This document shows, one piece after another, positions 1 to 64,000 of a DNA stretch of 64,000 nucleotides. The notes below the pieces were generated by a model that ran no database searches, was not told the DNA's origin, and saw nothing but the letters and a program-made list of their open reading frames with translations. Numbering within the stretch: the first letter of the stretch is position 1; each line of letters begins with the position of its first letter. The position numbers were made by a program, and so were the translations under genes. Source of the DNA: Halobacteriales archaeon YIM A00010 (GTDB taxonomy: Archaea > Halobacteriota > Halobacteria > Halobacteriales > Haloarculaceae); assembly GCA_025041175.1 (NCBI GenBank), contig JAKCFJ010000003.1, positions 372,001 to 436,000 on the forward strand, in the 5' to 3' direction.

Positions 1-1287
1 GCTGAGACCATCGCTGAAGCCGATACCTGCGTCTTCGGGTGGACGCTCGGACTGACTGAGCACTCCCACGGGACGGAGAACGTCATGGCGATGGCGAACC
101 TCGCCGCGGTCACCGGCAATCTTGGCAAGCCAGGGGCGGGCGTCTCGCCGTTCCGCGGTCAGAACAACGTTCAAGGTGGCGGTGGAGACATGGGACCGCT
201 GCCGGACAATTTCCCGGGCTACCAGGACATCGCTGATGACCAAATCCGTGCGAAGTTCGAAGATTCGTGGGACTGTGACATCTCGCCGGAGTACGGCTAC
301 TACACCACGCAGATGTTCCTCGAAGCCGACAAGGGGAACGTTCGTGGGATGTACATCATCGGTGAGAACTCGGCGCTCTCCGAGCCGGGCGTGAACCACG
401 CAGAGAAGATCCTTTCGGAACTGGACTTCCTCGTCGTCCAGGACCTGTTCGTTACCGAGACGGCGAAGTTCGCGGACATCGTCCTTCCCGCGTGTTCGTT
501 CGTCGAGAAGACAGGAACGTTCACGAACACCGACCGCACCGTCCAGATGGTGAAACAGGTGATGGAGCCCAAAGGCGATTCGCGCCCCGACTGGCAGATC
601 CTCCAGGACCTCGCGAATCGGATGGGTTACGAGTGGGACTACGACTCCACCGCAGAGATCATGGAGGAGGTTAATTCTCTGACGCCGTTGTACGGCGGTA
701 TCACGCACGAGCGCGTCGATTCCGAAGGCGGTCTCCAGTGGCCCTGCTGGGACGAGGACCACCCGGGGACCAAACGGCTGTACACCGAGGAGTTCAACAC
801 CGACGACGGCAACGCCCACCTGCAGTCGGTCGGCTTCAGCGAACCCGCCGAGACGCCAGACGAGGAGTATCCGTTCACGCTCACGACGGGCCGGGTGCTC
901 TACCAGTATCACACGGGGACGATGACCCACCGCGAGGAGGGAATCATGCAGTACACGCCGAGCGATTTCGTCGAAATACATCCCCAGACGGCGGCAAGCC
1001 ACGGCATCGAGACCGGCGACCAGGTCCGCATCGAGTCGCGGCGGGGTGAGATCACTGTCCCCGCGCAAGTGACCGACCGCGTCGGTCACGACGCCGTCTT
1101 CGCACCCATCCACTTCGCCGAGAGCGCGGTCAACAGACTGACTGACGAGGAGCATCTCGATCCATCGGCCGCGACACCGGAGTTCAAGGTGTCGGCAGTG
1201 CGCATCTCGCCGACCGAAGGCGAATCGACGCCGGTGACGACCGACGAGCAGCGGCCGGAGGAAGCCGGCACGATGGGGGGTGACTGA
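1..1287 (+). CDS. fdhA: formate dehydrogenase alpha subunit, 5' truncated by the window edge
   Basis: The frame is open from base 1, so the start codon and the N-terminal Fe-S part lie outside the window; 428 residues are visible. The protein matches the C-terminal two thirds of the cytoplasmic FdhA family of molybdopterin oxidoreductases: a GENSALSEPG-type segment, FVEKTGTFTNTDR in the cofactor domain, and TGRVLYQYHTGTMTHR at the start of the C-terminal molydopterin-dinucleotide-binding domain. Expected role is oxidation of formate to CO2 with bis-MGD and Fe-S centres. It is followed directly by a DUF1641 gene and a second molybdoenzyme, an arrangement like Bacillus yrhD-yrhE. The electron acceptor cannot be read from this window. 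Confidence 0.88.
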   Translation, partial: AETIAEADTCVFGWTLGLTEHSHGTENVMAMANLAAVTGNLGKPGAGVSPFRGQNNVQGGGGDMGPLPDNFPGYQDIADDQIRAKFEDSWDCDISPEYGYYTTQMFLEADKGNVRGMYIIGENSALSEPGVNHAEKILSELDFLVVQDLFVTETAKFADIVLPACSFVEKTGTFTNTDRTVQMVKQVMEPKGDSRPDWQILQDLANRMGYEWDYDSTAEIMEEVNSLTPLYGGITHERVDSEGGLQWPCWDEDHPGTKRLYTEEFNTDDGNAHLQSVGFSEPAETPDEEYPFTLTTGRVLYQYHTGTMTHREEGIMQYTPSDFVEIHPQTAASHGIETGDQVRIESRRGEITVPAQVTDRVGHDAVFAPIHFAESAVNRLTDEEHLDPSAATPEFKVSAVRISPTEGESTPVTTDEQRPEEAGTMGGD

Positions 1288-1288
1288 G

Positions 1289-2023
1289 ATGGCCGAACCC
1301 ACCGACGCTTACCCGGCGGAAGCCACCAACGGCGCACGGCCGCGAGAGGGTGGTGAGGGGGAAGCAGCACTCCGGGAGGTGCTCGACGAACACGGTGAGG
1401 AGCTCGCTGTGGCCCTCGAACGGACCGACGAAGCAGTTGATCTGCTCGAAACGACGATCCTGATGCTCGCGACGGCGGACGAAGAGGAGATCGAGCATCT
1501 CACCGACTCTTCGAGCAATCTGATCGCGGCGGCCGAGGGGGTATCGACGGCCGAGGCAGCCGAGCTCGCCGCGGACGTGGGCGAGAACGCCGACGATCTC
1601 GGTGACGCGCTCACGACGGTCCTCGCGCTTCAGCGCGACGGCCACCTCGACGATTTCGTCACTATCGCGACGGCGTTTTCGGAGTCGCTCTCGCCCGACG
1701 ACATCGACCGACTGGCGGACACCCTCGAAACGGACGGGAACGAGATGATCGAGGCGCTCGATGTCGTCCTCGAACTGCAGCGCGACGGCCACCTCGAGGA
1801 CCTCGTCGAACTGGCGAGCACGCTGTCGACGCTGGAGATAGACGCGGAGACGGTACAGGGTCTGAACGCCCTCCTCGGTGCCGTGGGTGAGGCTAGCCGC
1901 ACGTCGAAACCGGTCGGTGTCGTTGGCACGCTTCGCACGCTCCGGTCACCCGATGTCCGCGCAGGTCTGGGATACCTCCTCGAGGTGTTGAAAGCCCTGG
2001 GACGGCGATTGCGCCAGTCATGA
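1289..2023 (+). CDS. DUF1641 family protein associated with formate dehydrogenase
   Basis: This 244-residue acidic, helical protein has two similar internal segments, each around the phrase LQRDGHLDD or LQRDGHLED (about residues 113 and 165), typical of DUF1641. The family sits beside fdhA genes in Bacillus (yrhD) and haloarchaea; its biochemical role is not established, and a maturation or electron-transfer partner role is inference. An upstream GTG at 1280 is in frame, but the ATG at 1289 has a GGGGGTGA-like ribosome binding site at 1276-1283 and is preferred. Its stop overlaps the next gene's start by four bases (ATGA), so the three genes are probably translationally coupled. Confidence 0.8.
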   Translation: MAEPTDAYPAEATNGARPREGGEGEAALREVLDEHGEELAVALERTDEAVDLLETTILMLATADEEEIEHLTDSSSNLIAAAEGVSTAEAAELAADVGENADDLGDALTTVLALQRDGHLDDFVTIATAFSESLSPDDIDRLADTLETDGNEMIEALDVVLELQRDGHLEDLVELASTLSTLEIDAETVQGLNALLGAVGEASRTSKPVGVVGTLRTLRSPDVRAGLGYLLEVLKALGRRLRQS

Positions 2024-3957
2024 GCGACGACCGCGGGACAGTGTGTCCGTTCTGTGCCGTCGGCTGTCGGCTGACTCGCGACAGCGGGCGCGTTCGCGGC
2101 GTGGGTGGACCCGCGAACCCGGACGGGCGTCTCTGTGAGAAGGGGCTCCGGGCGTTCGACCCGATCGAGGACGACAACCGGCTCACCACGCCGTTAGTCC
2201 GTCGTGCTGGCGACCTCGTTCCGGTCTCGTGGGAGACGGCGCTCGATCGTGTCGTCAGGGGATTCGAGGAAATCGTCGTCGACCGTGGCCCGGACGCGTT
2301 GGCGTTCCTGGGGGCACCGCGCTGTACGAACGAAGAGAACTACCTCCTCCAGAAACTCGCTCGGACACTCGGAACGAACAACGTCGATAACCGGGCCCGA
2401 ACCTGTCACGCCGAGACGGCGCGAGCGGCGAAGCGTCGCCTCGGATTCCCGGCGACGACGAACTCGCTCGCCGACCTCGGACGGGCCGACGTGTTCCTCG
2501 TCGTTGGGGCGAACCCAGCCGCCAGACAGCCGGTTGCGTTCGACGGTGTGGTCCGGCCTGCCGTCAACGACGGCGCGACATTGGTCCACGTCGATCCACA
2601 CCGGAACGAAACGACGAGGCTTGCCGACCACCACGTTGCTCCGCGGCCCGACACTGACGCGCTCGTCGTCACGACGCTCTGTGCGCTCGTCGCCGGCGCC
2701 GAGGGTGTCGATGAGTCATTCGTCCGCGAGCGAACCACCGGCTTCGAGGCGTTCGCGGCGTCGTTGGGAGAACGTGACCTAGCAGAAGACGCCGACGACG
2801 CCGATGTCGACGAGGAGCGCCTACGCGATGTCGCGACCGTCGTGGCCGATGCCGACCGTGTGGCGGTACTGACGGGGACGGGAGCCGACGAGACGGCGAC
2901 CGCCGACGCCCTGCTGAACCTCCTCCTGCTGACTGGCAACCTCGGCCGACCCGGTGTGGGTCTGTACGTGCTCCGGGGTCTCAACAACGAGCAGGGTGCA
3001 ACCGATTCGGGGTGCGCTCCAGACTGGCTTCCCGGCCACGAACCGGTGACCGACGCGGACGCCCGCGAACGCGTTGCCAACGAGTGGGGAATCGCACCGC
3101 CGCCGACACCGGGGCGGCCCGAACGCGACCTCCTCTCCGAATTCGGTGACGAGATTGCTGGCGCGCTCGTCGTCGGAGAGAACCCTGCCGTCTCGAAGCG
3201 GGATCCCGAGTGGCTGGCCGACCGACTCGAAGCGCTGGATCTGCTCGTCGTACACGAACTGTTCCGGAACGAGACGACCGCCCACGCCGATGTCATCCTC
3301 CCGGTCGCAGCCGGCGTCGAGAAGAACGGCACCGTGACGAACCTCGACCGGCAGGTCCAGCGGTTACGCGCCGTTCACCAGCCACCGCCGTCGGTCCGGA
3401 CCGACTTCGAGGTTCTGCGTTCCCTGGGCTACCGTCTCGTTGGCGGCGGATTCGACTACGCCGGTCCAAACGAGGTGTTCGAAGAGCTACAGCGCGTCAC
3501 ACCGCCCTACAGTAGTCTCTCCTACGAGGAACTCGCGACATCGAGCCGTCGGTGGCCGACGAAAGGTGCAGACGACAGCACGTACCTCTACACCGAGTCG
3601 TTCTCGACCGACGACGGTCGCGCGCCGTTCGTGTCCGTCGGCGTGCAGTTGGCCGATTCACCCGACTGGAACGGCCTCCGCCTGGTCGTCGGAGACCGAG
3701 TGGGGGGCTTCACTTCGACCGCGGCCGACGGACCGGGCGACCGACTCACAATCCATCCCGACGACGCGGACGCCGAGGGCGTCGCTGACGGGGACAGGGT
3801 CGTCGTCTCGAACGACGCGGCGACGGTCGAGGCAACGGTCCACGTGAGCGAGGCGATCCGTCCCGGCGTGGTGTACCTCCACGCCGATACGGGCGACCCG
3901 CTCGTCAGGGGAGAGGATTCGACCGTTGGGATCGCACCGAAAACGACCGGGGCCTGA
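2020..3957 (+). CDS. molybdopterin oxidoreductase, formate dehydrogenase alpha-like, compact
   Basis: The 645-residue protein begins with a 4Fe-4S domain (Cys9, Cys12, Cys16, Cys39; CPFCAVGC then CEKG), followed by the bis-MGD domains and a C-terminal molydop-binding domain (about residues 555-640). Cys129 in the RARTCHAET segment is at the place of the Mo-ligating Cys/Sec of formate dehydrogenases. No Tat signal is present, so it should act in the cytoplasm. It is shorter than most FdhA proteins, with no extra N-terminal ferredoxin domains. It may be a second formate dehydrogenase or a related oxidoreductase. Its TGA stop shares its last base with the first base of a short inverted-repeat element at 3957. 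Confidence 0.82.
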   Translation: MSDDRGTVCPFCAVGCRLTRDSGRVRGVGGPANPDGRLCEKGLRAFDPIEDDNRLTTPLVRRAGDLVPVSWETALDRVVRGFEEIVVDRGPDALAFLGAPRCTNEENYLLQKLARTLGTNNVDNRARTCHAETARAAKRRLGFPATTNSLADLGRADVFLVVGANPAARQPVAFDGVVRPAVNDGATLVHVDPHRNETTRLADHHVAPRPDTDALVVTTLCALVAGAEGVDESFVRERTTGFEAFAASLGERDLAEDADDADVDEERLRDVATVVADADRVAVLTGTGADETATADALLNLLLLTGNLGRPGVGLYVLRGLNNEQGATDSGCAPDWLPGHEPVTDADARERVANEWGIAPPPTPGRPERDLLSEFGDEIAGALVVGENPAVSKRDPEWLADRLEALDLLVVHELFRNETTAHADVILPVAAGVEKNGTVTNLDRQVQRLRAVHQPPPSVRTDFEVLRSLGYRLVGGGFDYAGPNEVFEELQRVTPPYSSLSYEELATSSRRWPTKGADDSTYLYTESFSTDDGRAPFVSVGVQLADSPDWNGLRLVVGDRVGGFTSTAADGPGDRLTIHPDDADAEGVADGDRVVVSNDAATVEATVHVSEAIRPGVVYLHADTGDPLVRGEDSTVGIAPKTTGA

Positions 3958-4053
3958 TACTGTCGGACAGCGGTGATTGCGTATCGGCTGCTGGTGAATC
4001 GCCAGACAGCAGCTGGCTCGTCCGTCACACTCCGTCCGCAGGTCCGACGGTAT
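3957..4053. repeat. 97-bp MITE-like inverted-repeat element, family 1, copy 1
   Basis: The ends read ATACTGTCGGAC and GTCCGACGGTAT, an imperfect terminal inverted repeat. An inner dyad (GCTGCTG with CAGCAGC) would allow a long hairpin. It lies in the opposite orientation to copies 3, 4 and 6. It encodes nothing and overlaps the stop codon of the upstream molybdoenzyme by one base. Five related copies occur in the window. Confidence 0.85.
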
Positions 4054-4380
4054 CAGTCGTTCGTCCAGTTTCTCACAAGTTCGATCGATGTCCCACGCCT
4101 CCTCACCAGCGACTGGACAACTCGCCGGAAAACGACGATAGCGACTCCCTTTACAGTGAGTATGATTTCCGAAATCTCGGACGTGAGGTGGGATCTCGGG
4201 TAGAGATCGACGGATGAAGTCGAAAAGATGTGACGACAAGGTCTGATTTACACGGATGGACGAGTAAAACACTGGTGAAGGATCGTTAGTCCACGCCGTT
4301 CGTATCCGCATATATCGGGTCCGTACGATGGCGTCAGTTCTCCCGATACTGGTACTGAGGCGGTGTGTGCATCCCACGGG

Positions 4381-5064
4381 CTGGTTGGCCTCCTTGTGCA
4401 GATCGAGGATCTCGCTGTACTTGTCGCTTTCAAGATCTTCGACGGTCGACTCCAGGTCGGCGACAGTGTCCTCAAGTTCGTCACTTCGTTCCAGGAGTGT
4501 CTCGATCCGCTGTTCTCGCTGCTCGATCTTCTCGTCGATCGTATCGAGCTCGCTGTCCATCTGGTCGCGCTGGCGTTGTTTCTCCTGGTAGACGATCTTC
4601 TCGTCCTCCAGTTCGTCGATCTCCTCGTCGAGTTCGCGTTTCCTCCGTAAGCGATGTAATCTCCGCTTGGATCTCGTCGGTGTCGACCGGACGCATGATG
4701 AGTTCGTGCAGATCGTCGTTCCGGACGACCGCCCGTCGCGCCTCGTTCGATTCGAGTAAGAAGGCGAAGAGGGTAGCCAGTTCGGGGTCGTCGAGATACG
4801 GATCGCCACCGGTAACGACAGTGTTTCCGTTCCGTGTGAGTGTCCGCGTGTACGTCTCGTCGTCGATAGTCAGTTCGACTGAACCATTGTCCGCGTCGCT
4901 CTTCAGCGAGATCTCGTCGCTGCCGAGTCCCGTCTTGATGGCCCACAGCAGTGACGTCCGGTTCGTCGCATTCCGTCCCTCGAGTACTGTTACGCCGGGC
5001 CGGACCATTGTCTCCGTGTCGTCGATGCCACCGACTTCTTCGACCCAATCTGAATCATCACCAT
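4381..5064 (-). pseudogene. decayed paralog of the archaeal SMC-related ATPase
   Basis: Read on the minus strand, the fragments match the intact gene at 17100-19049: GGIDDTETMVRPGV and GRNATNRTSLL (Walker A region), YTRTLTRNGNTVV, LFAFLLESNEARRAV, ELIMRPVDTDEIQAEI, a coiled coil, then EILDLHKEANQ. At least two frameshifts are needed, one near 5045 and one near 4650. Compared with the intact copy about 200 residues of coiled coil, including the zinc-hook region, are missing before DLHKEANQ, and everything after that (second coiled coil, signature, Walker B) is gone. No rdfA-like partner is adjacent. This is a dead remnant of a second locus. Confidence 0.82.
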
Positions 5065-5201
5065 TTCCAGTGGATTGTGTAAGACATGATATATTAACGG
5101 CCGACGAGGGGGGACGAAAAGAGAGTGCGAACGAGAACAAGAGAGAGTTTCCAAAGAAGCGTATCGACACCGATTCGTGGACGCAGCTAGCAGAACTTGG
5201 T

Positions 5202-5636
5202 ATGGGCTCCTCACACGATCCGGATACACAAGAGAAGATCGACAGTCTAAAAGGAACGACCGCAACCTATCCAGCCGGGGGGTCGGAGAATACACCAACT
5301 GTCGAGCAGAACGACAAATCTGCCAGCGAGCGCGACGCTGCCGACGAACCAGTGACTCCGCAGTGGCGTCAACTCACCGTGACGCTGAGTGCAGCCGGTA
5401 TCGATACCCTCCCGAAGATGGTCATCCAGGCAACGCATCCGAGGTACAGCGTGAGTGAACTCCCGGTCAACGATGCGGGCAGATGTACGCTGTGGCTGCC
5501 TGAAACGGTGGACACCCTAGACGTCGTACTGTCATTCCCCGCGACAGAACAGGACGACATCGCGGTAACCGACATCGTCGTCGAAGAGCAGGAAACGATC
5601 ACGATCCCCATCGTCGTCCTTCCGGACGAGCTGTGA
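5202..5636 (+). CDS. hypothetical acidic protein (144 aa)
   Basis: No family is recognised. The ORF is open far upstream, but only the part after about 5100 has haloarchaeal-like composition; ATG 5202 gives MGSSHDPDTQ. The N-terminal 55 residues look disordered and acidic; the rest alternates short beta-like segments (WRQLTVTLSAAGI, TVDTLDVVLSF, ETITIPIVVL), suggesting a small beta-sandwich. It lies divergent from the decayed SMC-related gene. It could instead be the C-terminal remnant of a larger gene. Confidence 0.45.
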   Translation: MGSSHDPDTQEKIDSLKGTTATYPAGGSENTPTVEQNDKSASERDAADEPVTPQWRQLTVTLSAAGIDTLPKMVIQATHPRYSVSELPVNDAGRCTLWLPETVDTLDVVLSFPATEQDDIAVTDIVVEEQETITIPIVVLPDEL

Positions 5637-5712
5637 CGTGAAACCGCGTCAGGGTTCGTAATCGAACGTTCTCGGAGCGTCAGCTATCGGCGTTCTTTCT
5701 GGTGGTCTGTTG

Positions 5713-5809
5713 ATACTCTCGGACAGAGGTAATTGAATATCGGCTGCTGGTGAATTGCCAGACAGCAGCTGGCTCGTCCGTCGCACTCCGTCCGCAGGTC
5801 CGACAGTAT
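5713..5809. repeat. 97-bp MITE-like element, family 1, copy 2
   Basis: Ends read ATACTCTCGGAC and GTCCGACAGTAT, and the interior is nearly identical to copy 1 in the same orientation. It sits in the gap between the hypothetical gene ending at 5636 and the convergent deacetylase gene. Confidence 0.85.
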
Positions 5810-5893
5810 GAATAGCGACGTTGGCCGCGTTCACACCGTACTCGGAGCTTCGACGGATCGGATAATCCGTTACGCGCGCTCTCAAACCGAGAG

Positions 5894-6793
5894 TCACATG
5901 TAATTTCCGTGTGGTTCGTATGCAGATGGATCGTCCTTGTACCGCCGAGCGACGTCCTCCAACGTTCTGAACGTGGCATTCTCATGCCCTTTCACATAGT
6001 TAATGAAATCTTCTAAATGTGTGATCATGTGAGGGAGTCCATGGATGTCGGGGTGGATGGTGAACGTGTAGACGCCAGCTCCACGGCGGTTGTACAGATA
6101 GTCGAATTGTCGCTTGTAATACTGTTCGTACATCATCTGTGGGTCTTTGTAGCCGGCGTGGTAGATGGGCTGTTTGATAAACAGCATCGGCGGAATGTCG
6201 TCGCGATACCAGCTAATGGGGATCTCGACCACGTCCGTCTCCTCACCGTATTCGTACGGCGTCGTCCACGAATCGGGTGCTTGGTCGTAGTCGATTGTCT
6301 CCCAACTATCGCCCTTCCGCATATAGCCTGGTTCGAACTCTCGTTCCATGAGGCTGCTATCGTAGAGGAACCCGTATTTTTCGACGAGCTCCGGTGTGTT
6401 TTCGCTGAACTCCCACCAACTCGCCCGATGCCCGACCGGCTTTTCTCCAGTCAGTTCCTCGATAAGATCGATGGAAAGCTGGAGGATTTCGTCTTCCTGT
6501 TCCCGAGCGAGGTCCGTTGGATTCTCGTGCGAGTATCCGTGGACGCCGATTTCGTGACCGGCATCGGCAACTGCCTGGACCTCCTCACGGAACGTTTCGA
6601 TGGTGTGTCCCGGGATGTACCACGAGGTATCGATCCCCTCGTCTTCGAAGAGTTGGAGCATTCGCGGAATGCCCTCGTTCCCGGCCGAGAGCCCACGCGA
6701 GAGGTCCGCAGGCGAGTCTGCTCCACCGTACGAACCGAGCCAGCCGGCGACACAGTCCGCGTCAACACCGATCGCTACGTCCACGTCACTCAT
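5894..6793 (-). CDS. polysaccharide deacetylase family protein (NodB-like)
   Basis: The 299-residue protein has the carbohydrate esterase 4 / PuuE-like layout: a metal-binding Asp near the N-terminus (IGVDADC, about residue 10), a His pair HGYSHEN (about residue 84), a RASWWEFSENTPEL segment and a late FTIHPDIHG motif. Family members hydrolyse N-acyl or ureido bonds; substrate cannot be fixed. No signal peptide is visible, which favours a cytoplasmic small-molecule amidohydrolase (allantoinase PuuE-type) over a cell-wall deacetylase. It lies 67 bp downstream of the same-strand asparaginase gene and may be co-transcribed with it. Confidence 0.78.
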   Translation of the reverse strand: MSDVDVAIGVDADCVAGWLGSYGGADSPADLSRGLSAGNEGIPRMLQLFEDEGIDTSWYIPGHTIETFREEVQAVADAGHEIGVHGYSHENPTDLAREQEDEILQLSIDLIEELTGEKPVGHRASWWEFSENTPELVEKYGFLYDSSLMEREFEPGYMRKGDSWETIDYDQAPDSWTTPYEYGEETDVVEIPISWYRDDIPPMLFIKQPIYHAGYKDPQMMYEQYYKRQFDYLYNRRGAGVYTFTIHPDIHGLPHMITHLEDFINYVKGHENATFRTLEDVARRYKDDPSAYEPHGNYM

Positions 6794-6860
6794 TGATCAT
6801 CACCGTGGTATACTCTTGCACGCCGGCTGATAGCGGTGGTCTTCGTCGCAAATATTGCTG

Positions 6861-7874
6861 TTATCTGCGACCGTCTGCTCTCTTCTCTCCTCGATCCGTC
6901 TCGAACGCCTTGCGGAGCGTATGGAGATCTCTACGGTCGAATTCCTCAATGAGCAACATGAGCTTCAGACGTGCCTTGTGCGCGGGGAGATCACCACCCT
7001 CGATAACGCCGTGTGAGCGGAGCGTTTCGCCGCCGCCAGGCGTTCCATAGATCGGCGCGACTGCCCCGCCCTGACAGCGCGAGGTGATGACGACTGGAAT
7101 ACTTGCTTCGAGGGCTTTGGCGATGGCATCGCCGAGCGCGCTCGTCGTGTTGCCGAGACCGGTTCCCTCGACGACGATTCCATCGACGTTTGCCTCGATG
7201 GCGTCGTTCAACTGTCGTGCACCGACGCCTACCCCCGACATCACCGTGACGACGTCGGCCGACAGTGCGGTGGTTTCGACTGATATCGACCGGCTACCTG
7301 GTTCGCGGAGCATCCGTACGTTCTCACGAGTGAATCGTGCGACTGGGCATTTATCCGGGGAGACGAACGCTGAAAGGTCACTCGTGTGCCGTTTCGTGAC
7401 GTCGCGTGCAGTGTGCACCTCCTCGTCGAAGGCAATGTAGACGCCGCCCACACCACGAAACTGCTCGTGACTCGCCGCTCGAACGGCAGTGAGAAGGTTG
7501 CTCGAACCGTCGGGACTCGCCTCGTCGGGACGGCGTTGTGCTCCTGTAAAGACGACTGGCGCGCTCTGGCCGAGTACGAGATCCATGTAGAAGGCAGACT
7601 CTTCCATCGTGTCCGTTCCGTGAGTGACGACGACGCCATCAGCCCCTCCATCGATGGCCGTGTGCGTACTCTCTGCTATTGCTGTGAGCGACTCGCTGTC
7701 CATATCGAAGCTTGGCGTCTGTACCACTTCCACTGCTTCGATGTCGGCGTACGATTCGATCTCCGGAACCGCTGCGATGAGTTCCTCGCTATTTTTGCTC
7801 GGCGTCGCACCATCTTCTCCGGGTGTGCTGGCGATCGTTCCGCCGGTACCCAGCACTGTGATCGAGGCTGTCAT
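6861..7874 (-). CDS. L-asparaginase, type I-like
   Basis: This 337-residue protein has both asparaginase signatures: TGGTIAS near the N-terminus (nucleophilic Thr) and HGTDTMEE (Thr-Asp pair) near residue 90. It should hydrolyse L-asparagine to aspartate and ammonia in the cytoplasm; no signal peptide is present. Start ATG 7874 (MTASITVLGTGG) places the first beta strand at the usual position, so the longer frame to 7901 is unlikely. It is divergent from the FAD oxidoreductase gene, with 91 bp between the two starts. Confidence 0.87.
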   Translation of the reverse strand: MTASITVLGTGGTIASTPGEDGATPSKNSEELIAAVPEIESYADIEAVEVVQTPSFDMDSESLTAIAESTHTAIDGGADGVVVTHGTDTMEESAFYMDLVLGQSAPVVFTGAQRRPDEASPDGSSNLLTAVRAASHEQFRGVGGVYIAFDEEVHTARDVTKRHTSDLSAFVSPDKCPVARFTRENVRMLREPGSRSISVETTALSADVVTVMSGVGVGARQLNDAIEANVDGIVVEGTGLGNTTSALGDAIAKALEASIPVVITSRCQGGAVAPIYGTPGGGETLRSHGVIEGGDLPAHKARLKLMLLIEEFDRRDLHTLRKAFETDRGEKRADGRR

Positions 7875-7965
7875 TGATGATACAGTGAAAGCCCCCACCA
7901 ATAGCCCTTCTGGGCATCCCCCCCGAGAGCAAGATATTCAGTAACGACGGCCCTGTCTTCCGGTC

Positions 7966-9093
7966 ATGGCTGAACAGTACGAAACAGTCGTAGTCGGTGG
8001 GGGCATCGTCGGTGCGTCGACCGCCTACCATCTCGCGCGAGCGGGCGTCGAGACGCTCCTGATCGACCGCCACGACGAGGGCCGTGCGACCGACGCCGGT
8101 GCGGGTATCCTCTCCCCCGCAACGAGTGCTCGCGCCGACGCGTGGTTTGACTTCGCTGTCGACGCCGTTGCCTACTACGACGAGCTGGTGGGGAAACTCG
8201 AAGCCGAACAGGACGGTCCCCACGGCTACGCCGAACGGGGGCTGTTGCGCGTCGCTATCGACGAGGCAGAAACCGAGCGGTTCGACGACGCGCTTGCGCG
8301 CATCCGCGAGCGGCACGCTTCGGGAGCCGTACCCAGTGGCTCGGTCCACGAACTCACGCCCTCAAAAGCGTGTGAGCGATTCCCGCCGCTGGCCGAACCC
8401 CGGCGAGCACTGTACTACGACGATGCCGCTCGTGTCGACGGCCAGCAGTTCGAAGGCGCCCTCCGTCGCGCGGGCGAGAATCACGGACTGACAGCCGTGG
8501 ATGCGGGTGTCGAACGACTGATCGTCGACGACGGCTCGCTCGTGGGTGTCATCGCCGATGGTGAGCGCGTTCCGACCGACGCAGCCGTCGTCGCTGGCGG
8601 GGCGTGGTCAGCCGGGTTCGGTGATCAACTCGGCGTAGAGATACCGATCGAACCCCAGCGCGGCCAGATTGTCCACCTGGATCTCGACGCGGACACCACT
8701 GGTTGGCCGATCGTTAGTCCGTTTCGTGACTACTACCTCGTGCCGTGGGACGACGGCCGCGTCGCCGTTGGAGCAACGCGGGAGGATGAGGCAGGATTTG
8801 CCCCCCATACGACCGTCGCAGGCCTCCGAGAGGTTTTCTCTGAGGCCGTTCGGGTCGCGCCGGGGCTGGCTGACGCGTCGCTGCGGGAGACACGGGTCGG
8901 ACTGCGACCGTTATCTCCGGACGGACTCCCGGTGCTCGGATCGGTCCCGAACGTCGAGGGCGCATTCCTCGCAACCGGTCACGGACCGACGGGTCTCCAA
9001 CTCGGTCCCTACAGCGGCAAACTCGTCGCTGACGCGGTCCACGGAAGAGAACTCGCGGCTGACCTCACACCGTTCGCAGTCGACCGGTTCTGA
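7966..9093 (+). CDS. FAD-dependent oxidoreductase, DAO family (amino acid / sarcosine oxidase-like)
   Basis: The 375-residue protein opens with a dinucleotide-binding fold VVVGGGIVGASTAYHLARAG and ends with the DAO-family segment RVGLRPLSPDGLPVLG followed by ATGHGPTGLQLGP. It probably oxidises the C-N bond of a D-amino acid, glycine or an N-methyl amino acid; the exact substrate is not readable. The C-terminus PFAVDRF looks natural for this family, yet its TGA stop shares its last base with an inverted-repeat element at 9093. Confidence 0.8.
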   Translation: MAEQYETVVVGGGIVGASTAYHLARAGVETLLIDRHDEGRATDAGAGILSPATSARADAWFDFAVDAVAYYDELVGKLEAEQDGPHGYAERGLLRVAIDEAETERFDDALARIRERHASGAVPSGSVHELTPSKACERFPPLAEPRRALYYDDAARVDGQQFEGALRRAGENHGLTAVDAGVERLIVDDGSLVGVIADGERVPTDAAVVAGGAWSAGFGDQLGVEIPIEPQRGQIVHLDLDADTTGWPIVSPFRDYYLVPWDDGRVAVGATREDEAGFAPHTTVAGLREVFSEAVRVAPGLADASLRETRVGLRPLSPDGLPVLGSVPNVEGAFLATGHGPTGLQLGPYSGKLVADAVHGRELAADLTPFAVDRF

Positions 9094-9198
9094 TACTGTC
9101 GGTCATGGTCCGACGAACACGCAGTTGCCCGGTCACTACGCGTCCCATATCCGCTACACAGACCACCATCGGCGTCACGTATGTATGGCCGACAGTAT
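9093..9198. repeat. 106-bp MITE-like element, family 2, copy A
   Basis: The ends are ATACTGTCGGTCAT and ATGGCCGACAGTAT. It lies between two convergent genes and overlaps the stop codon of the oxidoreductase by one base. Its interior resembles the partial copy at 42190 in reverse orientation. Confidence 0.83.
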
Positions 9199-9295
9199 GA
9201 ACCGTTCGCGTTCCCTGCTTTCGTTGGCGTGGTCCATCCACTGTCAGTTCCTCCAGAACAACCGCGCACTGAGATTCTCGTTGTGTGGATACGAG

Positions 9296-10042
9296 TCAGT
9301 GCATCGCATCGCCACCGTCGGGACTGAGCGTCTGCCCTGTGTAGTAGTCACCGCCGTCCCCAGCGAGCAGGACTGCTGTGGGTACAACCTCATCGATGGT
9401 TCCGATCCGATCGAGCGGTACCTCCGCTTTTTTGTTTTCACGCCATTCGTCGGTTGTATCGTCGAGGAGGGCTGTGTCGATGGGTCCTGGCGCGATGGCA
9501 TTGACCTGAACGTCGGGCGCAACCTCCCGAGCAAGTGCCCGTGTGAAGGCAATAATACCTCCTTTCGCGGCCGAGTAGTGGGTGAGTTCCGCAGCGCCCT
9601 TGATTCCCAATTGCGACGCAATATTGATGATCCGGCCGCTGCTCTGGTCGAGCATCCCCTCGATGGTGAAGCGTGTCACCAAGAACGTCCCCCGGAGGTC
9701 GACCGAAATGGTCTGGTCCCACGTCTCGACGTCCATCTCGTCGAGTGTCGACGGTTCGAGGATGCCCGCGTTATTCACGAGCACGTCGATACCGTCAAAC
9801 TGCTCCGTCACCGTCTCGACGAGTTGCTGGGCCTCCTCCGCGTCGCTCACATCGGCCTGTACGGCGATAGCAGTACCGCCGTCGTTCTCGATGGCTTCGA
9901 CCGTCTCCTCGGCAGCCTCCTCGTCGGAGTGGTAATTCACTGCGACCGCGGCACCTTCACGACCGAATGCTTGTGCTATTCCGCGCCCAATGCTTCGCGA
10001 TGCGCCGGTAATCAGGGCGGATTTGTCGTCGAGGTCCCCCAT
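9296..10042 (-). CDS. short-chain dehydrogenase/reductase (FabG-like, 248 aa)
   Basis: A classical SDR: cofactor motif TGASRSIGRG (residues about 11-20), NNAG segment (VLVNNAGILE), catalytic YSAAK, and a C-terminal DGG. A basic Arg in the first glycine loop and NYHSDEEAAEE after beta-2 are compatible with NADP(H). The substrate is unknown; sugar or 3-oxoacyl reduction are both possible. ATG 10042 (MGDLDDKS) is preferred over the longer frame because the upstream part runs into the palindromic element at 10071. Confidence 0.82.
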   Translation of the reverse strand: MGDLDDKSALITGASRSIGRGIAQAFGREGAAVAVNYHSDEEAAEETVEAIENDGGTAIAVQADVSDAEEAQQLVETVTEQFDGIDVLVNNAGILEPSTLDEMDVETWDQTISVDLRGTFLVTRFTIEGMLDQSSGRIINIASQLGIKGAAELTHYSAAKGGIIAFTRALAREVAPDVQVNAIAPGPIDTALLDDTTDEWRENKKAEVPLDRIGTIDEVVPTAVLLAGDGGDYYTGQTLSPDGGDAMH

Positions 10043-10070
10043 ACTGTCTCTGTCCGGTCGGAACAGTGTT

Positions 10071-10179
10071 ATACTGTCGGTCATACGTACGTGACTCGAC
10101 AGTACCGTTTTCGGGAGCATGGAGCAAGTGCCTGACTGAATAGACCATCGAGTGTCCAACGATCCATGACCGACAGTAT
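10071..10179. repeat. 109-bp MITE-like element, family 2, copy B, in an SDR promoter region
   Basis: Ends are ATACTGTCGGTCAT and ATGACCGACAGTAT, a perfect 14-bp terminal inverted repeat. It begins 28 bp upstream of the SDR start codon, so it occupies the region expected to hold that gene's TATA box. Confidence 0.83.
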
Positions 10180-10453
10180 AAGCCGCTCGACACGGTCTCC
10201 AACGGGATAATGAACGTTCTGAGAAGCTGCTGGAGATGATAATCAAATGGAATGTTTTCGGCATCGATGCTAACCCGTTCTCACAGTTCAGAAAACACAG
10301 ACCAGTCATTGACCGGGCAGCGATTGCTATCGCCAGTACGACAGGCGGAGCAGGCCGAGCGCCGCGGGTGCGAAAACCGCAACGCGATTTACTGGATCCG
10401 AGAAATCATAAATTTCTCTTGACCTGACACCCTGTCCGTTCATCAAGCGCAGG

Positions 10454-10459
10454 TTATAA
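10454..10459 (+). promoter_or_regulatory. TATA box of the ribbon-helix-helix gene
   Basis: TTATAA is centred about 27 nt upstream of ATG 10484, the spacing of leaderless haloarchaeal transcripts, and it supports that ATG over the longer frame. Confidence 0.5.
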
Positions 10460-10483
10460 GTTGTGGGTTTTGTATTCAATAGT

Positions 10484-10846
10484 ATGCAACCGAAAAAGAC
10501 GATACCGGACTCCGTAACAGCGTCACTCGAATACGACCTCGCTGTGATTCTTGCCACCCACGTCGATCAGAGCGACGAGTACGAATCGCGTGCAGCATTC
10601 GTTCGGGAAGCATTGTGGGACAAACTGTGCGATGAATACGGGAGCAGCGAGGTGCTCGAGAAACTCATCTCCCGACAGGAAGACCGCGTCGAGGAATTGA
10701 AGTACGAGGCTCAAAACAGCATTCGAGAATATGAAGCGGAAGTAGAACGCCTGCGTAAAGCGCAGAGAGACTTCGACGAAACGATCGAAGACGAGGCCGC
10801 CGCGTTTTTCGACCAGCTCGAAGCAGCAGAATACGAAAATGCATAG
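10484..10846 (+). CDS. ribbon-helix-helix domain protein with coiled-coil tail (120 aa)
   Basis: Residues about 5-50 carry a ribbon-helix-helix (CopG/Arc-like) DNA-binding pattern: a beta strand near KKTIPDSV, a helix, then ESRAAFVREALWDKL. Residues 60-118 are charged and heptad-like (long coiled coil), so it probably dimerises through this tail. No toxin or other partner gene is adjacent, so a solitary regulator is more likely than an antitoxin. Confidence 0.65.
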   Translation: MQPKKTIPDSVTASLEYDLAVILATHVDQSDEYESRAAFVREALWDKLCDEYGSSEVLEKLISRQEDRVEELKYEAQNSIREYEAEVERLRKAQRDFDETIEDEAAAFFDQLEAAEYENA

Positions 10847-11298
10847 AATACAGGGGCAGATTCGTTACTCGCTGTCGAGCCGGGGTTTCACGTCGACCAG
10901 CGTCCTCGCGTTGCGCGTGGCGGTTAATGGTCCGTTCGATCTTCTCACGCTGGCGGGCGAGTAATCGATGTGGTGAAATACCATCAAACAGGCGGTGAGT
11001 CCTCACTGCACACCTGGTATGAACCGAGTCGCTGGCCTCCCACGCTCCTTCCTCTCCCCTGTAAATAGTAAGATCAATTATAGTATGTTGGACGCTATAG
11101 AGATATACTTTGATCCATGTGTTATCGTAATAGACTCTAGATAGAAACGAAAGATTATTATAGTTAGGAAATATAATCTAGAAAAGTAATAGGAGATATC
11201 TCACATCAAAGCGTGTATTAGATATCCTCACCAGGAATTAATTATAGTAGCAATCAAACTATATTCGGATTAAGAAGACAATAGAACAAAATATCACA
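10847..11298. other. intergenic, AT-rich in its second half, no gene seen
   Basis: Bases 11070-11298 are strongly AT-rich compared with flanking genes and probably hold the promoter of the beta-helix gene that starts at 11299. No ORF with haloarchaeal composition, tRNA or repeat was found. Confidence 0.5.
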
Positions 11299-12435
11299 AT
11301 GTCATTATCACACGAACGTCCATTGCAGGGGTACGCTCGGAACATCGGTGGAAGTGCTGGAAAGGGTACACACGGGGGTAGCGCAGTTCAACGCCCTGTA
11401 GATATGCCAACAAAAGATAATGCAACGGACATCGTCTCGACTGCAAGTGGATTAATAAGCGCTGTCCAAAATGATAACGCAGTTGTCTATGTTGAGGATT
11501 CAATAACGCTGGATACGTCTAAAACAACCAGTATTGGCGAGAATGTCACACTGGTCGGCGGCTTTTGTGATCCCGCTATTCCAGGTCGAGGGCCGGTGAT
11601 AAAACAGGAGAAGCTCGAAAACCCAGATCCAGACGGAGATCCCCAAAACGCAGTGTTCAAATCGAGAGCTGGAAACGCCCCGACGTTATGGGGGGTTTCC
11701 ATGCGTGGGCCAAACGTGGAGTATTTCGATCCGTCAGATCCGTACGCTCACTCAAACGCTGGTATCTGGTCTATGAATTCCGAGGGAACGTTCGAAGCGA
11801 TCGGGTGTGAGTTCTGGGGGTGGACCTTCGCCGGGATCGCACTCGGTAGTGCTAGCGTTGAGACGTCTGCGGAAGTCATCCGTTGCTCATTTCATCACAA
11901 TCTGATGGATGGACTGGGGTACGGCATCGAGCAGTACAACGGTCACCTGTGGTGTGACCGATCGTTCTTCGATGCGTGTCGCCACGGGATTACTAGCTAC
12001 GGCCATCCGGAAGCGTCGTGGGAGCTGACGGAATCGGTCGTTGGTCCCAACGACTGGGCTAGCCACGCAATGGATATGCACGACTACGCCGACAACAATC
12101 GCGGGGGCCACCATTTCCACGTTCGTGACTGTACGTTCAAGATAACGAAAGGAATCCCGGGAACGACTGGCTCACGGACCGAAGGCCAGGAAGGTATTGC
12201 CCAACGTGGTGTCTCAGTGGCTGGTGATGAGATTTGGGGCTGTGACTTCTGGCATTCGTCTCGTCCTGTGGAGCCAGGCGATCAGGGCGACGCCTTTCGC
12301 CAGGAAACCCCGAGACAGCGTGATTCGTGGGAGAACTTCGACCCACACGATAACGCCTTCGGCGGACCGAACGAAGGCTTTGGAGCACCGCGAGCGACAG
12401 TTTCCGAACCATCTTCTGGAGAGAGTTCGGAGTAG
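11299..12435 (+). CDS. right-handed beta-helix / pectate-lyase-like protein
   Basis: The 378-residue protein has short repeated strand-turn units (NVTLVGGF, FEAIGCEFWGWTFAGIAL, AEVIRCSFHHNLMDG, WELTESVVGPNDW, FHVRDCTFKI) typical of a parallel beta-helix such as pectate lyases or carbohydrate-binding scaffolds. No signal peptide is visible from this start. The enzymatic residues are not identifiable, so it could be a lyase, a glycoside-active enzyme or a structural protein. A similar Tat-exported beta-helix protein lies broken at 23834-25148. Codon use here is less GC-rich than in neighbours. Confidence 0.65.
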   Translation: MSLSHERPLQGYARNIGGSAGKGTHGGSAVQRPVDMPTKDNATDIVSTASGLISAVQNDNAVVYVEDSITLDTSKTTSIGENVTLVGGFCDPAIPGRGPVIKQEKLENPDPDGDPQNAVFKSRAGNAPTLWGVSMRGPNVEYFDPSDPYAHSNAGIWSMNSEGTFEAIGCEFWGWTFAGIALGSASVETSAEVIRCSFHHNLMDGLGYGIEQYNGHLWCDRSFFDACRHGITSYGHPEASWELTESVVGPNDWASHAMDMHDYADNNRGGHHFHVRDCTFKITKGIPGTTGSRTEGQEGIAQRGVSVAGDEIWGCDFWHSSRPVEPGDQGDAFRQETPRQRDSWENFDPHDNAFGGPNEGFGAPRATVSEPSSGESSE

Positions 12436-12625
12436 AGTCGTAACAGCCGATAGTTTGGCGTTCGGCTCCACCAAGAGGCCAAAAGTGACGAATCACACGT
12501 CAATGTGCGAGTGTCATACAACAGTTCCCAAGGGACTATATTCCAAGGAGATCGAAGTAGATTAACTGAATGGGGGGTTCGAACTGAAACCACAAGTATA
12601 TTCGTCCAGTTGGAACAGTTAATAC

Positions 12626-12973
12626 ATGGTGGATAAAATTTCATTGGATGGACGGACGCTTACTGGAGTCGCAAATGACGGCGACGGAGAAGTAGGCACA
12701 GATACTGAATTTGAGTTTGAACAGGAGGGCGAGCGAATATACGCGAGCTACTCTGGTGGCGATATTGTTGATGGACATTTAGTTGGTACTTTTGATGGAG
12801 AACAGTGGAACATTCGATACACCCAAATAAATACAGACAACGAAACAGCTACTGGCCACTCTGTTGGAAACGTCGAGCAACTCAATGATGGGTGCATCAG
12901 AGTTGAAGATGAATGGGAATGGGAGTCCAAGCCCGGTGAAGGCGAGTCGGTTCTCGAAGAAATTGATCAATAG
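12626..12973 (+). CDS. small conserved protein (database label n-acetylglutamate synthase-like)
   Basis: The 115-residue protein has the pattern GRTLTGVAN, GEVGTDTEFEFEQEGERIYASYSGG, DGHLVGTF and ending EWEWESKPGEGESVLEE. This is a widespread small beta-barrel-like family often labelled n-acetylglutamate synthase, a label without evident basis since the protein lacks a GNAT fold. Function is unknown. It is monocistronic, and its GC content is lower than that of its surroundings. Confidence 0.6.
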   Translation: MVDKISLDGRTLTGVANDGDGEVGTDTEFEFEQEGERIYASYSGGDIVDGHLVGTFDGEQWNIRYTQINTDNETATGHSVGNVEQLNDGCIRVEDEWEWESKPGEGESVLEEIDQ

Positions 12974-13252
12974 AGCACCCAAACGGTGAGTGTTCACTGC
13001 CTCATCTGTCTCTATCACCTCGGTCTCTCCGAGATGTATGAATCGTTCTATGAAACCCACGTCAATGAAACAGTGAGATATATCGCCCTCGAACAAGGAA
13101 CAGCCGACGCTCCTCTCAGATCTACGGACTCAGAATGGACCGGACGAAGGCCCTCTCCGCCATCAAAATCTAACCAAGGACAGAGTCGAGGTGCAGTTTC
13201 AAGCGGAACAGAGCACCGACGAGGAAAGTGGATCACCGTACACAAGCCTCGG

Positions 13253-13936
13253 CTATTGAGCGCCGTCTGAGCCGCTCACAGCATCGACTTGCGGCCCAAT
13301 AAGTATTGTATCCTCGATGAGTGCCCGGGTAGCGCGACGGAGACGCTCAGAAAGGGCCTGATGGGAGATATCGAGGATGGCAGCAATATCGTCCAAGTTG
13401 TTTTCCCGTGGGACTTGGTAGTAGCCGTGGCCGATGGCTGTGGCTAGCGCCTCGTGCTGCGCCTCAGAGAGACCGTAGCGCCCGGCTGGCTGGCCCTCTA
13501 GTTCCCGAATCGATTCGACATCGAATGTCAGTCCATAATCCTCGACGAACTCGATGGTCCCGGAGACATCCTTCCGTGATGGATAGAGCACGCGGAGAAT
13601 CCACTGGTCGTCCATGCCGAACGCGTCCATGATCGTTGCCTCTGAATTGGTGAGTATCTGCAACACGAGTTGCACCGGACCGACCCACTCCATCCGATAG
13701 AGCTGTTCGTCGTCAAACGCTGAGAGCAACTCGACGTTCTCAACGGTGGGATCATCCTGAAATGCCTGTTGCGTAGCGTCTGCGCCGTTCCCTCGCACCC
13801 ACAACAACGGCATGACAGCGTTCTCGCCGCTGGTAACGATGCGCTCGCACTCGAATTCGACCGACGGCAGCGACGTGAGAGATTCTTCGAGCGCGAACTC
13901 CTCGGCTGGAATGGTTCCCCGGACAATCGTCGCCAT
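13253..13936 (-). CDS. HTH_10 (Bat-type) transcriptional regulator
   Basis: The 227-residue protein ends in a helix-turn-helix of the bacterio-opsin-activator type: LSEAQHEALATAIGHGYYQVPRE, then LDDIAAILDISHQALSERLRRA. The N-terminal 150 residues form the usual sensor-like region. ATG 13936 (MATIVRGTIPAEEF) matches the family start; the longer frame is not coding-like. It is divergent from a gene remnant and the SGNH hydrolase and may regulate that side. Confidence 0.82.
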   Translation of the reverse strand: MATIVRGTIPAEEFALEESLTSLPSVEFECERIVTSGENAVMPLLWVRGNGADATQQAFQDDPTVENVELLSAFDDEQLYRMEWVGPVQLVLQILTNSEATIMDAFGMDDQWILRVLYPSRKDVSGTIEFVEDYGLTFDVESIRELEGQPAGRYGLSEAQHEALATAIGHGYYQVPRENNLDDIAAILDISHQALSERLRRATRALIEDTILIGPQVDAVSGSDGAQ

Positions 13937-13960
13937 AGATATCTTTATACAGCCGACCTG

Positions 13961-14176
13961 ATGAAATTTCTGTTCGATACTGTCGGATCTGATGTGACAC
14001 GACCGCAGATGGAGAGTGCTACCGGGGTCGAGCAGTCGTGGGTGACTGACGACGAGTGGACGATCGCCCCAGAGGAGACTATCAATCGGCGCGTCAAGTG
14101 ACCGCCGTTCTGGTGGATTCACGAGGGCGAACTCCAGTACGACGGGTTGTTCATACGACGCAACGAGCAACGATCA
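13961..14176 (+). pseudogene. gene remnant of unknown family with an in-frame stop
   Basis: From ATG 13961 the frame reads MKFLFDTVGSDVTRPQMES, then ESATGVEQSWVTDDEWTIAP, a TGA at 14099-14101, and continues in the same frame with PPFWWIHEGELQYDGLFIRR. Composition on both sides of the stop looks coding. No family is recognised. It may be the scrap of a gene that preceded the SGNH hydrolase. Confidence 0.35.
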
Positions 14177-14309
14177 TTACGTCGGACTGGGATTGGAATG
14201 AGGCGTCTCGTTCGCGCCGTCGGCGAGTGGAACTCCGAAACACGCGGGTATGAGAAACGATGGGACAAGAATCCAACAGAGTCACATGAGCGCTGTCCGA
14301 GCGTGACAC

Positions 14310-15311
14310 ATGAAGTTAGAGAAGTATCCGTCTGTTTCGCTACACAATGTCGCGGAAGCGGTGCCTGCAGAATGGGCCGACGACGCCGACCGATTGTGCC
14401 GCGTTCCTGCCACGGTGGGGGCACGTCTGAACGAGATGGCCCGCGAGCGCGTTCGGCATCCGACCGGTAGCGAGATCAGATTCGTTCCCCACTGCGAGGA
14501 GGACGAAATCGAGATCACGCTCTCCGCGGCCGAGCGAACGCAGGTTCGAACGTTCTGGGGCTCGTTCCAGCCGTGGGAACCGACCGAGATCGGTCCGGAG
14601 CCAAGGACACTCAAACTCACTATTCCGATCCGACTCAGAGAGCTCACCACAAGCGAAACAGGACGATTCGACCCACACGTCTGCCGAATACTGTTCGAGC
14701 GATTCCAGGCGGTCGCCATCCATGACGTCTCCGGTAACTGTCGCCCACCTGCTTCCGACGAACTACCCAACCAGCGGTATCTCGCGTACGGGACATCGAT
14801 TACTGAGGGGGCCGCGTCGTCAGCAGCTCACACGAATTATGTCACACACGTTGCCCGGAACTGCCGGTACGACGCGCTGAACTTCGGGTGTTCCGGATCA
14901 GCCTACTGCGAGCCCGCGATGGCGGACTACATCGCAACCCGGGAGGATTGGGACGTGGCGTCGCTCGCGCTCTCCGTGAATATGGCGAATACCGGCGGAT
15001 TCTCACCCAGCGAGTTCGATGAGCGCGCCGAAACATTCGTCAATACGATTGCGGCGGCACACCCTGAGAAGCCGATCGCGTGTGTGACCCTCTTCACGTA
15101 TTTCGATGACGTGACCGAATCGGGCGATCCCAAACATGCCAAAGCATATCGAGAAGCACTACGCTCCGTTGTTGATGAATCTCCCCACAACAATGTATCT
15201 ATCGTCGATGGGTCCGAGCTGATGCCGCTCTCCGGGTTGACAGCGGATCTACTCCATCCGGGAGACACAGGCATGAAGATCATAGGGCGGAGATTATCGG
15301 AATATTTATAA
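14310..15311 (+). CDS. SGNH/GDSL-like hydrolase (333 aa)
   Basis: The C-terminal half has SGNH esterase blocks: YGTSITEG (nucleophile Ser), an Asn block at ALSVNMANTGG and LLHPGDTGM near the C-terminus (Asp-x-x-His-Pro). The N-terminal 140 residues look like a beta-sandwich, as in carbohydrate esterases that combine a jelly-roll with an SGNH domain. It probably removes acetyl or acyl groups from a saccharide. No signal peptide is seen, so action is likely intracellular. Confidence 0.75.
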   Translation: MKLEKYPSVSLHNVAEAVPAEWADDADRLCRVPATVGARLNEMARERVRHPTGSEIRFVPHCEEDEIEITLSAAERTQVRTFWGSFQPWEPTEIGPEPRTLKLTIPIRLRELTTSETGRFDPHVCRILFERFQAVAIHDVSGNCRPPASDELPNQRYLAYGTSITEGAASSAAHTNYVTHVARNCRYDALNFGCSGSAYCEPAMADYIATREDWDVASLALSVNMANTGGFSPSEFDERAETFVNTIAAAHPEKPIACVTLFTYFDDVTESGDPKHAKAYREALRSVVDESPHNNVSIVDGSELMPLSGLTADLLHPGDTGMKIIGRRLSEYL

Positions 15312-15370
15312 TACATCAAATGGTGTTGTTTGGATGTGCTATCTAGTTAGTTATTCTTCATTTTTCGTTC

Positions 15371-15553
15371 GTCGAACGATTTCCCGACAGTTATCTGAAT
15401 GTACGAAACGTTCGACGTCACGTGCAGGAGGACGGTCTCGAACAGTTTGGTCCAGGCACGCTCGAGGTAAAGGTGCTTCTCGCCGATAGCGATAGCGAGT
15501 ACGACGACGTGTACGATGTCTGGACGGGGACGATCGAGTACAATCCGGACTGA
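15371..15553 (+). pseudogene. C-terminal scrap of an unidentified gene
   Basis: One plus-strand frame reads FPDSYLNVRNVRRHVQEDGL, then LEQFGPGTLEVKVLLADSDS and YDVWTGTIEYNPD before a stop at 15551. It has acidic haloarchaeal composition but no start codon and no upstream coding region. Family not recognised. Confidence 0.35.
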
Positions 15554-15837
15554 AAACGGCAGACTGGCTATCTCTCGGTACATTTCCGGTGGGCAGGTTC
15601 GGATACGGACAGGACGGAATGAGGTTCTGTGGTCCATGCCAGAAAACGCTCGCCTGAACGAATATTTGAACGGGATCAACGTGGGTTTTCTGGAGTGAGA
15701 AACAACGCCATAACCGTTGATGAAGCTCAGTATACACCACCATCTTGATAAATATAATTATAAAATAATACCTCTATTTTAGATAAATTCGAAGTTCAAT
15801 GCGCTCGTTTCCCTGTTCACCACGCCGAGCGACAGCC

Positions 15838-15935
15838 CGAAAGCGATCCAGTCCGAATCACGTCGCGGTTGACGAAACGGTGATTCGGCTCGATGATGAA
15901 CGGTAGGGCCGCACGCAGCTGTCGATCCTGAACAC
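15838..15935 (+). pseudogene. remnant of an IS6-family (ISH-type) DDE transposase
   Basis: The frame at 15856-15903 reads NHVAVDETVIRLDDER, the block around the first catalytic Asp of haloarchaeal IS6-type transposases. A frameshift leads to AAVDPEH at 15915, matching the next block, and QPESD precedes it in another frame. No terminal repeats or complete ORF remain. Other parts of 15554-16489 show no recognisable gene. Confidence 0.55.
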
Positions 15936-16489
15936 GTTATCCACAGCCCCGAGGAGAACGTGGTTATCAGATATCCGTCGCAGAACGCCGTAAGAAACAC
16001 GCAACTGTGTCGTGTTCTTCTCGATAGAGAGAAAACACTCCAAAACGCACGTCACGGTCTTGGTCTCTAAGACAAACGCCACAGGAATAAATATATTGAA
16101 CATAATTTCTAAATGGTAAAAAGATAGAATCGATATTTTCCAAATTATTTCAGCAGCGCAAATATAGAAACTACCCATGAGTGGTTGAAATCATTCACGT
16201 ATAGAATCGGCGTATCTGAACGCTACTCGCTGTTGTGTATGAGAATGCCCAACTGTTCTCGATAGAAGCCAGTCCAATCCGTGCCGATCTACAGCTCAGG
16301 AATACGGTGATCCCAGACACTCCTCGTTTTCAGTGAAATCGAGGGTGTGAGGCACATCCTTCGAGAGGTGATATGGCTAGAAACCCGACTCTAATCGAGG
16401 TACCAGCAGGGAGATTGCACCCAGTCAGGAATCGCTTTTCACAGCGCAGAAAGGCTCGAACTGGCAGTCGAGGGTAGCGATCTTGTTCA

Positions 16490-17065
16490 TCACTGGTCCG
16501 TCGTTACCTCGCTCTGATACTGTTCGATCGAGGTTTCGACGGGGGCGTCAAGTACGTAGTAGATGCCCCCGTCGACGAACGCACTCGACAACGCCGAGAC
16601 GGTCCAGACGGGTGCCAGCACGGCGAACGCGGCGCCAATCGTCCACGACACCACTGCAACCTGATTCCACCCGCGGACGTATCAGTACGTTCCGTCGATT
16701 TCGAAGAGGGCATCGACATCCATCCCGCCTTCGAGGAGGTGGTAATGCACCAACAGGATTCCCGTCGTCGGGACGAGCGTGATTGCCGAGGTTGGTTGAG
16801 TAGCTCGCGAAGATCTGGTAGACGGCCAGTCCGAGTAGGACGCCATGATCAGTACTGCAAGCCGGTTGAGCCCTCGATCCATTCGTATCCGAACACCGCG
16901 TCTGTGGCCATCACGATGTCTAACACTCCCGCCAGGAGCCAGAACGAGACCGTGATACCGAAGTTACTGAGACGTGTCTTCGAACTGAAGGCGACAATAC
17001 CAGTTTGAACACCGAACCAACCGACCAACGGATGGTAGACGGTGATGCGCGCAACCGACGTGCGA
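16490..17065 (-). pseudogene. decayed NCS1-family nucleobase permease (C-terminal half)
   Basis: Minus-strand segments in different frames give GWFGVQTGIVAFSSKTRL, NFGITVSFWLLAGVLDIVMA, TLVPTTGILLVHYHLLEGG, YVRGWNQVAVVSWTIGAAFA and SAFVDGGIYYVLDAPVE, all typical of the C-terminal membrane helices of cytosine/purine NCS1 symporters. Frameshifts and an in-frame TGA near 16680 separate them, and the first half of the gene is absent. It fits the nucleobase theme elsewhere in the window. Confidence 0.7.
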
Positions 17066-17099
17066 CAAATAATGTTTAGAGACGGAGCCTCTCCGTCGT

Positions 17100-19049
17100 T
17101 CAGATGTCGGTGATGCGCTGATGGTCCTCGGGGAGTGCGGCGGCGTCTTCGGGCAGAAGGGCGACGATAAGGTAGTCGGCGTACGCTTGGAAGTGCTCGA
17201 TGAGGGTGGCGATGCGATCGGCATCGACGGCTTCGAGCGAGTCGAGCAGCATCACCGGCACCGTCTCGTGGAGTTCGTGGACGAGATAGCCCGCGAGCGC
17301 GAACACGAGACCAGTGACCTCGCGTTCGCTTTCACTGAGGTGCTCGATCGTGTCCTCGTAGGCGGTTCCTGAGCGAGTGGTGCGGACCACGTGCAGCTCG
17401 AAGACGCTCGTCTCGACGGTCCGCCGGCCTTCCCGCACGGTTTGTTCGGTGCGTTCGAGCCAGATCCGAGCGATGTTCTCGTAGTCGAGAATGTCGAGCA
17501 CCGTCTCCATGTGGTCGTTGAAATTCTCGATCGCCTCGGCTTCGATGCGTTCGATCCGGGTGCGGCGCTCCTCGAGTTCCGCTTGGACGGTGGCGCGTTG
17601 GTCCTCGAGATGAGCTTCTTGTTCCAAGCGCTCCTCGAGCCGCGCGATCTCCTCGGCAACGTCGTCCCGGTCGGATTCGAGCCGGCCGAGCTCGAATTCG
17701 AGTTGGTTGGCCTCTTTGTGCAGGTCGAGCAGTTCGGTGTAGTCTTCGCGTTCCTGCTGTTCGACGTCGGTTTCGAGGGACTCGATCGCGTCGGTAAGCG
17801 TCTCGCGTTCGTCCTGCAGCTCCTCGATTATCGCTTTGCGTTCGTCGAGTTCGTCGTCGATCTGGGCGAGCCGGCGCTCGATGCGCTCGCGCTGGTGGTG
17901 GTGATTCTCGAGCTCGTCCCGTTCCGCGATGCAGTCCTCAAGCTCGTCCCGAAGGTCGTTTACGTCCGAGAGTATTTCCGTGCGGAGGCTGCGCAGGCGG
18001 TCGAGGGTGGCGTCGATCTGATTGGTGTCTACGTCTGTTCCGCAGGTCCAGCAGGTGACGGTCTCGTCGGCCAGCAGCTGGTCGGTGACCGAGCCGTCCG
18101 TCTCCGTCGCGTCGGCAAGGACATCGAGGCGGCCGCTCTCATCGCCGTCGAGCATGTCTTCGTTGAATTGGATGATGCTCTGGAGCTCTGAGAGCTCGGC
18201 TTCGAGGTCCTCCTCGCGTGAGCGGAGTTGGTCGATCTGCTGGTCGAGCTCGGCGCGCTCGCCAGCGGGCGCATCGGGCAGCTCGTCCTGCTCGGCGACA
18301 AGGTCAGCGCGCTCTTCCCGGAGGGCAGCGAGGCTTTCCTGATGAGTGTCGATGTCGTAGCGGACGTCGTCGAGGCGTTCGCGCGTCTCTCGGAGCTCGT
18401 CGAGTGTTTCCTCGAGATCGGCTTTTTCAGCGCGGGTTTCATCGACACTCCGGTCGGCCGCTTCGATCTCGGCTTCTTTGGCTTCGAGTTCCTCGTGTTT
18501 GCCTTCAATCTGCGTGTCAAGACGTTGCCGTTCGGCTTCGAGATCGGGGAGATCACGCTTGAGCTCGTCGAGCTCATCGAGCTGCTCGTCGAGTTCTTGG
18601 CGTTCGGTATCGAGTTGCTCGATCTCGGCTTGGATCGCGTCAGTGTCGATGGGGCGCATAATGAGTTCCCGGAGATCGTCGCTGCGCGCAACGGCGCGGC
18701 GGGCCTCATTATTCTCGAGGAGGAACGCGAACAGATCGGCCACGGTGGCATCCTCGAGGTAGGGCTCACCGGTGGCGGTGACGGTCTCGTTCTGTCGGGT
18801 GAGCGTGCGCGTGTAGGTGGTGTCGTTAATCGTCAGCTCGACGTGTCCCTCGTCGGCGTCACCCTTGAGCGAGACGGCGTCGCTGCCGAACGCGGCCATC
18901 ACTGCTTGGAGCAGTGACGTACGGTTGGTGGCGTTCCGGCCGGTGAGCGCCGTCACACCGGGCGAAAATGCGAGGTCAGTCCGGTCGATGCCGCCGATAT
19001 TCTCGGCGCGGATCTGTATGTCTTTGGACGTGATCTGTTTAGCACTCAT
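17100..19049 (-). CDS. archaea-specific SMC-related (Rad50-like) coiled-coil ATPase
   Basis: The 649-residue protein has an N-terminal nucleotide-binding half with GRNATNRTSLL at the Walker A place (about residues 37-47), two long coiled coils, a Cys-x-x-Cys hook (TCWTCG, about residues 331-334) and a C-terminal half with LSESERE (ABC signature) and MLLDSLEAVD (Walker B, about residue 600). The Walker A Lys is replaced by Arg; the decayed paralog at 4381 shares this. Such genes pair with rdfA in haloarchaea; a role in DNA organisation or cell shape is inferred from that pairing. It has its own TATA box and follows rdfA by 267 bp. Confidence 0.83.
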   Translation of the reverse strand: MSAKQITSKDIQIRAENIGGIDRTDLAFSPGVTALTGRNATNRTSLLQAVMAAFGSDAVSLKGDADEGHVELTINDTTYTRTLTRQNETVTATGEPYLEDATVADLFAFLLENNEARRAVARSDDLRELIMRPIDTDAIQAEIEQLDTERQELDEQLDELDELKRDLPDLEAERQRLDTQIEGKHEELEAKEAEIEAADRSVDETRAEKADLEETLDELRETRERLDDVRYDIDTHQESLAALREERADLVAEQDELPDAPAGERAELDQQIDQLRSREEDLEAELSELQSIIQFNEDMLDGDESGRLDVLADATETDGSVTDQLLADETVTCWTCGTDVDTNQIDATLDRLRSLRTEILSDVNDLRDELEDCIAERDELENHHHQRERIERRLAQIDDELDERKAIIEELQDERETLTDAIESLETDVEQQEREDYTELLDLHKEANQLEFELGRLESDRDDVAEEIARLEERLEQEAHLEDQRATVQAELEERRTRIERIEAEAIENFNDHMETVLDILDYENIARIWLERTEQTVREGRRTVETSVFELHVVRTTRSGTAYEDTIEHLSESEREVTGLVFALAGYLVHELHETVPVMLLDSLEAVDADRIATLIEHFQAYADYLIVALLPEDAAALPEDHQRITDI

Positions 19050-19072
19050 TATTCTACGTTCCGACGCTACGC

Positions 19073-19078
19073 ATATAG
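19073..19078 (-). promoter_or_regulatory. TATA box of the SMC-related gene
   Basis: TATATG on the minus strand is centred about 26 nt before ATG 19049, implying a leaderless transcript separate from rdfA and supporting this start over the in-frame ATG at 19088. Confidence 0.5.
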
Positions 19079-19316
19079 CTGTGTTCATCCGCCTCGATTG
19101 CAGTGCCCGAGTGAATGAACTACCACATTATCAATGTTATAGAAATTACATCAGCATACAATGGTAGAGATAATTGAGAGATATCCGGTGGCAAACTCCA
19201 TATGGGCAATATTGGGAAAATAATATAATTTATATATTTTTATTATTAGTTACTGTTTGTTGGTTAGAGAACTGCGCCCTCATCTATGACGTCGGAGTTG
19301 TTGTCATAGTCTCAAC

Positions 19317-19955
19317 TTAGTCGAGATTGGCGCACTCGCACCCCCTCTGTTCGAGTAGGTCGCTCACCTGATACTGATTGCCGCAGTCCTCACAGAGGAC
19401 GCGCATGTCGAGTAGTATCTCGAACTCGCCGAGCGTGATGTGGTCTGCGTTCTGGAGGTGGGTGAGTTTACCGTCAGTCATGGTCGTCATGCGGCGTTTG
19501 AGCCGCCGAATGTTCGTGGCTTCGGTCGTAACTGGGTCGCTGTTGTCAGTCGGATAGGTGACGCCACGGACGCTGGTGAGATAGGTATGCACGGCTTGCC
19601 GGGAAACGAAGTCGGCGTCGAGTTGGTCGACATCGACGCCGGCTCGCTCCAATCGGCGGTGGGCCTGGGTGCGCGTTCCCGTGCTAACGTCATCGTCGGT
19701 GAGCAATCGGTAGGTGTTTTCGACTTCGCCGTCGAGAGGGTTCATACCGGCGTCACGCATGGCTGTGCGCAGCAACTGTTGGTTGACGTAGTCGGCTAGC
19801 TCGCGCAGACTGTACCCGTCATCAGTATCGTCGAGCCAGTAGTCTTCGATTCGCTCGCCCAACTCCTCGAGGTCGTACTCGTCGATCAGTCGACTAAGTT
19901 TGCTGTTGGACTGTCGCGTGTGATCCTCTTGTTCCGAATCGGACGTTGACGGCAT
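19317..19955 (-). CDS. rdfA: rod-determining factor RdfA family protein
   Basis: The 212-residue protein shows the RdfA family plan: an N-terminal region with KLSRLIDEYDLEELGE, a winged-helix-like middle (YSLRELADYVNQQLLRTAM, then RLLTDDDVSTGTRTQ), and a C-terminal zinc-ribbon-like end LCEDCGNQYQV...GCEC. RdfA of Haloferax volcanii is needed for rod-shaped cells. Its neighbour is the SMC-related ATPase, the usual genomic partner. Confidence 0.8.
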   Translation of the reverse strand: MPSTSDSEQEDHTRQSNSKLSRLIDEYDLEELGERIEDYWLDDTDDGYSLRELADYVNQQLLRTAMRDAGMNPLDGEVENTYRLLTDDDVSTGTRTQAHRRLERAGVDVDQLDADFVSRQAVHTYLTSVRGVTYPTDNSDPVTTEATNIRRLKRRMTTMTDGKLTHLQNADHITLGEFEILLDMRVLCEDCGNQYQVSDLLEQRGCECANLD

Positions 19956-19977
19956 AGCTCCATCTCCGTGTGTTTCC

Positions 19978-19984
19978 TATATAA
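19978..19984 (-). promoter_or_regulatory. TATA box of rdfA
   Basis: TTATATA on the minus strand is centred 26 nt upstream of ATG 19955, as in leaderless haloarchaeal promoters. Confidence 0.55.
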
Positions 19985-20052
19985 GTCTGTTCTCCGTCTC
20001 TGGTGGTGTATGGTACTCGACAGCACGAGCTCGCTACACGTCCGATCCATAT

Positions 20053-20148
20053 ATACTGTCGGACCTGCGGATGGAGTGCGACGGAATAGCCAGCTGCTGT
20101 CTAGCGGTTCACAGCATCCGATATTCAATCATCTCTGTCCGACAGTAT
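20053..20148. repeat. 96-bp MITE-like element, family 1, copy 3
   Basis: Ends ATACTGTCGGAC and GTCCGACAGTAT... read inward as a near-perfect inverted repeat; the interior is in the orientation of copies 4 and 6. It lies about 100 bp upstream of rdfA. The following 20149-20324 has no gene. Confidence 0.83.
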
Positions 20149-20324
20149 ACGATGTGGTTCCAGTTGCTGTCGAACCCGGGCCAGGGTACAATCGACTATC
20201 CAAACCATCACTATCCTATCCTTTTTCTTCCGAGAGGGTTCGGTGGGACGGGGGGCGAGTCGCTCACCCGACTCGAAGATCGTAGTGGCGTCGACTACCT
20301 CCAACCCCGCCTGTAGACGCACAG

Positions 20325-20861
20325 TCATCCGGGGTGGGTAGGATCCGCGACGTCCCGCCAGTCTCGGTCGGCCCATGCCTGACCGTGGAAGGGATCGTCC
20401 GTAGCGCTCATTTCGGCCAGGAGTCGATCGTGGAGTTCGTCGCGCCGGTCTGCGTGTTCCTCGTCAGCGATGTAGTTGTCGAGTTCGTCCGGATCCGCGT
20501 TGTGGTCGTAGAGTTCGTCGCTCTCGAGCAGATTCAGACACAGCTTGTAGCCGTCGTCGGTGACTAGACAACGAATCGGGTAGAACCCGTCGCCGTCAGT
20601 TCGTCCCTGACCGTACCCGTTGTGCTCGACGAGCGCGACGTCACGGTGGTGTCTCGACGGCTCCTGGGCAACGTCGAGGAAACTCTCACCGTGGCATTCG
20701 GCCGGCGTTAGCCCGCCTGCCGCGTCGAGGAACGTCGGCAGGAGATCGATGTGAGAAACGAGCGCGTCGGTAGCGAGACCGGCTTCGAGCGACGGACCCC
20801 GGAGGATGAGCGGCACGTTCGTCACCTCGTCGTTCTGCGAGCGACGGGGCGCGAGGAGCAC
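20325..20861 (-). pseudogene. C-terminal fragment of a type I sulfatase
   Basis: The 178-residue frame carries late sulfatase blocks: DEVTNVPLILRGPSLEAG, HIDLLPTFLDAAGG, YKLCLNLLESDELYDHNADP and DELDNYIADEEHADRRDE. The N-terminal two thirds, including the Cys-x-Pro-x-Arg motif that is converted to formylglycine, is missing; an in-frame stop lies just upstream at about 20889. It sits downstream of an intact formylglycine-generating enzyme on the same strand, with an inverted-repeat element between, so an FGE-sulfatase operon was probably broken here. Confidence 0.75.
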
Positions 20862-20944
20862 GCGAGGAGTCTCGAAGAATCACGAGGAATCGTTTCGACG
20901 GACATAACGGAGTACATCCGAGACCAGGCCCGGTGATGGTGTAC

Positions 20945-21056
20945 TATACACCCGGACACGATTCATGTAACGATACGACGCCTGATTGGCCGGGAACAAG
21001 CCTGGTGTCATGGATGCGGTCATCTGCATGTCGATCTATTCGTGTCCGGGTGTATA
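20945..21056. repeat. 112-bp MITE-like element, family 3, copy 1
   Basis: Ends TATACACCCGGACACGA and TCGTGTCCGGGTGTATA form a perfect 17-bp inverted repeat. It is in reverse orientation relative to the copies at 26054 and 42333. It starts 13 bp after the stop codon of the formylglycine-generating enzyme. Confidence 0.88.
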
Positions 21057-21069
21057 GCACTGATCCCGA

Positions 21070-22062
21070 TCACTCTGCTACCGCGTCGACGACACAGCGG
21101 AAACCAATGTTCGTCGTCGAGCTGTCCGGGGTGTTCTTCGATCGAGCGGCGACCCGGTAGCGATTGCACCACGAGCGGTGACACAGGTGGGAACCACCCC
21201 GCATCACCCGCTCTCGGCCGGTGTCGGGACCAGTCGGATCGACGTGGTCGTACGCATCAGTGGTGTGGTAGTCGGCGCTGAACCAGTCGGCACACCACTC
21301 CCAGACGTTGCCCGCGACGTTGTACAGACCGTACCCGTTGGGCTCGTACGCATTCACCGGCGCAGTCCGGAGATAACCGTCGTCACCGGTGTTGTGCTCG
21401 GGAAACTCGCCCTGCCAGATGTTACAGCGGTGTTCGCCGTCGGGGGTGAGATCGTCGCCCCACGGATGGCGTTTTCCCGCACGCCCGCCACGCGCGGCGT
21501 ACTCCCACTCGGCCTCCGTCGGGAGGCGCTTTCCCGCCCACTCCGCGTAGGCCTGCGCGTCGTTCCACGAGACGTGCGTCACCGGGTGTTTGAGGAGCGC
21601 TCGATCGTCCAGCACACAAGAGCTCGGCCCGTACGGTCGCAACCAGTTAGCGCCCTCGACGGCAATCCACCACGGCGCTTCGGTGACGTTCTGTACGACG
21701 TGTTCGCGGTCGTCGTCGATGAAGTCCTCGAAGACGAACGACCAGCCGTAGCGCTCGGCGTCTGTAGTGTAGCCCGTCTCGCGAACGAACTGCACGAACT
21801 CGGCGTTTGTCACAGCGTATGTATCGATGTAGAAGGGGGCGATACTCACCTCACGAGCGGGACCTTCGCCGTCCTGGGGGAACCCCACGTCGGAATCGGT
21901 CCCCATCGTGAACGTCTCTCCCCCAAGACGAACCATCGACGACGTACGGTCGTCGTCCGGCGTCGCAGGCGCAGTGGACAGCGGTGCATCCCTCTTCCCC
22001 TGATCGTCGCGCTCGCGTCCCTCGCGGGCGACCGAACAGCAAGCGGGATCGTTCTCGGTCAT
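21070..22062 (-). CDS. formylglycine-generating enzyme (sulfatase-modifying factor)
   Basis: The 330-residue protein is a full FGE/SUMF1-type domain: VRLGGETFTMGTDS, REVSIAPFYIDTYAVTNAEF, KHPVTHVSWNDAQAYAEWAG, RLPTEAEWEYAARGG, GNVWEWCADWF, and the active-site end GGSHLCHRSWCNRYR with ARSKNTPDSST and IGFRC. Both copper-binding cysteines (C-H-R-S-W-C) are present, so it should oxidise the Cys of a sulfatase Cys-x-Pro-x-Arg motif to formylglycine. The only sulfatase nearby is a fragment lacking that motif. ATG 22062 (MTENDPACCSV) is chosen; the open frame upstream is non-coding. Confidence 0.88.
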   Translation of the reverse strand: MTENDPACCSVAREGRERDDQGKRDAPLSTAPATPDDDRTSSMVRLGGETFTMGTDSDVGFPQDGEGPAREVSIAPFYIDTYAVTNAEFVQFVRETGYTTDAERYGWSFVFEDFIDDDREHVVQNVTEAPWWIAVEGANWLRPYGPSSCVLDDRALLKHPVTHVSWNDAQAYAEWAGKRLPTEAEWEYAARGGRAGKRHPWGDDLTPDGEHRCNIWQGEFPEHNTGDDGYLRTAPVNAYEPNGYGLYNVAGNVWEWCADWFSADYHTTDAYDHVDPTGPDTGRERVMRGGSHLCHRSWCNRYRVAARSKNTPDSSTTNIGFRCVVDAVAE

Positions 22063-22429
22063 AGCTGTGTATCGACAGAGAACGGAGTAAATCCTTACGG
22101 TAGTCGAAATGCCTCCGTTCGATTGGATCCTCGTCCCGATACGGTTCGACAGGGTCGTTTCGAACGCTTCCCCAAAGATATAAGTTGGGTATGTGCTATC
22201 CCTCAACAGCGAGAGAATCCCGCCCTCAACGAGCGCCGGGCGTGAATTGCGTACGCTTGCTTCAACCGTCAACGTCGGTAGCTGTCCGGGATATTCCACG
22301 TTCGAAACTGTTATGTTCTCTGCCATACATAGACGATACATGGCGATTAAGACCGTTACCCGCACCCACCGCGCGAGGATTCGCAACCAGCGGCAGGTGT
22401 GTGACGGGCTTGATACGCTTGGGTTCGCC

Positions 22430-22482
22430 GTCACCAGAACCGAAGGTTCTGGTTGGCTAACGATACCTGCGGTCTCGTGAAC
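22430..22482. repeat. about 53-bp palindrome-bearing insert in tnpB, 5' side
   Basis: It contains a perfect inverted repeat ACCAGAACC-GAA-GGTTCTGGT at 22433-22453 (9-bp arms, 3-nt loop). Its edges are inferred from the tnpB reading frame that resumes on either side (LGFA and ASKLWNVARW), and its length shifts the frame. Confidence 0.6.
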
Positions 22483-23592
22483 GCCAGCAAGCTCTGGAAC
22501 GTGGCCCGCTGGACAGCGGGCCGCGTTTGGGATGCCTGCGGCCAGATTCCCGACGACGGTGTTCTCAAAGCCTACCTCAAAACCCACGAACGCTACGCGG
22601 ACCTCAACGCACAGTCCAGTCAGCGAGTTCTTGAAGAACTCGCTGAGGCGTTCACCGGGTGGTTCGGCCACCGCAACAACGGGAACGAGAAAGCGAACCC
22701 GCCCGGCTACCGCAAACACAACGGCGAACACCCGCGCTCAACGGTTACGTTCAAAGAAGACGGCTTCAAACACGACGCCAAAAACGGCTACATTCGCCTC
22801 TCGAAAGGCCGAAATACCAAGGCACACTACTCCGATTTCATTTTGTGCACCTACGAGGCCGACCCGTACGTTCTCATCGAGAACGTCCAGCAGGTCCGAG
22901 CAGTGTACGAGCACGGCGAATGGCGCTTACACATCGTGTGTCGCCACGATATCGAAGTCGAATCGCCCGGCAACGAAGTTGCCGGGGTCGACCTCGGAAT
23001 CTGCAACGTAGCTACCGTGTCGTTCGGCGACATCGCCCTGCTGTATCCCGGTGGTGTGCACAAAGAAGACGAGTACTACTTCGCGAAGAAGCGCGCCGAA
23101 ACGGACGATTCGGCGTCGCGCGAAGCACGACGCCTTGATCGAAAGCGCACCGACCGGCGGACGCACTTCTACCATGCGCTCTCGAAAGACATCGTTACTG
23201 AGTGTGTCGACCGCAAGGTCGGTACGCTCGCTGTCGGCGACCTCGCGGGAATCCGCGAGGACGGCGACGGTGGATCCAAGAACTGGGGTAAACATGGCAA
23301 CCTCGATTTGCATGGGTGGGTATTCGATCGCCTGTGGAAGATGCTCGAGTACAAGGGTGAAGCCGCCGGTATCGACGTGGTTCGCAAGGACGAGCGCGGA
23401 ACGTCGAAGTCGTGTTCGGCCTGTGGCCGAACCGACGATCGCCAGCGCGTCGAACGTGGCTTGTACGTCTGTGACGAGTGCGGGCTGGTTGCAAACGCCG
23501 ATACGAACGGAGCCGAGAATATTCGGCAGAAAGCACAAGTACCTCCAAGTCCGGCTGCTCCGCAGCCGGATAGGAGTAACGGCTGGATGGCA

Positions 23593-23647
23593 TCTCGAAA
23601 ATCACAGATTTTCGATGACTCGTCGAAAACGCTGCGCGTTTTCGAGA
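23593..23647. repeat. about 55-bp palindrome-bearing insert in tnpB, 3' side
   Basis: It holds two perfect inverted repeats: TCGAAAATC-ACA-GATTTTCGA (23595-23615) and TCGAAAACGC-TGC-GCGTTTTCGA (23623-23645). The whole insert also begins TCTCGAAAA and ends TTTTCGAGA, a 9-bp inverted repeat at its ends, with CA on both flanks. Confidence 0.65.
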
Positions 23648-23747
23648 CAGCCAGCGGTCCACCTGTTCGATCGTAGCGAGGGTCGTTTCGCCCCGCGAGA
23701 ACAGGTCGTGGACTGCGAACCCTAATATCCCAAACGCGGTCGGGAAA

Positions 23748-23767
23748 CCCCAGCGTTTACGCCGGGG
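23748..23767 (+). other. hairpin at the presumed right end of the tnpB transposon
   Basis: CCCCAGCG-TTTA-CGCCGGGG forms an interrupted stem 22 bp after the tnpB stop, where IS200/IS605-group elements keep their right-end structure and guide RNA end. The left boundary is not identified, but 22190-22339 lacks a gene. Confidence 0.45.
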
Positions 23768-23833
23768 AGGATGTCATGTGTACACTTGGTTGCAAATGGA
23801 TGTCATTCGCAGCCGACTATCGGAGGAAGTAGA

Positions 23834-25148
23834 ATGAGTGACACCGATTCAGTCGACGATACGGACGCGAACAGTGAACAAAGCGAAATCAAAGCTCTCA
23901 AACAGTGAATCACCGAGTTAGAACGCAAATACGAGGAGGCTACCACAAACCGTTCGGGAGTGACTCGGCGGCAAACCCTCGGTCTGCTCGGTGGGGGCGC
24001 GCTGTTCGGTATGGCTAGTCAGCCCGCGGTCGGAGCGGGGAGTGGTCCGAGAGCCAGTAACTCCGAGGGGGCAATGGAGCCAGACCGACGACGACGCGTT
24101 ACTCGAGCTCCCCGACCACGACGGCGTCGACGTTCAGCAGATCGAGACGGGCGCACTCAACAGCGTCCTGTACGCCCAACCGGGTGAGGTCCAGGCGAAA
24201 ATCGATCGAGTAGCCACTAGTAGCGACGGCGGTCCGAAACCGAACGCCGTCGTGAAGCTCCTTCCACAACAGACCTACGGCGAGGGCGAGGATATCTGGG
24301 TAAAACCGTGTGTCACGCTCGATTTCAACGGTGCGTTGCTAGAGGTGTCTAACGACCACAACGGGCTTTTCATCGATAACGAGTCGAAGGCAACCAACGT
24401 CAACATCGTGGTCACCCACGATGGGTACGCGTCGGACGTGATCGTTCTCGACGCGGAACGAACGTTCGATCCGGAAGCGCCCGACTGGGAGCGGGCCTAC
24501 GGACCGGACGGGATGGACACACCGGGACCCGGTGGCATCGCCCAGGGCGGGGAAAACAACGGCGTCGAAATCGACGGCGTCATCCGTGGAAACACCGCCG
24601 ATGGAACGGGGTTGGCGCTCCGACCGTACGCGGGTCAAGGGATATTCACAAACAATATCAACCTCGACATTTACCACTGCGGAACTGGCATCCTAGCCGA
24701 TACGAGCGAAGGATGGATCAACGGCGTTGACATCTGGACCTACCTCCACAACAACCGGGTGCAGATCGATCACGTGGGGGATCGACAGTTCAATATGATG
24801 ATCTACGGTCACACGCAGAACGGGTGGTACACCGATTACCATATCCGGAACAGAAACACTGCCGGCAAGGGTTCCTGTATGTTTATCGGCCAGGTCTGGG
24901 ACTCCGCGGGAGTCAACGAGAGCGCTCTCGCTGGTCCCGACATCAACGTCATCACCGATGGGCACATGGGGCGGGAGGTCACGAACAATTCCCCCGAGGC
25001 AGGCCCCGGCACGCTTGCCACGAGCTGGGAGAACGGCAAGCAAAACGTCGGCGTTGCCGAGACGGGAGACGTTTGGCAGTGGAACTACACGGGTAGCGGC
25101 GTCGAACTCCGGAAGAACGGCGATCCCGTCTGGAACGCGGGAGAGTAG
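23834..25148 (+). pseudogene. Tat-exported beta-helix protein, nonsense and frameshift
   Basis: From ATG 23834 the frame gives MSDTDSVDDTDANSEQSEIK, a TGA at 23906-23908, then ITELERKYEEA, a Tat-type signal TRRQTLGLLGGGALFGMASQ, and shifts frame near 24075-24090. The remaining 350 residues are intact: glycine- and Asn-rich strand-turn units (VKPCVTLDFNGALLEV, GVEIDGVIRGNTADGTGL, NNINLDIYHCGTGILADT) of a right-handed beta-helix, ending GVELRKNGDPVWNAGE. This is a family of exported haloarchaeal proteins, likely acting on polysaccharide. Two lesions make a sequencing error less likely but not impossible. Confidence 0.72.
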
Positions 25149-25170
25149 CGCCGACGCACGGCGGATGCAG

Positions 25171-25180
25171 TATATTTAAT
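25171..25180 (+). promoter_or_regulatory. TATA box of the SMP-30 family gene
   Basis: TATATTTAAT lies about 28 nt upstream of ATG 25205, consistent with a leaderless start. Confidence 0.5.
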
Positions 25181-25204
25181 AGCCCTCTCTCAGTCCTTCC
25201 ACCT

Positions 25205-26074
25205 ATGTCTTGGTCGTTTGAACGCGTTGCTGGCCCGTTTGGATTCACCGAAGGGCCAGCGTGGGACGGGGAAGCGCTACTGTTCACCGACATTCCGAAC
25301 GATCGTATTCTTCGGTATCATCCAGTGACCGGCGCGTGTGAGGAGTACGCGACCGATACGAAGGCAGCGAACGGGCTGAAATTCGGCCCCGACGGCGATC
25401 TGTACGCGTGCCAAGGTCCGCCCGGCCAGCAAGTCGTCCGGTACGACGAGGCGGGACGAGAACACTCGGTCGTAAGCGAATACGATGGAGCACCGCTCAA
25501 TAGCCCGAACGATCTCGCGTTCGATGGCCGAGGTCGGCTGTGGTTCACTGATCCCCGGTACGGCGATACGTCGAATCTCCCTCAGGAGTACGAGGCGGTC
25601 TACCGTGCTGATCCACGCGGTGACGGCGAGTGGGACATCGAGCGCGTGATAACTGATACGACCAAGCCGAACGGCATCCTCGCTTCGCCTGACTGTGAGT
25701 GGCTGTACGTCGCACAGTCGGACCCGGATCCAGCAGGGGCAAGCGAGCTACGCGCGTATCCACTCGATAGCGGCCAACTCGGAGACTATCGGGTGCTCCA
25801 CAATTTCGATCCACACCGTGGAATCGATGGGATGTGTTTCGATGGAGATGGGAACATTGTCGCTACAGCCGGCTCGGACGAGAGCGGCCCTGGGCCAATG
25901 CTCTACGTCTTTGCACCATCGGGACGGGTGCTCGAAACCCACCCCTATCCGGCCTCAGCGCCGACGAACTGTGCATTTGGCGAACACGACCTTCGGACAC
26001 TGTACGTCACGGGCGACGGCTCGTTGTACCGAGCGCGCACCGGACGACGAGGCTATACACCCGGACACGAATAG
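25205..26074 (+). CDS. SMP-30/gluconolactonase family protein
   Basis: The 289-residue six-bladed propeller has the family signatures FTEGPAWDGEALLFTDIPND (metal-binding Glu), ANGLKFGPDGDLYACQG, LNSPNDLAFDGRGRLWFTDP (metal-binding Asn), TKPNGILASPDCEWLYVAQ and IDGMCFDGDGN (metal-binding Asp). It should hydrolyse a sugar lactone. The last residues, YTPGHE, and the TAG stop are encoded by the left end of an inverted-repeat element, so the native C-terminus has been replaced. Confidence 0.83.
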   Translation: MSWSFERVAGPFGFTEGPAWDGEALLFTDIPNDRILRYHPVTGACEEYATDTKAANGLKFGPDGDLYACQGPPGQQVVRYDEAGREHSVVSEYDGAPLNSPNDLAFDGRGRLWFTDPRYGDTSNLPQEYEAVYRADPRGDGEWDIERVITDTTKPNGILASPDCEWLYVAQSDPDPAGASELRAYPLDSGQLGDYRVLHNFDPHRGIDGMCFDGDGNIVATAGSDESGPGPMLYVFAPSGRVLETHPYPASAPTNCAFGEHDLRTLYVTGDGSLYRARTGRRGYTPGHE

Positions 26075-26165
26075 ATCGATATGCAGGTGACCGCATCCAT
26101 GACACCAGGCTTGGTCCCGGCCGATCAGGCGACGTATCGTTACATGAATCGTGTCCGGGTGTATA
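26054..26165. repeat. 112-bp MITE-like element, family 3, copy 2
   Basis: Perfect TATACACCCGGACACGA terminal inverted repeats. Its left end overlaps the final codons of the lactonase gene and supplies the stop; its right end is 72 bp before the next gene's ATG. The interior is nearly identical to the copy at 42333. Confidence 0.88.
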
Positions 26166-26237
26166 TCTCGGAGAACCACCGATCGATCCGTGACTCGGTA
26201 ACAAAAAGCTATTGAACCGTCTTATACACGTATTCGT

Positions 26238-27192
26238 ATGGTACGACCCGCAGTCGTTCTTCCGCCTGCGCCCGATGAACGGTGGGAACTGGCCAAGCAG
26301 ATGGGCGTTACGGACGCCGTCATCCACCCCTTGGAGATCGGTACCGACAACGAACTGGACGTACGACGAACTTCGTGGGCTGAAAAACTATCTCGAGTCC
26401 GACGGTCTCGACTTCTCGGTCCTCGAAGGCAGCGTTCCGCTGACCGATCGGATCCGTCTCGGTCTCGACGGCCGCGACGAGGACATCGCCGAATTCAAGC
26501 GGTTTCTCCGGGACTGTGGCGACCTCGGAATTCCCGTCGTCTGCTACGATTGGATGGGCGGCGTCCGCTGGGCGCGCACGGAAGCGCACAACGCAGTCCG
26601 CGGTGGCTCGCTCGTCACTGGCTACGACAACGCGAAAATGCAGGGCGGCCCGCCGATTCCCGCATCCGAAAAGAGCCACGAAGACGTCTTCGAGGCGCTA
26701 GCGTACTTCCTCAAAGAGGCCGTCCCCGTTGCCGAGGAGGCCGGCGTCAAACTGGGTCTCCACCCGGACGACCCGCCCCGCGAGTCAGTCCGCGGCGTTC
26801 CCCGGGTCGCAAACAGCGTCGAGAACTACGACCGCATTCTCGAGATCTACGACAGCGAGCACAACGGCGTCACGTTCTGTCAAGGTAACTTCACCGCGAT
26901 GGGCGTTGACGTTCCGGAAGCTATCCGCCACTTCGACGAGAAGATCAATTTCGTCCACTTCCGTGACGTGGAGGGCGACGCGGACGAGTTCGTCGAAACC
27001 TGGCACGATAACGGCCCGACGGACATGCACAGCGCGATGGAGGCGTTCGTGGATATCGGCTTCGACGGTCCGATGCGTCCGGATCACGTCCCAACCATGG
27101 CGGGCGAGGACAACTCCAACCCCGGTTACCACACGAAGGGCCGCCTCTTTGCCATCGGCTATATGCGCGGCTTGCTCGATTCTGTCGAGTGA
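26238..27192 (+). pseudogene. mannonate-dehydratase-like gene (UxuA family), single frameshift
   Basis: The first 37 codons (MVRPAVVLPPAPDERWELAK, then PLEIGTDN) are in one frame; from about 26355 the protein continues in another frame with WTYDELRGLKNYLESDGLDF, VCYDWMGGVRWARTE, GVKLGLHPDDPP, NGVTFCQGNF, INFVHFRDVEGDADEF and MRPDHVPTM. These are metal-site and active-site blocks of the UxuA TIM barrel (D-mannonate to 2-keto-3-deoxygluconate). One indel in 26345-26360 would restore it, so a sequencing error is a real alternative. Confidence 0.75.
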
Positions 27193-28606
27193 ATCCAGTC
27201 GGGTTCTGAGCTCAACCACTGTGTTTTACGACCGTCACCCGATAGAACACGGCTGTCCCGACGAGTAAGAGCAACAGGAGATATCCCACTGCCCCCACGA
27301 AGTTTCCTATGTGATTGCAAACGCAGCTGGAGATATGCGAGCCGCTATCGGTGTTTTGTGGCGCACGAGACGCGACAGATGAGCACATCGAGAAAACCAT
27401 TGAGTGGGACTCGGAAGGTGACTCCGGAAGCGAAATCGGGAAGCAAACGGAAGACGTTCGGCCATCTCCCACCGCGTCACGAAATCCCTTACCATCTCAT
27501 CACTAAGCCCGACGAAATCAAGCTCCCCCTGTACGATACGCATTGTGATCGTCCGTCGGACTCGAACTCACAACGAACGGCTTGAAACCACCTCGCAGGG
27601 ATTGGCTCAGCGTGTCCTGTAAACAGAAACATATAGATATATTTTGAAGAAGTATCTTATTCAATAGTAATCTGCATTCTATCTCGTTCCTGTATCAATC
27701 ACTGTCCGGAGACACACGTTGGATCATAACGCGACCAAATACGAATAAATATATAAAATATAGTAAATATTATAGATATATAATAAATTTAATTAATATC
27801 GAAAACAAGGACAGAGGATCTAATCTCGTTACAGTAACACGGTACATCTATTATTGTATAATAAATATAATATGTTTATAGAAATGTGTATATTATTGTT
27901 CGAAGTGGTGGTGTTCATCTGATCAGTCGCCGATCGTGTGCTGCGTGGAAGCCATCATCTATCGAGACTGTCTCACAGAACGGTAGCCGTGACCCCGGCT
28001 ACTGTGGCCGCGAGCAGATAGCCGATCAATTCTTTACAACAGTGCATTTGTAATCGATATCCGAGCGACCGAACAGACGATAACCGATCTCTGGTTGTCA
28101 AGCGAGCGGTGATTATGTGATTCGTTCCGACTATAATAAATCACAGTACTACGTTGGTCTCGACAGTCAGAACGGGGAAGCTGAAGTGGATAACACTGAA
28201 TATCTATATCCAAAGTTTCCCACGTTACAGGCAAAGCGATCATATTAGCCAAAATTCTGTTGGTGGATGGAGCAAAGTCGCCGTCCTCCTGGTTCGTACA
28301 GGCGTTAAACCCGGCCAGGGTGGTCGATGGACCGTGCATATACACTATGAAATACGGGCTGATGGGGTTATATTCATGCCTATAGATATGAAATATCTAT
28401 TTACCCGATTTCAGCTATAGTGGAGGTCAATCCACTCGACAACACGTGTATGAATATCCATCTGAACGAGCTGTAGGGTATGCAAGCAAGTTCGCTCGGT
28501 TCACAGTGCTCGCTTCGAAACGGGATACAACTCCGGTAAAATCGGAAATCAGGTGGTGTACATAGGCGTGATAGTTATGATAGCACTGTGATCAATAGGA
28601 TAGAGC
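27193..28606. other. 1.4-kb AT-rich intergenic region, no convincing gene
   Basis: Bases 27640-28420 are strongly AT-rich. On the minus strand at about 27215-27330 a short frame encodes a hydrophobic stretch (GAVGYLLLLLLVGTAVFYRV) that could be the end of a lost membrane-protein gene. Nothing else with coding character, and no RNA gene or inverted-repeat element, was seen. Confidence 0.45.
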
Positions 28607-28612
28607 TTTTAA
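28607..28612 (+). promoter_or_regulatory. TATA-like box of the nucleoside hydrolase gene
   Basis: TTTTAA is centred about 27 nt before ATG 28637 and favours that codon over the in-frame GTG at 28631. Confidence 0.45.
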
Positions 28613-28636
28613 CGGCTGGCCGTCGTAGCCGTGGTC

Positions 28637-29539
28637 ATGTCGATTCTGATCGACGCCGACCCTGGCTGTGACGACGCTCTGGCGATTCTGCTTGCACTCG
28701 AGAGCGGTCTTGACGTAGTCGGTCTCACGACAGTTGCAGGCAACGCTCCCGTCGAGGACACCACTCACAACACACTCGCCATTCTCGAGTTCCTCGATTA
28801 TGATCTCCCCGTCGCCCAAGGAGCGGACCGTCCGCTCATCAAGCGACAGGACACCGCCGAATTCATCCACGGAGAGAATGGGATTCGTGGAGAGCTCCCC
28901 GACCCATCCAGTAGAACGGTCGATGAGTCAGCGGCGGAGTTCATCGTCGAACGCGCCCGCGAGCACGGTGATCTGACGATCGCAGCGCTCGGCCCGCTCA
29001 CGAATCTCGCCCTCGCGCTTTCGATCGACCCACAACTACCGAAATTCATCGATCGAGTCCTGGTAATGGGCGGGGCGGTAGCGCACGCGGGCAATCGCAC
29101 CCCTGCAGCCGAGGCGAACCTCCACGCCGATCCCGACGCCGCGAGCCGTGTTCTCCAGTCCGCTGATCCCACCTTCGTTCCGCTCGACGTGACTTCACAG
29201 GCGATCCTCCGGCCCCAGCGGCTCGAACTGCCCGCAACTGCTCGTGGGGAAACGATCCGTGAGTGGCTCACCTACTACCCCGAGGATAGCCGCAAGCAGT
29301 TCGATTACGCGGGATCTCCGATTCACGACGCCGCCGTGATCGCTCATCTCACCGATAGCGTACTGACCACCGAGAGGAGTTATCTACAGATAGAAACCGA
29401 CGATAGTCCCTCACGCGGCGCGCTCGTCTCCGACGAGTTCGGTGTTGCCAGCGAGCCAGCGAACGCCTCGCTTGCGACCGACATCGACGAACAACGGTTT
29501 CGTGACGCGCTCAGAGGAGCGATCGAGACGACTCTCTAG
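28637..29539 (+). CDS. inosine-uridine preferring nucleoside hydrolase family protein
   Basis: The 300-residue protein opens with the calcium-binding motif DADPGCDDALAIL and has VGLTTVAGN, LGPLTNLALAL, VMGGAVAHAGN, ANLHADPDAASRV and HDAAVIAHL, the standard nucleoside hydrolase blocks. It should cleave ribonucleosides to base and ribose in the cytoplasm. The gene ends by a 4-bp overlap with the convergent ATP-binding gene of an ECF importer, suggesting that the transporter brings in its substrate. Confidence 0.86.
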   Translation: MSILIDADPGCDDALAILLALESGLDVVGLTTVAGNAPVEDTTHNTLAILEFLDYDLPVAQGADRPLIKRQDTAEFIHGENGIRGELPDPSSRTVDESAAEFIVERAREHGDLTIAALGPLTNLALALSIDPQLPKFIDRVLVMGGAVAHAGNRTPAAEANLHADPDAASRVLQSADPTFVPLDVTSQAILRPQRLELPATARGETIREWLTYYPEDSRKQFDYAGSPIHDAAVIAHLTDSVLTTERSYLQIETDDSPSRGALVSDEFGVASEPANASLATDIDEQRFRDALRGAIETTL

Positions 29540-31233
29540 TCGACACGATCGAACAAACCGTCGATCGAGAGCACCGTTTTCGAGAGACCGAGTCGAGCGC
29601 CGATTCGGGTAATGACTGGCGGATCGACATCCGTTTCGGCGAGCGTTTCGGCCCGACCGAACACCTCACGGGGTGTGCCATCGAGCAACACCTCGCCAGC
29701 CCCGAGTGCGATCACGCGGTCTGCGTGCCGGCGCGCGAACTCGACATCGTGGGTAATGATGACGACGAGCGTGCCCGCCGCGACCAATTCCTCGACGGCC
29801 GTCCCGAGTAGTTCGATCCCGGGAGCGTCCTGTCCGCCCGTGGGCTCATCGAGGACAACGATGGGGGTGTCCATCGCCAGCACGCTTGCAACAGCCACTA
29901 GTTTTCTGCGGGGCATCCCCAGATCGTAGGGGTTGTCTTCGCGTACATCATCAAGTTCGAGCCGCTCGATCGCGCGCTCAGAGGCCTCCTCGATCCGGTC
30001 CTCGTCGTAGCCGAGGTTCGTCGGACCGTAGCGAATCTCCGCTTCGACGCTCTCGTGAAAGAGCTGATCGTTGGGATTCTGAAAGGCGAGCCCAACGTGG
30101 TGGGCGAGCTGGGCGACGCGAGCGTCGCGGGTGTCCGTTCCCTCGATCCGTACCGCGCCCCCTGTCGGATCGAGCAGGCCGTTGAGGTGCTTGACGAACG
30201 TCGTCTTGCCGGCACCGTTCTGTCCGACGAGACAGACACACCCAGCGTCCATCGACAGCGAGATCCCCGAGAGCGCCTCGACGCCGCCCTCGTACTCGAA
30301 GCGGACATTCTCGAAGTCGATGGGCGATTCGTCCACTCCCGGTTCGGGCTTCGTCTGTCTCGTTGTTCCCCCGTCTGCGGCCGGTGTCTCGACGTGTGGA
30401 CGAAGTTCGGAGATGGCAGCCTCGACCGACAGCGCCACTGGATCGTCGGGATCGACGTAGCCCTCCTCTCGGAGGCGAGTTCCGACCCGCACTGCCTCCG
30501 GTACGTCGACCAACGCCTCGATACCCGGTTCGGTCAACACCTCGGCGGGCGGGCCGTCGTGGGCGATTCTTCCATCATCCATGACGAGTAGCCGATCGAG
30601 GTGTGGCGCGAGTCGATCGAGTCGTTGACTGACGACGATGACGGTGTACCCCCGTGATTTCATGTTGGCGACGATATCGAAGACTGCTTCGGCACCGTGG
30701 GGATCGAGTTGCGATGTCGGTTCGTCGAGAACGAGAACGTCCGGTTGCATCGCAAGCACCGAGGCGAGTGCGACCCGTTGGGACTGGCCACCAGAAAGCC
30801 GCTGTGGGTTGCGGTCGATCAGCTCCTCGATCCCAACCCGACGCAGGCTCTCGATCGAGCGATCGACGATCTCCTCGCGCCCCAGTCCGAGGTTTTCGAG
30901 GCCGAAAGCGACCTCCTCTAGTACCGTTGTGCTCGCGCCCGTCAACTGGTCGAACGGGTTCTCAAAGAGCATTCCCACCTGGCCAGCGAGATCACCGATC
31001 GAGGCGTCCGCGATGTCGGCTCCGCCGACGACGGTCCGACCGTCGAGTGCGCCATCGAAATAGTGGGGAATGTATCCTGGAACCAGCCGGCAGAACGTGG
31101 ATTTGCCGGCATCGCTCGGGCCCGCGATCCCGATGAAACTGCCGGAGTCGATTTCACAGTCGATATCCTCGACCGCAGGACTCTCCCCGGTTCGGTACTC
31201 GTAGGTGACGTTCTCAAAGACGATCCGGCTCAT
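29536..31233 (-). CDS. ECF transporter ATPase, two fused ABC domains
   Basis: The 565-residue protein holds two ABC domains. Domain 1: Walker A GPSDAGKST, signature LSGGQSQRVALA, Walker B VLVLDEPTSQLDPHG. Domain 2 (from about residue 305): Walker A GQNGAGKTTF, a degenerate signature (YDLGMPRRKLVAVAS) and VVLDEPTGGQD. This tandem layout is typical of energy-coupling-factor ATPases of the YkoD type. It lies 55 bp downstream of the T component in one operon with the S component. Confidence 0.86.
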   Translation of the reverse strand: MSRIVFENVTYEYRTGESPAVEDIDCEIDSGSFIGIAGPSDAGKSTFCRLVPGYIPHYFDGALDGRTVVGGADIADASIGDLAGQVGMLFENPFDQLTGASTTVLEEVAFGLENLGLGREEIVDRSIESLRRVGIEELIDRNPQRLSGGQSQRVALASVLAMQPDVLVLDEPTSQLDPHGAEAVFDIVANMKSRGYTVIVVSQRLDRLAPHLDRLLVMDDGRIAHDGPPAEVLTEPGIEALVDVPEAVRVGTRLREEGYVDPDDPVALSVEAAISELRPHVETPAADGGTTRQTKPEPGVDESPIDFENVRFEYEGGVEALSGISLSMDAGCVCLVGQNGAGKTTFVKHLNGLLDPTGGAVRIEGTDTRDARVAQLAHHVGLAFQNPNDQLFHESVEAEIRYGPTNLGYDEDRIEEASERAIERLELDDVREDNPYDLGMPRRKLVAVASVLAMDTPIVVLDEPTGGQDAPGIELLGTAVEELVAAGTLVVIITHDVEFARRHADRVIALGAGEVLLDGTPREVFGRAETLAETDVDPPVITRIGARLGLSKTVLSIDGLFDRVD

Positions 31234-31288
31234 GCGATTACCTCCAGAGCACAGCTCTGGCGTATTCGCACTCGATTACGTTGCGCTC

Positions 31289-32131
31289 TCATGCGATCAC
31301 CCAGCCAGCGACGGCGAACACGGCGAGGGCGGTCAGCCACCGCAGTGCTCGACCGAATCCCGTATCGCGCACCTCCAGCAGATATGTGCGCTCGCCTGAT
31401 CGCGTGAATCCCCGCGATTCGAGCGCGAGTGCCCGCGTTTCGGTGGCGATCAGCGTGCCGATCAACAGTGGAGACATCAGCGCGATGTACGAGCGGACAC
31501 GCTGGCGGAGCGTCGCGGACGTATCCAGTCCGCGGGCTTGCTGGGCCACGAGGATCGATTGGGCGCGCTCTTGCATCTGTGGGATGAACTGCAAGGCGGC
31601 CATGAAGACGTAGGCGATCTTGTTCGAGACGCCCTTTTCCATCAGCGCGATGGTCATCTTCTTCGGATGGGTGGTGATGATCGTTCCCAAAAGTGCGATC
31701 ATCAACACCGTGAGCCGGAAGAGAATCAACAACGCGAACTCGACTCCCTCGACGTAGAAGACGAGCTGGTCGATCACTGGAACGCCGATCGCAACGAGGA
31801 TCGACTCGTTTTCGGGATAGAACAGCCCTTGAATGAGGATGAGCGATAGCGCAAGCGGTGCTCCCACGGCAACGAGCACCGTTCCCACCGATCGGGCGGC
31901 ACCCGCCGCCGCGACGAGCGCGAACAGCGCGATCGAGAGCAACAGCGGCCCGCGGAAATCGGGAAGCAGAAAGACGATCAGAACCAGCCCGACGCTACAG
32001 ACGAGTTTCGTCACCGGATTCAGCCGGTGGAGGAGGCTCGATCCGGGCTGGTATTCGAAGAGAGTATCGGAGCCATCGGCACCTTCGATGAGTGTTTCGA
32101 CGTCTCTCTCCGCGTTCATACTACCGGTCAT
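31289..32131 (-). CDS. ECF transporter transmembrane T component
   Basis: The 280-residue EcfT/CbiQ-type protein has five to six hydrophobic segments and the two cytoplasmic Ala-Arg-Gly-type coupling motifs, AQQARGLDT and ALESRGFTR. It couples ATP hydrolysis by the fused ATPase to the substrate-binding S component. ATG 32131 overlaps the S gene stop by four bases (ATGA), which fixes the start; the longer frame reading into ecfS is rejected. Confidence 0.85.
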   Translation of the reverse strand: MTGSMNAERDVETLIEGADGSDTLFEYQPGSSLLHRLNPVTKLVCSVGLVLIVFLLPDFRGPLLLSIALFALVAAAGAARSVGTVLVAVGAPLALSLILIQGLFYPENESILVAIGVPVIDQLVFYVEGVEFALLILFRLTVLMIALLGTIITTHPKKMTIALMEKGVSNKIAYVFMAALQFIPQMQERAQSILVAQQARGLDTSATLRQRVRSYIALMSPLLIGTLIATETRALALESRGFTRSGERTYLLEVRDTGFGRALRWLTALAVFAVAGWVIA

Positions 32132-32748
32132 GAGAGTATGCGCTGTCCGAACGATGGTCGGTATCGATCGGGTACTGACGTTGCGATGACGTACGCGATC
32201 ACGACACACGCAGCTTTGTCGACCGGCTCGATGACGAGCTGGGAGCCCAGCGCCGCAATCTCGATGTCGAAGCCTGCCGCAAGGAAGATACCGACGATAA
32301 TATCCGGGGCAGTACCGGTTATTCCGCCGAAGATCCAGACGAGCAGCGGCCACCCAACCAGTACCGAGGTGGTTGCGACGGCGACGGCGACGCCGGCGAG
32401 TTTCAGGTAGTCACGACGCTCGCGGATCAGGAACCAACCCCGCTTGGCCAGATAGCCGGCGACGAGCGCGATCGCCGCTTGGGTCGCTCCGAACGGCAAC
32501 ATCGTGGGTGAACGAACCACCGACAGTACGACATTGGTCAGGACCCCGCCGACGGCCGCGACGAGCGGGCCGGCGAGGATCGCAAGCAAGAGCGTGCCGA
32601 TCGAATCCAGAAACAACGGGATCCGTAACACGTTCGTGAGCGCGCCACCGACGACGTTGATTCCAACCGCGACCGGGATCAATACCCATGCGAGCGTGGT
32701 GAACCGTCCCGAAATTCGGTCCGTGATCGTGATCGATTCCCCTGCCAT
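32128..32748 (-). CDS. ECF transporter substrate-binding S component
   Basis: The 206-residue protein has about six membrane segments (VLIPVAVGINVVGGALTNVL, SIGTLLLAILAGPLVAAVGG, GWPLLVWIFGG, AACVVIAYVIATSVP). It is first in the S-T-A operon. The substrate cannot be read from sequence alone; the convergent nucleoside hydrolase makes nucleosides the leading guess. Vitamin precursors are an alternative, because the fused ATPase resembles YkoD of HMP/thiamine transporters. Confidence 0.78.
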   Translation of the reverse strand: MAGESITITDRISGRFTTLAWVLIPVAVGINVVGGALTNVLRIPLFLDSIGTLLLAILAGPLVAAVGGVLTNVVLSVVRSPTMLPFGATQAAIALVAGYLAKRGWFLIRERRDYLKLAGVAVAVATTSVLVGWPLLVWIFGGITGTAPDIIVGIFLAAGFDIEIAALGSQLVIEPVDKAACVVIAYVIATSVPDRYRPSFGQRILS

Positions 32749-33076
32749 TATCGGTCCCTCCGGTCACACTGTGATGAGTGAGTTGTTCCCATCGTTCACA
32801 GGCATAGAGCGAGCTCCCCTTAACAGTTTTCCCCGTCAATTTGTCGTTGTTTCGTTAAGTTCCTGTGACTAAACGCGCACGAGACGTGATCGATGCGGCG
32901 TGAAATCCTGCGACTCTGGCGGAACGGGTCAGAGAAAACATCAAAATACTGATTGAGACGAATGCCTCTGTGACCGCTGCGCAGACGGGGCCAAACCGAG
33001 GATGTCCACACCGTTCCCGCTACCGTCAGTCCGTGACAACACAACGCATATTACGGCCGAACAAGACGGCCACAAC
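32749..33076. promoter_or_regulatory. divergent intergenic region between the ECF operon and the Gfo dehydrogenase
   Basis: It must contain both promoters. The stretch 32820-32870 is AT-richer than the rest. No structured RNA or riboswitch could be assigned upstream of the S component. Confidence 0.35.
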
Positions 33077-34159
33077 ATGGATCTGCAAGCACTCGCAGAC
33101 GATTTCGACCGACGGGACTGGCAGGAAACGACCGAAACGGACGATCCGGTTCGCTTTGCGATGGTCGGTGTTGGGTGGTGGACTCGTGAGCAGGCGATGC
33201 CCGCCGTGGTAAGCGCGGACCTCTGTGAGACGACCGTCCTCGTCAGTGGCGACCGCGCGAAGGCCACGGACGTCGCGGCGACGTCGGAGACCGTCGAACA
33301 CGCCCTCACGTACGAGGAGTTCCACGACGGAATGGCGCGTGACGCCTACGATGCGGTTTACATCGTCACACCGAACGCACGTCACCTCCCGTTCGTTGAG
33401 ACGGCGGCGGCACTCGACAAAGCGATTCTCTGTGAGAAGCCGATGGAGGCCACGATAGCGCGCGCCGAACGGATCATCGAGGTCTGTGACGAACACGACG
33501 TGATGCTGATGGTCGCCTACCGGATGCACACCGAACCGGCGATTCGACGAGCGAAAGAGCTCATCGACCAGGGCGTCATTGGAGATCCGCTGTTCGTCCA
33601 CGGAAATATGACCGAGCCGATACTCGATCTCGTGCCCGATCCCGACCAGTGGCGGCTTGATGGTGAACTCTCGGGTGGGTGTGCGGTCATGGACATCGGG
33701 CTGTATCCATTGAACACGAGTCGGTTCCTGCTGGAGGAAGACCCCCTCCGAGTCCGTGGAACGGTCGCCTCGGTTCGAGAGGAGTTCGAGGACGTTCCGG
33801 ACGAACACGGCGCGTTCCAACTCGACTACCCGGGCCACGTGTACGCCGTCTGTACCGCCAGCCAAAGCGCATACTCAGCGAGTCACATCTCCGTTCTCGG
33901 AAGCGACGGCCGGCTTCGCGTCGAACCGGCGTTCTATCCGTGGAATGACCGCGCACTAACGGTCTCTCGCGGTGGGACGACCGTCGAAATCGACTTCGAG
34001 CAGGTCGACCAGATGGAGGAGGAGTTCGAGTACTTCTCCCATTGCCTACTCACGGAGACAGCGCCCTACGCCGACGGCGAGCACGGACTGGTCGACATCG
34101 AGGCGATCAAAGCCGTGTACGACGCCTCGGAATCCGGAAAGACAGTGACGCTCGATTGA
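33077..34159 (+). CDS. Gfo/Idh/MocA family oxidoreductase (D-xylose 1-dehydrogenase-like)
   Basis: The 360-residue protein has an N-terminal Rossmann motif FAMVGVGWWTREQA, the catalytic-site CEKPMEATI (Glu-Lys-Pro), a VAYRMHTEPAIRRAKELI helix and the conserved GGCAVMDIGLYPLN segment. It strongly resembles haloarchaeal NADP-dependent xylose/glucose dehydrogenase Gfo6. ATG 33077 (MDLQALADDFDRRDW) matches that family's start. With the following lactonase-like and dehydratase-like genes it suggests an oxidative, non-phosphorylating sugar route. Confidence 0.8.
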   Translation: MDLQALADDFDRRDWQETTETDDPVRFAMVGVGWWTREQAMPAVVSADLCETTVLVSGDRAKATDVAATSETVEHALTYEEFHDGMARDAYDAVYIVTPNARHLPFVETAAALDKAILCEKPMEATIARAERIIEVCDEHDVMLMVAYRMHTEPAIRRAKELIDQGVIGDPLFVHGNMTEPILDLVPDPDQWRLDGELSGGCAVMDIGLYPLNTSRFLLEEDPLRVRGTVASVREEFEDVPDEHGAFQLDYPGHVYAVCTASQSAYSASHISVLGSDGRLRVEPAFYPWNDRALTVSRGGTTVEIDFEQVDQMEEEFEYFSHCLLTETAPYADGEHGLVDIEAIKAVYDASESGKTVTLD

Positions 34160-34228
34160 ACTGAACCCCGACCACCCAATCCGATCGGCACCAAAGCTTT
34201 TTGTTCTATCCCAATCGAGAAGGGTGGT

Positions 34229-35095
34229 ATGATACGACCGACCTGGGGTGAGTGGTTCATCCGCGACGAGGTCGAAGACGCTTCTGTTGACGACGGTGTT
34301 ATCGTCTGGTATCTGGGCTGTAACGGATTCATCCTCCGATCACGGACGACGACGCTGTACATCGATCCGTACTTCGGCGCGGGGGACCCGCCGAACATTA
34401 TTCGCATGATTCCCGTGCCGATGGACCCCTCGGACGCAAGCATCTGCGACGCCGTCCTCGTCACCCACGAACACATCGATCATATGCACCCCCCGTCATA
34501 CGGACCGTTGATCTCGGATCTCGGTGCGGATCTGTACGCGCCCGCGGCCTCCTACGAACAGCCCGACTTCGACGGTGACGTTCGATCCCCTTCGACGCGG
34601 CAGAACGAAATCGCGGTCGGCGACCGCTTTGCTGTCGGCGACTTCACCGTTCACGTCCGGGGAGCGAACGATCCGGACGCCATCGAGCCAGTGAGTTACG
34701 TCATCGAACACGACGCTGGAACGTTCTTCCACGGCGGCGACAGTCGACCGGCCACACCGTTTCGGGATGTGGGTGCGAATTTCGATATCGATGTCGGTGC
34801 GCTAGCATTCGGCTCCGTCGGAACCATTTACGAGCCAGAGAGCGGCCACGGCGAGCGAACGCGGTGGTACATGGACGAGAACCAGATAATCGAGGCTGCA
34901 AACCAACTCCAACTCCCTCGGCTCGTTCCGTCCCATCACGATATGTGGCAGGGCGTTGGTGCGGACCCGAAGGTCCTCCACGAACACGCCCGTTCCCACG
35001 AACATCCACGCAGTATCGAACCACCCCACGTCGGGTGTTCGTTCCGGCTTGACGAGCCCGGTATTCGCCGGATCGGAGCACTTCAAACCGAGTGA
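34229..35095 (+). CDS. MBL-fold metal-dependent hydrolase, UlaG-like
   Basis: The 288-residue protein has the metallo-beta-lactamase motif THEHIDHMHP, a metal-bridging Asp in FFHGGDSRP and a late VPSHHDMW. UlaG-type proteins hydrolyse sugar-acid lactones such as L-ascorbate 6-phosphate. Its place between a sugar dehydrogenase and a sugar-acid dehydratase fits a lactonase in the same pathway. A CTTTTTG box about 28 nt before ATG 34229 implies its own leaderless promoter. Confidence 0.75.
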   Translation: MIRPTWGEWFIRDEVEDASVDDGVIVWYLGCNGFILRSRTTTLYIDPYFGAGDPPNIIRMIPVPMDPSDASICDAVLVTHEHIDHMHPPSYGPLISDLGADLYAPAASYEQPDFDGDVRSPSTRQNEIAVGDRFAVGDFTVHVRGANDPDAIEPVSYVIEHDAGTFFHGGDSRPATPFRDVGANFDIDVGALAFGSVGTIYEPESGHGERTRWYMDENQIIEAANQLQLPRLVPSHHDMWQGVGADPKVLHEHARSHEHPRSIEPPHVGCSFRLDEPGIRRIGALQTE

Positions 35096-35127
35096 GGCTC
35101 CCGTGGCTTGCGACGGCGGTGGATACA

Positions 35128-35133
35128 TTTATT
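35128..35133 (+). promoter_or_regulatory. TATA box of the enolase-superfamily gene
   Basis: TTTATT is centred 28 nt upstream of ATG 35159 and favours that start over the in-frame ATG at 35108. Confidence 0.45.
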
Positions 35134-35158
35134 ACCCTGTCATCGGAAGTCGTTGCCA

Positions 35159-36334
35159 ATGCCACCAACGGTCACGAAAATCGAGAGTCGGGAGTTCGAG
35201 TATCCGCTTGCGGACGTGGGAACCGACGAACACGGGTTCAACCTCGTCTACGCGCCAGGCGAGACGACGATGCGAACGCTCTTCGGTGTCAAGATCCACA
35301 CCGATTCGGGTGTCACCGGCGAGTACGTCGGTGGGAATTCACCAGCAGCAGCCCAGTACAACATCATCTCGGAGTATCTGATCGGGAAAAATCCCTTACA
35401 ACGCGAAAAGCACTGGTCGGAGATCAAACGCGCACTCCGGAAGTACGACCGAATGGGAATCGGACCGATCGATATCGCGCTGTGGGATCTTGCCGGGAAG
35501 CTCTACGACGCTCCGATTCACGAGTTGCTCGGCACCTACCGCGAGCGTATTCCGGCCTACGCGTCAACGTACCACGGGGACGATGCCGGTGGCCTCGACT
35601 CTCCAGAGGCGTTTGCCGACTTCGCGGAGGAGTGCCGAGATCGGGGGTTCGGTGGCTTCAAGATCCACGGGTGGGGCGGCGGCGACGAGCACCGTGACTT
35701 GGACCGGGAGATCGAAGCGATCCACGCTGTCGGTGCGGCCGTCGGTGACGAAATGGATCTGATGCACGATCCCGCCTGTGAACTGGAAACGTTTGCCGAC
35801 GCACTCACGCTCGGGCGTGCGCTCGACGAGGAAGGGTTCTTCTGGTATGAGGATCCCTTTCGGGATGGTGGCATTTCCCAGCACGCACACCGAAAACTTT
35901 CTCAAAAGCTAGACACACCGCTCCTCCAGACCGAGCACATTCGCGGGCTGGAGATCAAATCCGACTTCGCCGCAAACGGCGCTACGGACTTTCTGCGGGC
36001 GGACCCGGAGTACGATGGAGGGATCACTGGCGCGATCAAGGTGGCACGAATGGCCGAAGCCTTCGGGCTGGACGTGGAGTTCCACGCACCAGGTCCCGCC
36101 CAGCGCCACTGTATCGCCGCCTGCCGTAACTCGAACTACTACGAGATGGCGCTGGTTCACCCCGACTGTCGGAACACCCAACCCCCCGTCTACGAGGGTG
36201 GATACTCGGATTTGATGGACACCGTTGATGACGAGGGCACCGTCGCGGTGCCCGATGGAGCAGGGCTCGGTGTGGTCTACGACTGGGAGTACATCGAGGA
36301 CAACACGACCGGGAGCGTCCACACCTACGAGTAG
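35159..36334 (+). CDS. enolase-superfamily sugar-acid dehydratase (mandelate racemase group)
   Basis: The 391-residue protein has a capping domain and a barrel with a Lys-x-His motif (GGFKIHGWG), metal ligands in MHDPACE, YEDPF and QTEHIRG, and a catalytic His in FHAPGPAQRH. This layout belongs to acid-sugar dehydratases, which turn an aldonate into a 2-keto-3-deoxy acid. The exact sugar is unknown; xylonate, arabinonate, gluconate or galactonate are possible. Confidence 0.8.
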   Translation: MPPTVTKIESREFEYPLADVGTDEHGFNLVYAPGETTMRTLFGVKIHTDSGVTGEYVGGNSPAAAQYNIISEYLIGKNPLQREKHWSEIKRALRKYDRMGIGPIDIALWDLAGKLYDAPIHELLGTYRERIPAYASTYHGDDAGGLDSPEAFADFAEECRDRGFGGFKIHGWGGGDEHRDLDREIEAIHAVGAAVGDEMDLMHDPACELETFADALTLGRALDEEGFFWYEDPFRDGGISQHAHRKLSQKLDTPLLQTEHIRGLEIKSDFAANGATDFLRADPEYDGGITGAIKVARMAEAFGLDVEFHAPGPAQRHCIAACRNSNYYEMALVHPDCRNTQPPVYEGGYSDLMDTVDDEGTVAVPDGAGLGVVYDWEYIEDNTTGSVHTYE

Positions 36335-36932
36335 GGCTCGTGGGTGCCGACGCTTCGGCACAAGAGCGCGTAGTATCCATTTCATTGGTGTCAATAACAC
36401 ACGTCGGCGTACCATTCGTAGAGGCTTTGTCTGTAGCCACACCTCGTCACACAGCGTGTGCCACAAGACGATACAAACCACACATTTCCCCAATAATTTG
36501 TCCGGAATCCCACTCTGCCACACAACGTGTGGAATCGGACAAGAAATGACACACGCACACAACAGCCCAACACGCATCCGAAAACCATTCACACAATCCT
36601 CGACTGGTGAAATTATTGTCGAGTCGGAACAGTTCCAGAAGACGTTCCGTTCCGGTCTGGTCGACGTTGGTGCTATCCGCACAGTCCTCACCCAGCGACC
36701 ACTGCCCATAATATAATAAAAATAATATTTTTGCGTTCGTTTGGGGGATTGAGAACGTCGTAATCGGATCCACAGACGAAACCTGGCTGTTTCAACCTGT
36801 GGCTGTCGGAGGTCTGGGAAACGGCTGCATCAATAAACGCATTTTATTTCAACCCATTATGTAGTCAAAACCTCAACAATTTATTTATTCCCGGCTGTGT
36901 GAGTACGGTGTAACGGGCGCAGTGACCCGCAG
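36335..36932. other. intergenic region upstream of the molybdenum hydroxylase operon
   Basis: No gene is convincing. It contains two similar dyads, CACAC-AGC-GTGTG at about 36451 and CCACAC-AAC-GTGTGG at about 36516, and AT-rich stretches (36706-36735, 36835-36895) of which the last, AACAATTTATTTATT, may be promoter for the downstream operon. Confidence 0.4.
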
Positions 36933-37496
36933 ATGTACACAATGCAAGTGGATCTAGCGATCAATGATCAGCAAGAGCAACTCGACGCATCGAAATCGGA
37001 CAGTCTCCTAGACGTGCTACGCAAGCAGGGCCGTACGGGAGCCAAACGTGGCTGTGATACTGGTGCGTGTGGATTCTGTACGGTCCTCGTCGACGGTGAG
37101 CCGGAGAAGTCCTGTATCGTGCCGGCAGCAAACGCTGACGGGTCGACGGTCGAAACCATTGAGGGACTCGGAAGTCAGTCCGACCTCCACCCCATCCAGC
37201 AGGCATTCGTTGACAACTTCGCCCTCCAGTGTGGGTTTTGCATCCCTGGGATGATCATGCGCTCGAAGGCGCTCTTGGCGGAGAATCCCGATCTAACGGA
37301 GGCGGAGGTCCGCGAGGCGCTTTCGGACAACCTCTGTCGCTGTACCGGGTACAAGAAGATCGTTAGAGCCGTACTCGACGCCGCTGACGGGGTAGACGAC
37401 ACCTCCACATCGGTCGTCGCCGACGGCGGTCATCTCGGTGTCAGCAACGCCGATGGCGCGTGTGGCTGCTGTCACGATGGGGGTGATAGCGAATGA
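36933..37496 (+). CDS. molybdenum hydroxylase 2Fe-2S small subunit
   Basis: The 187-residue protein carries both 2Fe-2S clusters of the CoxS/XdhC group: GCDTGACGFCTV plus a following Cys, then QCGFCIPG and NLCRCTGY. The C-terminal 30 residues with CGCCHDGG are an extra Cys-rich tail. It passes electrons from the Mo site of the partner large subunit. An alternative start is ATG 36942. Its stop overlaps the start of the large subunit gene. Confidence 0.86.
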   Translation: MYTMQVDLAINDQQEQLDASKSDSLLDVLRKQGRTGAKRGCDTGACGFCTVLVDGEPEKSCIVPAANADGSTVETIEGLGSQSDLHPIQQAFVDNFALQCGFCIPGMIMRSKALLAENPDLTEAEVREALSDNLCRCTGYKKIVRAVLDAADGVDDTSTSVVADGGHLGVSNADGACGCCHDGGDSE

Positions 37497-39925
37497 GCAC
37501 GCCCGATTCCCCGACCGAACGTGATGATCCGGACGACACGATCGACAGACAGGACCATCCGAGGGAGTGGGACGAACCGGAGAACAACCGGACGGTCCCA
37601 TCGGAACGAGAGAACATCAACACGGATACAGAGAAGAACGATGCGCGGAAGATAGTCACTGGAGAGGCTCGCTACACTGCTGACTACCACGAACGGTTCC
37701 CCGAACTCGCGGAGGGGACCGTCATTAGAAGTGACATTCCTCACGGCTACGTCACGGACATCGATACGAGCGCGGCCGAGGGGATGGATGGCGTCTACGC
37801 CGTCATCACGCCGTGGGACGACGAGGTGCCCGACAAGCTGTACTCCAGCTCCGGCCAGTCCTATCCGGAGCCGAGTCCGTGGGACATGAACGTTCTCCGC
37901 AAACACGTCCGGTACGTCGGCGATCCCATCGCGGCTGTCGCCGCCGAAGACAGCGAGACAGCCGATCGGGCAGCACGGACGGTTCAGGTCGAGTACGAGG
38001 AACTCGACGGCGTTTTCGATCCCGGGTCTGCGACGAACGAGGACGCGCCACAACTGTTCGAACCGGACGATGTCGAGAACAAGCAGTCGGGCGCGGAGTA
38101 CGAGCGGAACCTCGAATCGCATTTCGAGGGTGAAATCGGTGATGTCGACGCTGCCATCGAGCAGGCTGATGAGGAGCGCGTGGTCGAAACAGAGTGGGAG
38201 ACGCCCTACCAATCCCACTGTGTCCCCGAGCCCCACACGACCATCGCGTACACGGATGAGGACAATCGTCATTCGTTCATCACCGCAACACAGGTTCCGT
38301 TTCATACGCGCCGGCAGTTGGCGCATCTGTTCGACGTTCCCATCCGGGATATCCGTGTCACAAAGCCGCGTATCGGCGCGGGGTTCGGATCGAAACAGGA
38401 GATGGCTATCGAGCCGATCGCGTTCGCGCTCCACCTGAAGGCGGGCGTGCCGGTCAAACTGGAAATGACGCGCCAGGAAGAGTTCACGGCGTTGCGGTTC
38501 CGTCACCCGATGCGAATGCGGATGCGGACAGCCGTCTCCGAGAACGGCGAACTGACGGCGATGGACCTCTACGCGCTGTCGAACTCCGGGGCGTACGGAA
38601 CGCACGGTATGACCGTTGCGAACAACGTCGGCACGAAGCCGTTGCCTCTCTATCCACGCGTCCCGAACGTCCGTTTCGAGGGTGATGTCGTCCACACGAA
38701 TCTCCCGATGGGGGCCGCAATGCGCGGGTACGGCGCTCCGCAGGGTCACTTCGCCGTCGAGGCACACATGGACGAAGTCGCTCGACAACTCGACCGCGAC
38801 CCGATCGCGTTCCGCAGAGATCACGTGGTTCGAGCGGGAGATCTCGTCAGAAATTCGGCGATTCTCAAGGACGGCGATCGGTTCGCACGGCGGATTCGCT
38901 CCTGTGGCATCGAGGAATGCATCGATCGCGGCAAGGACGCGATCGGCTACGACGATCTCGAACAGCCTGAACAATCCCACCGACACCGCGGCGTCGGAAT
39001 GGCGTTGATCGCCCAAGGGAGCGGCGTCTCGGGCAAGGAACTCGGAGCCGCCCAGATCATGATGAACGAGGACGGCTCATTCCACTTGCAGGTCGGTGGC
39101 GTCGACACCGGCACCGGCACCGATACGACCTTCAGCCAGATTTCGGCCGAAGTCCTCGGTTGTGCTCCGGAAGATGTCGTCGTCCTCTCCTCGGATACGG
39201 ACCTGACACCGTTCGACTACGGTGCGTACGCCTCCTCGACCACGTACATCAGCGGAATGGCAGTGAAAAAGGCCGCCGAGGACGCAAAAGAGCGCCTCCT
39301 TGACTGGGGTTCGAGGATGCTAGACGAACCAGTCTCAGTTCTCGAAACCGGCAGCGGTGAAATCTATAGCGAGGAGACCGGTGCGTCCGTGACGCTGGAA
39401 GAGGTCGGCTACGAGGCGATCTACGGTGATGAGAAGCGCGAGCAGATCCTGGGGAGGAGTAGCCACTCCACCGATGAGAGTCCACCACCGTTCGGTGCGC
39501 AGTTCGTCGACGTGACTGTCGACGAGAAAACCGGAGAATATGAACTCAACAAACTGGCATTTGCTGCGGACTGTGGCGTCGCCATCAACCCCCCACAGGT
39601 CGAGGGCCAGATCGAGGGTGGCGAACACATGAGCCTCGAGTACGCGACCAGCGGGAGCCTCGACTTCGAGGAGGGACAGCCTAAGACACACGGCTTCCGA
39701 CAGTACGGTATGCCGCGAACCACCGACCACCCGCCGATGGAGACGCTCCTGGTCGAAACCCACGAACCGACCGGACCGTTCGGCGCGAAGTCCATCGCCG
39801 AACTTCCCACCAACGGCGTCCCGCCAGCGCTCAGCAACGCGATCCGCGACGCGGTTGGCATCCGGATCAACACGCTACCCATCACCGCTGAGAGGATCAA
39901 GCAGGCCCTGGACCATACCGACTGA
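37493..39925 (+). CDS. molybdenum hydroxylase large subunit (xanthine dehydrogenase / CO dehydrogenase family)
   Basis: The 810-residue protein has an acidic N-terminal extension (about 50 residues), then the a/b-hammerhead domain and the Mo-binding domains. Visible blocks are IGAGFGSKQEMAIEP, AAMRGYGAPQGHFAVE, GGVDTGTGTDT and the C-terminal FGAKSIAELPTNG with the catalytic Glu. The substrate is not fixed; the nearby adenine deaminase and nucleoside hydrolase favour a purine such as hypoxanthine. No FAD (CoxM-type) subunit is adjacent. The TGA stop shares its last base with a palindromic element. Confidence 0.83.
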   Translation: MSTPDSPTERDDPDDTIDRQDHPREWDEPENNRTVPSERENINTDTEKNDARKIVTGEARYTADYHERFPELAEGTVIRSDIPHGYVTDIDTSAAEGMDGVYAVITPWDDEVPDKLYSSSGQSYPEPSPWDMNVLRKHVRYVGDPIAAVAAEDSETADRAARTVQVEYEELDGVFDPGSATNEDAPQLFEPDDVENKQSGAEYERNLESHFEGEIGDVDAAIEQADEERVVETEWETPYQSHCVPEPHTTIAYTDEDNRHSFITATQVPFHTRRQLAHLFDVPIRDIRVTKPRIGAGFGSKQEMAIEPIAFALHLKAGVPVKLEMTRQEEFTALRFRHPMRMRMRTAVSENGELTAMDLYALSNSGAYGTHGMTVANNVGTKPLPLYPRVPNVRFEGDVVHTNLPMGAAMRGYGAPQGHFAVEAHMDEVARQLDRDPIAFRRDHVVRAGDLVRNSAILKDGDRFARRIRSCGIEECIDRGKDAIGYDDLEQPEQSHRHRGVGMALIAQGSGVSGKELGAAQIMMNEDGSFHLQVGGVDTGTGTDTTFSQISAEVLGCAPEDVVVLSSDTDLTPFDYGAYASSTTYISGMAVKKAAEDAKERLLDWGSRMLDEPVSVLETGSGEIYSEETGASVTLEEVGYEAIYGDEKREQILGRSSHSTDESPPPFGAQFVDVTVDEKTGEYELNKLAFAADCGVAINPPQVEGQIEGGEHMSLEYATSGSLDFEEGQPKTHGFRQYGMPRTTDHPPMETLLVETHEPTGPFGAKSIAELPTNGVPPALSNAIRDAVGIRINTLPITAERIKQALDHTD

Positions 39926-40021
39926 TACTGTCGGACCTGCGGACGGAGTGCGACGGACTAGCCAGCTGCTGTCTGGCGGGTCACCAGCAGCCGAGACGCG
40001 ACCATCTCTGTCCGACAGTAT
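39925..40021. repeat. 97-bp MITE-like element, family 1, copy 4
   Basis: Ends ATACTGTCGGAC and GTCCGACAGTAT, perfect 12-bp inverted repeat. It lies between two convergent genes and overlaps the stop codon of the large subunit by one base. Confidence 0.86.
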
Positions 40022-40131
40022 GATCAAACCCATTCTACTTTTCTGGAGCCGTGTCTACTGCTCGCTTGCCCGGCGATTGGTACGAGCGGATCGGTACGAT
40101 CATGCGCTGCGTACTACGAACGAAGGCCCGA

Positions 40132-41823
40132 CTACGGCGTATCACGCACGACCACATCGACGTGCTCGAACGCCGCAACGTCGACGAGGCCGTTGGTGGT
40201 CAGGCGGTACGCCGGAATGACCTCCAGTGCGAGAAAGGACAGCTCCATCAGCCCCCCTGCGTGTGAGATCCCGAGATCCCGTGCCGTCGCCGCAACAGCC
40301 TCGAACTGTGCTTTCACGTCGGACAATGGCTTTTCGGACATCAGCCCTGCGACCGGCAGCGGGAGGGCTGTAACTTCGTCAGTTTCGGGATCGTAAGCTG
40401 CAACGCCACCCGCTACATCGCGGAGGTGGTTTACAACCCGCGCCATCGCTTCGTGACTCACACCGGCCACGATACAGTTGTGTGCGTCGTGTGCCACCGT
40501 CGATCCGATGGCTCCACGATTGAGGCCTAGTCCGTGGACGAAGCCACGACCAAGGCCAGCGTTCCCCCCGTGTCGCTCGATGACAGCGATCGGCAGCACG
40601 TCCCCAGCGGGATCCGCAACCAGTCGACCCGTGCTGTCAGCCCCGTTCGATTCGACCGGGACCGACGTTTCCATGCGGGCGGTTTGGAGGCCGCCGACGG
40701 CATCGATGACACGAATCCTCACCGGTCCAGGACCAACATGTTCGAGCGCGAGATCGGCCCCATCGACGGGCCCGAAGTCGACGGTGTCAGTCGAAAGCTC
40801 TGTCGCAGGCGGTTCACCCGTACGCCGTGTGGGATCAACCACGCCATCGATGAGGACGTGCTCGACGTTCCAGGTCTCCAGCTCGGACAGCAAGACGAGG
40901 TCGGCTGGAGCACCGGGCTGGATCCGGCCGAACGGGAGACCGTAGCTCTCTGCCGTGTTTACCGTGGCCATCTGAACAGCCTCGACCGGGTCGACTCCCT
41001 CGCGGATTGCCTTTGTGACCGCGAAATCGACGCCCCCGAACTCAACCAGATCGGTCACGTCCCGGTCGTCGGTACAGAGCGAAAGCCGCCTCGTGTCGAC
41101 CTCGTCCACGAGGCCGACGAGGTCGGCGAGGTTCCGGCTCGCAGAGCCTTCTCGGAGATACACCCGAAGACCGGCAGCGACTTTCTCTCGGGCCTCATCG
41201 AGCGTGATGCTCTCGTGATCGGTATCGAGATACCGGGCGATCTCCTGGAGATCATCGCCGATCACGCGGGGAGCATGCCCGTCAACAGTCAATCCGCGCT
41301 CGCGGGCAGCCGCTATCTTCGCATGCACGTCTTCGTCATCGGTGAGAACGCCAGGTATGTTCATTACCTCACCGAGGGCAATGACGCGTTCCATATCGAG
41401 CAATTTTGCGACGGCGTCGGGGTCAACCGTCGCACCCCCGTCCTGGAGATGCGAGGCAGGAACGGATGAGGGGACGGAGAACCGCGCCTTTAGCGGTGTT
41501 TGCACGCTGTCAGCGATCACGTCGTGCACACCCTCCGCCCCGAGGACGTTCGCTATCTCGTGGGGATCATGAATCACGCTCGTCACGCCCCGGGGAACGA
41601 CGGCAGCACCGTAGCGTGGAAGCGTGAGCATCGACGACTCGACGTGCATGTGCGCATCGATCAGGCCGGGTGCGATGTATCCCGTCTCGATCTCCCTCCT
41701 TGCTGGCCGTTCGGCCAGCGCGACTACCTCGCCGTCGTCGACTGCAACGGGCCGCTCTTCGAGCGTTCCGGTGGTAACGTTGACAACCGTGCCACGGAGC
41801 AGTAGATCGACTGTCTCACCCAT
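40132..41823 (-). CDS. ade: adenine deaminase
   Basis: The 563-residue amidohydrolase shows PGLIDAHMHVESSML (metal-binding His pair), SVIHDPHEIANVLG, VDGHAPRV, SLCTDDRDVTDLV and the family-specific C-terminal GLNRGAIGSTVAHDAHN and LPLPVAGLMSE. This matches bacterial and archaeal Ade, which converts adenine to hypoxanthine. It is convergent to the molybdenum hydroxylase genes. Confidence 0.87.
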   Translation of the reverse strand: MGETVDLLLRGTVVNVTTGTLEERPVAVDDGEVVALAERPARREIETGYIAPGLIDAHMHVESSMLTLPRYGAAVVPRGVTSVIHDPHEIANVLGAEGVHDVIADSVQTPLKARFSVPSSVPASHLQDGGATVDPDAVAKLLDMERVIALGEVMNIPGVLTDDEDVHAKIAAARERGLTVDGHAPRVIGDDLQEIARYLDTDHESITLDEAREKVAAGLRVYLREGSASRNLADLVGLVDEVDTRRLSLCTDDRDVTDLVEFGGVDFAVTKAIREGVDPVEAVQMATVNTAESYGLPFGRIQPGAPADLVLLSELETWNVEHVLIDGVVDPTRRTGEPPATELSTDTVDFGPVDGADLALEHVGPGPVRIRVIDAVGGLQTARMETSVPVESNGADSTGRLVADPAGDVLPIAVIERHGGNAGLGRGFVHGLGLNRGAIGSTVAHDAHNCIVAGVSHEAMARVVNHLRDVAGGVAAYDPETDEVTALPLPVAGLMSEKPLSDVKAQFEAVAATARDLGISHAGGLMELSFLALEVIPAYRLTTNGLVDVAAFEHVDVVVRDTP

Positions 41824-42189
41824 CTATGTCACCTCCCGAGTAAAATCGAGATGGATGGACGCGCGTCGGCCGTTCGAGCATGATGGTGAATAACACGCGT
41901 TTATGTGTAGGGACGATCATCAAATAGCTTGGGGATCGTACCAATGAATCGTTGTTCGGGGGGAGCAGCGGGGTCCCGATCCGACTCCAGATCCCGGTGC
42001 AAGCACAACTGGAGCGCGTCTCGTGTCCGAACAACCCCCCTCGATGAATTGCCAGACGATTTCCTTCTGTCTCCTCAGTTGGAAATGTGGATGGCGAACG
42101 GGGGTTGCGTGCGTCAGTTTGGCTGTCGTCACCAGCCCCATCGGATATCCCTCGCCGATAGCGTTATCCTGAATCAGTGCGACCGTGTT
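41824..42189. other. intergenic upstream of ade, no gene recognised
   Basis: Apart from the expected ade promoter, no coding frame here looks real. The plus-strand frame from 41929 is basic and non-haloarchaeal in composition. Confidence 0.35.
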
Positions 42190-42280
42190 ATACTGTCGAT
42201 CATACTTACGCGGAGTCTACGCTGGTCTGTGTCGCGGATATGGGACGCGTGGTGAACGGGCGACTGCGTTCTACGCTCTT
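42190..42280. repeat. MITE-like element, family 2, truncated copy D
   Basis: It begins ATACTGTCGATCATA and its interior (GGTCTGTGTCGCGGATATGG and GGACGCGTGGTGAACGGGCG) matches copy A read in reverse. The right terminal repeat is missing, so it is a decayed or truncated copy. Confidence 0.65.
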
Positions 42281-42332
42281 CGTACGGATCGTAGTCACAG
42301 CGACTACACACCTCGTAGCAACGGAGGGTTCC

Positions 42333-42444
42333 TATACACCCGGACACGAATAGATCAACATGCAGGTGACCGCATCCATGACAACAGGATTGTTCCCGGC
42401 CAATCAGGCGACGTATCGTTACATGAATCGTGTCCGGGTGTATA
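42333..42444. repeat. 112-bp MITE-like element, family 3, copy 3
   Basis: Perfect 17-bp ends TATACACCCGGACACGA / TCGTGTCCGGGTGTATA; same length as the other two copies and nearly identical to the one at 26054. It lies 52 bp from the truncated family 2 copy in a gene-free region. Confidence 0.88.
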
Positions 42445-43224
42445 TCTCCGAATGAGTTATACACACTAAGGGTGTTAATAACGTGTGGTCTCGATCCGCA
42501 GATCGGACCTGATTAACAGCCATCATCGCTGCTACAGTTCGACCACACTTCGTTCGAGGGATTACAAACGTACATCTGTAATCAGAACACGGATTGGTTC
42601 GTCGCCCTCCGGTATGGCTGATCGAACGGAACCCGTCTACTCTCCGCCTGGTGGCGAACTCCACCACTGTCTCGGCTATCGGTTTGCGGGCATCGATGCC
42701 CGTGCTGGGTCGATCGTCCGGCGATGAAACCTGATAGCTGCACGAGAGTCCTTCTCTCGTGAACAGCGAAACGACTAGGATCCATGACTGCCTCCCTCCT
42801 GAAAACGGTCCGGAGTGACAAGATGTGCTGCTGTAACCAAACGGTAGATTATAATAAATACATATATTGTTCGTACGTAGTGAACTCCGTGAACTGTACT
42901 GAATGGGATGAGTCGTGGGAACTGCTTCACTTGCTTAAATGATAGATATACCACCGTCGATTAATTCGGTGATTCTTCATTCACGTTCGACTGTTCCGTT
43001 ACCCAGGAGTAAATACTCGTATCGAGCGCGGCGATATCACACACCAATGTTTACTATCAGTAAACAAACTCTTAGAACACCTGTATCACCAAGTGAACAA
43101 CCCCGAACCTCATTCTCAAAGCCATATTTCAAAAAAGTCATTATTATTCAGAAATTACTATATAGTAAGAGTATATCATACTAGAACGGCCAAGGAGGAT
43201 TGGGGACACAGTACGTGGTTCAGC
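42445..43224. other. gene-free region upstream of the CBM-PKD gene
   Basis: A short plus-strand frame at 42615-42727 (MADRTEPVYSPPGGELHHCL) has some coding character but no recognised family and may be a scrap. Bases 42840-43170 are AT-rich. Confidence 0.35.
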
Positions 43225-43320
43225 AAGACTACCATCGACGCGTCGATCACCGTTGTACCTAACGGTGGTAGTGTCGACTGTGGACAGCCCCCGGTGGATT
43301 CCGGGGCTGTCTCTATCGGT
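43225..43320 (+). promoter_or_regulatory. cluster of palindromes in the leader of the CBM-PKD gene
   Basis: Three consecutive dyads occur: ATCGACGCGTCGAT (43234-43247, perfect), CACCGTT-GTACCT-AACGGTG (43248-43267), and GACAGCCCCCGG...CCGGGGCTGTC (43283-43311, one bulged base). They end 75 bp before ATG 43387 and could form a folded leader or protein-binding sites. Confidence 0.4.
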
Positions 43321-43386
43321 GATAGCGAGACGAATTGGGCCGTAAACGTACGGACACAGATCAACACACGGCGGATACACAACACA

Positions 43387-45075
43387 ATGACGTTCACACG
43401 ACGCACTGTACTGCGCAAGGTATCAGCACTTTCAGCATTGGCGGTCGGCATCAGCGGAATCGCAGCGGCGGCGGACTGCAGCGGCGTCTCGCAGTGGGAC
43501 TCGAACATGGCGTACTCCGGCGGCGACCAGGTGGTTTACGACGGCGACCTCTGGACTGCTGAGTGGTGGATTCGGGGCAACTCTCCGGACACCAGCGACG
43601 GCGTCTGGACGAACGAAGGCGACTGTACCGGGGGTGGTGGCAACGAGCCACCGACAGCGTCGTTCACGACGAACCCGAGCTCGCCCACCCCGGGGCAAGA
43701 GGTTTCGTTCGACGGCTCGGTCTCCTCGGATTCGGACGGGTCGATTCAGTCCTCAGAGTGGGCGTTCGGCGACGGCACGACCGATAGCGGCGTGACCGTG
43801 ACCCACGCGTTCGCTTCCCAAGATACGTACACAGTCGAACTGACGGTCACTGACGACGACGACGCGACCGACACCACGACGAGGGATGTCACCGTCGGCA
43901 CTCCCGACGAAATCTCACCGGACACGACCATCGCGGAGTTCCTCCTGAGCTACGAGGAGCGCTACATTCCGGATATCTTCCTCGACTTCATGGTCGGGGA
44001 CGGGGGATCCCCGAAACCCGACGAGCCAATAGGGAACCTGACAGACGCCGACAAGGCGGCGAGGTACGACGTCGACCTCGGCGCGATCCGGAACAACGTC
44101 GAGGACGGATCGCTCCGGTTCGGATCGCTCGGCACACAGACACTGGATTGGGCCAATCAGTTCGCGGCGGAGGGATTTCCGAACCACGCCACCGCCCAGC
44201 TTCTGCCCCGGCTGATGCTACTCCCTGACGTGACCGAATCTCCGACGTTCCAGGGGGCTGGCCGATCCGTCGCGTGGGAGCAGACCGCAGGACCGGTCGC
44301 CGCCAGCAACGATCCGGCGCTGTTCCACCAGGACGAGTGGCCGACCGACGCGCGCGGCGAGAAAAACGAGGAAGTGCGCGAACGCGACCGCGTGTACTTC
44401 CAGGGCCAGGAGAGCGACGAGTGGACCTCGAAGCATGACCTCCCGGACTCGATCCTCAAAAACTACGACAACCAGCTGCTGGACACGGTACAGGACGATG
44501 TCCACCCCGTGAGTGGCGACCCGCTAGGCGGCGCCAGCTTCACTGCCAACGCGCCGATGGAGGCCAGGGCCGAGATCCACTCGGATGGCTGGTACGGGTA
44601 TCAGGTGCTGTTGTTCAAAAACACCAGTCCGTTGCCCTACCACCTCGACGGTGCGGTGATCTGGTGGGTCGGGCCGTCGAACTACGGCAAGACGATGAGC
44701 GCCGGCCACTACAACAACGAGCAACGGCCGCCCGGCGGCCACGGACACCCACAACGCGACATCATCGAGGTCATGCTCGACGATCCCCACGTGCCCGAGG
44801 AGTACGCGGGCACGGACGTGGATCTCTCGGCGTTCGCGATCCGCCTCGCGTTCCACGACTCGCCGTACAACATGCGGACCGCCTATCCGAACCAGTGGTG
44901 GTCGCTCGAAGTGAGCACGGGCAACGACCTCAACGGCAGACACCAGAGCGGATCGGAGCGACAGAAACTCCTCGATCTGATGATCGACACCGCCCACGTC
45001 GAACTGGAGACGGACATGGATCTGAACGACGACGTGGTAGACGCGATCGAGCTGAAAAACCGGATGGGCAACTGA
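43387..45075 (+). CDS. secreted protein: signal, chitin-binding module, PKD domain, unknown C-terminal domain
   Basis: The 562-residue protein starts with a Tat-like signal (TRRTVLRKVSALSALAVG, cleavage after IAAAA), a CBM5/12-type module (SQWDSNMAYSGGDQVVYDGD, LWTAEWWIRGNSPD), a Gly-Asn linker, and a PKD domain (about residues 95-175; SSEWAFGDGTTDSGVTVTHA). Residues 180-562 are one large domain with no family I recognise: it is Trp/Tyr- and His-rich (IWWVGPSNYGKTMSAGHYNN, PYNMRTAYPNQWWSLEVSTG). Haloarchaeal chitinases share the CBM-PKD front but carry GH18, which is not visible here. Confidence 0.78.
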   Translation: MTFTRRTVLRKVSALSALAVGISGIAAAADCSGVSQWDSNMAYSGGDQVVYDGDLWTAEWWIRGNSPDTSDGVWTNEGDCTGGGGNEPPTASFTTNPSSPTPGQEVSFDGSVSSDSDGSIQSSEWAFGDGTTDSGVTVTHAFASQDTYTVELTVTDDDDATDTTTRDVTVGTPDEISPDTTIAEFLLSYEERYIPDIFLDFMVGDGGSPKPDEPIGNLTDADKAARYDVDLGAIRNNVEDGSLRFGSLGTQTLDWANQFAAEGFPNHATAQLLPRLMLLPDVTESPTFQGAGRSVAWEQTAGPVAASNDPALFHQDEWPTDARGEKNEEVRERDRVYFQGQESDEWTSKHDLPDSILKNYDNQLLDTVQDDVHPVSGDPLGGASFTANAPMEARAEIHSDGWYGYQVLLFKNTSPLPYHLDGAVIWWVGPSNYGKTMSAGHYNNEQRPPGGHGHPQRDIIEVMLDDPHVPEEYAGTDVDLSAFAIRLAFHDSPYNMRTAYPNQWWSLEVSTGNDLNGRHQSGSERQKLLDLMIDTAHVELETDMDLNDDVVDAIELKNRMGN

Positions 45076-45261
45076 CGGACCCGTCGGTGTCGCCACTTTT
45101 GTTTCGTTACGTATAGCATCAAACTTCTCTTATTTCTAAAAACCCACTACTGGTACAAATTAAAAATAATATGATTATTATCGAAATGAATCTAAATACT
45201 ATGAATATCAGTGATTATCCACGATGAATCTATCGAGCCGACTGTAGAAACGTGAGATACA

Positions 45262-45942
45262 TCACATCTCCACTGACTTCCCGGAGAGGCTCGCAACAAA
45301 TTCCTTGACGATTCGTTCCTCAGCACGATGGAGGAGGCTGCTCGCTGCTCCTTTGGTGACATCCAGTGATTCTGCCAGCTCAGTGAGGGTACATTGCCGG
45401 GGCGTGTCGTAGTACCCATGCTCGATCGCTTCGAGGATGAACTGTTGTTGACGCGCCGTGAGTAGGTCATCTACGTCGAATGATTGTTTGATCGTATCCA
45501 CGTTGGATGATTGTTTGATCAAACGGATATCACACGAAGCATCAATCGCCTCTAATGCTTCTTCGAACCGCGAGAGACGATTGTACGACATAAGACCTTC
45601 AATCAACAGCTGTCCGTTGCGAACCTCCACCGGGAAGACCGGTGTCGCTCCGGCCTCGAGTGCCGCAAAGTAAACGATTGGCTCCCACGTCGTATATTGA
45701 ATCAGGCCGATGTCCGTGCCGGCATACAACACCTCCCCCGAGACGATCGCTTCACGCGATTCAAGAAAACGAACAACCGACTGTAATTCATCGCCTGGTG
45801 GTCGGATCTCTAAGATACCACGTGAGTGGGTGCCTAGATCACACAAGGCTAAGATACGTACTGAGGTCGTGGGACTATCGACAGGGAGTTCGGTGAGGTA
45901 CGATTCTTCAGGCGGTGTGATTGCCATTCTGACGACGGGCAT
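45262..45942 (-). CDS. HTH_10 (Bat-type) transcriptional regulator
   Basis: The 226-residue protein ends with the HTH_10 block LTARQQQFILEAIEHGYYDT, then LTELAESLDVTKGAASSLLHRAEER. The N-terminal 150 residues are the ligand-sensing type seen in these regulators. ATG 45942 (MPVVRM) is used; ATG 45927 is also possible. It is divergent from a dehydrogenase remnant and an ABC exporter and may control them. Confidence 0.8.
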   Translation of the reverse strand: MPVVRMAITPPEESYLTELPVDSPTTSVRILALCDLGTHSRGILEIRPPGDELQSVVRFLESREAIVSGEVLYAGTDIGLIQYTTWEPIVYFAALEAGATPVFPVEVRNGQLLIEGLMSYNRLSRFEEALEAIDASCDIRLIKQSSNVDTIKQSFDVDDLLTARQQQFILEAIEHGYYDTPRQCTLTELAESLDVTKGAASSLLHRAEERIVKEFVASLSGKSVEM

Positions 45943-46036
45943 GACACCTACTAGGCAGCAGATCGTATCAATCATTCTGTGAAGTCTAAACATGTTCAGA
46001 CTTAATTTCATGGAGTCATGCGGTCTCCGTCACAGT

Positions 46037-46198
46037 ATGGCTTCAGAGACCAGTATGATCCAACACCCCACGACCGAAAACCGCTCTCGGACGGTTACTG
46101 TCCCCGGTATGACTGGCACGATCGGCAGCCATCTCGTTCGTGCGCTACTTGTACGTGGCGAGCGCGTGATCACGAACGGCAAGCACGATGTGGCCTGA
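46037..46198 (+). pseudogene. N-terminal scrap of an NAD(P)-binding (NmrA/epimerase-like) gene
   Basis: The frame gives RTVTVPGMTGTIGSHLVRAL then LVRGERV, close to the Rossmann start of atypical SDR or NmrA proteins (expected TGATGTIGSHLVRALL; here PGMTGTIGS). It stops after 53 codons, and no downstream continuation exists before the ABC gene. Confidence 0.4.
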
Positions 46199-46214
46199 GA
46201 CGAGGTGATCATGT

Positions 46215-47210
46215 ATGAATACTGCGAATACGATCGTAATTAACGCTCTCACCCGGCGATTCGGTAATGTCGTTGCTGTCAATGATCTTTCCTTGACAGT
46301 AGAGGAAGGCGAAATCTTTGGATTTCTCGGTCCTAATGGAGCTGGGAAGTCGACGACGATCAATATCCTCCTCGGCTTTCTCACCCCCACATCCGGATCA
46401 GCAAAGATCCTCGACCATAACGTTGCGACTGAGTCTCGGGCCATCCGGGAACGAATCGGGCTACTTCCGGAAGGCTATGATGCGTACGAAAACCTCACTG
46501 GGCGAGAGCACATCGTCTCGGCCATCGAGACGAAACACGCCGACGACGATCCCGACGTAATTATCGAGCGCGTCGGACTCGATCCGGTCGATTCTCGGCG
46601 TGCTGCGGGCGAATATTCCAAAGGGATGACCCAACGGATGGGGCTTGGAATCGCGCTCGTCGGGGAGCCGGATTTACTGATTCTCGACGAACCGTCCTCC
46701 GGCCTCGATCCTACCGGCGTCAAACGCCTCCGTCAGATCATCAGCGAGGAGGTCGAGCGCGGTGCGACCGTGTTTTTCTCCTCACACGTACTCGATGAGG
46801 TCGAACGGGTCTGTGATCGCGTTGGTATCATGCAGAATGGCACGCTCGCCGCGGTCAACTCCGTCGACGACCTTCGCTCGGAGTTGGAGGTCGAGTCGGT
46901 CGTGGAGGCCACTGTCGTCCATCCGCCGGACGACCTCTCGCTAGGGAGCATCGACGGCGTCATTGAAGTGACTATCGACGGAACCGCGGTTCGGGTGCGG
47001 TGTGCGCGTCCGGCAGCGAAGATGCGGGCGCTACGGCGAATCGACAACACCGCGACCGTCACGGACATCGCCATTGAGGACGGCTCGCTGGAGACGGTCT
47101 TCGAGGCATACACCACCAGATCCACCGATGAAACTACCGCTAGCGATGCCCGTGCAGCCCGAGCGGATGACGCGACCGAGCCGGCCCCAGAAGACACGGG
47201 GAGTGAGTGA
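46215..47210 (+). CDS. ABC transporter ATP-binding protein (ABC-2 exporter)
   Basis: The 331-residue protein has Walker A LGPNGAGKST, signature YSKGMTQRMGLG, Walker B LLILDEPSSGLDPTG and a switch His (SSHVLDEV). The C-terminal 90 residues form the extra regulatory domain common in ABC-2 exporter ATPases, with an acidic Asp/Thr/Ala tail. It overlaps the permease gene by four bases. Confidence 0.86.
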   Translation: MNTANTIVINALTRRFGNVVAVNDLSLTVEEGEIFGFLGPNGAGKSTTINILLGFLTPTSGSAKILDHNVATESRAIRERIGLLPEGYDAYENLTGREHIVSAIETKHADDDPDVIIERVGLDPVDSRRAAGEYSKGMTQRMGLGIALVGEPDLLILDEPSSGLDPTGVKRLRQIISEEVERGATVFFSSHVLDEVERVCDRVGIMQNGTLAAVNSVDDLRSELEVESVVEATVVHPPDDLSLGSIDGVIEVTIDGTAVRVRCARPAAKMRALRRIDNTATVTDIAIEDGSLETVFEAYTTRSTDETTASDARAARADDATEPAPEDTGSE

Positions 47211-48058
47211 TCGTGGGCGTCTATACCGTCACGCGTGATGACTTTCGGAACGTCCGCCGGTCGTACATCGTGCTCGGCGTGCTCGGCGTATTCGCCGGGA
47301 TCGTGGGGTTGGTGTTCGTCTCCGAGATGAACATCTACGCCGATGCGTATCGAACGCTGTTCGATGTCTCGGCGCTGATCGCGTTCGCGTTGCCGTTGTT
47401 CGTCGCCCCGTTGACCTACCTCTCGATTGCGGGTGACGTCAGCAACGGGTCAATCAAGTACGTCCTCGGACTGCCCAACAGTCGGTTGGAATATGTCATT
47501 GGTAAGTACATATCTCGCGCGGCAGTCGCCGTCGCCGCGGTGGTGCTCGGGACTCTCGTTGGGTTCGTGGTCGCGGTAACGACGTTCAGCAACGGTGCGG
47601 ACCCGATACGGTTTCTCGAGTTCGCGGGCGCGTCGACGGCCTACGCGCTAGCGATCAGCGGTATCTTTGTCGGTATCTCGGCGATGACCGCGAGTCGGTC
47701 GCGGGCGATGACCGCAGTCTTCGGGGTGTATTTCGTCCTCGTGCTGTTCTGGGCCGGATTCTTGCCGTTTCTCAGCCTGCAAACAATGATCGATACGGTC
47801 GCTTCGACGCTGGGGGTGACCGTCTCGGAGCCGACGCGCGAACTCATTGCTGGCCTCTCACCAGTGAATGCGTACTTCCAGGCCACTTCAGAGGTGTATA
47901 CGGGGGTCTACGACCAGTACGAGGTGTTGTCGATAACCGAATCCGGAAGCGACCGGCTCGTCAGACAGACGTGGTTCAACTTTCTCGTGATGGTGGGATG
48001 GGCAACGGTTGTCCCGTCTGTTGGCTACCTGAAGTTCCGAAACTCCGAGCTTGGGTGA
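47207..48058 (+). CDS. ABC-2 family permease
   Basis: The 283-residue protein has six likely membrane segments (IVLGVLGVFAGIVGLVFV, LIAFALPLFVAPLTYLSIAG, AVAVAAVVLGTLVGFVVAV, YALAISGIFVGISAMTA, MTAVFGVYFVLVLFWAGFLP, NFLVMVGWATVVPSVGYL). A GTG start overlapping the ATPase stop suggests coupled translation. Together they form a type of exporter whose cargo is unknown. Confidence 0.8.
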   Translation: MIVGVYTVTRDDFRNVRRSYIVLGVLGVFAGIVGLVFVSEMNIYADAYRTLFDVSALIAFALPLFVAPLTYLSIAGDVSNGSIKYVLGLPNSRLEYVIGKYISRAAVAVAAVVLGTLVGFVVAVTTFSNGADPIRFLEFAGASTAYALAISGIFVGISAMTASRSRAMTAVFGVYFVLVLFWAGFLPFLSLQTMIDTVASTLGVTVSEPTRELIAGLSPVNAYFQATSEVYTGVYDQYEVLSITESGSDRLVRQTWFNFLVMVGWATVVPSVGYLKFRNSELG

Positions 48059-48195
48059 GCATTCACGACAGTTCGTTTCCGCCACGCGGGCTACAGGGCG
48101 GCTCCCGAGGTGTAGAACAGCACATAGCACGAGCAATTGTTGATAGCACAAACACGGAAACGTTCTTCATACTCACCGCGTCTCAGTGATCATAC

Positions 48196-51100
48196 ATGCA
48201 GACCACACCCGGCTTTCGGACGAATCGTGGCTTGTTTTCGAACTACTATCTCGACGAACACCTCCCCGAGACAGAAGCGTGGAACGCTCTCGACGGAGCA
48301 GAACTGCAAGCCGCTTACGACGAAATCACGGATCTTTGGGAGCGCGAGAAGCGTACGGCTCCAAAGCGCACCGAATCGCAGCTCGAAGAGACGTTCGTCC
48401 GGCCGGTGTTCCGAGCGCTAGGGATCCCCTTCGAAGTCGGGGAAAGCACCAGTCGAACGCAGCGCCGGCCTGACTACGGATTCTTCGACGCCGAGGACAC
48501 TGCGCGAGACGCGGTCGAACGCCGCGAAGCGGGCGGCTATTTCTACGAGAACGCTGTCGCGGTCGCGGACGCAAAGCGGTGGGATCGACCGCTCGACACC
48601 CGTGGGAGTGGCAAGCACGAACGCGACTTCGAGAATCCGAGTTATCAGATTCACGTTTATCTGCAGGAAACGCCCGCCCGCTGGGCCGTCCTGACGAACG
48701 GAAAGAAGTGGCGACTCTACCACGGTCCGACCAGCCACCGCCTCGACTCCTACTACGAGATCGATCTGCCGACGATTCTGGAAAGCGGTGATCTCGAGGA
48801 TTTCAAGCGCTTCTATCTCTTCTTCCGGCATGAAGCGTTCCTCAAAGACGGTAGTGGGGACTGCTTCCTCGACGATGTCTACGGCGAGTCGAACGTCTTC
48901 GCCCAAAAATTAGGAGAAGACCTCCAGGACAACATTTACCAGGCGATCACGGTCCTTTCGGAGGGCTTCCTTCAGCATCCCGAGAACAATCTCGACGAAG
49001 CCGCTCTCGATCTGATTCACGACAGTTCGCTCATCTATCTGTACCGGCTCATCTTCGTGTTGTACGCGGAGGCAGAAGGTCGGGAGTTGCTCGACACGAG
49101 CAACGAAATGTACGAGCAGTACAGCCTGCATTCCCTCAAGCAGGAGGTTGCCGAGGAGATCGACAGGAGGGACCCGGCGTACAGTGACTGGCAGGGCCAT
49201 CTTCAGTCGCAGCTGGACGAACTGTTCGCGCTCATCGACGAAGGCAGTACGTCCCAAGGGATTCCTGAAGAGGACCTCTACATTCCAGCGTACAACGGAG
49301 GGCTGTTCCGCACCGATCCTGACGAGGACGACAGTCGGGAAGCGCTCTTTCTCGCCAACCACGACATCGGTGACGCTCCCCTGGCGACGGTCGTCGAACT
49401 TCTGACGCGAAGCGAGAACGACGACGGCGAGAAAATCTTCGTCGATCACTCTTCGCTCGACGTCCGCCATCTCGGGACCATTTACGAGGAGCTTCTGGAG
49501 TACAAGCTCGACGTCGCCGACGAACCCCTAGCGCTCGAGGACGGGGAGTACGGGCATGCCGATGACGGCAACGTCGTTCGGGAGGGAGACGTGTACCTGA
49601 CGACAGACAGTGGCGAACGGAAGGTCACGGGGTCGTACTACACCCCGGAGCACGTCGTCGAGTACGTCGTCGAGAACACCCTCGAACCACTCGTTGATGA
49701 CATTCGGGAAGACCTCGACACTGACAGCGACAGCGGCTTCGCCGAGGAGTTCGCCGAACGAGTGTTCGACCTGAGCGTTCTCGACCCGGCGATGGGGAGC
49801 GGACACTTCCTGACGAGCGCGGTCGACTACTTGGCCCGCGAGATCATCGACGCTCAAGAGCGGCAGGCTGCTCAGCAGGGCGTCGAAACCATCGATGAAG
49901 AACACGACATCAACTGGGCGCGTCGGCACGTTGCCCAACGCTGTATCTACGGCGTCGATCTGAATTTCCCCGCTGTGGAGTTGGCGAAGGCGTCGCTCTG
50001 GTTACGGACGCTTGCTGCCGGGCAGCCCCTTGCCTTCCTCGACCACCACCTGAAAACCGGGGATTCGCTCGTCGGTAGCGACATCGAGGAGATCGACGCA
50101 GTGGAGCCGGAGAGTGGTGGCGGAGTGAACGCCACGCTGGCTGATTTCGGTACCGCTCGGAAAGACAGTATCGAGCAGCTGATGCGGCTCTATCAGGACT
50201 TCATCGCCATCGACAACCAGGAGTTAGCAGGCGTCAAAGAGATGGAATCCAAGTACAACGAGTTCGAGCGAAACGAGCTGCGCCAACGGCTCGAAGCGAT
50301 GGCCAACGTTCGTACTGCCGAAGATTTCGACCTGACTACTATTCCGAGCGACGCCTATCAGCGGATAGCTGCCACGCTGGAGGACGACGAGTGGGCGACG
50401 CTCGCGGAGAGGCAGTGGTTCGAGGACGCCCAGGAGTGGGCAGCGGATGATGCGTACTTCCACTGGAAACTGGAGTTCCCTGAAGTGTTTTACGACGAAG
50501 CAGGAAACGAAAGAACGGATCCTGGATTCGACGTAGCTATCGGAAATCCGCCGTACATTAGGAGCCGAAACCTCCCCGACTCCCACAAAGAATATTATAG
50601 ATCACAGTATCGCTCGGCTGAGGGGGCGTACGACATCTACATTCCCTTCCTGGAGCAGGCTGGGCATCTCGCCGAACGAAGTTCGTTCATCATTCCGAAC
50701 AAGTGGACGACGACGAATTACGGGGAAACGCTCCGAACGCTCCTGCTCGACGACTACAATCTTCACGAGCTGGTAGACGTATCGCACTCGGCTGTCTTCC
50801 CTGATGCAGACATTTACCCGCTCATTATTTCGTACTCGGAAGGATCCGAGAGCGGGACCAGTGATCCGACAATCAGGCGTATCGAGGACGCAAACGATAT
50901 TGATTCTGCATCCGGTGTAACCGTCTCATCCGACATCATCAATCAGCTGGGTGGACGCGTCATCCCCGTGAATCTCACCCCGGAATTTGCACCCATTATC
51001 GAGAAGGCCCTCTCACAGGGATCCAGGCTCGGAGATCACATCGAAATGACTGAAACAATCCATACTGGTAATGTACGTGACAAATTAGTTGTAGAGAAAC

Positions 51101-52236
51101 ACGTCGATGATGCGTGTGAACCACTGGCCGATGGAACGTCAATAAGTCGCTATCAGGTGGAATGGAGCGGTCAGTACGTACGGTACGACGACGATTTGAT
51201 CGAGAACGATAGCGGAGAATACGGCGATCTCCGAACCCGTGAGCTGTTCGACAGGGGAGAAAAGTTGTACATCCGCGACGTCAGCTATCGACCGGTCGCT
51301 GCGTACGATGACAGCCAACTGTTTGCGCTTAATACCCTGTACAGCGCCACTCGCAAGGACGAATCGGATTACAGCCTGAAATATCTGTGTGCCGTCTTCA
51401 ACTCCGAGTTCGTCAATCGGTATTTCCGGCAAGTGTACGGCGGGACGCACGTCAGTGGCGATTATCTTCGATTCAAACCGATGTTCTCCTACAATATCCC
51501 GGTACCGGAACCAAACAGCCAAGCCATCGCTGACCACGAAGGAGACGTACACGAGTTCGATGCTACTATCGATACGTCATCGACAGTTGCCACTATAGAA
51601 CAATTAACAGATATAATTAGTGATTGTAAAGACGCTAGGAACGACCTGAATACGGATCCCATCGATTTCTTTGGAAACTATTCTGCGGGTGAATCTCTAT
51701 CTGAAGTTTCCGGATACCAGCCCCCGGGGGGCGTTGGGGATTCGGATCTCTCGAAAACAGCAACGTCGTTAGAGAACCTCCGAATCGGATCTGTCGACGT
51801 TTCTGAGAGCAGAACGAAACTAACAATACTAATTTCGGCTAGATACAAGCCCAAAAATGAAGACGAATTCGAAACGGACCGCTGGGGATACATTGAAACG
51901 GATCTGCTGCCGGCGATGGAGTTTGTCGGTCTTGATGAGAAAGAACGGGTACTAATCCGAGAATTCGTGCCCGACACCGTCGAAAAAGCGGGCGGATTTG
52001 CTGGCTTTCGCGAGACCGCCACGAAAACGAATTCGCTCATCGATCGTCTCAAGGCAATCACACTCCCTGCGATCGACGACGCGAGTAGCGAATTGGACCG
52101 ATACACGGAGCAGCTTCAAACAGCAGAAAAGCTGGACGAGAAGATTCAGACGGCAGATCACCTCATTGATGAGTTGGTGTACGATTTGTACGAGCTGACT
52201 GAAGACGAGAAGCGGACCATCGAATCGAAACGCTGA
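48196..52236 (+). CDS. type IIG restriction-modification enzyme (Eco57I-like)
   Basis: A 1346-residue single polypeptide. Near residue 90 is RPDYGFFD and near 125 VADAKRWD, fitting a PD-(D/E)xK nuclease. The methyltransferase core has motif I LDPAMGSGHFLTSA (about residue 530) and motif IV GNPPYIRS (about residue 785), indicating N6-adenine methylation. The C-terminal 500 residues, including YLRFKPMFSYNIPVPEPNS, would hold the target-recognition domain. No separate R, M or S gene and no BREX or DISARM partners are adjacent, so it is likely self-sufficient. Confidence 0.84.
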   Translation: MQTTPGFRTNRGLFSNYYLDEHLPETEAWNALDGAELQAAYDEITDLWEREKRTAPKRTESQLEETFVRPVFRALGIPFEVGESTSRTQRRPDYGFFDAEDTARDAVERREAGGYFYENAVAVADAKRWDRPLDTRGSGKHERDFENPSYQIHVYLQETPARWAVLTNGKKWRLYHGPTSHRLDSYYEIDLPTILESGDLEDFKRFYLFFRHEAFLKDGSGDCFLDDVYGESNVFAQKLGEDLQDNIYQAITVLSEGFLQHPENNLDEAALDLIHDSSLIYLYRLIFVLYAEAEGRELLDTSNEMYEQYSLHSLKQEVAEEIDRRDPAYSDWQGHLQSQLDELFALIDEGSTSQGIPEEDLYIPAYNGGLFRTDPDEDDSREALFLANHDIGDAPLATVVELLTRSENDDGEKIFVDHSSLDVRHLGTIYEELLEYKLDVADEPLALEDGEYGHADDGNVVREGDVYLTTDSGERKVTGSYYTPEHVVEYVVENTLEPLVDDIREDLDTDSDSGFAEEFAERVFDLSVLDPAMGSGHFLTSAVDYLAREIIDAQERQAAQQGVETIDEEHDINWARRHVAQRCIYGVDLNFPAVELAKASLWLRTLAAGQPLAFLDHHLKTGDSLVGSDIEEIDAVEPESGGGVNATLADFGTARKDSIEQLMRLYQDFIAIDNQELAGVKEMESKYNEFERNELRQRLEAMANVRTAEDFDLTTIPSDAYQRIAATLEDDEWATLAERQWFEDAQEWAADDAYFHWKLEFPEVFYDEAGNERTDPGFDVAIGNPPYIRSRNLPDSHKEYYRSQYRSAEGAYDIYIPFLEQAGHLAERSSFIIPNKWTTTNYGETLRTLLLDDYNLHELVDVSHSAVFPDADIYPLIISYSEGSESGTSDPTIRRIEDANDIDSASGVTVSSDIINQLGGRVIPVNLTPEFAPIIEKALSQGSRLGDHIEMTETIHTGNVRDKLVVEKHVDDACEPLADGTSISRYQVEWSGQYVRYDDDLIENDSGEYGDLRTRELFDRGEKLYIRDVSYRPVAAYDDSQLFALNTLYSATRKDESDYSLKYLCAVFNSEFVNRYFRQVYGGTHVSGDYLRFKPMFSYNIPVPEPNSQAIADHEGDVHEFDATIDTSSTVATIEQLTDIISDCKDARNDLNTDPIDFFGNYSAGESLSEVSGYQPPGGVGDSDLSKTATSLENLRIGSVDVSESRTKLTILISARYKPKNEDEFETDRWGYIETDLLPAMEFVGLDEKERVLIREFVPDTVEKAGGFAGFRETATKTNSLIDRLKAITLPAIDDASSELDRYTEQLQTAEKLDEKIQTADHLIDELVYDLYELTEDEKRTIESKR

Positions 52237-52317
52237 CTTCGAAGCCGGCGACCGCGTTCGCCGGTTGACAGGACGCAGCCGTTCGAAGAGCGAGTCATCG
52301 TTTCGCTCGGGAGGGTC

Positions 52318-52418
52318 ATACTGTCGGACAGAGCTACGGACGGATTGAGCCGGAATATCCATCTGCTGTCTGGCGGTTCACCAGCATTCGATATTCGATC
52401 ACCTCTGTCCGACAGTAT
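52318..52418. repeat. 101-bp MITE-like element, family 1, copy 5
   Basis: Ends ATACTGTCGGACAGAG and CTCTGTCCGACAGTAT form a perfect 16-bp inverted repeat. The interior is more diverged than in the other copies. It ends 6 bp before the stop codon of the convergent tctA-like gene. Confidence 0.85.
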
Positions 52419-52424
52419 CAGTGG

Positions 52425-53924
52425 CTACCGAACGCGATCGAGCGTTCGTTCGAGAGAGGGCTTGAGAAACGGGCCCAGAAGCACGAGCAGGATGATCAAC
52501 GACAGGAGAAACGACAGCGGTCTAACGGTCGGATCGAAGAAAATAGAGTAGTCGCCGCCCGAGATCTGCAACGACCGGAAGAAGTTCTCCTCGGCGATCG
52601 GTCCGAGGACGATTCCCAGGACGAACGCGATCACCGAATAGTTGTACCGGACCATGTAGAATCCCAGAACTCCGAGCAGAAGCACCGCGAGCACGTCGAA
52701 CCACGACTGGTTCAGCGTGTACGTCCCCGCGAACGCCAGGACCACGACCATCGGGATAATGACGTTGGTGTTGATCTCGGTGATCCGACTCGCGTACGGG
52801 ATAATGGTTAGCCCGACGGCAATGATGAGGACGTTTCCGAGGAACAGCGAGATAAACAGCGCGTACGTGATCTGGAGCTGTTCACCGAAGAGGACAGGTC
52901 CTGGTTGTAACCCATGCATGAGGATGCCCCCGAGCAACACCGCGGTCGATCCGCTACCGGGGATGCCGAACGACAGCGTAGGCACGAGCGACCCGCTCAC
53001 CGTCGGGTTGTTCGCCCCTTCGGGGGCAATGACGCCGCGTTCGTCGCCCTCGCCGAACAGCCCGTCTTCTGCCGAGCGGGCCGCCTCGGCGTAGGCCACG
53101 AATGTCGAGGTGGTCGCTCCCGATCCGGGGATCATCCCGATCCCCATCCCGAGCGCACCGGATTTGAGCATCGTTTTCGGGTGTTGGAACACCGATCGGA
53201 TTCCGTCGCGGATGCTCCCCCCGAGCTCGACCGTCTCCTCAGCAATTTGCTTTCTGGCGGCGAGCTTCATCATCTCCGCGAACGCGAACATCCCGATCAG
53301 CGCCGCGACGAAGTCGATCCCGTCGTAGAGTCCGAACATCCCGAACGTGAACCGGGGTCGCGGACTCAGGATACCGGTCCCGATCGTCGAGATCATGAAA
53401 CCGAGCGCGCCAGCAACCAGCCCCTTGACGATCGAGCCCTGCGTGACGATGGTGATCAAGGAAATCCCGAGGATGGCCAGCAGAAAGTACTCGGGCGAAC
53501 CGAACGAGAGAACGACTTCGATCAGGGTCGGCGAGATCAGGATCAACAGGCCTGCTGCCAGGAATCCGTTCAGCGCCGAGGCGGTGGTCGCTATCGCCAG
53601 CGCGTTCTTCGCCAGTCCGTTTTTCGACATCGGGTAGCCGTCCAGCGTCGTCGCCGCAGCCGACTCCGTTCCCGGTGCGTTGATCAGGATCGCCGCGATC
53701 GACCCGCCGAACATCGCCCCGCTGTAGATCGAGATGAGGAGGATCAACGCCACCGTCGACTCCAAGGGGAGGGTCAACGGGAGGACGATAGCCATCCCCA
53801 CGGGCGATCCGATGCCTGGGAGCGCGCCGAGGACGATCCCGAGCAACAGACCGACGGTGAGCCAAAAGAGCGCATCCAGGCTGATTGCGACCGAAAGCCC
53901 CTCGAAGAACGCCTCGATCGCCAT
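52425..53924 (-). CDS. tripartite tricarboxylate transporter, TctA large membrane subunit
   Basis: The 499-residue protein has about twelve hydrophobic segments and the TctA signatures LGALPGIGSPVGMA, GGSIAAILINAPGTESAAAT and GMGIGMIPGSGATTSTFVAY. It forms the ion-coupled permease with the small TctB subunit. The gene starts directly after the tctB stop codon. Confidence 0.87.
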   Translation of the reverse strand: MAIEAFFEGLSVAISLDALFWLTVGLLLGIVLGALPGIGSPVGMAIVLPLTLPLESTVALILLISIYSGAMFGGSIAAILINAPGTESAAATTLDGYPMSKNGLAKNALAIATTASALNGFLAAGLLILISPTLIEVVLSFGSPEYFLLAILGISLITIVTQGSIVKGLVAGALGFMISTIGTGILSPRPRFTFGMFGLYDGIDFVAALIGMFAFAEMMKLAARKQIAEETVELGGSIRDGIRSVFQHPKTMLKSGALGMGIGMIPGSGATTSTFVAYAEAARSAEDGLFGEGDERGVIAPEGANNPTVSGSLVPTLSFGIPGSGSTAVLLGGILMHGLQPGPVLFGEQLQITYALFISLFLGNVLIIAVGLTIIPYASRITEINTNVIIPMVVVLAFAGTYTLNQSWFDVLAVLLLGVLGFYMVRYNYSVIAFVLGIVLGPIAEENFFRSLQISGGDYSIFFDPTVRPLSFLLSLIILLVLLGPFLKPSLERTLDRVR

Positions 53925-54578
53925 TCAGATCACCCCCGCGAGCACCGTCCCGACCAGCCGTCCGGGAGCGACACCCAGTAGATCGGTTACGAGCGGGAGG
54001 AACGGGCTGAAGTCGAATATTTCGCCCCGATCGAACGGGAGAACGAGAAATTCCATGAAAAACCAGATAACAGCCGTTGCTACCACGCCGAGTGTCAGCC
54101 CGATGCGCCACGGAATGCGAAACCACAGCGTGTATGCGAGCACGAACGGCAGCGTCACGACCAAAAAGCCCGCGGCCCAACCGGCAGCGAGGTAGACTGT
54201 CGATATCCCGACCATGAACAGCGTGTCGTTGATCTCGATGCCGTACTCCTCGCCGAGTCTCGGCGGGTGCGCCTCGCGTTGTGCTGTCGTGGGTTTGTTC
54301 TGCTCGTCCCCAGGGACCTCCTCGGGCGCGCCGTCGGTGTCGGTGATCGCCACGCTCTCGGCGACGAACGCGTGCACCGGAGCCGGGAGGTAGCTCCGGA
54401 CGAGCAGTAACACCGATCCCACCAACACGACCGTTGCTGTCATCTGTGGAAAGATCCGCGCATCCGCCGGATAGTCCTGAACGGCCGGCTCGATCAGGAA
54501 AACGCAGCTGAGACCGATCAGGACCAGCAACATGGCGTGTTCGGCTGTCATCCGTTCTAAGTATTTTTCCAATAACAT
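53925..54578 (-). CDS. tripartite tricarboxylate transporter, TctB small membrane subunit
   Basis: The 217-residue protein has four likely membrane segments and the TctB pattern YPADARIFPQMTATVVLVGS near the front. An internal soluble loop (residues about 75-110) is acidic and longer than usual. ATG 54551 (MTAEHAMLLV) is an alternative start. It lies 25 bp after the binding-protein gene. Confidence 0.8.
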   Translation of the reverse strand: MLLEKYLERMTAEHAMLLVLIGLSCVFLIEPAVQDYPADARIFPQMTATVVLVGSVLLLVRSYLPAPVHAFVAESVAITDTDGAPEEVPGDEQNKPTTAQREAHPPRLGEEYGIEINDTLFMVGISTVYLAAGWAAGFLVVTLPFVLAYTLWFRIPWRIGLTLGVVATAVIWFFMEFLVLPFDRGEIFDFSPFLPLVTDLLGVAPGRLVGTVLAGVI

Positions 54579-54603
54579 GTATGGAGTCCGTATCGAGACG
54601 CGG

Positions 54604-55680
54604 TCAGGAGTGCTCTTCGATGAGTTCGATGACTTGGTTCTCGTCGTAGGCGTTGAACGCTTCGTCCATCAGCGCCTCCGCCGCGTCCGGTCCCTCGTGG
54701 AAAATGGGGTTGCCGGTTTCCTCGGACCACTGTTGGGTCCGGTCGTCGTTGACCGCCTCCTCGAACGCGTCCGAAAGCCACTGCGTTCGATCTTCGGACG
54801 TCTCCGGTGGCGCGTAGACCCCGCGGCTCAGCCCACCGACGAAGTCGATCTCCGGATACCCCTCGTCGGTCACTGAGGGGATGTCGGGATACACTTCGGT
54901 TCCGCTGCTGAGGAACGTGACGACCGGGTAGATCGAGCCTGTATTCACGACCGACTGGGTGCCAGCGTCCGTGCCGATGCCAGCGGGAACCTCCCCGCTC
55001 GCGACCGCTTCCGAGACGGGACCGGTCCCCGTGTACTGGACGCGCTTTTGCCACTGCCAGTCGTACTCTTCGAGCTGGTGTCGCGCCAGCAGCACGATGA
55101 TGTCCTGCGAACTGCCGGGTTCTTGCACGCCGATCGTCTCCCACTCTCCGGTTTCGTACATCTGGAGCACGTCGTCGAACGTCTCGACGTCACCCTCGTG
55201 GTCGGCGTTGACGACGAGCGTCCACGCCGACTCACCGAACACGCAGACTCCTTCCGAGTCGCGTTGATCGAACCCGGGATCGTCGAGCTGTTGGGGAGCG
55301 ACCTCCAGCGGCGTCGCCGACCCGAGGATCGTGTGTCCGTCGGGTTTGGCGCCTCTCAAGTCGCCAAACCCGTTCAACCCCCCGGCCCCGGGAATGTTGT
55401 CTATCTGAACGGATTGGCCGACCGCGTCAGAGAGGGCCTCCACGATACCCCGGGCGTAGACGTCGGTTCCGCCACCCTCGTCGTACGGAACGATGTATCG
55501 TATGTCCTGTGTGGGTTCCCAGTCACCGTCCTCCGCGCCGCCGCTATCATCGGCCAAACAACCCGCCACCGCCGCGACGGAGCCGATCCCCACGAGCTGG
55601 AGGAAGCGACGACGGTTCGTGGGTGGGTGTACGTTTGAAGCGCTGTTCGACGACGCGGGATCGCGTGGTGTATCTGTCAT
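54604..55680 (-). CDS. TctC-type substrate-binding lipoprotein
   Basis: The 358-residue protein has a twin-arginine signal with a lipobox (NRRRFLQLVGIGSVAAVAGC), so it is a Tat lipoprotein anchored outside the membrane. The mature part has TTT-family blocks RYIVPYDEGGGTDVYARGI, DNIPGAGGLNGFGDL, KPDGHTILGSATP and YPEIDFVGGLSRGVYAP. It delivers a carboxylate to TctAB. ATG 55680 (MTDTPRD) is chosen because upstream sequence is not coding. Confidence 0.85.
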   Translation of the reverse strand: MTDTPRDPASSNSASNVHPPTNRRRFLQLVGIGSVAAVAGCLADDSGGAEDGDWEPTQDIRYIVPYDEGGGTDVYARGIVEALSDAVGQSVQIDNIPGAGGLNGFGDLRGAKPDGHTILGSATPLEVAPQQLDDPGFDQRDSEGVCVFGESAWTLVVNADHEGDVETFDDVLQMYETGEWETIGVQEPGSSQDIIVLLARHQLEEYDWQWQKRVQYTGTGPVSEAVASGEVPAGIGTDAGTQSVVNTGSIYPVVTFLSSGTEVYPDIPSVTDEGYPEIDFVGGLSRGVYAPPETSEDRTQWLSDAFEEAVNDDRTQQWSEETGNPIFHEGPDAAEALMDEAFNAYDENQVIELIEEHS

Positions 55681-55901
55681 GGCTGAATGAGCGTGCTCGA
55701 TTCGGATCGATCGGTTGGCTCGACTAGCAGTTCGTGCTCCCGAACTGTGTATCGTTACATGTTCACGTCCGACACTGCTACAGTACACATTATGATACAT
55801 GTATATAACTTTTTCCGATTATTATCTGTAGATGAGACAGAATCGATCCGGAACGCACTGCAGTTCGAGATCCGTCGTCTCGCTGCGCGGCGAATCGCTG
55901 C

Positions 55902-56957
55902 TCAGATCCTCGATTCGATCGCGTCGACGACTTCTGTCGTCGAGGCCGACCCGCCCAGATCCGGCGTTCGCGGGGCGCTTTCGTCGGCGACGGCTGCCCG
56001 AACGCCGGACCACAGGGCGTCGGCGACCCGCTTCTCGCCGAGGTTCTCGAAGAGCATGGCTCCCGAGAGCACCGTCGCGATCGGGTTTGCGCTGTCCTGG
56101 CCGGCAATGTCGGGGGCGCTGCCGTGGACCGGTTCGAACATCGACGGATACTCGCCGGCAGGGTTGATGTTGCCCGACGGGGCAAGCCCCATGCTCCCCG
56201 AGACGACCGCTCCGATATCGGTCAGAACGTCGCCAAAAAGGTTCGAGGCCACGAGCACGTCGAACGCCTCGGGACGCCGAATCAGGTCCATGCTCGCAGC
56301 GTCGACGAGCAGGCGCTCGACCCCGACGCCGGGGAACTCCTTGCTCACCGCTTCGACCACGTCGTCCCAGAACACCATGCTGTGGGCCTGGGCGTTCGAC
56401 TTCGTAACGCTCGTGAGGCGTCCCGCTCGCTCGGTTGCCGCCTCGAAGGCCGCCCGGACGATCGTCTCGGTGGCGCTTCTGGTGAACACGGCGCTTTGGA
56501 CGGCGACCTCGTGCTCGAAGCCGGCGTGCTCGCGCCCGCCCACGTCCGCGTACTCGCCCTCGGTGTTCTCCCGGAAAACGACGAAATCGATGTCGCCGCC
56601 CTCATAACCCGCGAGCGGGCTGTCGATCCCCTCAAAGAGAATCGACGGCCGCTTGCAGATCCGCTGGTCGAACCGTTTGCGGATGGGCAAGAGCAGTCCG
56701 TGCAGGGTGACGTGATCGAGAACTTCGGGGTGGCCGACCGCTCCGAGCAGGATTGCGTCGCTGTCCTCGATCCGGTCGAGACCGTCCTCGGGCATCATTG
56801 CCCCTTCCTCCGTGTACCGCTCGCTCCCCCAGTCGTACCGCTCGAAGTCGATCGATACCCCGTAGGTCTCGGCGACCCGTTCGAACAACGGCCGCGTCGC
56901 GTCGATCACCTCCGGACCGATGCCGTCGCCCGGAATCGTCGCTACAGTGTGGCTCAT
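55902..56957 (-). CDS. isocitrate/isopropylmalate dehydrogenase family protein (tartrate/D-malate type)
   Basis: The 351-residue protein has IPGDGIGPEVIDATRPL, a YDWGSERYTEEG segment typical of tartrate/D-malate dehydrogenases, FRENTEGEYADVGG, KSNAQAHSMVFW, VDAASMDLIRRP, NLFGDVLTDIGA and FEPVHGSAPDIAG. It should oxidise and decarboxylate a 2-hydroxyacid with NAD. It lies upstream of the tricarboxylate transporter genes on the same strand, so the transporter may import its substrate. Confidence 0.83.
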   Translation of the reverse strand: MSHTVATIPGDGIGPEVIDATRPLFERVAETYGVSIDFERYDWGSERYTEEGAMMPEDGLDRIEDSDAILLGAVGHPEVLDHVTLHGLLLPIRKRFDQRICKRPSILFEGIDSPLAGYEGGDIDFVVFRENTEGEYADVGGREHAGFEHEVAVQSAVFTRSATETIVRAAFEAATERAGRLTSVTKSNAQAHSMVFWDDVVEAVSKEFPGVGVERLLVDAASMDLIRRPEAFDVLVASNLFGDVLTDIGAVVSGSMGLAPSGNINPAGEYPSMFEPVHGSAPDIAGQDSANPIATVLSGAMLFENLGEKRVADALWSGVRAAVADESAPRTPDLGGSASTTEVVDAIESRI

Positions 56958-57069
56958 ACGGACGATTCACGTTCGAGGGGGAGATAAAGGTTCGCCGGTC
57001 CGGACGACGCACGAGGTACCACGTTCCCCGTTCACAATCTTTTTTATCACGTCGGTGGTGCGTCAGCGC

Positions 57070-57846
57070 ATGGAGTACGAAGCCTACGAGAGCATCACTG
57101 TCGATGTCGAGGACGGCGTCGCAACCGTCGAGTTCCACCGGCCGGACGTGTACAACGCGCTCAACAACGAGGTGATGCTCGACGTGCGCCGCGCGTTCGA
57201 CGAGATCCAACTCGACCGTGATATCGACGCGGTCGTCGTTACTGGCGAGGGGACGGACGCCTTCTCCGCGGGCGCGGACATCTCCGAGTACGCGGGTCCG
57301 GCCGAAGACCACGATCCCCTCCAGAAGGACCGCCAGGAGCTGTTCTACGAGATGTACCGCAAGCCCTACGAGTGTCACGCCCCCGTGATCGCGAAGATCA
57401 ACGGCTACTGCGTCGGCGGCGGACTCATCCTTGCGATGTTCTGTGACGTGCGGATCGCCGTCGAGGACGCGAAGTTCGGCGTCCCAACCGCGAACATCGG
57501 CCAGATCCCCACGGGCGGCTCGACGCGGCGGGCGATCGAACTCGTCGGCGAGGCGAAGGCCAAGGAACTGGTGTTTACCGCCGGCTACGTCGACGCTGCT
57601 GAGGCCGAACGCATCGGTCTTATCAACCACGCTGTTCCGGCCGACGATCTCGACGAGACCGTCGGGGAGATCGTCAACGGAATCCAGGACACCGGCCGCC
57701 TCGCGGTGAAAAACTCCAAACGGGCGCTCAACCACGCCGCAGCAGCCCCCGACCCCGAGACTGCCCGGGAGTTCGAGGCCGATGTCTGGTGGGAGCAGTT
57801 CGCCACCGACGAGCGCGAACGGCTCGTCGACGAGTTCAACGAGTGA
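57070..57846 (+). CDS. enoyl-CoA hydratase/isomerase family protein
   Basis: The 258-residue crotonase has FHRPDVYNALNNEVM, the oxyanion-hole segments FSAGADISEYAG and GYCVGGGLILAMFCD, and ANIGQIPTGGSTRRAIELVG with GLINHAVPADDL. A catalytic Glu usual in hydratases is not obvious at the second position (region IGQIPTGG), so isomerase or hydrolase activity is possible. ATG 57070 (MEYEAYESITVDV) is preferred over the longer frame. Confidence 0.82.
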   Translation: MEYEAYESITVDVEDGVATVEFHRPDVYNALNNEVMLDVRRAFDEIQLDRDIDAVVVTGEGTDAFSAGADISEYAGPAEDHDPLQKDRQELFYEMYRKPYECHAPVIAKINGYCVGGGLILAMFCDVRIAVEDAKFGVPTANIGQIPTGGSTRRAIELVGEAKAKELVFTAGYVDAAEAERIGLINHAVPADDLDETVGEIVNGIQDTGRLAVKNSKRALNHAAAAPDPETAREFEADVWWEQFATDERERLVDEFNE

Positions 57847-57896
57847 GAGGGACTGTTGTGATTCCGTAGCGCTGTGGCGAAACAGAACGGTTCGTG

Positions 57897-58005
57897 ATAC
57901 TGTCGGTCATACTTACGTCACGCCATAGTGTCGTGAATGGGTTCTCGTGGCGAGGACTATATCGAACAGGCCACCACATGGTGACAGGCCTATGACCGAC
58001 AGTAT
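57897..58005. repeat. 109-bp MITE-like element, family 2, copy C
   Basis: Perfect 14-bp ends ATACTGTCGGTCAT and ATGACCGACAGTAT. The interior has no close match in copies A or B apart from the first 20 bases. It lies 50 bp after the enoyl-CoA hydratase stop, in the upstream region of the CoA transferase. Confidence 0.84.
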
Positions 58006-58117
58006 GAACCCCCAGAGCAGTCGGCAGTCACCAACCGTGCCGAACATACTCACAACAGTCCCTATGAGTGGTTTGCGGACCTACACTTTTTTTAGTGATG
58101 CCGTCAGTGATCATCAT

Positions 58118-59317
58118 ATGGCTTCGGACGGCCCGCTATCGGGCGTACACGTCGTCGAGATGACTGCTCACCGCGCCGGACCGTTCTGTGGCGCCCTGCT
58201 AGCCGACATGGGCGCCGAGGTGGTGAAAATCGAGCGTCCCGGCGCGGGCGATCCCGCCCGTACGCAGGGCGTCGGTCCCGATGAGAAGTCAGGGTATTTC
58301 ATGGCGAACAACCGGAACAAGCGGTCGGTGACGCTGAACCTCAAGACCGATTCCGGCACCGAGGCGGCGCTCGAACTGCTCGAGGAGACCGACGTCTTCG
58401 TCGAGAACTTCGGCTACGGCGTGACCGAACGGCTGGGCATCGGCTACGACGCCGTCAGCGAGCGTAATCCGGATATCGTCTACGCGAGCATCAAAGGCTA
58501 CGGCGAAACGGGACCGCTGCGAGAAAAGCCCGGTCTCGACCTGATCCTCCAGGCCGAGGGCGGCATCATGAGCGTCACCGGTCCCGAGGGCGGTCCCCCC
58601 GTGAAGGCCGGTCAGGCGATCGGCGACCTCACAGCGGGGACGTTCGCGGCGATCGGCGTGCTCGGGCGGCTCTACGAGCGAAGCACCACTCCCGACGATT
58701 TCACGGGCAAGTTCGACGTCAGCCTCTTCGACGCCATCGTGACGCTGATGAACGAGTACGTTACCGAGCACTCGATGACTGGCGTGGTGCCCGGTCCCCA
58801 GGGCACGACCCACCAGACGCTCGTGCCCTACCAGGTCTTCGAAACCGACGACGGACACGTCGTCACGGGGGTTCCGAGCGACGACCGCTGGGACGACTTC
58901 GTCGACGTGCTGGGTCGGGAAGAGCTCCGGGAGTACCGGACCAACCGCGAGCGCCGCGAGAACTACGCAGCGGTCGTCGGCGTGATACAGGAGGAGTTTA
59001 AAAAGAAGCCGACCGACCACTGGCTGGCGACGCTCACCGAACACGGCTTTCCCAACGGGCCGATCAACGACGTCGCTGACGTCGCCGAACACGAACAGAG
59101 CGCCTCCCGTGACCTCGTGGTCGGGCACGAGGATCCCGACTGGGGCGAGTGTGCGTTGCCCGGCCATCCGATCAACTACCCCGACTACGACGCGACCGTC
59201 CGATCGCCCGCGCCTCGGTTGGGCGAGCACACGATGGACGTTTTCGAGGACGTGGCCGACGACCAGGCGACGCTCGACCGCTGGATCGAAGACGACGCCT
59301 TCGACAGTAGTTGCTGA
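58118..59317 (+). CDS. CaiB/BaiF family CoA transferase
   Basis: The 399-residue protein shows the family III CoA transferase blocks GPLSGVHVVEMTAHRAGPFC, LLADMGAEVVKIERPGAGDP, FMANNRNKRSVTLNLKT, YASIKGYGETGP, and KPGLDLILQAEGGI with the probable catalytic Asp. It moves CoA between carboxylic acids, for instance succinyl-CoA to a dicarboxylate. ATG 58118 is chosen; the longer frame reads through the palindromic element. The crotonase gene upstream on the same strand suggests a shared acyl-CoA pathway. Confidence 0.83.
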   Translation: MASDGPLSGVHVVEMTAHRAGPFCGALLADMGAEVVKIERPGAGDPARTQGVGPDEKSGYFMANNRNKRSVTLNLKTDSGTEAALELLEETDVFVENFGYGVTERLGIGYDAVSERNPDIVYASIKGYGETGPLREKPGLDLILQAEGGIMSVTGPEGGPPVKAGQAIGDLTAGTFAAIGVLGRLYERSTTPDDFTGKFDVSLFDAIVTLMNEYVTEHSMTGVVPGPQGTTHQTLVPYQVFETDDGHVVTGVPSDDRWDDFVDVLGREELREYRTNRERRENYAAVVGVIQEEFKKKPTDHWLATLTEHGFPNGPINDVADVAEHEQSASRDLVVGHEDPDWGECALPGHPINYPDYDATVRSPAPRLGEHTMDVFEDVADDQATLDRWIEDDAFDSSC

Positions 59318-59477
59318 AGTAGGGAAAAAGCCGATTCGACACGCCTCGTTTTTGTCGGTACAGTCGATGCAACTGAAGCAAAACAGATCGCGTCAGCAGC
59401 GTCATCACTGTTGTATCCTGAAGGACAAACCTCTCATCTTCATTCCCAGTCAAATCAGCAACGATTGTCGAGTAGTT

Positions 59478-59574
59478 ATACTGTCGGACCTGCGAACGGA
59501 GTGCCACGGACGAGCCAGCTGCTGTCCGGCGATTCACCGGCAGCCGATACGCAATCACCGCTGTCCGACAGTAT
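59478..59574. repeat. 97-bp MITE-like element, family 1, copy 6
   Basis: Ends ATACTGTCGGAC and GTCCGACAGTAT. Its right end overlaps the 3' end of the minus-strand FAD/Fe-S gene and encodes the last residues (TVGQR) and the stop codon of that protein. Confidence 0.86.
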
Positions 59575-62530
59575 AGTCCAACGCCGCGGCCACCTTCTCG
59601 ATCGGATGGGGTGGGTTCCCATCGTATTCGTCCCCGATCTGCGTCCGGCAGGAGGCGCCGGGCGCGACCACCCGGTCGCCGTCGCTGTCCTCGATCTGGT
59701 CGAACAGCACCGACGCGATCGCTTTGCTCATCGAGTAGTGTTCGGCCTCGTAGCCGAAGGAGCCGGCCATGCCACAACAGCCTGAATCCAACGGATCGAC
59801 CGCGTACCCCGCTCTCCGGAGCACACCCACCGCGTGGTGATCCTTTTTTGTCGCTTTCTGGTGGCAGTGGCCGTGGTAGGTCAGCGTCTCCTCGGCAGCG
59901 TCGAACGAGAGCGCCTCGTCGAGGCGGTGAACGTCGAGATACTCACAAACGCCGTAGGTTCCGTTCGCCACTGTCGCAACGTCGTTTCCCGAAAGGAGAT
60001 CGAGGTAGTCGTGTTGGACCATCACGGCGTCGGTCGGCTCGGGAACCACGACGTCCCAGCCGTTGCGGATCCGCGGGGCGAGCGCCGCGACGTTCCGTTC
60101 GGCCCGCTCGCGCGCCCGGTCCAGAAACCCTTTCGAGAACGCCGGCCGGCCGCTGTCGGTCACGGACGCGCGGTCGACGTGGACCCCTGCGCTCTCGAGC
60201 ACGCGGACGGCGGCCTTGCCGATCTCGGGATCGTTGTGGTTGGTGTACGTGTCGGGAAACAGCAACACCTTCCGGTCGGCTTCGCCGGGATCGATTCCCG
60301 GTTCTCGGCTCTCGAACCAGTCGGTAAGTGTTTCGCGGTGGAACGTCGGAAGCCCGCGCTCGCGGGCGATCCCCGCTGTCTTCTCCATCACCGCCCGCAC
60401 GCCCGGGAGCTTCGGCCCGAGATTCGACAGCGGGGCGAGCGCGCTGCCGAGCTTCGAGAGCGTCTCGACGCTCGCAAAGAGTCGATCCCGCGGCGAGGAC
60501 CCGTTTCGCTGGTGGTACTCGTGTGTGAGTTCCGCCTTGAGCTTCGCCATATCGACCTCGCTGGGACAGTCCTTTGCACACCCCTTGCAGCCGATGCACA
60601 GATCCATCACCTCGGAGACGAACTCGTCGCTGAACGCGTCCGGCACGTCGCCGCTCATCGCCCGGCGAAGCATGTTTGCGCGCCCGCGAGTGGAGGTGAT
60701 CTCTTCGTCGGCGGCCCGATACGTGGGGCACATCACCCCACCGGTTCCCTCCTGGCTGGTTCGACAGCCGCCACAGCCGTGACAGAGTTCGGCCATTCCC
60801 TGGAAGCCGTTTTCGTTGTCCCAGTTCAAGGCCGGATCGAAGCCCGCTTCGAAACGGCTGTCCGGGCCGAACCGGAGGTTCTCGGTCATGTCGACATCGC
60901 CACAGACCTGGCCGGGGTTCAACAACCAGTCGGGATCGAACGCCGTTTTCAACCCGCGGAACGTCTCCCAGAGGCGCTCGCCGTAGAGCTTCTTGTTCCA
61001 CTGGGTGCGCGCCCGTCCGTCCCCGTGCTCGCCGGAGACCGAGCCGCCGTACTTCACCGCGAGGTCGGTCGCGTCGTCGGCGATCGACTCCATCGCTGCG
61101 ACGCCCTCGGTGGTTTTGGTGTCGATCAGCGGGCGGATGTGGATGCAGCCCGGTCCTGCGTGGGCGTAGAAACTCCCGACAGTGTCGTGGTCCTCCATTA
61201 CCGCTTGGAACTCCGCGATGTACGCCGGGAGGCGCTCGGGCGGGACCGCGATATCCTCGATGAAGGCGATGTGTTTTTCGTCGCCGGTCCGCGAGAGAAG
61301 GATCGGTGTCGAGGCCTTGCGCATCTTCCAGAGGCGCTCTTGTTCGTCCGTATCGTAGGCTTCGAGCGCGTCGAACGCGAGCTCGCCAGCCCGGTCGGCG
61401 ATCAACTCCTCGACCTTCCGGCGGCGGTCGGCGTCGTCGGTCGCGTAGAACTCCACGAGCAGGAACGAATCGGTCCCCTCGGGGAGGATCTCGATCACGT
61501 CGGCAAACGCCTCGGTATTGCGGGCGAGATCCAACAGGACCTCGTCCATCACCTCCACCGCAGCGGGATCGTGTTCGAGAATCGCGCCGACGTCGTGCAT
61601 CGCGCCGAGCAGGTCGCGGTAACACAGCACCGCGACCGACGTCGTGTTCGGGATCGGTTCGAGACCCACTTCGGCTTCGGTGACGATTGCGAGCGTTCCT
61701 TCGCTGCCGACCAGCAGCGTGGCGAGATTGACGGTGCCCGTCTCCGCTTGTTCGACCACTCTGTCGAGGTTGTATCCGGAGACGTTGCGCTTCAGGCTCG
61801 GATACGCTTCCTCGACGGCACCGCGTTCCTCGTCGATGATCCGGACGACTTCCTCGTAGATGCGCTCTTCGAGATCACCGTCGGGATCGGCCCGCTCGCG
61901 CAGCTCCCCGACCTCGGTCTCTCCGAAGGTCGTCACCGTGCCGTCTGCGAGCACCGCTTCGACTGTCTCGACGTAGGCGTCCGTTTTCCCGTACTTCAGC
62001 GAGTGCGCCCCTGTCGTGTTGTTGCCGATCGCCCCGCCGAGTGCGCTGCGGTCGGCAGTCGAGGGATCCGGTGCGAATTTCAGCTCGTGGGGTTCGAGCG
62101 CCCGGTTGAGTTCGCCGATCGTGATGCCCGCCTGCGCTCGCGCCCGGCCCGCGTCCGGATCGACCGCCAGCACGCGGTCCATGTACCGGGTGAAATCCAG
62201 CACGACCGCCTCGTTGACCGCTTGGCCAGCGAGGCTGGTCCCGCCGCCGCGGGGCAGTACGGGAATCTCCCGTTCGGCGCAGTAGCGCATCACCGCCGCG
62301 ACGTCCTCCGTCGAGGTCGGGAAGACGACGCCGATGGGCAACACCTCGTAGGCGCTGGCGTCTGTCGCGTACAGCTCCCGCGAGTACTCGTCGAAGCGCA
62401 CGTCACCGTCGACGCGCGCTGTTAGGTCCGCCACGAGACCCGGTTGCTCGATCGCTTCGCTTCGATAATCGTACTCCGCCCGGCTGTCGGTCGCCGGATC
62501 ACTGTCCGGTGGATGATCGCTCGTAGCCAT
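59555..62530 (-). CDS. FAD-binding and Fe-S 2-hydroxyacid dehydrogenase (GlcD-GlpC fusion type)
   Basis: The 991-residue fusion has an FAD_binding_4 domain (PVLPRGGGTSLAGQA, ALGGAIGNNTTGAHSLKYGK), an FAD-oxidase C domain (YGGSVSGEHGDGRARTQW), Fe-S motifs (LCHGCGGCRTSQ, LCIGCKGCAKDCPS) and a C-terminal CCG pair (YHGHCHQKATKK, DSGCCGMAGSFGYE). Proteins of this build oxidise D-lactate, glycolate or D-2-hydroxyglutarate and feed the respiratory chain. The final TVGQR and stop come from an inverted-repeat element. Confidence 0.86.
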   Translation of the reverse strand: MATSDHPPDSDPATDSRAEYDYRSEAIEQPGLVADLTARVDGDVRFDEYSRELYATDASAYEVLPIGVVFPTSTEDVAAVMRYCAEREIPVLPRGGGTSLAGQAVNEAVVLDFTRYMDRVLAVDPDAGRARAQAGITIGELNRALEPHELKFAPDPSTADRSALGGAIGNNTTGAHSLKYGKTDAYVETVEAVLADGTVTTFGETEVGELRERADPDGDLEERIYEEVVRIIDEERGAVEEAYPSLKRNVSGYNLDRVVEQAETGTVNLATLLVGSEGTLAIVTEAEVGLEPIPNTTSVAVLCYRDLLGAMHDVGAILEHDPAAVEVMDEVLLDLARNTEAFADVIEILPEGTDSFLLVEFYATDDADRRRKVEELIADRAGELAFDALEAYDTDEQERLWKMRKASTPILLSRTGDEKHIAFIEDIAVPPERLPAYIAEFQAVMEDHDTVGSFYAHAGPGCIHIRPLIDTKTTEGVAAMESIADDATDLAVKYGGSVSGEHGDGRARTQWNKKLYGERLWETFRGLKTAFDPDWLLNPGQVCGDVDMTENLRFGPDSRFEAGFDPALNWDNENGFQGMAELCHGCGGCRTSQEGTGGVMCPTYRAADEEITSTRGRANMLRRAMSGDVPDAFSDEFVSEVMDLCIGCKGCAKDCPSEVDMAKLKAELTHEYHQRNGSSPRDRLFASVETLSKLGSALAPLSNLGPKLPGVRAVMEKTAGIARERGLPTFHRETLTDWFESREPGIDPGEADRKVLLFPDTYTNHNDPEIGKAAVRVLESAGVHVDRASVTDSGRPAFSKGFLDRARERAERNVAALAPRIRNGWDVVVPEPTDAVMVQHDYLDLLSGNDVATVANGTYGVCEYLDVHRLDEALSFDAAEETLTYHGHCHQKATKKDHHAVGVLRRAGYAVDPLDSGCCGMAGSFGYEAEHYSMSKAIASVLFDQIEDSDGDRVVAPGASCRTQIGDEYDGNPPHPIEKVAAALDYTVGQR

Positions 62531-62536
62531 TGGTGT

Positions 62537-62809
62537 TCATTCGCTGGGGATCGCGCCTTCCTCGCGGAGCGCGATCTCTTCGTCGGCGTATCCTGCCGCC
62601 CGAAGGACCGCCTCGGTGTCCTCACCGAGCAGCGGCGGCGCTGACTCGAACCCGCTAGAGGCGTTCTCGAAGTTCAGCGGGTGTTCGATCTTGATCACCT
62701 CCCTCCCCTGATTTGCGAGCAGCAACGCGGCGAAGCCGCCGGTCACGAACGTTGTCAGGTCGATGGCGGTGATACCGCCCAGTATCCGAGTCCGATTCGT
62801 GCTATTCAT
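62537..62809 (-). pseudogene. CaiB-type CoA transferase with internal deletion (90 aa)
   Basis: The first 45 residues (GITAIDLTTFVTGGFAALLL, ANQGREVIKIEHP) match the N-terminus of family III CoA transferases; the last 36 (PPLLGEDTEAVLRAAGYADE, EIALREEGAIP) match their C-terminus. About 300 central residues, including the catalytic Asp region, are missing, and the remaining parts are fused in frame. It lies 6 bp before the FAD/Fe-S gene on the same strand. As an enzyme it must be inactive; it may persist only because the frame was kept. Confidence 0.8.
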
Positions 62810-62866
62810 ACTCGTGGTGCGCGAACAACCGATTTCCGTTGGTAAACGTTCCCGTCATCGGCGATG

Positions 62867-64000
62867 CTACTGTAGATCGGGGCGCGAGAGTTCGGTTTCC
62901 TTCGAAGTGACGACTTCGACCAGCGTCGGCGTTCCCGCCTCGGTCTTCTCGACGCCGCGTTCGAGCGCCGGCGCGATCCGTTCGGGGTCCTCGACGCGTT
63001 CGGTGTGAGCGCCGAGTCCTGCCATCACCTCGCTCCACTCGCCGAAAAAGGGCGTGTCGTACGACGCCATCTCGTAGTTGTTCAGATACACCGAGAGAAT
63101 GGGGATCTCCTCCCGGACCGCGGTCTCGAAGTCCAAGCCGGTCATCCCGATGGCCCCGTCGCCCCAGAGATTGACACACAGCTTCTCGGGGTGGAGCAGC
63201 TTCGCGCCCATCGCGAGACCGAGTCCATACCCCAGTTGGGTCGTCTTCCCCCAGCCGATGTACGACAGCGGCTCGGTCGACTCCCAGAACGGCGCGAGGA
63301 AGTCCCGCGGGTTGCCGGCGTCGTGGGTGATGATCGTCTCGGCGGCGTCGAACACCTCGGTCATCTCGTTGATCACCCGATACGGGTTGATCGGCGTCTC
63401 GTCGGCGGTGAGTTTCGGGTGCCACTGTTCGAGCCACTCCTCGCGCACCGCGTCGATCTCCGCCGCAACCCTGTCGAAGCGGTCGTGGTCGCCCCCGCAA
63501 CGATCGGTGATCGCCCCGACGAGCGCCTCTAGGGTGAGGCGAGCGTCGCCGACCAGCGCGTACTCCGAGGCAACGTCTTTGTCGATGTCCGTCGGATCGA
63601 GCGTCGAATGGACGATCGTCTTGTCCTCGGTGTCGGGGAGGGTGAGACCGTACGCGGTGTCGGTGAAGCTACAGCCGATCCCGAAGACCACGTCGGCCTC
63701 CCGCATGAAGTGCGAGAGCGGACCCGGCTCGCTCTGGCTCGCGGCACCCAGCGACAACGGGTGGTCCTCCGGAAACGCGCTTTTCCCGTTGAGGCTCGTC
63801 GCCACGGGAGCCTCGAGCGCCTCCGCGAACTCCTGTAACGCGTCCCACCCGTTCGCGTAGTGGACGCCCTGCCCGGCGAAGATCACCGGGCGATTGGCCT
63901 CAAGTAGCACGTCGGAAACCTCCTCGACGCCGTCGGGATCGGGACCCGAACGGTGGGAAGAGGCGGGTTCGTAGTCGAACTCAGAGACCTCAGCGTAGAA
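62867..64000 (-). CDS. thiamine-pyrophosphate-dependent enzyme, N-terminus beyond the window
   Basis: The frame is open to the window edge, so the N-terminal pyrimidine-binding domain lies outside. The visible 377 residues have the central domain (NRPVIFAGQGVHYANGWDAL) and the C-terminal domain with the TPP motif WGDGAIGMTGLDFETAV ending in LNN. Candidates are acetolactate synthase-like, oxalyl-CoA decarboxylase-like or sulfoacetaldehyde acetyltransferase-like enzymes. The CoA transferase remnant directly downstream slightly favours an acyl-CoA substrate. Confidence 0.8.
   Translation of the reverse strand, partial: FYAEVSEFDYEPASSHRSGPDPDGVEEVSDVLLEANRPVIFAGQGVHYANGWDALQEFAEALEAPVATSLNGKSAFPEDHPLSLGAASQSEPGPLSHFMREADVVFGIGCSFTDTAYGLTLPDTEDKTIVHSTLDPTDIDKDVASEYALVGDARLTLEALVGAITDRCGGDHDRFDRVAAEIDAVREEWLEQWHPKLTADETPINPYRVINEMTEVFDAAETIITHDAGNPRDFLAPFWESTEPLSYIGWGKTTQLGYGLGLAMGAKLLHPEKLCVNLWGDGAIGMTGLDFETAVREEIPILSVYLNNYEMASYDTPFFGEWSEVMAGLGAHTERVEDPERIAPALERGVEKTEAGTPTLVEVVTSKETELSRPDLQ

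Follow-up and report, generated by a model that had tools for sequence, protein, structure and literature searches.

The window analyzed here is a stretch of 64,000 nucleotides from contig JAKCFJ010000003.1 of the Halobacteriales archaeon YIM A00010. It carries the gene rdfA and, downstream of it on the same minus strand, a gene for an SMC-like protein of the Sph/ASRP family. The features of this gene pair are the following:

19317-19955, minus strand: rdfA, 212 aa
17100-19049, minus strand: ASRP (Sph-family SMC-like) gene, 649 aa when read from the inner ATG at 19049, its likely start
17100-19088, minus strand: longer ASRP frame, 662 aa from an upstream start at 19088
19977-19984, minus strand: putative TATA-like site upstream of rdfA
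19072-19078, minus strand: putative TATA-like site preceding the inner ATG of the ASRP gene
18941-18915, minus strand: Walker A, GRNATNRTS, with Asn at the second Gly and Arg at the Lys position
18042-18053, minus strand: zinc hook CWTC between the coiled coils, residue 346 of 662
17325-17339, minus strand: ABC signature, LSESE
17223-17255, minus strand: Walker B, VMLLDSLEAVD, with Ser at the catalytic Glu position and a Glu two residues further on

The initial annotation placed rdfA beside an SMC-related ATPase-type gene, and profile scores confirm both assignments. RdfA matches the Pfam model PF21811 over its full length (positions 1-195 of 195) with 252 bits against a cut-off of 27, and the 662-aa frame scores 692.8 bits against NCBIfam NF045487 (archaea-specific SMC-related protein, ASRP; cut-off 300). 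The same protein falls outside Rad50 (best model score 62.7 bits, curated cut-off 1087) and outside the canonical SMC proteins (49.8 bits against a curated cut-off of 567.35). The predicted Cys-x-x-Cys hook and signature were recovered in the letters themselves (CWTC, LSESE), and the coiled coils in an AlphaFold2 model of the 649-aa form (mean pLDDT 88.1), where long helices flank the zinc hook on both sides. The Walker A motif is N-terminal and the signature and Walker B are C-terminal, the order expected of an ASRP. Smc and Rad50 heads are the PDB structures that match the modeled head (Z about 22); a sequence search for solved relatives gave an unrelated chain as its best hit (E 0.017) and Rad50 at E 0.02. 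RdfA is built of a helical N-terminal part, a long helix and a zinc-ribbon-like CxxC...CxC C-terminal end, three of whose four cysteines are nearly invariant in an alignment of 91 rows. Its AlphaFold2 model has a mean pLDDT of 91.5. No solved relative of RdfA emerged from a sequence search, and no convincing match to a known fold was obtained, the best Foldseek match having an E of 1.1 and the best VIA-align match a Z of 5.1 to cytochrome P450s, which is within noise for helical models. The separate TATA boxes proposed for the two genes also have counterparts, since a TATA-like site, putative and read from the sequence, lies about 22-29 nt from the ATG of each (23-29 nt for the inner ASRP start). 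The present pair is a haloarchaeal cell-shape gene pair of published type; the pairing of rdfA with Sph genes, the family and the role in rod shape have already been described and are not new here.

The ATP site is where the protein departs from its better known relatives. The usual Walker A consensus is GxxxxGK[ST]. The reported GRNATNRTS, with Arg at the Lys position, was confirmed, with the addition that Asn also replaces the second Gly. The Walker B motif had been described as similar to that of Rad50, a description that did not hold: VMLLDSLEAVD has Ser where the Rad50 control (LVLDEPTVFLD, containing LDEP) has the catalytic Glu. As judged from these motifs, the loss of the catalytic Glu had been missed in the earlier reading. 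The combination of a canonical Walker A Lys and a Walker B Asp-Glu pair, which marks Rad50, is consequently missing from the window ASRP (GRNATNRTS, LLDSLE).

A second ASRP-related sequence lies elsewhere in the window:

4377-5047, minus strand: ASRP relic, an incomplete copy of the contig C4 paralog, in segments 4625-5047 and 4377-4644

The relic has an internal deletion, lacks its 3' end and has no rdfA alongside. It does carry GRNATNRTS, at 4978, as had been noted; the further claim that the change is for that reason ancestral did not survive. DNA identity between the relic and the C4 paralog is 93.6% across 425 bp and 97.8% across 268 bp, and the relic, as a 94-98% copy of another paralog, is uninformative on ancestry and was rejected as proof that the Arg is ancestral.

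The distribution of the unusual residues was followed in an alignment of 156 distinct ASRP-like proteins, each 550 aa or longer. They come from genome samples that overlap, at the levels of family (37 genomes), order (59) and phylum (196), and from 13 of 14 named loci. The alignment leaves out ORFs below 550 aa (fragments and cut copies), the SMC/Rad50 controls (L046 and L047), a cut copy (L015), a broken frame (L061), a partial match over the cut-off (G054:C41) and two sub-cut-off fragments; neither ClsN of Sulfolobus nor Sph3 of Haloferax volcanii is among its rows, and three rows (L173-L175) are Rad50-like by their LSGG signature. The zinc-hook CxxC is present in 155 of the 156 rows. At the Walker A Lys position Arg was found in 115 rows and Lys in 41, the latter comprising 22 haloarchaeal GKS proteins (for example GSNWQGKS, with an LSEG signature), 8 haloarchaeal NK[TS] proteins (for example GPNASNKT), 8 non-haloarchaeal ASRPs and the 3 Rad50-like rows. 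The idea that Arg might be universal in the family, for which a family alignment had been proposed as the check, was thus not borne out: Lys occupies the same column in 30/145 haloarchaeal rows and in 8/8 non-haloarchaeal ASRP rows, and these members, with Lys or a fully canonical Walker A, are what had been named beforehand as the counter-evidence. The 8 non-haloarchaeal rows come from the same phylum, outside the order, and four of them score 281-298 bits, 2-19 bits under the NF045487 cut-off of 300.

At Walker B, all 115 Arg-type rows have Ser in place of the catalytic Glu, and Glu is absent in 145/145 haloarchaeal rows; the 30 of these with Lys have Gly (15), Ala (5), Arg (3), Gln (3), Ser (3) or Asn (1). 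Because Glu is also missing from every haloarchaeal Lys-type row, its loss is wider than the change from Lys to Arg. The 8 non-haloarchaeal ASRPs have Glu (5), Asn (2) or Asp (1), and the four that exceed the cut-off comprise three with Asp-Glu and one with Asp-Asp. On a quick tree of 95 rows the Lys/Arg position changed at least four times; the tree, with strong support for only 14/92 inner branches and with long branches to the outgroup, fixes neither the root nor the direction of the change.

These deviations might in principle come from decay or from errors in the sequence of this single genome, where a decayed copy does lie in the same window. The family alignment refutes this, leaving it virtually no probability, as 115 distinct rows share these residues with named Halobacterium and Haloferax records. 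Sph2 of Halobacterium salinarum R1 has GRNATGRTS and LLDSLEAID, and the ASRPs of Haloferax mediterranei and Haloferax gibbonsii have GRNATNRTS and LDSLEAID; an annotated rdfA adjoins each of the three. A Haladaptatus ASRP has the same motifs as these named relatives; neither the annotation nor the profile shows an rdfA in the 2.5 kb around it. Arg43, the signature residues Ser572 and Ser574, Asp603, Ser604, Glu606, Asp609 and Arg612 are invariant in the 115 Arg-type rows, whose pairwise identity falls to 26% with a median of 47%. Because key residues are invariant at such a median identity, the Arg-type ATP site is, on the evidence of the alignment, maintained and not decayed.

How such a site would handle nucleotide can be read in several ways. 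The protein could be a true but rewired ATPase, in which Arg43 contacts the phosphates and Glu606, three residues after the Walker B Asp, stands in for the lost Glu and polarizes the water. The presence of Arg43, Ser604 and Glu606 in 115/115 Arg-type rows fits a working catalytic set, and Asp603 and the signature Ser are kept; haloarchaeal Lys-type ASRPs, however, are also without the Asp-Glu pair, and 25/30 of them also lack Glu at the 606 position. This reading is considered unlikely, at perhaps one chance in a few. It has been weighed against another, still less probable one, in which the protein is a pseudo-ATPase that makes no use of nucleotide and keeps its head for folding and dimerization, as a structural, intermediate-filament-like coiled-coil shape element. 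Key residues of both Walker motifs are indeed lost, and a cytoskeleton-like role has been suggested for Sph3 (PMC10869688), but the retention of the signature, the Walker B Asp and the Walker A residues Asn39 and Ser45 is hard to explain without a ligand. Rather than either of these, the window Sph may work as an ATP-gated switch and not as an ordinary ATPase.

The link between ASRP and RdfA has both published and new support. Across 24 haloarchaeal genomes, 42/54 RdfA and 42/50 SMC-like proteins were reported to be adjacent, and in Haloferax volcanii deletion of either rdfA or sph3 leaves disks, both genes being needed for rods (PMC10869688). In the present survey, rdfA lies within 1.6 kb of 126/145 haloarchaeal ASRPs, and none was seen within the flank examined for the remaining 19/145; flanks at many loci were about 1.4-1.5 kb, 1 kb being accepted as enough. 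By type, the neighbor was found for 99/115 Arg, 5/8 NK and 22/22 GKS haloarchaeal rows, and for 2/11 other rows. The view of Arg as a family-wide or RdfA-linked feature was accordingly rejected, 27/30 haloarchaeal Lys-type ASRPs adjoining rdfA. Among 128 pairs, rdfA is upstream on the same strand in 93, downstream in 14, convergent in 12 and divergent in 9, and since all four orientations occur the adjacency is independent of one shared promoter. Across 59 genomes of the order, with thresholds of an E up to 1e-70 for ASRP and of the profile cut-off for RdfA, 40 have both proteins, one has ASRP only, none has RdfA only and 18 have neither, counts that come from related genomes and are not independent events. 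The ASRP-only genome is 81% complete, and 2 of the 18 genomes with neither have partial RdfA matches of 20-22 bits, below the cut-off.

The two proteins also show congruent histories. Over the 128 true pairs their distances correlate with an r of 0.78, whereas 1000 shuffles of partners within genomes averaged 0.55 and did not exceed 0.67. In 29 of the 31 genomes with several pairs the true pairing has the top score, by a margin over the mean of all pairings of less than 0.02 in 11 of those 29. Congruent trees point to cassettes and not to contact, and joint inheritance of neighbors alone could explain them. Fusion of the two genes was considered as a sign of contact and rejected, as no ORF of the loci examined matched both profiles. 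Three genomes of one genus (G049, G074 and G089; loci L071, L072, L080, L132 and L133) have two or three full ASRPs and a single RdfA, and are natural cases of Sph proteins without an adjacent partner of their own. Taken together, the proposed link to RdfA stands on published synteny, shared loss of rods, co-occurrence and tree congruence, and Arg as the key to the pairing is not supported.

Outside the haloarchaea, nine genomes with ASRP-like matches were searched for RdfA. An RdfA-like gene was present in two, one scoring above the cut-off with 35.2 bits and one below it with 25.3 bits; no credible RdfA was found in the other seven, which indicates that ASRPs can work without RdfA. In these two genomes (G110 and G247; loci L101 and L102) the RdfA-like gene lies directly downstream of an ASRP with an intact GKT and an Asp-Glu pair. 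This arrangement, with two weak RdfA-like matches as its basis, suggests that ASRP and RdfA were paired before the catalytic Glu was lost.

The genome of YIM A00010 itself has five ASRPs that are intact, all of them with an rdfA no more than 1 kb away, besides two additional full RdfA genes and two fragments of RdfA. In the set of rows compared, both window proteins have their nearest relatives in a single pair from another family (L066; ASRP 68%, RdfA 51%), which is closer to them than congeners are, a likeness that fits transfer of the pair as a unit. No match was obtained in 50,697 phage records at an E of 1e-5. An ASRP-like match was present in 114 plasmid records at an E of 1e-20, the organisms listed being haloarchaea, which implies that the family is common on secondary replicons. 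The window also contains a dispersed repeat of about 97 bp (3957-4053, 5713-5809, 20053-20148, 39925-40021, 52318-52418 and 59478-59574), placed just upstream of rdfA and on either side of the relic. Its copy at 20053 is MITE-like, with 13-nt perfect terminal inverted repeats. The core pattern of this repeat turns up 72 times across the genome when up to 3 mismatches are allowed; a reversed control gives 0. Another dispersed repeat, about 113-120 bp long, is found at 20945-21057, 26053-26172 and 42332-42451, in copies 94-96% identical.

The reading preferred here is that of an ATP-gated, weakly or non-hydrolyzing zinc-hook dimer working with RdfA, to which roughly even chances are given. The ASRP is a zinc-hook, coiled-coil protein of SMC/Rad50 type with a remodeled ATP site (Arg for Lys, Asn for Gly, Ser for Glu). 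Nucleotide is presumably still bound, because the signature, the Walker B Asp and the Walker A Asn and Ser are kept, and the signature motif would let two heads come together; hydrolysis is presumably absent or very slow because the Walker A Lys and the Walker B Glu are missing. The protein would then act as an ATP-gated clamp or scaffold, with RecF as a likeness, and RdfA would be its dedicated partner, as genetics and gene order suggest. Against such a switch, hydrolysis could still be possible with Arg, and the invariant Glu606 may have assumed the catalytic role. The pair may act on cell shape and motility, on the exchange of DNA between genome copies, or on both, like its Haloferax relatives: genetics there connects the proteins with rods and swarming and with gene conversion among genome copies (PMC10869688, PMC11276520), and loss of any of the four Sph proteins lowers gene-conversion survival (PMC11276520). 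Sph3 has been reported to be needed for plate shape (PMC13286277), in contrast to reports that the sph3 deletion forms no rods (PMC10869688, PMC11276520).

More broadly, haloarchaeal ASRP-RdfA may represent a branch of the SMC superfamily that does without ordinary ATP hydrolysis and depends on ATP-gated head engagement at a remodeled Arg/Ser/Glu site, the Glu having been lost after the split from Asp-Glu relatives, two genomes of which carry an RdfA-like neighbor; this wider proposal is judged somewhat less probable than its negation. The general view is that SMC-type machines need ATP hydrolysis. In a genetically tractable archaeon, the haloarchaeal Sph proteins influence cell shape, motility and gene conversion with an ATP site that lacks supposedly essential residues, so that the question of whether an SMC-like protein can act without hydrolysis becomes testable in Haloferax volcanii by site changes, with the Lys-type paralogs, which adjoin rdfA too, as a natural contrast. 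As to precedence, neither lysine nor arginine is mentioned by name in the main text of PMC9389158, and no report of the Arg/Ser site appeared at the level of titles and abstract openings; the 2019 coalescin paper and the 1997 and 2002 Halobacterium papers were outside that search and may hold an earlier notice.

Compared with known systems, the window protein shares with the Sph/ASRP family (NF045487; PMC9389158) the zinc hook, the coiled coil and the N- and C-terminal head motifs. It shows no difference at the family level, its Arg/Ser site being the commonest haloarchaeal state (115/145 rows). The rdfA-sph3 locus of Haloferax volcanii likewise has rdfA next to an SMC-like gene (PMC10869688), whereas the present genome has five cassettes, any of which may serve cell shape. 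With Rad50 it has the zinc hook, the coiled coils and the head fold in common, but its Walker A Lys and Walker B catalytic Glu are replaced and its neighbor is rdfA. RecF is not known to have a long coiled coil or a zinc hook. Like the ASRP, RecF has a head of the SMC superfamily without the Asp-Glu pair, Asp-Asp standing in its place, and it has been described as an ATP-driven dimer of negligible hydrolysis, with no ATPase activity seen (PMC5794780). Unlike the window ASRP, it keeps the Walker A Lys (Lys36; PMC5794780).

Follow-up and report, generated by a model that had tools for sequence, protein, structure and literature searches.

The window, as we call the whole 64,000-nucleotide stretch of DNA analysed here, contains a tnpB gene at positions 22340-23725 that is interrupted twice, by inserts of 53 bp and 55 bp, each made of two successive hairpins with 3-nt loops. 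The question is what these inserts are: copies of tiny mobile palindromes of a REP-like class, as a first-pass annotation had suggested, fused ends of IS200/IS605 elements, sequences skipped in expression, hairpins formed in place, or a host-made defence against transposons.

The architecture described in that annotation was recovered in full: two inserts of about 53-55 bp breaking tnpB, all of the hairpins with 3-nt loops in their places, the start and end of insert 2 (TCTCGAAAA...TTTTCGAGA), and frame shifts that sum to zero, as the insert lengths add up to 108 and return the last segment to the first frame. Insert 1 is bordered by TTCGCC and GCCAGC, insert 2 by TGGCA and CAGCC. The features are as follows.

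22340..22429, plus strand: tnpB segment 1 (MAIKTVTRTHRARIRNQRQVCDGLDTLGFA), frame 2, aligning to residues 1-30 of the intact paralog L002.
22430..22482, plus strand: insert 1, a 53-bp double hairpin, GTCACCAGAACC-GAA-GGTTCTGGTTGGCTAACGATACC-TGC-GGTCTCGTGAAC (62.1 bits, covariance model R1).
22433..22453, unstranded: hairpin 1 of insert 1, with a 9 bp stem and a GAA loop.
22460..22478, unstranded: hairpin 2 of insert 1, imperfect, with one mismatch and a TGC loop, from folding.
22483..23592, plus strand: tnpB segment 2 (ASKLWN... to ...DRSNGWMA), with OrfB_IS605 and Cas12f1-like TNB domains (PF01385, E 1.6e-20; PF07282, E 4.3e-19).
23593..23647, plus strand: insert 2, a 55-bp double hairpin lying within the second omegaRNA hairpin, in its loop (CGGCTGGATGGC...CAGCC).
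23595..23615, unstranded: hairpin 1 of insert 2, TCGAAAATC-ACA-GATTTTCGA.
23623..23645, unstranded: hairpin 2 of insert 2, TCGAAAACGC-TGC-GCGTTTTCGA.
23648..23725, plus strand: tnpB segment 3 (QPAVHLFDRSEGRFAPREQVVDCEP, up to the stop), frame 2 again, 80% identical to L002 residues 402-426.
23537..23768, plus strand: omegaRNA, or sense overlapping transcript, Rfam RF02656 (sot0042; 89.5 bits, gathering score 88).

The patterns of insert 2 are expected by chance only 0.04-0.07 times per window, and the folding of both inserts gave z about -4 relative to shuffled sequences. The first-frame stop is the TGA within the last GTGAAC of insert 1, and the window TnpB is not readable through as a single chain; re-initiation at the GTG overlapping this TGA is conceivable from the sequence and would yield an N-terminally shortened protein. 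The omegaRNA stays recognisable, the interrupted match to RF02656 still exceeding the gathering score (sotRNAs have been equated with omegaRNAs, PMC12558985). Function of the TnpB protein would be lost, while the omegaRNA may persist. Downstream of tnpB, a gene with a TAT-like N-terminus (window 23834-24190) also looks broken, with a TGA following ...EIKALKQ and a shift of frame around 24080, and is a probable pseudogene.

If the segments were a normal part of tnpB, intact homologs would contain them. Among 30 fetched tnpB loci, which include the window itself (L074) and two carriers at the insert-1 site, 27 lack both inserts with exact borders, and the alignment to intact TnpB homologs confirmed the insert boundaries. 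In an uninterrupted paralog from the own genome, the two positions read GGGTTCGCCGCCAGTAAG and GGTTGGCACAGCCAGCGG, and the alignment of the relatives to the window breaks at 23592 and restarts at 23647 over DNA that is contiguous in the relatives.

Similar units are numerous elsewhere. A BLAST search with insert 1 found look-alikes at many places of the own genome, most of them in other tnpB copies and some being hairpin arrays in IS6-type (IS240 DDE) transposase genes. We counted 19 hairpin pairs in 464 kb of real sequence, against 0, 0 and 2 in three 400-kb Markov controls. With a covariance model, whose E-values are rough, the own genome gave 162 matches at about 91 places, and of the 97 genomes sampled from the same order, 81 had matches; in a phylum-wide search, 16 of 19 genomes of the order had matches, as compared to 4 (weak) of about 101 others. 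The exact class pattern, applied to 84,980 species, yielded 28 loci, all haloarchaeal by title save two contigs of one 'Euryarchaeota archaeon' MAG, while one pattern scan of viral contigs detected no units. The window inserts are two copies of one haloarchaeal palindrome family that occurs across the order and is nearly absent outside it. The REP-like class of mobile palindromes that had been proposed is supported both by the empty sites and by the about 91 genomic places. The double-hairpin family is unrecorded in the literature searched, which mostly excluded subscription journals, and an earlier description is possible.

Two refinements of the REP-like reading follow from the build of the unit: the hairpins form fixed pairs in head-to-head orientation, each dimer measuring about 48-59 bp and being open to tandem repetition, and the end motif is a CGTC-like YGTC, the GTAG/RAYT type of REP being unfitting. 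Single units are mostly 48-59 bp long, with peaks at 51, 55 and 57; they start with GTC or ATC and end with GAC, GAT or AAC, the standard unit being a GTC...GAC head-to-head dimer with the tags outside. The loops are 3 nt in 154 of 195 hairpins, and stems of 9 or 10 are observed in 143 of 195. The stems open with ACC/GCC...GGT/GGC, and the hairpins are joined by short, fixed linkers (TAGCA, TGCTA, TGGCTA, TTGGCTAAC).

The hairpin sequences vary between copies, with pairing kept. In a MAFFT alignment of 23 elements, changes on both sides occurred in 15 of 16 pairs, and 92.8% of cells were paired in the named structure, compared to 72% with shuffled partners and at most 46% when slid; the elements were picked by hand, which biases these counts towards structure, and in the L078 row the loop triplet was mistyped, affecting no pair. 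There are 61 different 7-nt arms, the commonest being found in 26 locations, a pattern that fits an exchange of entire hairpins. Since the same arms recur at up to 26 places, the kept pairing could reflect swapping of whole hairpin modules instead of selection.

The host base preceding the unit is C or T at 90% of ends (49 isolated units), giving the edge YGTC, and CGNY flanks are present in 36% of cases against 6% expected (p 5e-18). No consistent target duplication was seen, GAC being repeated at both borders at some sites. The empty target sites are no more palindromic than random positions (p 0.93); insert 2 nevertheless sits in a hairpin loop.

Some sites have been used repeatedly. Insert-1-type units are situated at the same tnpB codon junction in two other genera (L075 and L078), with stems that differ from insert 1 in compensated ways. 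In the tree of the TnpB protein, built from its downstream part, the nearest kin of L075 and L078 (L077 and L076, respectively) carry no insert (support 100/98 and 100/99), and strongly supported branches force three changes at this site. The insert-1 site has been hit three independent times. Co-conversion of flanks was considered for this site and rejected: the flanks follow the tnpB tree, and only two near-insert bases in L078 side with L075. The insert-2 site has at least five carriers, with differing units or arrays in L006, L007, L021, C2:834770 and the window. In the sot/omegaRNA family RF02656 this site falls in the second hairpin, within its loop: the match at 23537-23768 has 56 bases at one position of the loop, against a single base in the model. 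In a genome that we take to be Haloquadratum walsbyi C23, the copies differ at one site, some having a unit there and others none, and units are also present in PATE-like ends. At the RuvC-I junction of other tnpB genes, the 55-bp insert of L009 is nearly identical to that of L013/L038 and the flanks are only about 78% identical; these inserts look as if separately inserted or converted.

By flank comparison, 40 of the 91 places lie within 700 bp of a TnpB (20) or an IS6-type (20) coding sequence. One 57-bp in-frame unit is common to several IS6 copies with identities of up to 99.6%, and the frame is still open over 231 residues in two of these copies (C4:334557 and C2:90068); this suggests that the IS spread while carrying the insert. 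Units also occur in enzyme genes. In-frame units add exactly 19 residues, absent from the homologs, to an AMP-binding acyl-CoA ligase (frame of 549 residues) and likewise to a PPDK-type protein (frame of 839 residues), the peptides in the L188 and L189 ORFs being different (ITGTQGVPVSSQKSKISGD vs VHESDALVGQSETWSVSDD). Units are found inside the open frames of a GH3 glycosidase and a cyclase-family ORF as well, and short-chain dehydrogenase-like and acetyltransferase-like genes, the families being named from reading the sequence, seem broken by units.

Several further loci of the own genome were observed. The GH3 glycosidase ORF of 785 residues (L128, C1: 2583912) has an in-frame tandem hairpin array between its N- and C-terminal GH3 domains. 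A 51-bp unit occupies the same codon in each of five paralogous loci from an unidentified family with the sequence MTLPLFQFRNQQGEVLNLSAVEDRDVVSKAELYHSIDVGEGLW... (L163, L117, L174, L176 and L179; C1: 23412, 931071, 1735391, 2058961 and 2632927, respectively). A 377-residue open frame with no Pfam match (L194) contains two separate in-frame 51-bp units (C2: 964184 and 964667). Finally, one tnpB (L180) carries three units within 0.9 kb (C1: 2671765, 2672286 and 2672527); a functional TnpB from this gene was dropped from consideration, as inserts of 55, 51 and 50 put the start and the end of the gene in different frames.

Among known palindromic elements, the nearest are the dimers of CGTC-tagged REPs (Di Nocera et al. 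2013, PMC3733652) and the palindromic elements of Rickettsia. With the former the units share the YGTC edge, the outside tags, the head-to-head arrangement, stems of 8-9 bp, heterodimers with different stems, intragenic copies and the lack of a dedicated transposase. The unpaired terminal tag of these REPs (CGTC, TGTC or CCTC, the CGTC/TGTC variants being known from PMC3733652) has its counterpart in 90% C/T edges and mostly GTC/ATC ends, and head-to-head dimers predominate in both. However, CGTC-tagged REPs have loops of 4-5 nt, A-T pairs at the first two stem positions and a short CCA tail, whereas the units mostly have 3-nt loops (154 of 195), stems starting with ACC/GCC, and short fixed linkers with no CCA tail seen; they are also often in tandem arrays. 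We do not file the haloarchaeal family under CGTC-tagged REPs, because the loops, the first stem pairs and the tail differ. The CGTC-tagged REPs include Rickettsia RPE-4 and RPE-6, and no archaeal host is named in the text searched (PMC3733652).

Like Rickettsia palindromic elements (RPE), the units place a palindrome in frame within protein genes, as in the 19-residue insertions of L188 and L189. Classical RPE are about 150 bp long and encode a conserved peptide, whereas the units, at 48-59 bp, have two hairpins and encode differing peptides, and many of their copies are in transposase genes. REPINs with RAYT transposases are likewise mobile units made of an inverted pair of REP hairpins; in contrast to GTAG REP/REPIN, the units have no GTAG edge, association with RAYT was not seen, and ten genomes lack Y1_Tnp. 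Mitochondrial double-hairpin elements and byps are also mobile double hairpins inside genes, but their hosts are unrelated, and evidence of bypassing was not found for the units. Archaeal REPs of intergenic regions are listed in RepRanger, with no haloarchaeon named in the text searched (PMC12306157).

The units resemble Haloquadratum PATEs and SMR-A in being haloarchaeal, in lacking target duplication and perhaps in their concentration in IS605-type elements near terminal palindromes (PMC3119063). SMR-A, which we compared by its description, is twice as long as the units. The units, which are the shorter elements, were found inside PATE-like copies of the presumed H. walsbyi C23. SMR-A is about 110 bp long, has terminal inverted repeats and copies >95% identical, and PATEs carry near-terminal palindromes of IS605 elements (PMC3119063); SMR-A targets the near-terminal palindromes of IS605/PATE, and insert 2 is in an omegaRNA hairpin loop. 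The haloarchaeal units are most suitably regarded as a new form of mobile palindrome of the REP-like kind.

We consider it very probable that the window inserts are copies of a haloarchaeal palindromic mini-element family, each a cleanly inserting head-to-head pair of short hairpins. Such a unit, of about 48-59 bp, with RTC...GAY or GTC...AAC as its ends and in most cases a C or T in front, would insert at C-G-N-Y type sites without consistent target duplication; the same sites in transposase genes would be used again, and a unit could host the next one, giving tandem arrays. Two insertions would have broken one IS1341-type tnpB, the second of them in the omegaRNA loop. This mobility is read from sequence comparison. 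As for the mover, we tentatively suggest transit as single-stranded DNA hairpins, with the YGTC edge cut in trans by a putative HUH-type nuclease. A requirement for Y1_Tnp as mover was rejected: unit copy number correlates only weakly with Y1_Tnp count (rho 0.34), and ten genomes without any Y1_Tnp match carry 10-56 units. Because of these genomes, the units do not currently depend on the common IS200/IS605 transposase, which may have acted in the past. A rather doubtful proposal is that dedicated haloarchaeal machinery inserts the paired hairpins site-specifically, in a homing-like manner without a known transposase; it would revisit identical tnpB and IS6 codon junctions across lineages, enter the omegaRNA loop, swap hairpin modules among copies and supply enzymes with extra peptides.

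The same data bear on the alternatives. A scenario put forward for Haloquadratum could apply to the units as well: TnpA would move terminal-only PATEs, in which the subterminal hairpins of an IS200/IS605 element are fused. In its favour, IS605-type ends in the own genome have look-alike hairpins with 3-nt loops, terminal-only PATEs of 52 bp without target duplication have been described (PMC3119063), and the weak correlation with Y1_Tnp count is in the same direction. This is unlikely, as a unit comprises two different hairpins and a conserved linker, whereas a single 22-bp palindrome is retained in the published terminal-only PATE, and units are also present within IS6 and enzyme genes and, in many copies, in the ten Y1_Tnp-free genomes. 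The bias towards TnpB and IS6 flanks could also mean that the host silences transposons by putting units into their transposase genes, a defence also suggested for Haloquadratum SMR-A; this seems quite improbable in view of the units inside enzyme genes and the near-identical IS6 copies that apparently spread with the insert aboard, and tolerance of transposons to insertions would yield an equal bias.

Even less probable is a TnpB that stays functional through removal or skipping of the inserts during expression, either as an archaeal bulge-helix-bulge intron or by ribosome bypassing as in yeast mitochondrial byps. The window and L075 tnpB genes are otherwise open and uneroded, and the frame is restored after both inserts; against this, in L078 the insert is accompanied by two stops and a frameshift, the take-off and landing codons do not match (GCC vs AAC for insert 1, GCA vs AGA for insert 2), and elsewhere units are in frame and open, as though plainly read through. 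Formation of the hairpins in place by foldback replication or mutation, with no mobile unit, would agree with the perfect arms and the lengths shifting in small steps, but it is hardly credible given identical linkers and hairpin modules at dozens of unrelated loci and clean empty sites.

Tiny palindromes that alter transposase genes, RNA-guided nuclease loci and enzymes across an archaeal order would mean that the spread of REP/RPE-like selfish DNA extends to Archaea too. What moves CGTC-type palindromes was still an open question in 2013 (PMC3733652), and natural repeated insertions at the same sites, together with empty sites in relatives, are material for finding this mover. Many 'frameshifted' haloarchaeal transposase genes may owe their breakage to double-hairpin units.
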